Source of the DNA: Triparma columacea
Lineage: Eukaryota > Sar > Bolidophyceae > Parmales > Triparmaceae
Reading direction: 5' to 3'
NCBI GenBank assembly: GCA_030267965.1
Contig: BRYA01000540.1
Coordinates: forward strand, 1 to 30,730
DNA length: 30,730 bases
Positions 1-30,730 of this stretch are shown one piece after another. Positions within the stretch are counted from its first letter, which is position 1. Every line of letters begins with the position of its first letter. Position numbers and translations under genes: made by a program. The notes below the pieces were generated by a model. The model was not told the DNA's origin, searched no databases, and saw nothing but the letters and a program-made list of their open reading frames with translations.

Positions 1-386
1 TGACATGTTGTCCATCGAAAGCCCTCGACAGCACCTAAAATTGACCCTAACCCAAATCACCGTTTCCGGTATCTAACACACTTACCAGCACACACACACC
101 ATATCACCTTATAACCCCCTCTCCTCTATTCTGCCCCCTCACTTTTTCTCTCTCCTCTACATAACCACACTCTTCTATCTTTTATTCATCCCCCATACAC
201 ATCAACTAAATTTCTATCATACTCACAAACAACTATAACACTTCCACATACTTTGCAACACTCCTTCCACATCTACTAAACTTCCATTATACTTATATAA
301 ATCACTATAATACTTCCACAGTACTCAACATATACCTTAAACACTTTCAAAAAAGTCACAACAATACTAAATCAAATCATTTTCTC
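1..386. other. 3' flank of the giant gene, no gene seen
   Basis: AT- and C-rich low-complexity DNA with short CA-rich runs. I see no convincing reading frame or RNA gene. One AATAAA lies on the minus strand at 181-186, about 200 bases beyond the stop codon of the minus-strand giant gene, and could be its poly(A) signal. An isolated CCCTAACCC near position 45 is not repeated and is not a telomere. Confidence 0.5.
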
Positions 387-3300
387 CTACAAATGTTGCT
401 GCCCTATTAGTTGTTCCCCATCCTCATCATCCTTCGGCATAACACTGCTTACTTTAGCCTTCCCACCTCCAACCTCTATAATGTCTCCACCATCAGCGCC
501 TCGAACACTTGCTCTCCTAATACTTGTTCTCAAAGCACCTAATAGACCACCCTCAGCTTCTGCATTGACACTTGCTCTCCTAACACTCTCTCTTTTTCTA
601 GCATCTCCTGCTCCTGGAATGTATTCAACAGGCACTCTTGCTTTCATAGCATCATCAAACCATTTTGGCTTCTCTTCCTCCCATCTCAACCAATTGGCCT
701 CTACCCAAGCTTTTACTTCCTTTTCATTTGCCTGCCAATGATGTTTTGAGTACTTAAATGTGTACTTTGCCTTGACAGCATCAGAACCCTCTTGAAAAAT
801 TTTTACTGTCAAGTCCTTACCCCTTTGAAAGCTGTAGAAGGTGCCCCAATATTTTTTCTCAATGTTGAAGAAAAATACTGCAAACAAAAATATTGTACAT
901 GGTATAAATATTCCAACTACTTTCCACGCCAATTTGAGCTTCTCCTCTGCAATATCTACTCTTTCAGCTACTAATATTGCTATTGGAAGACTTCCCATTG
1001 TCAACACAAATCCAAACATCCAATACATCCCTCCAACCTCATTAGGATGCCTAAACTGCACAATTGATGTAAAGTCTGTCACAACTTTCACCAACAGTCT
1101 GCCGACAATACTAAACACTATTTCAGTGTTGCCACCAACAGGAACCCAATACCAAAAGTCTCCTATCAAGATCTTCACCAACAAGTATAGACCAAGATCA
1201 GCACCAATATAGAGAGTAACCCATCTACTGCCAAGTAGCCCTAACACAACTATTGTCATGCACCTTATCACAAGCATACCTGCACTAAAGAGCATCATTG
1301 TAACAAATATTATAGATCTTTTTGTTGGATTTGCAGGCACATACCCATAGAAGTTAGGCACTTCCTCTCTCTTGATTGGGTCAGTGTCCCAGTCATAACT
1401 GATAGTTGCTGAGGCAAAGCCTGTGGTAATTGCTGACACTGCAACAGAAAGCCATGCTGAAGTTCCAACATCTTTGTCACTTGATGCTATAGCCATAAGT
1501 TGAATGATAACTCCGGGTATGGCCTCGGCAAACATTTCTGCCATCTTCATAGCTGTCATCTCAAACATTGGACTAACAGTACACCCAGCCTCATGTTTTT
1601 CGCCCTTTGCAACCCTGTAAGCATCAACAGCAGGCTTAAAGCCAATTAAAATAGGAAACCACTCCCTCGTGACCCTCTTCATCCCCAACTTTCTATTCTG
1701 ACCCCAAACAAAAAGCATCTGAATCCCAATTGACACTACCAAACTTGCGAAAGATGCCTTAAAGTACCCATACTTCTTATCATCCCAAAACATGTACGTC
1801 ACATACACATCAGTCACCAAATCAGTCATGCTTGTGACAGCACCAACAGTCACCCGTGCTTTCAAGCCAAAGTTTGTCTTAAGGAATAACTCCTTAACAA
1901 CAACCTTGAGCATTTGTCTTAGCCAGCCATGCTCTCTCATGACTTCTTGTACTTCAGAGTGCTTCTCTGCCCATAAACTTATTGCTTCCTCAACAGAGGT
2001 TGTAACTGACATGGTCTTTGTCAGCTCACTCCCGATCTCCCACCCCTTGGCTTCCTCCTCATTCTCATTCAAGCCCTCCTTCGCAGCATCCCTTTTCAGC
2101 TTGTTCCTCACCACAGCGCACAACATGGTTCCTACAAAATTGTTCTGCTCTACTAGCACTTTCAGTGCTTCATTGCTTGTGATGAATTCCTTTACAACCT
2201 CGACCTCACTCTTCCCTTGTTTCTTCTCCTTCAACCTTTGCATCAGCTGCTTGCCCAATTTTTTCCCATCTTCTATCAACAGTACACTGCTTACTTTACC
2301 CTTCCCACTTCCTACCCCTATAATATCTCCACCATCAGCGCCTCCAACACTTGCTCTCCTAATACTTGCTTTAAAAGCACCTGCTAGACCACCCTCAGCT
2401 TCAGCATCAACACTTGCTCTCCTGACACTCTCTTTCCTTCTAGCATCTCCATCTGCTGGAATGAACTCAACTGGCACACTAGCTCTAATAGCATCAGTAA
2501 ACCAATCTGGTTTTTCCACTTCCCACTTCACCCAATTTGCCTCTACCCAAGCTCTCACTTCCTCTTCAATTGATTCCCAATGGTGCTTTGACAATATAAT
2601 ATATGCTGCCTTTGTACGGTCATCTATTCCTTCCTTGAAACTCCTTGCTGATAAATCCTTACCCCTTTGCAAGCTGTAGAAGGTGCCCCAATATTTTTTC
2701 TCAATGTTATAGAAAAATACAGCAAACAACACAACTGTACATGGTATAAATATTCCAACTACTTTCCATGCCAATTTAAGACCCTCTCCTGCAACATCTC
2801 CCCTTTCAGCTACTAATGTTGCTACTGGAAGACTAGCCATCGTCAACACAAATCCAAACATCCAATACATCCCTCCAACCTCATTAGGATGCCGAAACTG
2901 CACAACTGATGTAAAGTCTGTCACCACTTTTACCAACAGTCTGCAGACAATACTACTCATTATTTCTGCATTGCCACCAAGAGGAACCCAATACCAAAAG
3001 TCTCCTCTTAAGACTTTCACCAACAAGTATAGACCAAGGTCAGCACTAACATAGAGAGAGACCCATCTACCACTAAGTAGCCCTAACACAACTATTGTCA
3101 TGCACCTTATCACAAGCATACATGTGCTAAAGAACATCATTGCAATAAATATGATAGATCTTTTGGTAGGATTTGCAGGCACATACCCATAGAAGTCAGG
3201 CACTTGCTCTCTTTTCACTGGGTCAGTGTCCCAGTCATAGCTGATAGTTGCTGATGCAAAGCCTGTTGTAAGTGCTGAAACAATAAGTGAGACCCAAGCT

Positions 3301-6300
3301 GCATCTCCAACATCCCCATCACTTGTTGCAATAGCCATAAGTTGGATAATCACTCCAGGTATTGCTTCTGCAAACATCTCTGCAACTTTCATCAAAGTCA
3401 ACTCAGTCAGAGCATCAAATGCCTGTCCAGCCTCTTGCTTTTCTCCCTTTGAAACCCTGTGAGCATCAACTGCAGGCTTAAACCCAATCAAAATAGGTAA
3501 CCACTCCCTAAGCACCTTCATCATCCCCAACTTTCTATTCTGTCCCCAAACAGTAAACATTTGAATCCCTATTGACACTGCCAAACTTGCCAAAGAAGCT
3601 TTGAAGTACCCATACTTCTCATCACTCCAAAACATGTATGTCACATACACATCAGTCACTAAATCTGCCATACTAGTAATAGCCCCAACAGTTACTCTCA
3701 ACTTCAACCCCCAAGGAACTTCCTCCAAAAGCCTGTAGCTAAGTGTCTCAAGCATAGGTCTGAACCATCCATACTCCTCATCAAGCTCCTGTAGAGCAGA
3801 GAAATTTAATATGAATGCATCAACTGCAGCAATTGGCTGAGTATTAACAGCTAAACTCCTTGCAAGAGACTCACCAACCTCTCTTCCATCCTCTTCCCCC
3901 AGCTCTGTAGCCTTACCATCTACCTTCCTTAACTTACTCAGCTTGTTCTTGAATATAGCACCAAGCATCGGTATGATAAATGCATACTTCTCTGCAGCCT
4001 CTCTCAGAACATAGTTTGACCCTATAAATGACTTGACCGCTTCCTCCTTTGTCATTCCCTTCTTCCTGAAAGTTATTGCAACCAACAGTTGCTCTCCCAA
4101 CAACTGACCTTGTTTTTTCGGATCTAAGCCTGCATAGTCTTGTGCAGTATCATTCACAGCATGTGAAGGAACCAATGCACCTCCGTTGTCCAAGCCAACA
4201 CTTGCTCTTCTAACACTTGCTCTCAAAGCACCTGCTAAACCACCCTCAGCTTCAGCATCAACACTTGCTCTCCTTACACTCTCTCTCCTTCTAGCATCTC
4301 CTGCTCCTGGAATGTATTCAACTGGCACTCTAGCTCTCATTACTTTATCAAACCACTCTGGCTTCTCCTCTTCCCATCTCTCCCAGTTAGCCTCAACCCA
4401 AGCTTTCACTTCATCTTCTATTGAACTCCAGTGATGCTTTGACATAGCCATGTGTGCAGCCTTTACTCCGTCGTCTTTCCCTTCTCTAAACCCTTTCATT
4501 GTCAATTCCTTACCCTTCTGTAAGCTGTAGAAGGTGCCCCTGTATTTTTTCTCGATGTTATAGAAAAATACAGCAAACAACACAACTGTACATGGTATAA
4601 ATATTCCAACTACTTTCCATGCAAATATAAGCCATTCGTCTGCAACGCCTCCTCTTTCAGCTACTAAGATAGCTATTGGAAGACTTCCCATTGTCAACAA
4701 AAGTCCAAGCACCCAATACATTCCTCCAAGCTCGTAAGGATGCCTGAACTGTACTATAGATGTGAAGTCTGTCACTGCTTTCACCAGTACTCTAGTTACA
4801 ATACTACTCAATATCTCTACATTTCCCCCTGCAGGAAGCCAATACCAAAAGTCTCCTCTTAATATCTTCACCAACAAGTATAAAAGCAGATCGGCACCAA
4901 CATAGAGGAAGACCCACCTACCACCAAGTAGCCCTAGCACAACTATTGTCGTGCTCCTTATCAAAAGCATACATGCACTAAAGAATGTCATTGAAGCAAA
5001 TATGATAGATCTCTTAGTGGGACTTGCAGGCACGTACCCATAGAAGTCAGGCACTTGCTCTCTTCTCACTGGGTCAGTGTCCCAGTCATAACTTATGGTT
5101 GCTGAGGCAAAGCCTGTAGTCAATGCTGAAACTGAAAGTGAGACCCAAGCTGCATCTGAAACATCCCCATCATTTGTTGCAATAGCCATAAGTTGGATAA
5201 TCACTCCTGGTATTGCCTCAGCAAACATCTCAATACATTTCATGAAAGTTAACTCTGTCAGTGCATCTATTGCTTGTCCAGCCTCTTGCTTTGCCCCAGT
5301 TGCAACTCTGTAAGCATCAACTGCTGGCTTAAAGCCAATCAAAATAGGAAACCATTCCCTTATCACCCTCACCATCCCCAACTTCCTGTTCTGTATCCAA
5401 ACCAAAAGCATTTGAATCCCAATTGACACTGTCAAACTTGCCAAAGATGCCTTAAAGTACCCATACTTCTCATCAGTCCAAAACATGCTCGTCACATACA
5501 TGTCAGTTACCAAATCAAGCATGCTTGTGGCAGCACCAAAAGTCACCCTTGCCTTTAAGCCTAAGGTAGACTTCATGAATAGTTTCATAGTTATCTCCTC
5601 AAGCATGGGCCTTAACCACACTTGTTCACTCATGACTTCTTGCATTTCATTGAATTGATGTGCCCATTCATCTACTGCATGTGCTGCAGTTGCTGTGGTT
5701 AACATGACTGCTGTCATTGCACTCCCAATCTCCCAACCCCTGGCTTCCTCCTCACTATTATCTTCTCCCTCACGTGTCGCTCTCCTTTTAAATTTGTTCA
5801 TAACCACAGCATACAGCATCGTTCTCATGAAACCATGCTGCTCTATAATCTCTCTCAGTGCCCTATTGGCGGCAATAAACTCACTCACTGCCTCTACTTT
5901 ACTGTCCCCAACTTTCTTTTTCTTCACTCTCTCCATCAGCTGCTCTCCAAACCTCCTCCCATCTTGTTCCCCTGCTTCAGTGCTCTTTAGTAGATTATCA
6001 AAGCAGCAAGCAGCGTCAGTTGCTATGCCCAGGTGCTTGAATACACTCTTTTTGCTGGCAGCCTTTTCTAAACCCTCCTGTCTAGTCATCATTTCAACAT
6101 CTGTCTTCATCTGGCCAGCCTCTGAGAACCTTACAGCTGTGAAGTGCCCTTCATGCTTAACTGTGATTACAAGTATCTTGTTGTTAACTCTGTGAAGCTT
6201 AAGCTGGGATTCAACTCCATTTTTAAGGCCCCAGAAGAATGCTGCAACTTCCTTGTGGGATGCTCTCACAGTTATTGAAGTCTTCCCCCAACCCATTCCC

Positions 6301-9300
6301 TTCTCTGCCTTTATCAATGTCTGTCCAGTTAACCCACTACTGATCTCTTGAGCTCCTTGAATCTCGTCAAAGTGACTTTCAATCCCTGGTGCCCCCTCAA
6401 TTGCAATCGCCTTGAACTTTTTCATAATTTGCTGTCTATTAAAGGCTTCATTCTCTTTGCTCTTATCAAATTTCTTTCTCAAACCTGAGACTAATCCGAG
6501 AAACCTTGGTGCAATCTTGTTCATGACGGAAGAGAAGAATACACCACCAAGGTCTACCTTTGTTGTAAAAGTCACTGATGTTTGTGGCACACCTCCAAGA
6601 GGGTCAAGCGGCTCAAATACCCATACTGTGTGTGCCTTCCCTAAAACATTCCTAGCCTTCACTGGAAAGTCTTCATGAATCGCCTCTGTGTCTGTAACAT
6701 CAATAAAAACTTTGCCATCATGTTGCTTGAACCAGGTAATTTTACTCCTCCCATCACGAGGAGCAAAACCAGGGAGACCAAGGTCTCTTGTTGTGATGTA
6801 GTAGAGAGTGTGGGGGTTCACATTAATGGTTTTTAAGAAAGTCAGTCCCCATTTCTTTAAATCAGTTCTGGTCTCCCTGTTGTTCAATACTGATATTTGT
6901 CTTGCAGCACATTCCTCCACACTCGCATCAACTACAGTAGTGGCAAAACCAGTGCAAAGACTTTCCCCATCAACATGAACTAGCTTCATCTTGACCCTCT
7001 CATCAGGACTCTTCAAATCGTCAAACTTCTTATCATCTTTGCACTTCTCATAAAACTCCTTCCCCTTCCTGATTGCAACCTTCTCCTCATCTGTATAATC
7101 TTGGGGTTCATTCTTGATGATGTTGGCAAGAGTGGCCAGTGCAGCTTTATCGAACTCTTCCTCTTTTTCGAAGCTCTCAATTGCACTCTTCAAAACCCTC
7201 AATACCTTTGGAGTATGTTTTTCCACCAACTTTGCAGGCACATAACCCCCGGCGTCAACATATTGTATTAGCACTATCTTGCATTGTGGAAAGCCGTTGA
7301 TTTCCTGGGTGTTGGTGATTGTGAATATTGCCTTTGTTGTGCCTTTTACTAGCTTTCCTAATCCTCCATAATCAACTTTCTTGTCAATTGACCACACAGC
7401 AACAGTCACACAGTCAGTGTTGTTTCTCCTCCAAATTAATCTCTGGACAAATTCTCTGTTAGTAATTGGAAAAGGGAATTTCTTCACTGTTGCAAACTTC
7501 TTCTCATTGGTCCTCTCAGTCACTTCCCTGATCTCTAGACGAGCAAGTTCTCCTTTTGCAAGTCCCTTGGTGGTTCGTTCCCTGCTGCAGTACTCAAAGA
7601 ACCAAGCAGCTGCCTCCTCTGCAGTGCAGTCTGCCACTCCGCTAGCCTTTCCTAGTGCAATGCTCCTTTGCCCTTTCTCCTGCTGCTTGTACATGATCTC
7701 CATCTTCACTCCCTCGTAAGGTGACTTGAGAGGCCCCCACCCTTCTTTATCCTCCCCACCAAAGAGCTTCTCCAACTCCCCAAACACCTTCTTCTGGTCC
7801 TCTTCCAACTCAACACCCTCCCTCATCCTCTTCACCAAGGCCCCCCTGACCTCAGCATCAACCTTCTTCTCATTCCGCCTGAACTTCTCCTGCATTCTGT
7901 TGGCCTCAACAAGCTGATTCTTTGCAAGGTAGTCAATGGCATTGTCCATCAGTGTCTTTTGAAGGCCTTTGAAATGCAGATCAACTGTCTGAATACGTGT
8001 CACCCTACAGACATTTGGGGCAATCTCATTGAAGAAGTAGACACCTGTAGTCTCTGCTAGCACAAATCCTTCCTTACTGAGGTCCTTGAAGCCTCCTCCA
8101 GGGTACTCTTTCAGTGGCACAAAAGCTAACATGTATGAAGTCCGGCTGTTCTCAAGTTTGACTTCCTTCCACACATACCAATTCTCAAATAGTCTATTGG
8201 TGGCGGCAGGGACCTTCACGCCAGCATGACAGTGCATGCTTCTAGTTCCCTCAAAATCATTCCTGATCACCCATGGTAAGTTCCCATTAATTTTTAATTG
8301 CTTCTCAGATAGTGCAAGTGTGTCAAGCAGAAATTGCTCTGCCAACACAGCCTCTGCTGACTTGTCCACAGTGACGCCAAAGGCTGCCCACACATTGTCC
8401 CTCTCTCTCCACAGGAACTTGTCGATGCCCTCCTTCAGTGTCCCCTTGATTCTCTTCCCTTTTGTGTGAAATTCCTTCTCTAGCCTCCCAACCCTCCCCA
8501 ACATTGCGTCCTCCTCTCTTGTCAGAAGCGGTGCTCTTGGCATGACCTCCTCCACAAAGTGTATTTTCCTCCTCTCATCAATGAGACCAGGCTGTCTGAA
8601 CTTCTTCCTGACTTCCTCCATAATACCCTTTACTGCTGCATACGCAGCCTTGACGTCGCCCTTGATGATCCTGCCACTGTTCCAGCCTTCAACCCTAGAT
8701 CTCGTGGATCTCACACTCTTGAAAGTAGGACTTTTCATGGAAGTAGGGCGCACACTCTTAAAGCTTTTGAATGTGCGAACATCAACTTCTGATTTCGTCT
8801 CTAATGCTCTCTCCTCTGCCTGAAGAGTTCCCACCACAGTGACTGCAGTTTGTCCAAACTCAAAGTCAGTGAAGCTGAGCTTGCCATTAATGACACCTTG
8901 TTTGACAGTCTTGGTCTTTATTGACGCTAGAATTTTGACAAGCATCGCAGTTGCCTCATCAGAAAGATCGTCCTCGTCAAGGGGTGCCAACTCCATAATG
9001 TTCGTCGATTTGTCAGGAGATACAACTTTGACGTCGAGGAGAAATTCGACAAACTTATTCCCGATGCTGTAGTGCTGCCAGTAGACGAGTCGGTGAATGA
9101 CTCCTTCCTTTTCGTCATACTCCTGGAGGGTCTTCCTTCGGAACTTGCCCTGCTCACAATCGGTGAGGAGAAAGTCAATGATCTTGTCGCGCTCATCGTG
9201 GAAGACATCAGCAAGCTCCATAACCTTCACATCGACGCCGGTAGAGTTGTCTGTGAGGCCTTCAACGGCTCCGCGGTCATCCAGAAGCTTGACAAGTTTG

Positions 9301-9806
9301 CCTTGTTCGGGTCCAAGAGCTGCAAAATTGATATCTACGGGGCCGTGTATTGCGGAGGGTGTGTGATTGGGGCTGGAGAGGAGCTGCGGGGGGTCTTTGT
9401 TCCTTGCGATGTTGTCAGGATCTAATGTCATGGACTGAGCGGCAGTGGCGAGGCTGTCAGTCGCAAGGCCGAGGGTTGCGCACCCAACAGCCCTGTCAAT
9501 CTCCTCATCAGTCTGGGTGGCTCCATTGATGCCTGCAAGGGACGCTTTGTTTCCCTCGGCTTTTTCCTCCATCGAATTTTCGTTGCCACCGAGGCCGTCG
9601 AGAGGGTCGTCGACGCGAAAAACCTGTCCATTCTCCATATTATTGTCGTCGATAGAGTCAATACCATCTTCAGGAGCACCAAACATCCCCTCGCTCACCC
9701 CGCTTGCAATGTCGATGGGTTTTCCGTGGTCCTTGAGGCCATGCTCGACGTCGATGCTGGCTACAATGTGCTTGTCCGCCTGCTGGGGGCTGTCTTTAGT
9801 GCTCAT
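387..9806 (-). CDS. Giant START-like / XKR-like multi-pass membrane protein
   Basis: A single uninterrupted reading frame encodes about 3,139 residues from the ATG at 9806 (MSTKDSPQQ). An in-frame ATG at 9902 and a TTG at 9998 would extend it by 32 or 64 residues, and an unseen upstream exon is possible. The N-terminal ~200 residues are acidic and polar. Then come helix-grip-like repeats resembling START lipid-binding domains, at about nt 8410-7930, 7730-7140 and 7000-6480, plus a shorter one at 6400-6100. Their signatures include FPFPITNREFV and QYVDAGGYVPAKLVEKH. Three membrane modules follow, each with about seven or eight hydrophobic segments and the motifs DLVTDVYVTYMFW, AEAIPGVIIQLMAIA and SYDWDTDP. 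The layout recalls XK-related phospholipid scramblases: a TD motif in the first helix and an E..P..IIQL helix after a cytosolic loop. Each module ends with KHHW and RRxSV kinase-type sites. The frame and repeats are seen directly. The START match is moderately sure and the XKR match is a structural-pattern inference. Neighbouring genes have introns and this one has none. Confidence 0.8.
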   Translation of the reverse strand: MSTKDSPQQADKHIVASIDVEHGLKDHGKPIDIASGVSEGMFGAPEDGIDSIDDNNMENGQVFRVDDPLDGLGGNENSMEEKAEGNKASLAGINGATQTDEEIDRAVGCATLGLATDSLATAAQSMTLDPDNIARNKDPPQLLSSPNHTPSAIHGPVDINFAALGPEQGKLVKLLDDRGAVEGLTDNSTGVDVKVMELADVFHDERDKIIDFLLTDCEQGKFRRKTLQEYDEKEGVIHRLVYWQHYSIGNKFVEFLLDVKVVSPDKSTNIMELAPLDEDDLSDEATAMLVKILASIKTKTVKQGVINGKLSFTDFEFGQTAVTVVGTLQAEERALETKSEVDVRTFKSFKSVRPTSMKSPTFKSVRSTRSRVEGWNSGRIIKGDVKAAYAAVKGIMEEVRKKFRQPGLIDERRKIHFVEEVMPRAPLLTREEDAMLGRVGRLEKEFHTKGKRIKGTLKEGIDKFLWRERDNVWAAFGVTVDKSAEAVLAEQFLLDTLALSEKQLKINGNLPWVIRNDFEGTRSMHCHAGVKVPAATNRLFENWYVWKEVKLENSRTSYMLAFVPLKEYPGGGFKDLSKEGFVLAETTGVYFFNEIAPNVCRVTRIQTVDLHFKGLQKTLMDNAIDYLAKNQLVEANRMQEKFRRNEKKVDAEVRGALVKRMREGVELEEDQKKVFGELEKLFGGEDKEGWGPLKSPYEGVKMEIMYKQQEKGQRSIALGKASGVADCTAEEAAAWFFEYCSRERTTKGLAKGELARLEIREVTERTNEKKFATVKKFPFPITNREFVQRLIWRRNNTDCVTVAVWSIDKKVDYGGLGKLVKGTTKAIFTITNTQEINGFPQCKIVLIQYVDAGGYVPAKLVEKHTPKVLRVLKSAIESFEKEEEFDKAALATLANIIKNEPQDYTDEEKVAIRKGKEFYEKCKDDKKFDDLKSPDERVKMKLVHVDGESLCTGFATTVVDASVEECAARQISVLNNRETRTDLKKWGLTFLKTINVNPHTLYYITTRDLGLPGFAPRDGRSKITWFKQHDGKVFIDVTDTEAIHEDFPVKARNVLGKAHTVWVFEPLDPLGGVPQTSVTFTTKVDLGGVFFSSVMNKIAPRFLGLVSGLRKKFDKSKENEAFNRQQIMKKFKAIAIEGAPGIESHFDEIQGAQEISSGLTGQTLIKAEKGMGWGKTSITVRASHKEVAAFFWGLKNGVESQLKLHRVNNKILVITVKHEGHFTAVRFSEAGQMKTDVEMMTRQEGLEKAASKKSVFKHLGIATDAACCFDNLLKSTEAGEQDGRRFGEQLMERVKKKKVGDSKVEAVSEFIAANRALREIIEQHGFMRTMLYAVVMNKFKRRATREGEDNSEEEARGWEIGSAMTAVMLTTATAAHAVDEWAHQFNEMQEVMSEQVWLRPMLEEITMKLFMKSTLGLKARVTFGAATSMLDLVTDMYVTSMFWTDEKYGYFKASLASLTVSIGIQMLLVWIQNRKLGMVRVIREWFPILIGFKPAVDAYRVATGAKQEAGQAIDALTELTFMKCIEMFAEAIPGVIIQLMAIATNDGDVSDAAWVSLSVSALTTGFASATISYDWDTDPVRREQVPDFYGYVPASPTKRSIIFASMTFFSACMLLIRSTTIVVLGLLGGRWVFLYVGADLLLYLLVKILRGDFWYWLPAGGNVEILSSIVTRVLVKAVTDFTSIVQFRHPYELGGMYWVLGLLLTMGSLPIAILVAERGGVADEWLIFAWKVVGIFIPCTVVLFAVFFYNIEKKYRGTFYSLQKGKELTMKGFREGKDDGVKAAHMAMSKHHWSSIEDEVKAWVEANWERWEEEKPEWFDKVMRARVPVEYIPGAGDARRRESVRRASVDAEAEGGLAGALRASVRRASVGLDNGGALVPSHAVNDTAQDYAGLDPKKQGQLLGEQLLVAITFRKKGMTKEEAVKSFIGSNYVLREAAEKYAFIIPMLGAIFKNKLSKLRKVDGKATELGEEDGREVGESLARSLAVNTQPIAAVDAFILNFSALQELDEEYGWFRPMLETLSYRLLEEVPWGLKLRVTVGAITSMADLVTDVYVTYMFWSDEKYGYFKASLASLAVSIGIQMFTVWGQNRKLGMMKVLREWLPILIGFKPAVDAHRVSKGEKQEAGQAFDALTELTLMKVAEMFAEAIPGVIIQLMAIATSDGDVGDAAWVSLIVSALTTGFASATISYDWDTDPVKREQVPDFYGYVPANPTKRSIIFIAMMFFSTCMLVIRCMTIVVLGLLSGRWVSLYVSADLGLYLLVKVLRGDFWYWVPLGGNAEIMSSIVCRLLVKVVTDFTSVVQFRHPNEVGGMYWMFGFVLTMASLPVATLVAERGDVAGEGLKLAWKVVGIFIPCTVVLFAVFFYNIEKKYWGTFYSLQRGKDLSARSFKEGIDDRTKAAYIILSKHHWESIEEEVRAWVEANWVKWEVEKPDWFTDAIRASVPVEFIPADGDARRKESVRRASVDAEAEGGLAGAFKASIRRASVGGADGGDIIGVGSGKGKVSSVLLIEDGKKLGKQLMQRLKEKKQGKSEVEVVKEFITSNEALKVLVEQNNFVGTMLCAVVRNKLKRDAAKEGLNENEEEAKGWEIGSELTKTMSVTTSVEEAISLWAEKHSEVQEVMREHGWLRQMLKVVVKELFLKTNFGLKARVTVGAVTSMTDLVTDVYVTYMFWDDKKYGYFKASFASLVVSIGIQMLFVWGQNRKLGMKRVTREWFPILIGFKPAVDAYRVAKGEKHEAGCTVSPMFEMTAMKMAEMFAEAIPGVIIQLMAIASSDKDVGTSAWLSVAVSAITTGFASATISYDWDTDPIKREEVPNFYGYVPANPTKRSIIFVTMMLFSAGMLVIRCMTIVVLGLLGSRWVTLYIGADLGLYLLVKILIGDFWYWVPVGGNTEIVFSIVGRLLVKVVTDFTSIVQFRHPNEVGGMYWMFGFVLTMGSLPIAILVAERVDIAEEKLKLAWKVVGIFIPCTIFLFAVFFFNIEKKYWGTFYSFQRGKDLTVKIFQEGSDAVKAKYTFKYSKHHWQANEKEVKAWVEANWLRWEEEKPKWFDDAMKARVPVEYIPGAGDARKRESVRRASVNAEAEGGLLGALRTSIRRASVRGADGGDIIEVGGGKAKVSSVMPKDDEDGEQLIGQQHL
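481..5990 (-). repeat. Three in-frame tandem ~1.85 kb membrane modules
   Basis: The C-terminal half of the giant gene is a head-to-tail triplication. Module 1 covers about nt 5990-4190, module 2 about 4110-2330 and module 3 about 2265-481. The same landmark (DLVTD.YVT.MFW) recurs near 5490, 3632 and 1791, giving a period of about 1,850 bp. Membrane segments and the RRxSV tail are nearly identical between copies. The soluble lead-in of each module, with a [GK][EK]QL start and a W.RPML or W.RQML end, is much more divergent. Confidence 0.9.
6090..8410 (-). other. START-like domain repeats within the giant gene
   Basis: Several related segments share a START-like pattern. A W or F sits in a first helix after a conserved acidic lead-in (DCTAEEAAAWFFEY, DASVEECAARQ, ASHKEVAAFFW). 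A strand follows with FPITNREFV or TTRDLGLPGFAPRDG, then a late strand-helix such as QYVDAGGYVPAKLVEKHTPK or TTKVDLGGVFFSSVMNKIAP. The last copy (nt ~6400-6100) lacks the late strand-helix. START domains bind sterols, ceramides or phospholipids in a deep pocket, but the ligand here cannot be read from sequence. Confidence 0.6.
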
Positions 9807-10200
9807 TTTGACACTTAAATTGGCTTTCTTGATGTCTAACGGTTTGTAAGGGTGGATAAACGGGTTAGGTGAGCTTTGTAAGGAGCAAATTGAGCTTCGC
9901 ATGCTATTTACGACCAGTTCCAAGAAATTGCCAACAAGGCCCCCCTGTGTCCAACTGTGTTTGCCATCTGCTGTGTTCTTCAACACTGATCTCCACAATG
10001 AAAAGGTTTGCGAAGGTTTCGAAGCCTCACTTTCTCGTCATATTACCCCCCCACCCTCTCTGCGTCACTTACCTTGACGAATATGCTGTCCGCAAGCTTG
10101 GGTTTGAGCCTTGAGCAGGAGGGCTCAGGGCAGGAGGGACAATGTCGTGGTTGTTGGACGGCGGGGGAGTCAAATATGTAATGAGGTTCTGGTGGGAGTC

Positions 10201-10233
10201 NNNNNNNNNNNNNNNNNNNNNNNNNNNNNNNNN
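10201..10233. other. Assembly gap (33 N)
   Basis: A run of N joins the GC-richer upstream flank of the giant gene to an AT-rich island. Its true length and the correctness of the join cannot be judged from the sequence. Confidence 0.99.
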
Positions 10234-10720
10234 CTCTTAATTTGGTGTTAGGTAGTCGTACACTAGATTAATTTTGTGGTTAAGGATGTGCACTTGCAAA
10301 TCGAAAATCGGAAAAATTGAATTGTCTATTTTATACCTACGAAATATATATTGTTATTAACAATCAATATTATAAATTAATTGAGTATATATGATAATGT
10401 AAAACCTTGTTTTTATATCTCAAGAATATAATTTTAGTAATGTCTCAAATGAAACTTGATATATTCAATTATCTCAAATATATACCATTTCGAATATTAT
10501 AGAATGTTAATAGTACCTAAATAAATATTTGAAATTTCTCAGGTGTAAAATATTTTTTTAATAAATTGGTTGTAAAATTTAAAATCAATTTAGTGAGTCT
10601 GATACAAATATAAAAATATTCAGATATCAACAATGAATTTAGAAGACTTTTGAAAAATGTTGCGAGCAAAGGCGATTTTTGTTAATGACAAACAAACGTA
10701 GTCTTTGTTCGTTAAGAGCG
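10234..10720. other. AT-rich island
   Basis: About 490 bases of very AT-rich sequence, with runs such as AAATATATATTG and TAAATTAATTGAG and a short inverted repeat ATTGTT-ATT-AACAAT near 10350. It has no long reading frame and differs sharply from the GC-rich genes to its right. Possible readings are a low-GC replication or centromere element of the kind known in diatoms, a decayed transposon, or foreign or organellar DNA placed next to the gap. Confidence 0.75.
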
Positions 10721-10898
10721 TAACAGTTGTCAATGTTCTTATTCCTTTTTACGTCCCTTGTAATTCACCAACGTATTGTAAACTTGTTACCCTCTCCGAC
10801 CACGCCAATCACCCAAACCACTGTGAACATAAAATATGGCCTCCGTTTGCCAAACCCCTCGAATTCTTCTATGAACTTGTTTTTACATTAATTTTCAA

Positions 10899-13800
10899 TC
10901 AAAGCCTGCTGAGCTGCCCAAGACTTTGGATTCTCTTCATGACCCCTCCAAGTCCTCTTCCTGAGTCCTCGCTGGCATCTCCTCCTCCTCCTCCTCCTCC
11001 GGACTTGCTATTCTTTCTGCCAACGTAGTCAACTTCGCCGATTTCAATTTCCTCTTCTGTAGCTACCGTGCTCGTAGGGAAGAAGGGGGCGGTGTCAATA
11101 CCACCGCCAATGCCTTCAGTACTGACACTGAGTTGCTTCTTATTTTCCTCGATGACGTGCCTGGACATGTCTAAGTCAACTGAACCCTCGTAGATGGTGA
11201 AGTCCTCTCCGTAGTCGTCCTCTTCAACGCTGACAGGGCAGGCAGTGGTAGCGACCCGCAGGTTGCTCTGGCTTCTACTGATGTCCCAGCTGGGGAGTAG
11301 CCATGGTTTGCTGGCGTGCTTTGCCATGGAGTGGAACGTGACTAAGAACCCAACATATCTTTCGAAGGATGCGACTCGGGATTCAAAGAGGTGTTCGATT
11401 GGTTGACACTTGTCCAGCTTTCTCCTAATGTTCGGAGGGAGTTTCATGGCGAAGGAATAGCGTGCGTCGAGGCTGCGGTGGACGTTTGGGTTGGCCTCGT
11501 TGGTGTTAGTTTTCGATTGGGCGGTTGTGCAGCTTGTAATTCCTCAGATGCTTTGATCAACTGCCCCAGCGCTCCTACCCCCCTACCCCCCCAAATCCTC
11601 ACAACTCTACAACCCAAATCTCACCTTAGGCTCGGCGTGGCATGCTTGCTACCTTTGAGTGGATCTTTGTCCATGTCTGAGGTGGTCGCCGGAGTGGGTA
11701 TTTCTATCTTCTTGTTCCCCATGTAGGTTGGGGTGAGGATGCTTGAAATAGCGGACTTCTTCTTGGTCGTCATCGAGTTACTTTCTTCCTTCGTGTCGCT
11801 TGTCTTACTGGCGGTCAAGGCCAGGATCTCCTCGGCGTAGTCGTCGCTCCCAAGGTGTGGCCTCTCGTATGCCTTTATCTCTTCCTCTGTCTTTTCTTCG
11901 TAGATGCTCGAGAGAGCACCCCTCCCTTCGCCGGCGTAGATAATGCCGACAGCACAAATACTCCGGGGGTAGGCGGGCCCAAGTTTCATGGCTGATGTAT
12001 ACATGGAGTCCATTATACTAGTTGTGATGGTCTCAAACTCGTCGCTTGAAAAGGTACCCATACCGGCTTGGGCGTTGAGAGCCGCCTCGTAGAGGCTGTG
12101 GATCGCGCGTGTGTTGAAGGGGGGGGAGCGGGGAAGGAATGAGTCAATTCCATCCAAAAAACTTTATCCCCCCTCCCTCACCCCCATCATCCCCCCTCTC
12201 ACCTTTCACTGAGAAACTTGCGCCTAAAGCACTTTAAGCATACATGATTGACTGCTATGCTGCTCTGGACGTTGTTGTGCCCTAGGGTGAAAATTTCGGG
12301 TCCGACTCCCATGTTCTCGACGAATGCTGCTTGCTTGGCCGCAAGCATGATTGTTTGCTCCGTCTTCATTAGGCTCAGGACTGTCCCATCTGGCCTCCCT
12401 AGTGCCATGAGTACCCCCCTAGCGACTCTGTGGGTGAACCTGTGGACCATGTCGTCGTGGGCCTCGACACCGTGAACCTCAAGCCCGAGGAAAGAGTAAG
12501 ACAGCGCAAACATCTTCGAGACGTAATTTTCGAGGTTCTTCTGAACGTAGGGAACGTCGCAAATGACAAGCGTCCTCTTGCCATGGCGGGCTAGGAGGGT
12601 CCGGTTCTCCCACCACCGAAGTAAGTACGAGAGAAGCTTTGGGAGGAAGATGTACAGGAGGGCGTCTAGGGTCCTGGCGATGTAGACCAAGGCGTCTGAG
12701 TCGGCACCGAAGGGGAAGACCATTACAAGGTAGAAGAGAGGATACCCTGAGATGACGGTGGCGAGGATGTAAGCACCGCTGAGGACCATGCATCTTCAGG
12801 GGTGAGGGGGCGAGGGGTAAGGGGGGGTGAGCGAATGGACCGCAAGGAGGACATATGGCAAAGTCAGTGTCGTCGACCCACCTCCAAGGCTCAGTAATAT
12901 GCTTGCCCCACATGATTCCCTGGTTCCTGAGCTTCTCCCCGGCGTCGCCCTCGATGATCTCCTTGATCCCCTCCATTCCGTCGTCCAGGAGGTCCCTGAA
13001 GTCGATGATATCCTCCCTCCCTACGGCGAGCTTGGTCGGGAAGGGGGTCAGGGAGGCGTACTGGCAGAGCATGAGGAGAAACTCGGAGAGGGTCGCGTGC
13101 ATCGCGCAGACCGCCACAGTGGAGGGCTCCGCGAGTCTGACCCCGCTGTGGTTATGCATGCAGCGCCGGATGCCTGCCCCGCCCTCCATGATGGCGTCCC
13201 TCATCTTGCTCTCCTTCTGCCCGGTGAGGATGAAAACGTTGCCCCTGCTGTCGGTGTCGCAGGAGGCGAGGAGGGAGAGGAGCTGGCGGGTGCAGTGCAG
13301 CGTGGCGAAGGTCTGCCCCGACTGAGAGATGCATAGGACGACCGGGCGGTCCCGGCGGATCTCGTCCCCCCTGATTCGGTTGTACCCGCAGAAGTGCACC
13401 ATCCTTGGGACCTCCTCGAGCGCCCCAAGGAGCTTGTTACTGCGATGAGTAACGGGCGATGAGCGAGGGTTAGTGGGGGATTAGAATTGTGCTTCAAGCA
13501 CGGGAGGGTTACGTAGTGCGTTAATGACTTGCGACTCCCTTTCCGTCCCGTCGCTTTTCTCACCTGCTTACGCACTCGACCCTAACCCCTGGGAAAACCA
13601 TGTGAAGGTCCGCCGCGAACTACGTCAAGCGAAGCGATTTCGAGAGATGAGAAGTGAAGATTGACATCATCAACGGCCGTTCTTTTTCGCCCGTTCTCAC
13701 CTGTTCCCCCAACCATAGGCTGCTCTCGATGCCTGTAACCAGGATATCGATTCCTCTGTGTCCCTCAAGGTCTTGTTTGTTGTGTCTGCGTATGGAATCA

Positions 13801-15490
13801 GCGAGTAGGTAGAAGAAGTCATCTGCCACGTCCTTGCAGTCGCTCCTCGTCTTGGCCCACTCCCTTGCGACCTCCTTGATTACCCCTGGTATGTCATCGA
13901 TGTCCTTCCCAACGATATCCCCCGTCGCTATATCCTCGACTCCCTCCACCCTCTTCCACTTCTCAACGACTTCATTAAGTTCCTGCATCCCGCTTAAATT
14001 ATCAAAGAGCATGACACCTCCCCCAACGTCGACCTTTACGGGTGTCCTTGCCCCCCCCACCGCGGTGTTGCCTTCCCCGAAGCATACCTCCTCCCAGAAC
14101 CCGTTCCCATTGTCCTTCCCAACCCTAACAGCCTCCCCATAGTGGTCGTCAAGGTCGTACATAAAGTCAAGACCCCTCCCGTCCCTGGTTACAGGGACCT
14201 TCACGGCGTTAGCCTCGCTACCGTAGAGGACGGCGGGACAGTTAGGCGACCATGAAACGCTCATGGGCTGACCGAGCGCGGCTAGGACAACTGCGTCACA
14301 CTCTACTCCGGAGGATACAGCGAGTCCGAAGGAGCCGGACGCGACGCGGAGGAAGGAGGACATGGTGGACATTAGGTCGGAGGTTAGGAAGGAGGTTATG
14401 GTGGTGGATATGAAGGACTTTATCTGGAAGTCCTCCCACCGCAGGATGTTGAACCTCTGCTTGGAGGAGCTGAAGAGCTTCCAAACCTAAGGGTGGGTGG
14501 AGTTTGTTGCGGATAGTTCCTGCGTGTAAGTTTACTTCAATAACTACTTCGTCCATCAACAATATCCCCCCCCCCCCCCCTTTCCCTTACCTCAATTTCG
14601 AAATCCCCTAATCCATCCTTAGCATTCCCCCCCACAACTTTCCCCCTCCAATCATCCCATACCTCCTCGAACCCTTCCTCCCAGGACTTAAGGGTACGGG
14701 GACCGGGGGAGGTGTTACCTTCAGTGGATGTTGAGAGATCACGACCTCCGCATACGTCGTTCTCATGCTGGAGGTGTGTGGTGGGTGTGCGTGGTGGTGG
14801 GAGGGGGGGGGGGGAGAGGGAGAGTTGTGTGAGATTGTTGAAAAAATGGAGCCGGGATTCAGTGCGCGTAGTGCTAGGAATGGTGGCGGGGCAAGGGTTT
14901 CTCACCTTAGCGACTCCCATAGCCCATCCCTTCCTACAACTTTTCAGCCAGCTTCCCTTCGTTGCCATAAGTTCAAACCACCCCGCTATCTTCGCGCTAT
15001 CACTCCCGACCTCAACGTTCGTCCTCAAAACGTTGTTAAGATAGTTAGCGAGGGAACTCTGTGGCACGAGACCATCGTAGAGACGTAGACCGTTGAAATC
15101 ACCGTTGTGGGTTAACACACAACCGTGCCAAGTACGACGGGAGGTCCAAGTACAGGTGCTGCTACCGGGGTGAAGAGGGGAGTAAGACCAGACTTTACAC
15201 CATGTCCTCTTACCCCATTCGTGGGGGTGACATTCAGAACGTAAGTTCCTGCTGCTAGTTGCGAATCTAAGGTGACCTAGGTAGACGTGTCCACTCTGCG
15301 GGTCCGTCCTCGATGATATGCATTTGCGGGTGTGGGAGGGGACGATTAGACCTGAACCTGTGCCGCGTTTTGTTACTACTTCGCGTGTGCGGATGCATTT
15401 GGGGGGACTGGGAGGGGAAGGGTGGAGGGAGGCTAGACCTACGGATTGACCGCCGCGGATCTCGGTCATTTTACATTGGGAGGATAGGAT
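10899..15490 (-). CDS. GFAT-like amidotransferase/SIS protein with membrane segments
   Basis: An eight-exon gene: exon 1 ~15490-14906, then 14767-14591, 14486-13701, 13619-13564, 13439-12882, 12793-12203, 12095-11625 and 11472-10899. All joins from exon 1 onward keep one frame, and exons 2-8 alone give 1,070 residues. Exon 1 carries class-II glutamine amidotransferase motifs (TEIRGGQSVG, GHLRFATSS, LTHNGDFNG, GSDSAKIAGWF). Exon 3 continues with VVLAALGQPMS and LYGSEANAVKVPV. Exons 3-5 form a sugar-isomerase (SIS) domain with VTGIESSLWLGEQ and the phosphate-binding loop CISQSGQT. Exon 6 has two strongly hydrophobic segments, followed by a soluble part (KRTLVICDVPYV, HRFTHRVARGVLMALG) that resembles a second SIS lobe. 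The C-terminus is Ser/Gly-rich and low in complexity. In standard GFAT these domains transfer glutamine nitrogen to fructose-6-phosphate to make glucosamine-6-phosphate. Here the protein appears membrane-anchored. The start is unresolved, and the N-terminal catalytic Cys of the family is not visible. Confidence 0.75.
14562..14582. repeat. Poly(C) run inside intron 2 of the GFAT-like gene
   Basis: A C homopolymer of more than a dozen bases lies just inside the intron 14590-14487 on the minus strand (a poly-G run in the transcript). It is prone to sequencing-length error but lies outside coding sequence. Confidence 0.7.
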
Positions 15491-15860
15491 TGTTAGGGAG
15501 GGAAGGGGGGTGGAGGGGAGAGAGGAGGAGGTGGGGGGGGAGGGAAGGAGGGAGGGGAGGTGAGGGAGGGAGGATGAGGGGAGGGGAGAAGGGGATCTTG
15601 AGGAGGAGGGGGAAGTTTTTGCGGATGTGGTGGCGGACGTGGTGGCGGTGGTGGCGGTGTCTGTTTGTGGAGGTTGTGTGTTTGTGTTGGCTTTCTCTGC
15701 TGAGAGAAGGACCAATCCTATGTTGCCTGTTGTGGTTGTTTGGGGTTGTTTTGAGGCGTTTAGAGGCGTTTAGAGTGAGTGTTAGTAGATGGGAGTGGGC
15801 GTAAGTGGATGATAGTTGGTGTAAGTGGATTGTAGTGGATGATACTGGATGATAGTAAGT
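15491..15860. repeat. G-rich low complexity and GATGATAGT-like repeats
   Basis: From about 15491 to 15600 the plus strand is almost pure G/A (minus: CT-rich), upstream of the first recognisable exon of the GFAT-like gene. The frame stays open but would encode only Ser/Pro/Leu low complexity, so this may be intron or 5' UTR. From about 15780 to 15865 a loose tandem repeat of the GTAAGTGGATGATAGT type runs through, with 9-16 base units and many substitutions. Confidence 0.55.
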
Positions 15861-15874
15861 AGTAAGTGATTGTG

Positions 15875-16050
15875 TTATATGGGCGCCTCAATGTGAGCAG
15901 CAGCCCTGGCTTCCTGCGCCTTCACGAACACTGCTTCAGCAGCAGCGTCCGCATCAGCCTTGCGCTTAGCAGTATCAGCGACTGCGGACTCCCAGCCGCT
16001 TCATGTTCTTGCTTGCTGCCAAGCAGCCCTGCAGCGTCCGCCTCTGTGTG
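15875..16050 (-). pseudogene. Ala-rich coding remnant
   Basis: On the minus strand, 15991-15875 reads as an Ala/Lys/Glu-rich segment (AVADTAKRKADADAAAEAV, then KAQEARAAAHIEAPI and a stop). The bases just before it continue the same character in another frame (SKQEHEAAG), so a frameshift seems to separate two halves of one exon. It looks like the end of a coiled-coil or Ala-rich protein, or an exon of an unseen gene. No intact gene surrounds it. Confidence 0.35.
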
Positions 16051-16501
16051 TGTATATATAATTAAAGTGACGTATAATTGTGTATAAAAGTGTGACATAT
16101 GGACATATATAGTATTTAAGAAAGTAAATATAGTAATTTGAACGTATACGACGCAATTTCTAGTCCAAAAATGAAGACTTCTCCAAGTTTGAAGTGGGTG
16201 TCACGAAAAACAGTAGTGGAGAATCAGGCCATAAACGCTTCTCAGAGCTAAACATGGAATGCAAGGCTAATGTTACATGCATTCACTCAGATTTATCATG
16301 CTCATTTCACGTTTAACTCACCACACATTGAGGGGATTTAAAGTAAAGGATTCAGAAATTGATGGGGTGAAAACTTGAACGGGATTCGGAGATAAGAAAG
16401 TTTTGTTAATTGGGTTTAGATTTGTAAATAAGGGATCGTACGAGAATTTATGTTTTCCGCCAAAATTCTCTTGCATGACCGTTCAACATTGATTTTTAGA
16501 G
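16051..16501. other. 3' flank of LRR copy 1, no gene seen
   Basis: AT-rich intergenic DNA with a short TG/TA run near 16046. I see no reading frame or RNA gene. The last ~40 bases before the LRR stop match the 3' flanks of the other two LRR genes (a TTCAACATTGATTTTTAGAG-like stretch). Confidence 0.5.
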
Positions 16502-17404
16502 TTACAGAAATTCCAGAATAACTCTCCACATAACCTTCGGGAGCCTCTTGCGTGTCGCAGTTACCCCAAGTGTTTGCGCTTCACCTCCATCCTCTCGCTT
16601 CCTCTTTTTTTGGGTAGTAAAGAGTGTCTTGAGGCAGGACAGAACGGTGACGCGTTCACGTATGGCGTACCACCTAGAATGGAGAAGGGCCTTGACAGAC
16701 GGCATATTTTGATCAGCAGCGGCAGAGATTAGGGCAGTGCAGTTTAAGAAGGAGGTGTCACCGATGTAGACGGCAGGAGATAAGCTGAGTCTCGTCAGGG
16801 CGGTGCATGCCATGAAGGCGCCCTCGCAAATCGTCGTCACAGAGGCTGGGATTGTGATGGCTGCGAGGGAGGAGCATCCTTGAAAGGCCCAATTGCCGAC
16901 TGTCGTCACTCCGACTGGGATGGTGATGGCCGTGAGGGAGGAGCATACCCCGAAGGCGCTATCGCCAATCGTCGTCACTCCTTCCGGGATTGTGATGGCC
17001 GTGAGGGAGGAGCATCCTTGGAAGGCGCGAAAGCCAATCGACTTCACTGAGGCCGGGATTGTGATAGCTGCGAGGGAGGAGCAATCGCAGAAGGTGCAAT
17101 AGCCAATTATCGTCACTCCATCCGGGATTGTGATGGCTGCGAGGGAGGAGCATTCCCTGAAGGCGTGATCGCCAATCATTGTCACTGAGTCCGGGATTGT
17201 GATGGCTGCGAGGGAGGAGCAACCGTAGAAGGTTTCACGGCCAATAGTCGTCACTCCCTCTGGGATTGTGATGGCCGTGAGGGCGGAGCATCCGCAAAAG
17301 GCGAATTTGCCAATCTTCGTCACTCCCTTAGCAAAAGTCACCTCTGTGAGTTCACGATCATTCACAAAGCTCTCTTTGCCAGAGTATACTGCTGATTTGG
17401 GCAT
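16502..17404 (-). CDS. BspA-type leucine-rich-repeat protein, copy 1
   Basis: An intronless gene of 300 residues. After a short head (MPKSAVYSGKESF) it has eight 23-residue repeats of the form SLAAITIPDGVTTIGxxAFxxCS and a degenerate ninth (ALTRLSLSPAV). This is the LRR_5 / Treponema BspA-like type, known in bacteria and protists as surface or protein-binding solenoids. No signal peptide or membrane segment is seen. A basic cluster QKKRKRE could act as a nuclear signal. The last residues, RKRLPKVMWRVILEFL, are shared with the two neighbouring copies. The function is probably protein binding; the partner is unknown. Confidence 0.85.
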   Translation of the reverse strand: MPKSAVYSGKESFVNDRELTEVTFAKGVTKIGKFAFCGCSALTAITIPEGVTTIGRETFYGCSSLAAITIPDSVTMIGDHAFRECSSLAAITIPDGVTIIGYCTFCDCSSLAAITIPASVKSIGFRAFQGCSSLTAITIPEGVTTIGDSAFGVCSSLTAITIPVGVTTVGNWAFQGCSSLAAITIPASVTTICEGAFMACTALTRLSLSPAVYIGDTSFLNCTALISAAADQNMPSVKALLHSRWYAIRERVTVLSCLKTLFTTQKKRKREDGGEAQTLGVTATRKRLPKVMWRVILEFL

Positions 17405-17813
17405 TTTGGGAAGGATTTGGGAAGGATGAAAGTGATAGTTCTGACAGCTCTCGAGCTAGGGTATGGCGTAAATGCTTAGATGGAGAGGAGGAGAGTGGAA
17501 TGTAGGTCTTTGACGATGTAGTTTTTTGTGACCAAATTGAAGCTAAAGACTACAATGTGTTTGGATATGATGTAGGTAGTAGTATCGTTGTTTGTATAGT
17601 GAAGAGTTAGGTCGGTTACACAAAGTATCTAAGCCTATAATACAGCTTTCTTGCCAAGAATGCCGAAATCTTTCCCACAAATCCAGAAACAAAGCCCCAA
17701 AATGGTTTTTGGATTCTCAAAAGAAAACATTTGTTCTGTAAATGATAACGTTGTTCATAAATATTTCGGGACCCTTCTGCATGCCGTTAAACAGTGACTT
17801 TAGAGTTACTCCG
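17405..17813. repeat. Duplicated flank between LRR copies 1 and 2
   Basis: The upstream side of copy 1 (about 17405-17640) aligns with 18885-19130 and 19938-20165, sharing for example TTAGATGGAGAGGAGGAG. The remainder is the 3' flank of copy 2, where TTTAGAGTTACTCCGTTACA corresponds to TTTAGAGTTACA of copy 1 with a short insertion. No gene is seen here. Confidence 0.8.
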
Positions 17814-18884
17814 TTACAGAAATTCCAGAATAACTCTCCACATAACCTTCGGGAGTCTCTTGCGTGCCTTAATTCCCTGAAGCGCGACCACTTCGTCTCC
17901 GTCAAGGTGCGAGTTCTGCTCCGGCGTATCCGATCTAGGCTGGTTCTCCAAGTCGTCATTCCAGGGTGTCTTGAGGCAGGACAGAACGGCGACGCGTTCA
18001 CGTATGCGGTGCCACCTAGAATGGAGCAGGTCCTCGACGGTCAACATATTTTGAGCGGCAGCAGCAGAGATTAGGGCAGTGCAGTCCAAGAAACAGTCGT
18101 TACCGATGGAGACGGCAGGAGATAAACTGAGTGTCATCAGGGCAGAGCATCCGTAGAAGGCGGCAATGCCAATCGACGTCACTGAGTCCGGGATTGTGAT
18201 GGCTGCGAGGGAGGAGCATTGAGAGAAGGCGCTATTGCCAATCGACGTCACTCCGTTCGGGATTGTAATGGCTGCGAGGGAGGAACATCCCCTGAAGACG
18301 CCACTGCCAATAATAGTCACTCCGTTCGGAATTATGATGGCTTCGAGGGAGGAACATACTAAGAAGGCGCGATTGCCAATCGTCGTCACTCCGTCCGGGA
18401 TTGTGATGGCTGTGAGGGAGGAGCATCCCCAGAAGGCGCCAAAGTCAATCGTCGTCACTGTGTCCGGGATTGTGATGGCTGCGAGGGAGGAGCATCTTTG
18501 GAAGGTGCTATTGCCAATTGTCGTCACTCCGTCCGGGATTGTGATGGCTGCGAGGGAGGAGCATAACAAGAACGCGTAATTGCCAATCGTAGCCACAGAG
18601 GCCGGGATTGTGATGGCTGCGAGGGAGGAGCATTCCCTGAAGGCGTGATTGCCAATCATTGTCACAGAGTCCGGGATTGTGATGGCTGCGAGGGAGGAGC
18701 ATTTCCCGAAGGCGCTATCGCCAATCGACGTCACTCCGTCAGGGATTATGATGGCTGCGAGGGAGGAGCATCCCCTGAAGGCATCCTCGCCAATCGTCGT
18801 CACTCCCTTTGCAAAAGTCACCTCCGTGAGTTCATCGTTGTCCCTGAAGCTCTCTACGCCAGAGTACACTGCTGAGCTGGGCAT
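17814..18884 (-). CDS. BspA-type leucine-rich-repeat protein, copy 2
   Basis: An intronless gene of 356 residues with ten 23-residue LRR_5 repeats plus the degenerate terminal unit. The head (MPSSAVYSGVESFRDNDELTEV) and the last 15 residues match the other copies. The stretch before the end is different: instead of the TTQKKRKR segment it has an acidic, polar sequence (NDDLENQPRSDTPEQNSHLD). Compared with copy 1 it carries two more complete 69-base units. No signal peptide is seen. It is probably a protein-binding solenoid. Confidence 0.85.
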   Translation of the reverse strand: MPSSAVYSGVESFRDNDELTEVTFAKGVTTIGEDAFRGCSSLAAIIIPDGVTSIGDSAFGKCSSLAAITIPDSVTMIGNHAFRECSSLAAITIPASVATIGNYAFLLCSSLAAITIPDGVTTIGNSTFQRCSSLAAITIPDTVTTIDFGAFWGCSSLTAITIPDGVTTIGNRAFLVCSSLEAIIIPNGVTIIGSGVFRGCSSLAAITIPNGVTSIGNSAFSQCSSLAAITIPDSVTSIGIAAFYGCSALMTLSLSPAVSIGNDCFLDCTALISAAAAQNMLTVEDLLHSRWHRIRERVAVLSCLKTPWNDDLENQPRSDTPEQNSHLDGDEVVALQGIKARKRLPKVMWRVILEFL

Positions 18885-19310
18885 CTCGGGGAGGATGGAA
18901 GTGGTTGTACTGATAGCGCTTGAGCTAAGATATAGCGTGAATGTTTAGATGGAGAGGAGGAGATTGAAAGTTAGGGATTTGGGCGATGTAGTTTTGTTGG
19001 GGACCAAATTTAGCTAAATCCTGTAATGTATTTGGTTATGCTGTAGTTATTATTATCGTTGTTGGTATTATGAAGAGTTAGGTTGGTTATAAAACGTAGC
19101 TAAAGTGTATGATACAGTGTATAATACAGTTTTGCCAAATTCTGCCAAATCTCCCACCAAGCCTTTCTTTCCTGGTTTTCCTCATTTTCCCTCTACTTGT
19201 AAGAGCTACGCTAAAATAGCTCAGGGAGCAGTATGGGCATGTCGCTTCTGAAAAGAGCTAAAGAATATGACACGTTTCTTGCCTACATTGTTCAACGTTG
19301 ATTTTAGAGT
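18885..19310. repeat. Duplicated flank between LRR copies 2 and 3
   Basis: The upstream side of copy 2 (to about 19130) is the most diverged of the three duplicated flanks. The 3' flank of copy 3 near 19285-19310 (TTCAACGTTGATTTTAGAG) matches that of copy 1. I see no gene. Confidence 0.75.
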
Positions 19311-19937
19311 TTACAGAAATTCCAGAATAACTCTCCACATAACCTTCGGGAGCCTCTTGCGTACCGCAGTTACCCCAAGTGTTTGCGCTTCACCTCCGGC
19401 CAGTCGCTTCCTCTTTTTTTGGGTAGTAAAGAGTATCTTGAGGCAGGTCAGAACGGTGACGCGTTGAAGTATGCGATGCCACCTAGAATGGAGAAGGGCC
19501 TCGACAGTCGGCATATTTTGAGCGGCAGCGGCAGAGATTAGGGCAGTGCAGTTTGTGAAGCAGTCTTCACCGATGGAGACGGCAGGAGATAAACTGAGTC
19601 TCGTGAGGGCGGTGCATCCGTAGAAGGCGCGCCAGCCAATCGATGTCACAGAGTCCGGGATTATGATCGCTGCGAGGGAGGAGCAACCCATGAAGGTGAA
19701 ATAGTCAATCGTCGTCACTCCAACCGGGATTGTGATGGCTGCGAGGGAGGAGCATTGAAAGAAGGCGTAATTGCCAATCGTCGTCACTGAGTCCGGGATT
19801 GTGATGGCTGCGAGGGAGGAGCATCCGATGAAGGCGCCTCTGCCAATCTTCGTCACTCCCTTTGCAAAAATCACCTCCGTGAGTTCATCGTTGTCTCTGA
19901 AGCTCTGTGTGCCAGAGTACACTGCTGAGCTGCGCAT
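19311..19937 (-). CDS. BspA-type leucine-rich-repeat protein, copy 3 (short, mosaic)
   Basis: An intronless gene of 208 residues with only four complete 23-residue repeats plus the degenerate unit. It is exactly 92 residues (four units) shorter than copy 1. The head (SAVYSGTQSFRDNDELTEV) and the part up to LLHSRWHRI resemble copy 2. From RVTVL onward it resembles copy 1, including TTQKKRKR and GGEAQTLGVTA, and it ends in the shared RKRLPKVMWRVILEFL. This suggests gene conversion between the copies. Confidence 0.83.
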   Translation of the reverse strand: MRSSAVYSGTQSFRDNDELTEVIFAKGVTKIGRGAFIGCSSLAAITIPDSVTTIGNYAFFQCSSLAAITIPVGVTTIDYFTFMGCSSLAAIIIPDSVTSIGWRAFYGCTALTRLSLSPAVSIGEDCFTNCTALISAAAAQNMPTVEALLHSRWHRILQRVTVLTCLKILFTTQKKRKRLAGGEAQTLGVTAVRKRLPKVMWRVILEFL

Positions 19938-20427
19938 CTCGGGGAGGATAGAAGTGGTAGTACTGATAGCGCTTGAGCTAAGATATAGCGTGAATGCTTA
20001 GATGGAGAGGAGGAGAGTGGAATGTAGGTATTTGACGATGTAGTTTTTTCGTGACCAAATTGAAGCTAAAGCCTACAATGTGTTTGGATATGATGTAGGT
20101 AGTAGTATCGATGTTTGTTTTATGAAGGGTGTGTCGTGCTTGAAAAGTAGCTAATGCCAATAATACAGTTTTCCTGTCTTAATTCTCAAAATAAATACCT
20201 TTCCAATTCCAATTCTAGCCATTTATCCATCTTAACTGCCTTGACTGTACAACTTAATCGTTGGTGTCTACTTATACAGTTGTGATAACTCAATTTTAGC
20301 CATAGTTGTGTCATAAGGTGTATCACAAGAATATTTTTTCCCAACGAGTGACAAGACGCCGACTTCAGCATCCATTTATTTCTCCATACATTTCGAAATT
20401 CATTTCTACATCTACTCATATCTACTC
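19938..20427. other. Flank of LRR copy 3 and upstream region of the GY-repeat gene
   Basis: The first ~230 bases are the duplicated LRR upstream block. Its first ~60 bases match copy 2 and the rest matches copy 1, with the switch near 19996-20000. The following ~260 bases are AT-rich and presumably hold the promoter of the plus-strand gene at 20428. No clear TATA box was singled out. Confidence 0.6.
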
Positions 20428-21494
20428 ATGTATCACTCATTCAAATTTGCGCTACTTTTAACATACATATTTGCCACAACATCATCATACAAAGCATCAT
20501 ACACATCATCATTTGCTGCTCAAAGTTATCTCAGGGACGCCCTTCGCGGGGGTGAAGGCGGAGGTGGATACGAAGGCAGAGATAGATACCAGGGAAGAGG
20601 TGGATACGAAGACAAAGATGGATACGAAGACAGAGGTGGATACCAAGGCAGAGATGGATACATGGAACCTGGGGGTGAAGAGGGGGCTGAAATCGCCAAC
20701 GAGGGGGAAGAGGTGCAAGGGGCAGAGCCGAGGGAAGGGCCAATTGAGGGGGAAGGGGGGAGGGAGGAAGGGGAGGAGGAATTAATGAGTAAGTCGGGAA
20801 GTGTGCTAACAAAACCGGCTGCCAAACGACTTATCCTGACGTACTAACAACACCTCCGTCACCCTCCCACCTCCCCCACCCATCCTTAGCAATCTCTGAC
20901 TACTGCTCCATCCTGACCCAAACAGCATCCCTCAACTCCCACCTCCCCCCCCACGCCACAATCTACACCACTCTCCCTCTCCGCCCCCCCCCCCCCCTCT
21001 CCCCCGACCCTCCCCCCGCCCCCGAGATAACCTCCTACGGCCCCCCTTTAAAAACCTTCGTCCCACGAATCCTCTCCCTCCTCTCCACCCCAACATCCCC
21101 CTCTCACGTGTCCCATATACTCTCAACATCCTTAAAGCTCCTAGACACCTCCCACCGTTCCTCCACCCTCCACGCTAACGAAGTCCGCCTAGCAGCATCC
21201 TCAGATTACACCCGTCTATCCTCCCTAACAATGTCCGTAGGTCACCAGGGTCTAGTTAGAACTTACTCACCCCTCAAACCTCGTTGGGAGGACCACGGAG
21301 TAGGGGTGCCGATGGTTAGACCGGATACGGTTCATAGGCTTGTCGTTGCGAGCATTGCGGTAGCGGCGGGGGAGGGGGAGGGGGAGGGGGGGTGGGAGAA
21401 TATATTAGGTGATGTTGAAGAGGTTAGGAGACTTAGAGACGATATGAGGGGATACGTGGAGTGGGGAAAGGGGAGGGGAGGAGGGGAAAGGTGA
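20428..21494 (+). CDS. Secreted or plastid-targeted Gly-Tyr-repeat protein, two exons
   Basis: Proposed exons are 20428-20788 and 20890-21494, giving about 321 residues. The intron has a GTAAGT donor, a perfect TACTAAC at 20842-20848 and a CTTAG acceptor, and the join stays in frame through 200 codons. The N-terminus is a hydrophobic signal peptide (FALLLTYIFATTSS). It is followed by SSFAAQSY, which resembles the A-F cleavage motif of heterokont plastid presequences, although the fit is loose. Next come six-residue repeats of the form GYEDRG/GYQGRD, then an acidic stretch. Exon 2 begins with DYCSILTQTASL and a Pro-rich part, then a more ordered region (VSHILSTSLKLLD, LTMSVGHQGLVRTYSPLKPRW). 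I do not recognise the family. If unspliced, the protein would end after 139 residues. Confidence 0.6.
20556..20662 (+). repeat. 18-bp coding repeats (six-residue Gly-Tyr units)
   Basis: About six imperfect 18-base units encode GYEGRD, RYQGRG, GYEDKD, GYEDRG, GYQGRD and GY. They form a low-complexity Tyr-rich, charged tract inside exon 1 of the gene at 20428. Confidence 0.85.
20842..20848 (+). other. TACTAAC intron branch-site motif
   Basis: An exact match to the yeast-type branch-site consensus, 41 bases before the CTTAG acceptor at 20885-20889. It supports the intron 20789-20889. Confidence 0.65.
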
Positions 21495-21506
21495 AAAAAC
21501 GGTGGG

Positions 21507-21512
21507 TTTATT
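21507..21512 (-). promoter_or_regulatory. AATAAA poly(A) signal for the sulfotransferase gene
   Basis: AATAAA on the minus strand, about 80 bases downstream of the sulfotransferase stop. It lies in the 96-base gap between two convergent genes. Confidence 0.45.
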
Positions 21513-21590
21513 GTTGACAATAACAGAATCGTATACAGTGTATTTATAGCGACCTAGTCTCCCTCCTGACGGCTGCTCGCCATGTATTTC

Positions 21591-22562
21591 TCATGCGGTC
21601 TTATTCTTCCTCCTCTGCGACCTTATGAGCTTAAAAATTCCCCAGCAGACCCCCCCTACTTCCAGCGCGGCGAGCAGCCACACGAAAGCTATAATTCTAT
21701 CGAACTCCTCCTTGCTATTGACCCTCGGCCACTCCCTCCCCTTAAACCCCGCTTCACCCGTACCCTCCTTCTCCTCAATCCCGAGGAACTCCATAACCTC
21801 ACCATACCCATCCCTCCCTGTCTCGAAAACCAGAAGCCTATCACTTGGCACAACTCTTTTCACATACTCGTTCCACCGCTCGTAAACTCCCTCCCCCTCC
21901 TCATCCGTCAATCCACATAGGTCCTCCCAACCCGTTATGTTGTCTCTGACGAACTTGCGCTTCATTACGTTGTCCAGCATTTCCCTCTGTGCCGACAGCC
22001 GGCTGAAAGGCAGCACGGGGAGCCACCCAACGAGAGACCAGGGGAGGCCCGAGGAACCGAACCGACAGATCGTAGACTTTATACTCCTCATCCAAGTCTT
22101 ACCGTTCCTCCTGATGGTTAGGATGAACTTGGCGTCAGGGAAGCGCCTCAAGAGCTCCTCGGGGAAGCTACTTAAAGGCCAGTCTACCCCGCTGTTGAAT
22201 TCCTCCATCCACCCCCAGTCGTCCTCCCCCCCCTTCGCCATGGCGTTGAACTTCTCCATGAAACCCCTGGTGTCAACACGGCTGCTATCAAGAGGGAAGA
22301 CCAGCTCCCTCATATGCATAACGGGGCCTAGCCCGAGCTCGGAAAGCGCGACGCGCAAGCTGTCAGTACCAGTTCTCCCAGGTCCTAGCCCGAACACTTT
22401 GAAGGGGAGAGAGGAAGGAGGGGAGCTTGGGGGAGGAAAGAAGACGGATTGGATAGAGAAAGGATAACCTGACGGTTTGTGATGTTCATCATTGATCATC
22501 TTCCACATCGTCTGTAGGCACAGGCAGAATGGAATGACGAAAAGAAGGTAGATGGTCGACAT
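21591..22562 (-). CDS. Sulfotransfer_4-like membrane protein
   Basis: An intronless gene of 323 residues from the ATG at 22562; a TTG nine codons upstream was not used. An N-terminal hydrophobic stretch (IYLLFVIPFCLCLQTMW) looks like a signal anchor. At residues 58-69 there is the PAPS-type P-loop GLGPGRTGTDSL. Then come GLGPVMHM, DWP at 127-129, and FPDAKFILTIRRNGKTWMRS, the 3'-phosphate-binding region. The later motif VVPSDRLLVFETGRDG and a C-terminal membrane helix (~289-312) followed by a basic tail complete it. This order is typical of the Sulfotransfer_4 family, common in algae, fungi and animals, whose substrates are mostly unknown. It is likely a Golgi or ER membrane enzyme. It diverges from the IFT139 gene across 345 bases and converges with the gene on its other side. 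Confidence 0.85.
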   Translation of the reverse strand: MSTIYLLFVIPFCLCLQTMWKMINDEHHKPSGYPFSIQSVFFPPPSSPPSSLPFKVFGLGPGRTGTDSLRVALSELGLGPVMHMRELVFPLDSSRVDTRGFMEKFNAMAKGGEDDWGWMEEFNSGVDWPLSSFPEELLRRFPDAKFILTIRRNGKTWMRSIKSTICRFGSSGLPWSLVGWLPVLPFSRLSAQREMLDNVMKRKFVRDNITGWEDLCGLTDEEGEGVYERWNEYVKRVVPSDRLLVFETGRDGYGEVMEFLGIEEKEGTGEAGFKGREWPRVNSKEEFDRIIAFVWLLAALEVGGVCWGIFKLIRSQRRKNKTA

Positions 22563-22907
22563 GCTCAGTATTTCCTCTCCTACGGACAAAACTACGCGCC
22601 CTCTCTCTCAACCGTCTGTCGCCTCCTAATCGCCCCTCTCCTTCACTAATTTGAGTACACCCCCTCAACTGAAATTAATCTGAGTCTCCCTCAAGTGCCT
22701 CAACCCAACCTCTTCCTCTTTAAATCCAAATTTTTTCCCCTTGGTAAGCTTAAGATCCTCCCCTACGTCCTTATTTCCCATTCACTTCTCTCACCCGTAA
22801 CCTCTACCCCCTTTACCCCCCCCCCCCACCCCTAGACACTCCAGCGTCCGTCACACCAGTCAAGCTTGGCCCCCCTCCCCCGCCCCCCCCTCCCCCTCCT
22901 CTCAAAA
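22563..22907. promoter_or_regulatory. Shared divergent promoter region, sulfotransferase / IFT139
   Basis: 345 bases between two divergent starts, C-rich towards IFT139 with a long C run near 22820. No defined TATA or other box was identified. Both promoters must lie here unless there are upstream exons. Confidence 0.5.
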
Positions 22908-25900
22908 ATGTCCTCCAAATCTCTCAAAGCCACAGTATCGTACCTCCTCCGCAACTCTTTCTACACCATCTCGTCCAACGAGTGCTCGGCTGAGTTGTCC
23001 CGTCGCGGAAATGACCCTTACATCCTGTACATGTCTGCCTTGAGTCACGCCCTCTCAGGGAAGCACAACGAGGCCCTGAAGCTCTTCGGGCAGACGGCGA
23101 GGAAGAGGGACCTGGAGTACCCGGCGCTCATAGCGATGAGGGAGGTCCACGGTAACATGAGGACCGTCGATAGGCATGAGATTGACGAGATCCAACAGAG
23201 GTGAGGGAGGACAGCTGTCAAAAGCATAGCTCTTCATTCACTAACTCACGCCCCCCCCAACCCCCAACCCCCAACCCCCAACCCGCAACCCCACCCCCCT
23301 CCACCTACCCCAGCCTCCCCTCCGCCGAGGACAACTGCTCCGAGGTGGGCTACCTCCTCCTGTCCACCTTTTACTTCCACATTTCCGAATACTCCCAGGC
23401 CAAGCGCTACATCTCTCGCGTGGTCTCCCCCTCCGGCGTGTCAATGAACCCGACCCAGGCACTCGCCCACAACCTCCACGGTTGGATAGCCCTTTATCTC
23501 AACGAGGAACTCTCGGAGTCCCTCGACATGCTTTCTGACCCTAGCATGGCCAGGGACCTCGACGCCCTCATGTGCAAGGCGGCGATCTACAAGAGGCAGG
23601 GGAGGGGGAAGAAGGCGCTGGACCAGCTCAACGAGGCCATCGCGCTCGAAAGCTGGTTCACACCGGCGCTCATTGAGAAAGGGAAGACCTTCCTCCAGCA
23701 GGGCGAGTGGGAGCAGGCCGAGGAGATGGCCCAGCGTGTCCTCAACGCCTCAGACGCAGCCAACTCCTCCGTCCAGCCCCTCGAGGCCCAGATCCTCGTG
23801 ACGGCAGTCAACATGGTGAGCAAGGGAACCGACGTCGTCAAGAGCATCGAGGACCTCTTCACCTCCCTCCAAGCCACCGAGATGGGCAACGCCAAAATCT
23901 ACCACTCCCTGGCCAAGCTCTTCTCCAGGCTCTGCGGCAGGAGCCAGGGCGTCCTCGAGTACACCGTGAGGATGATGAAGGCCGCGATCGAGAGCGACCC
24001 GAGGAGCGCTGAGTACCACAGCGAGCTCGCGTACCAGCACAGGCTGCAGGGGCAGTATGGACTGGCACTTGACACGTACAGGGACGCGGCGAAGCTCGAC
24101 GAGAGCAGGTGAGAATGCATAAAGGGGGGAGGGGAGGGGGGGGGGGGGGCAGGCGAACTTTAACCCTAACTCAGCGCTAACGCAACCTAACCTACAAATT
24201 TTCGCTTCCCCCCAAAAAACAGCGCCCACGCCATGATAGGGAGCATATACTGCCAGATCATGCAGGGGGGACTGGAGGACGCGGAGCAGCAGCTCGAGTT
24301 CCTCAGCGTCGTGCAAGGGGAGGGGGAGGAGAACTCAGAGGTTACCATGATGAGGGCTCTGCTGGCCATTAGGAAGGACAGGGACAACGACAGCCACCTC
24401 AGGCTCCTGGACGAAACCGTGGAGAAGTGGGAGAGGGAGAGCCAGGAAGTCGTGAGCGACGACGTCTTCGACGAGTACAAGACCCTCAATCCCGACGTCA
24501 TGGTCGAGATCGCCAAGGAGTACCTCCAGCACCTCCACTCCCCCTCCAACGTCATGACTGGTGGATCGGCCGACACTGTTCCGCCGGCCGTTGTCTCAGG
24601 ACTTGCTCTCCTTGAAAAGGCCACCGGTCGCGTCCCGGCCCTCCTCGACGCCCACCTCGTCGTCGCCAAGGCCAACTTTGAGATGAAAAAATTCGACAAG
24701 ACCCTCGAGACCCTCAACCACTGCCTCTCCATCAACCCCGCCCACTCCGACACTTACCTGCAGCTCGCCCAGCACCACCTCGCCAAGGAGTCCTTCCGGT
24801 CCGCCAACAACTGCCTCGAGCAGGCCATGTCCTATGACTTCAAGATAAGGAACTCCCCCATCTACCAGCTCGTGAAGTCGGAATGCCTGGCCAACCAGGG
24901 ATCCCTCGACGAGGCCATGAATCAGCTCGAAGACGCCATGAAGCTCCCCGGCGTAAGGGACGGACTTAACGGGACGGTGTCAATCAGCGACAGGGTCTCC
25001 ATATTCGTCAAGCTCGCGGAAATATATTCGCGCCTAAACATGCTCAGCCAAGCAAACGAGGTACTTTCAGAGGGAAAGGCGGCGTTCGAGGGCACAGCGG
25101 AGCAGGTGAGAATTGGCGATTAAGAAGCTTTTAAGATGCCATGCGCCCGCTCTCCCCCCTCACCGCCTCCCACGCACCGCCCCACCCTCCGCCGCAGATC
25201 CGAATCCTTGTCGCCATCTCCGACCTCGCAATCAAGAAGAACGACTTCACGTCCGCCATCAATATGCTCTCCTCCGTCACTCCCGAGTCATCCCTTTACA
25301 CCCACGCCGTCGTCGCCAAGGCGAACATCTACCTCAAGCATAGGCATGACAAGCAGGCCTTCGCCCAGTGCTACCTCGAGCTCATACAGGCGAAGAAGTC
25401 CGCGGCTTCCTACGTTCTGCTCGGGGAGGCGTACATGAAAATTCAGGCCCCCGAGTCCGCAATCGAAGCCTTTGAGAACGCCCTCCGCTACAACCCCAAA
25501 GACTCTCGGCTTGCCGAGAAGATCGGCAAGGCCCTCGTCTCCACCCACGACTACCGCAAGGCGCAGGACTACTACGACAATGCGCTGCGAAACATGCCGG
25601 ACAACATCACCCTCCGCTTTGACATGGCGAGGCTCTACACGAAGCTGCGCATGTTCAACGACTCCGCCAAGACACTCGAGAAGGCCTTAAGCAATTTCGA
25701 CGCGGAGGACGAGGAAGGAATCAACCCCCCCCACGTCAAGGTTCTCATCAGGGATGTCAAGACGCTGCTGCTCCTCGTCGAGACCTACAAGGCTTCGGGG
25801 GACAAGGCCGACATGAAGAACACCCTCCTTAGGGCCCGCAACATCCAGAGGATGGTCATGGAGAAGGTGAGAATGGATCGAGAAAAGAAAGAGGATCGCT

Positions 25901-27299
25901 GTTGCGTACGCCCGCTGACGCAACAGCTTTAACAGTCAAACCCTCAAACCCTCTAACGCCCCCCCCTCCCCCTACTCGCTCGCTGCAGTCCCACTCTGCC
26001 GGGGAGAGCAAGTCCGCGCAGAGGACCAGGGGTTCCGAGATCAACTACATGCTGGCGCAGTGCGCGGAGGACGACAAGGACGACGACTCCGCGATCGACT
26101 ATTACAAGGAGGCCCTCGAGAATAGCGTCCACGAGCCCTCAATGCTGTCCCTCTCGAAGGTCCACCTTCGCAAGCACAACATCAAGGAGTGCGAGGACAT
26201 GTGCAACTCACTCCTTCGCGTGGCGACGAAAAAGGAAGAGGCTTCCATGATCATGGGAGACTTGCTCTTCATTAAGGGAGAGTACGAGAAAGCCACCATC
26301 CAGTACCTCAACTTGCTCGCCAAGAACCCCAACAACTACGTAGCTATGGAGAACATCGTGAGTCTGCTCAGGAGGGCAGGGAAGCTCAAGGAGGTGCCCG
26401 CTCTCTTCGAAAAAGCAGAGACAAAGGATCCGAGGTCCTCTTCTCACGCTGGGCTCTACTTCTCCAAGGGTCTGTACTACCGTTACACGAACAATATCAT
26501 GGACGCCATTAAGCAATTCAATCTAGCTAGGAGGGACGGGGAATGGGGCTGCAAGGCGCTTGAGAATATGGTTGACATTTACATCAACCCGGACGGTAGC
26601 AACTTGTGGGATGATGGGGAGGGAGGGTCTGACGGGGCCAGCAGGGAGAACGTCAGGGTGGCGGAGAAGCTCCTAAGAGAACTTGAACAGCTTGGGCCAA
26701 GGACCCAGCGCCTCGTCTACCTAGAGAACTTCCACCTTCTTGCTACCCAGGAAAAGGACAACATCAACCGGGCCATGGTCTCCTTTACCGACATCCTCGA
26801 GAACGACAAGGACAACTTGCCAGCGATGCTTGGGGTTTCGACAGCGTACATGATAGAGAAAGCCCCAAATAAGGCGAGGAATTATCTAAAGCGCATGGCC
26901 AAGATGCCCTACAATCAGGAGTACGCAGAGGAGTTCGAAAAGGCATATTTGATGTTGGCAGACATTTACATTGCGAGGGGGAAATTTGACCTTGCTCAGG
27001 ACCTCTGCAAGAAATGTCTGAGTTTCAACAAAAGCTGCGCCGGGGCTTGGGAGCTCATGGGGGTCATTATGGAGAAGGAGCAGAGTTACAAGGACGCGGC
27101 AGAGTGCTACGAGAAGAGTTGGAATTTTGAGCATCAGGCGAGCGCTACCGTTGGCTTTAAGCTAGCCTTCAACTACCTCAAGGCAAAGCGATTCGTTGAG
27201 GCAATCGACATTTCCAACAAGGTGCTAGCGCAATACCCAGACTATCCCAAGATCAGGAAAGAGATATTAGAGAGAGCCATGGAGGGCCTCAGACCGTAA
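22908..27299 (+). CDS. TTC21B: Intraflagellar transport protein 139 (TTC21B homologue)
   Basis: Five exons: 22908-23200, 23314-24108, 24223-25105, 25198-25866 and 25989-27299, in phases 2, 2, 0 and 0. They encode 1,316 residues, about the length of animal TTC21B. The start ATG has A at -3. Tetratricopeptide repeats run through nearly the whole protein. Strong family signatures are AHNLHGWIALYLNEE and ESWFTPALIEKGKTFLQQGE. Others are RSAEYHSELAYQHRLQGQYG, LNPDVMVEIAKEYL, and near the end FNKSCAGAWELMGVIMEKEQ, FKLAFNYLKAKRFVEAID and the terminal YPKIRKEILERAMEGLRP. IFT139 is a subunit of IFT complex A, which drives retrograde transport in cilia and flagella. Its intact state implies a flagellate stage. 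All four introns are 92-122 bp and have GTGAG donors. Confidence 0.95.
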
Positions 27300-27316
27300 T
27301 GTGGAGAGGGTGCAGT

Positions 27317-27348
27317 AATAAACGCGGCAAACTCGTTGATTAAATAAA
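27317..27348 (+). promoter_or_regulatory. Two AATAAA poly(A) signals for IFT139
   Basis: AATAAA occurs at 27317-27322 and 27343-27348, 18 and 44 bases after the IFT139 stop. The convergent PX gene ends only ~90 bases beyond that stop, so the two 3' ends probably overlap. Confidence 0.6.
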
Positions 27349-27387
27349 CTGCGATTATATACGGCACTCTGTGTGTGTGTGTGGACA

Positions 27388-29035
27388 TCAGAGAATGTTG
27401 CACAGGGAGCCCCCGTTGTCTTGATCTTTCCTCCTACTGGCCTTATTTTTCTTCTTCTTTCGCTCACTACCGAACCCCTCAATCTTTTCTCCCCAACCCC
27501 CTAAAGCGCCGGCACCGTTCGTGCTCCTAAAGGCATAAGGGAAGCTCGTTAGGGTCTCCTCTCCCATCTGCTTCTGGTTCTTCGCCGGGCTGGGGGTGGG
27601 GACGAAGCCGACAGCGCTGCGAAGAGCGAAACGAGTCGTGGAGGAGGTTTCGTTAGTTCATACATGCGACGTGGGGTGGGGTGGCCGGGGGGAGGAGGAG
27701 TCGCATGGAGAATAAAATAATGCAACGCTCTTCTTTCACTTCTTGTCCTTTCTCACCTGCTTCTCGTTGGCTACGATTTGTTTGAGTCCTTTGAAGTGAA
27801 AAAGGTGCAACCCGCTGCGATGAGCAAAGCAAGTTGTGGCGGTGCAGAGGGGGGGCGAGATTCGGTTGGAATGTGCAACGAGTGCATGAAGATTTGGGTT
27901 TATTCAATGCTTTGATACGATGCTGTTTCACTTCTTGTCCATTCTCACCTGAAGCAGTAAGCCCTCCGCTCATTTGTAAACTGTTGATGAGCCTTTCGGC
28001 TGCAATGAAAGAAAGGAAAGCCTCGCACGATCTCGTGTAAGGGTTCAAGAAAAGGTATCTCAAGTACTTGTTGAGAGCGATCCTGTTGGTTTATTTGCGC
28101 GCGCGAGTTTTTGAATGTTGAGGTTAGAGTTAAGGAAGTGCAAACCGCAACTTTACATTGAACACTCACCTCCTCGACTCAATCAACTTGCTCTTGAAGT
28201 TCCCCATCAACTTCTTCGGTGGTAGGGTTGGCCTTGGCGGGTATGTATTTTTGCCCTTCTTTTTTTCGCCCTGTAACGAGGCGACAAAGCCAAGAGCGGA
28301 GCACGTGATGGCAGGACTTGTGTTAGAGGCGTCGTCGTGCAGCTGCTTTCATTATTTTGGCCCATCATTCTCACCTCCTCCGCAATCGTATTTGTCCTCA
28401 CACCTTTCTTGTAGTCAAACTCTTCGTCCTCTTCGTCGTCCCAAACGCAACCGCTGAGCTCAACGCTCGAGGGGGGGGGCAGGCTCTCCTCAAGTTCCAA
28501 AAAATTCTTGTATCGTCTGTGGCAAGTCCATGCCATGGCATTATCAAAGTTAGCTCTGACAAGAATTTCGTAAACCACATATCCAGAATCCGCTATGGAG
28601 ATCTTAGGCGGTGTCATGCCACCATTGGAATCCCTATAGCTGTTATAATATCGCCCAGACTCGCTGCAGAGGGGGAGTAGGAGAGGCGGGGGTTTAGGAG
28701 AGGAAGAGGGAAAAGGGGGAGGGGGTAGGAGGGGGATCAGATGACAACCTTGGAACTCACACTGAGACGTATTCGACCCTACTGAAGACGGCCTCACTCT
28801 CAGCACGACTTAAAGGGGCCATTGAACCTGTCGTACTGCTTGACTTGCTCGTTCCAGAGAATCTTACGACAGGCTCAAAGGGGGCAGAAGGGGCAGGGGG
28901 GAGAGGGACATAGCTGTCCACCGAGGAAGTACGAAATACGGGCTTGGGGGGGACATTAACTTCGCCCGATTCTTTAGGGAACAACTCATTCGCAGAGGAG
29001 GTCTTAGGATAGCTGGAAAAAAGAGTTTCCGCCAT
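27388..29035 (-). CDS. PX (phox) domain protein with polybasic CNIL C-terminus
   Basis: Proposed exons are 29035-28761, 28663-28375, 28270-28170, 28082-27949, 27814-27757 and 27616-27388. The start ATG sits in CCCATGGCG. The first ~92 residues are a Pro/Ser-rich leader. The PX domain follows: ISIADSGYVVYEILV, RRYKNFLELEESLP (basic phosphoinositide-binding Arg), YPPRPTLPPKKLMGNF (proline loop) and LIESRRIALNKYLRYLFLNP. These four exons join cleanly in frame. PX domains bind phosphoinositides, usually PI3P on endosomes. The last exon reads AVGFVPTPSPAKNQK, then RKKKKNKASRRK and ends CNIL, a possible prenylation (CaaX) box. The exon sum is a multiple of three, but exon 27814-27757 contains one in-frame TAG. 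So either the end lies there, or a boundary, base or splice choice is wrong. The first four exons are secure and the tail is tentative. Confidence 0.68.
27617..27948 (-). repeat. Pair of related introns (introner-like)
   Basis: Introns 27948-27815 (134 bp) and 27756-27617 (140 bp) flank a 58-base exon. They begin GTGAGAATGGACAAGAAG and GTGAGAAAGGACAAGAAG and continue TGAAA in both. They end CTTGCTTTGCTCATCGCAG and CTCGTTTCGCTCTTCGCAG, with a shared CCAC just before. The similarity goes well beyond splice-site consensus, while the middles differ. Confidence 0.65.
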
Positions 29036-29610
29036 GGGTCTTTGCCTGGTAGGGTTTCAACTTGACTTCCAGAGGAGAAACGGGGAATTTCAATTGGCGC
29101 AGGAGGACGAGTCAATCTTTGTGGGGGAATGTGGTTTGTTGATAGTGGGATGGAGCTAATCTGGGAAAGATTTTGGAAATGTATTTCTATTGGGCCCTGC
29201 CTGAAATGATGCTCCGAAAGCTCGAAAGTTTTGAGTAGGAATTGGATGAGTGAGGAGAGTGCGCCTGCATGCTTGTGAACCCCATGCCTCCGTTCTCCCC
29301 TCCGCACCTGGAAGTCCCTGTTGCTGCTCAAGTGCGCCAACGAGAACGCGCGTACTCCTGGCCCTCGACGTCCTCCAGGCTCGCCGGTGCAATGACGGCA
29401 CAAGGATGTTATGTATTCTTCTTCATTTGTTGCATTTCTTTTACGGAGCAAATAAAAGAAGCCTGTGGGTTCAGAGCAAAAATGGACTAAAACGCTCCTT
29501 AACTCCGTAGTACGAATATCAACCCCCCACCTCCTCCCCCTCCCTCCCTCCCTCTGGCCTTTTGAAGCCAACTACGACTACGTACCCCGCCCGTGCCCCT
29601 CGTGACCCGC
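29036..29610. other. Intergenic region between MORN and PX genes
   Basis: About 575 bases carrying the 3' flank of the MORN gene and the 5' flank of the PX gene, both on the minus strand. Several open frames cross it, but none shows domain motifs or continuity with either gene. I call no gene here. An upstream untranslated exon of the PX gene remains possible. Confidence 0.45.
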
Positions 29611-30730
29611 CTAACAGCCGAAACTCGTGAACCCAGCCTTCTGATGGACGTGTTCAATATCTGCGATGTTAATTGGTACAAGCCACTGATCAACCCCCCG
29701 CACATTGCTCAGGGCCACGTTGGGCAGAGAGAACGTGCCGCCGCCGATGATCTCGTCGTCCTTAAAACGACCCTCGTACGTGGCACCGTTGGTGAAGCCT
29801 ACCGTGCCCCTACCATTTCGTTTGCCCCTAGTGAACTGCCCCGCGTAAGTTTGACCGTCGGGGTAATTGAGCGATCCCTTCCCCTCAATCATGTCGTGGC
29901 TCCACTGCCCCTGATACTCGAATCCGTTGGACAGCAGTAGGTGTCCCTTCCCGTGGCGGACATTGTTCTGCCAGTCGCCGTCGTAGCTAGAGTCCTGTGA
30001 CGATACAAGCGAGACGGAAAGGAGGGTTGTGCGAATGTGTTGGGAATTGATTGTGCGACGAACGAACGAAGAGAGTGTCGTCACTGTGGCGCTTTGATAT
30101 GTCCTCGATCCATTCTCACCTTTTCCTCCTCCTTGACAGCCCACCAGAACTTCCCCTTGCCCCAGAATTTATCTTCCTTCCAATCCCCTATGTAGACAGC
30201 TCCACTAGGGAACCTGTACTCGCCCTGACCGTGCCTCATGTTCTCCCTCCACTCTCCGACGTAAACTCCGCCATCCAGGAAGTTGTAGGTGCCTCTCCCA
30301 GTGAGCTGCGCAGAGCGAAGTGAGTAGCGAAATGGGTTAGGATGAATGTGTAGCGAGGATATGTTGCGACGCTATTCCCTCACCTTTCCCTTGTCGAATT
30401 CTCCGGAGTAAATGACCTGGCGCTTCTTGTTGAAGAGAACTCCACGTCCGTGCTCGTAGTTTTTCTTCCAGCTCCCCTCGTACGTATTTCCATTCTTGTA
30501 CAAGAAGACCCCCTGGCCGTCCCTCATGTTGTTGAGCATCTCGCCCTCGTAAACTTCCTTGTTGACGGGAGGGTCAAAAAAGAAGGCCGACCGCCACCTA
30601 CAAAGCTTGGGATCTGGCAGGGCGGGAGCGAGAAGCTTCGACTTTTGGAGCTTAGGCAGGGGGTGCTGGTTTGTCTTGTTGGCGCTCCCGTTCACGGACT
30701 TGTTGAGGACGCTGTTGGGGTTGAAGGAGG
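29611..30730 (-). CDS. MORN-repeat protein (5' end outside window)
   Basis: Three exons are visible: 30730-30384 (open at the window edge), 30305-30120 and 29994-29611, both junctions in phase 0. They encode about 305 residues. After a basic, polar N-terminal stretch (PKLQKSKLLAPALPDPKL) there are about nine MORN repeats of the YEGxWxxxxxHGxGxxxxxxG type, such as VYEGEMLNNMRDGQG, VYVGEWRENMRHGQG and YDGDWQNNVRHGKG. The fifth is extended (WKEDKFWGKGKFWWAVKEEE) and the ninth is degenerate. The C-terminus DQWLVPINIADIEHVHQKA is unique. MORN repeats bind lipids or act as extended scaffolds, and many protist examples are flagellar or cytoskeletal. An axonemal role would suit the IFT139 neighbour, but that is only suggestive. 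Confidence 0.85.

Follow-up and report, generated by a model that had tools for sequence, protein, structure and literature searches.

The 30,730-nucleotide stretch of the Triparma columacea genome analyzed here (the window) probably encodes, on its minus strand, a giant Parmales membrane protein in which five cytosolic START units that carry or sense lipid are joined to three eight-span, scramblase-type modules of the XK-related (XKR) family. The first-pass annotation of this DNA had described one polypeptide with START-like repeats followed by three membrane modules, and this is borne out by the open frame, the motif copies, and the predicted folds. The likely start codon is the ATG at 9806 (residue 65 of the frame), the position at which that annotation had ended the feature. 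The features are listed below with residue numbers of the open frame.

387..9998, minus strand: whole open frame, 3203 codons from TTG (3216 from stop to stop)
8811..9230, minus strand: START-type repeat 1, short, residues 257-396 (secondary structure of the model)
7884..8519, minus strand: START repeat 2, residues 494-705 (secondary structure of the model)
7152..7808, minus strand: START repeat 3, residues 731-949 (matched to solved structures)
6450..7103, minus strand: START repeat 4, residues 966-1183 (matched to solved structures)
5997..6350, minus strand: START-type repeat 5, shortened, residues 1217-1334 (matched to solved structures)
4119..5969, minus strand: XKR module 1 with N-terminal soluble helices and tail, residues 1344-1960
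4305-5582, minus strand: XKR core of module 1 (Pfam; alignment A1; own HMM, 717 bits)
4149..4310, minus strand: tail of module 1, basophilic-kinase-type sites RRES, RRAS, RRAS
2274..4118, minus strand: XKR module 2, residues 1961-2575
2454-3731, minus strand: XKR core of module 2
2298..2459, minus strand: tail of module 2, sites RKES, RRAS, RRAS
390..2273, minus strand: XKR module 3, residues 2576-3203
612-1889, minus strand: XKR core of module 3 (alignment A1; own HMM, 702 bits)
456..617, minus strand: tail of module 3, sites KRES, RRAS, RRAS

The earlier description of the gene as intronless holds for the frame itself; for the gene as a whole, an exon further upstream may exist, because there is a GTAAGT near 10070, and at about 10201-10233, about 200 bases upstream of the frame, the assembly has a gap (run of N). 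This run sits in a 1-kb stretch of 35% G+C. A chance frame is ruled out by homologous open frames in relatives and a paralogue dN/dS well below 1, and a pseudogene by the mostly open frames together with the dN/dS. A misassembled fusion is ruled out by the transcripts of relatives and by JGI and ENA proteins (P0002-P0005) with a START array and two modules. The count of exactly three modules in the window could still be affected by short-read assembly, but the three cores, at 75-78% identity, differ by 22-25%. Elsewhere in the window, 69-base tandem repeats occupy 16797-17326, 18155-18806, and 19634-19858, and the frame at 17814-18884 encodes a BspA-type leucine-rich repeat protein (PF13306, E 3e-104). 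A sulfotransferase domain (PF17784, E 2.4e-39) lies at 21591-22589, and successive plus-strand frames within 23201-27299 match TTC21 ARM/TPR domains and are probably exons of one gene.

The membrane part is built from a repeat unit of 614-617 residues. Its recurrent motifs are present in all three copies, with DLVTD at residues 1495, 2112, and 2726 and AEAIPGVIIQL at residues 1593, 2210, and 2824. The XKR assignment, which in the first-pass annotation rested on motif pattern only, passed both the Pfam profile test and the fold test. The Pfam XK-related profile matches the window protein in three stretches (E 3.7e-12; 46.3 bits against a cut-off of 24.8), exceeds the same cut-off on module 2 alone (27.0 bits), and finds 13 of 14 aligned modules of A1 at E up to 0.1. 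Alignment A1 consists of 14 module cores, three of them from the window, taken from 23 printed module stretches; alignment A2 consists of 51 returned proteins plus the three window modules. Sequence-only searches of the PDB gave weak matches, with rat XKR9 at E 0.42 for the window protein and at E 0.2 for the 14-row profile. The predicted model of module 2 (window 2364-4118, 54 rows) has a pLDDT of 85.2 and a pTM of 0.81, and its top five Foldseek matches are XKR9, XKR4, cleaved XKR9, XKR8, and XKR8, all with probability 1.00 and E values of 6.8e-5 to 2.6e-2, one of them only being below 0.001; the sixth match has a probability of 0.07. VIA-align scores are 24.4 for XKR4, 23.4 twice for XKR8, and 23.3 and 21.7 for XKR9, with the next chain at 7.3. 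The alternative membrane fold that the earlier annotation had considered did not appear, since the five solved XKR chains rank first and far ahead. The helix list of the predicted model allows a reading with eight spans and two half-inserted helices, as has been described for XKR9 (PMC8298096). Taken as a prediction, the model supports an XKR fold for the modules and their membership in the XK-related family.

Do these modules carry the residues needed for scrambling? In XKR8, residues D26, D30, K134, E137, E141, and R183 are described as required for scrambling (PMC8500837). The equivalents of D26, D30, K/R134, E137, and E141 are positions 23, 27, 115, 118, and 122 of the first row of A1, corresponding to D1495/D1499/K1587/E1590/E1594 in window module 1, D2112/D2116/K2204/E2207/E2211 in module 2, and D2726/D2730/K2818/E2821/E2825 in module 3. 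These positions read D, D, K, E, E in all 14 rows of A1 and in 50 of 50 sampled modules of the same genome. Among 114 homologue modules, the D26, D30, and E141 equivalents are kept in all 114 and the K134 and E137 equivalents in 113 each, the exceptions being one Arg and one Asp; the three sets overlap. At the XKR8 R183 column there is an alignment insertion, and Arg is absent there even from rat XKR9. In the PQL motif at the TM3 kink, the Pro is invariant and the Gln-Leu is not kept (PGV and variants).

The window modules thus have the same Pfam family and fold as animal XKR8, XKR9, XKR4, and XK, and in common with animal XKR proteins they have the charged path formed by Asp-x-x-x-Asp in TM1 and Lys/Arg-x-x-Glu-x-x-x-Glu in TM3. 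Unlike them, the window protein has tandem modules on one chain, each with an extra soluble helical part before it and a conserved tail after it, and its modules read PGV where the animal proteins have PQL. The modules may scramble phospholipids, although such activity does not follow from the fold, because the liposome experiments described in PMC8298096 did not yield strong evidence that purified rXKR9 scrambles. The modules might instead be non-scrambling and serve as structural anchors in the membrane, as ion pathways, or as partners of a different scramblase, and the unsettled R183 equivalent and the lost PQL would fit that view. We consider this very unlikely: a mere anchor is hard to square with five pathway positions that are nearly invariant, with two single exceptions in the 114 homologue modules and none in the 50 from the same genome.

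The START part was assigned by motif pattern as well, with at least three repeats. START-type repeats are indeed present, and the assignment passed fold tests; their count is higher, since five helix-grip units were counted from the secondary structure of model m3b3ff85b9a0a. For START-type repeat 1, no solved structure is among the matches listed. With E values up to 1 allowed, the Pfam START profile does not match the window protein, and the sequence-only PDB search found StAR weakly (E 0.071). Near the equivalent of START repeat 2, Pfam START is over the cut-off in the relative P0008 and below it in P0006, and in the T. columacea genome it is over the cut-off at 35 places, and 17 of these lie in frames 1,464-3,715 codons long. 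Together, the predicted structures support the presence of the START helix-grip fold. This fold is shared with StAR/CERT/STARD4-type proteins, with weak sequence similarity to StAR; unlike those proteins, the window protein strings five such units together on a single membrane-anchored chain.

The START units may well bind or carry lipid. A second reading is that the array senses lipid and thereby gates the XKR modules, with no transfer between membranes, making the protein a lipid-regulated scramblase. START domains with a regulatory use are known in other proteins. Here a covalent link joins the units to the membrane part, and repeats 1 and 5 are of reduced length. In a Tetraparma protein (P0017), START and XKR pieces occur together with ion-channel and cyclic-nucleotide-binding domains, a combination suggestive of a signalling context. 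We regard a pure sensor as unlikely but still a serious alternative to an array that carries lipid or senses it.

The START-XKR architecture also occurs in other Parmales. A protein search with module 2 in its full-length context returned 16 proteins, the named source organisms of the relatives being Triparma laevis f. inornata, T. laevis f. longispina, and Tetraparma gracilis. P0002-P0005 have a START array plus two modules, and P0006-P0016 have one module each, as judged by motif. The MMETSP transcript records P0006-P0008, marked complete, have START and membrane parts in one chain; these relatives thus contradict the separate-gene outcome that the first-pass annotation had named as a refutation. 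When eight relatives were scanned whole with Pfam, START was over the cut-off in two (P0008 and P0011) and below it in two (P0006 and P0017), and XK-related was over the cut-off in one (P0009) and below it in five, with no XK-related match at E 0.01 in P0006 and P0008. Because Pfam matches are mostly below the cut-off, the relatives are assigned by aligning them with the window and with one another. In P0017 from Tetraparma gracilis, the START and XKR pieces, both below Pfam cut-offs, lie behind the ion-channel and cyclic-nucleotide-binding domains. Two T. columacea proteins can be placed in the genome: P0063 has a 100% match over all 653 residues, and P0138 has one over 893 of 1481 residues, with no 100% match listed for the remainder. 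These matches identify the genome as that of T. columacea.

START is among the most enriched parmalean domains, with up to 141 START genes in Tetraparma gracilis, and some multi-domain START genes of this expansion are described together with "transporters," as in the window protein (PMC10328945). Section 7 of that paper, which covers the START expansion in Parmales, does not name XK, and "scramblase" and "telomer" have 0 occurrences in its main text. In the open-licence literature, we found no paper joining START domain, XKR, and scramblase, none on subtelomeric XK-related and START domain genes, none on XK-related scramblases in stramenopiles or XKR scramblases in choanoflagellates, and none mentioning PF09815. 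The START-XKR combination appears to be new as an arrangement, with both parts from known families.

How many such genes does T. columacea have, and where are they? The Pfam XK-related profile matches at least 112 genomic places (with 119 out of 580 candidates scored), the module query at least 75 (75 of 783 scored), and the START query at least 81 (81 of 773 scored). With further places added by the P0138 and P0063 queries, the family has at least 232 copies, counted as contig plus strand, on 221 of 789 contigs; this count includes both START-XKR genes and XKR-only genes like that for P0063. Left out were three internal, more distant XKR places (C528:27823, C470:4815, and C133:39666), as well as tail matches of 39-66 residues and some shorter pieces, all on frames counted anyway. 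The three internal XKR-like genes (L009, L010, and L011, respectively) are without START similarity in the stretch examined, and L009 is the best single genome place for the Pfam profile.

Wherever their position could be checked, the copies lie at contig ends. On the minus strand, 95 of 96 have a match within 6 kb of the contig start, and on the plus strand the last match is within 1.7 kb of the contig end in all nine for which that end is known. The genome has TTAGGG telomere arrays at 133 sites, including two on C464 (19.2 and 21.1 kb). For 58 of these arrays, the nearest listed match is 40-5120 bases off with the 3' end of the gene facing the array; among the listed copies within 12 kb of an array, none points away from it. 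With later searches included, 77 of the 133 arrays have a family copy, a count made without new distances. The idea that every chromosome end has a copy was rejected, since neither of two unlisted telomeric ends that were read had a module in its first 3 kb. Only 386 bases separate the end of the frame from the start of the window's contig, and they contain no TTAGGG array, as expected for an end truncated during assembly. A shorter second chromosome-end form has a single XKR module and is too short to include a START array (C15, C246, C690, the right end of C75, and others), with frames of 696-849 codons in 14 of the best 16 matches to P0063. In another locus (L039, C248:52000-60026), an XKR module is followed by about 1400 residues including a START array and then by a second XKR module. 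Contigs C75, C70, and C364 (about 67.7, 75.4, and 64.8 kb) have TTAGGG arrays at both ends, and other contigs of about 54-127 kb have family genes or arrays at both ends. If such contigs are whole chromosomes, the 37.9-Mb genome would have several hundred of them; the nuclear scaffold N50 of T. laevis is 83 kb (PMC7427184).

Each module is followed by a conserved tail. At least one RRxS/T site occurs in 49 of 53 module tails from the sampled frames, and such motifs are 40-fold denser within 100 residues after each module than elsewhere. The tail form IRRASVG resembles Kemptide, the protein kinase A peptide. The single-module transcripts advise caution about these sites: the tails of P0006, P0007, and P0104 lack any RRxS/T-type site, and that of P0008 carries a single one, RRMT. 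Activation through tail phosphorylation is described for XKR8 (PMC8500837). Synonymous codon differences across 48 modules are 0.14 and 0.20 in two tail windows versus 0.23 to 0.41 in the 23 others, and the tail DNA may be homogenized between chromosome ends or under some other constraint. Since synonymous variation is low there, tail conservation may come partly from DNA exchange. The uniformity of tails at synonymous sites across chromosome ends looks as if they were a favoured place of exchange.

This raises the question of whether the family is mainly a by-product of chromosome ends, telomere-linked and homogenized by exchange, with many copies silent or redundant. The number of copies, their position at contig ends with the 3' end outward wherever checkable, and the low synonymous variation in the tails are in favor of this view, whereas the mostly intact frames and the codon-level constraint are against it, and we judge it distinctly unlikely. 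No stop was found in 74 of 75 scored module matches and in 81 of 81 scored array matches; two rows of the P0138 and P0063 searches have one stop each. The median dN/dS is 0.24 for modules (50 modules, 1225 pairs) and 0.34 for START arrays (16 arrays, 120 pairs), rough values, with pairs that are not independent and median dS of 0.95 and 0.70, respectively; these figures do not include L019 and L027 (N runs), modules scoring below 500 bits, or three pairs that have no dS value. Rough as they are, they speak for most copies being kept as proteins under purifying selection. A variable-surface-protein reading was also rejected, as amino-acid differences give no clear surface signal: they peak in the sequence window before the last span (0.57), and parts expected to be cytosolic are also high (0.46-0.54).

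Module number varies within the family. Of 26 frames (25 fetched stretches plus the window), 16 have two modules, three have three (the window, L023, and L028), one has four (L033), and six are incomplete owing to a contig end, an N run, or a frame break, with some frames cut by the stretch. In two-module genes, the nearest neighbor of a module is at the same position in 26 of 34 cases, and mean identity is 0.70 and 0.72 within positions versus 0.68 between them. This hints that module duplication is older than the spread of the family, weakly so because the mean identities differ little.

From these features we infer scrambling, lipid transfer, the coupling of the two, the topology, kinase control, and the cell membrane used. 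Most probably, the START units would shuttle lipid between a nearby membrane and the cytosolic leaflet of the membrane that hosts the protein, or detect lipid at that place, and the XKR modules would let lipid re-equilibrate between the two leaflets. START array, linkers, and tails would all be on the cytosolic side. Because each module has an even number of spans, the array and every linker would stay cytosolic and modules could be added without a change of topology; the relatives in other Parmales have a single module, and the intact paralogues sampled have between two and four. A kinase may switch the modules at the Arg-Arg-x-Ser clusters of the tails.

The first-pass annotation had compared this protein with VPS13A and XK of animals, which are proposed to pair at contacts between endoplasmic reticulum and plasma membrane, cytosolic-leaflet carriers being expected to need a scramblase in the receiving membrane (PMC9436381). 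The likeness lies in a lipid carrier working with an XK-family protein, as proposed here; the difference is that VPS13A is a bridge-like chorein carrier bound through a PH domain (PMC9436381), whereas the START units of the window protein are covalently fused. The comparison stands as an analogy only, because no chorein domain was found on the window protein (Pfam, E up to 1).

A bolder version of our reading is a single-chain carrier-scramblase with a modular dose, in which START would load, XKR would flip, and a cyclic-nucleotide-dependent kinase would open the modules via the RRASV clusters, the telomere-side versions forming a recombining reservoir. We hold this version to be doubtful. If the reservoir were real, several hundred diverged telomere-side versions would supply membrane-remodelling variants, for example, for use between the naked flagellate and the silica-plated stages.

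XKR-type proteins have been studied mainly in animals. The present findings place them in a stramenopile in at least 232 copies and mark a telomere-adjacent gene family in an alga whose assembled chromosomes appear very small. A natural START-XKR fusion also makes the coupling of carrier and scramblase testable with one purified chain.
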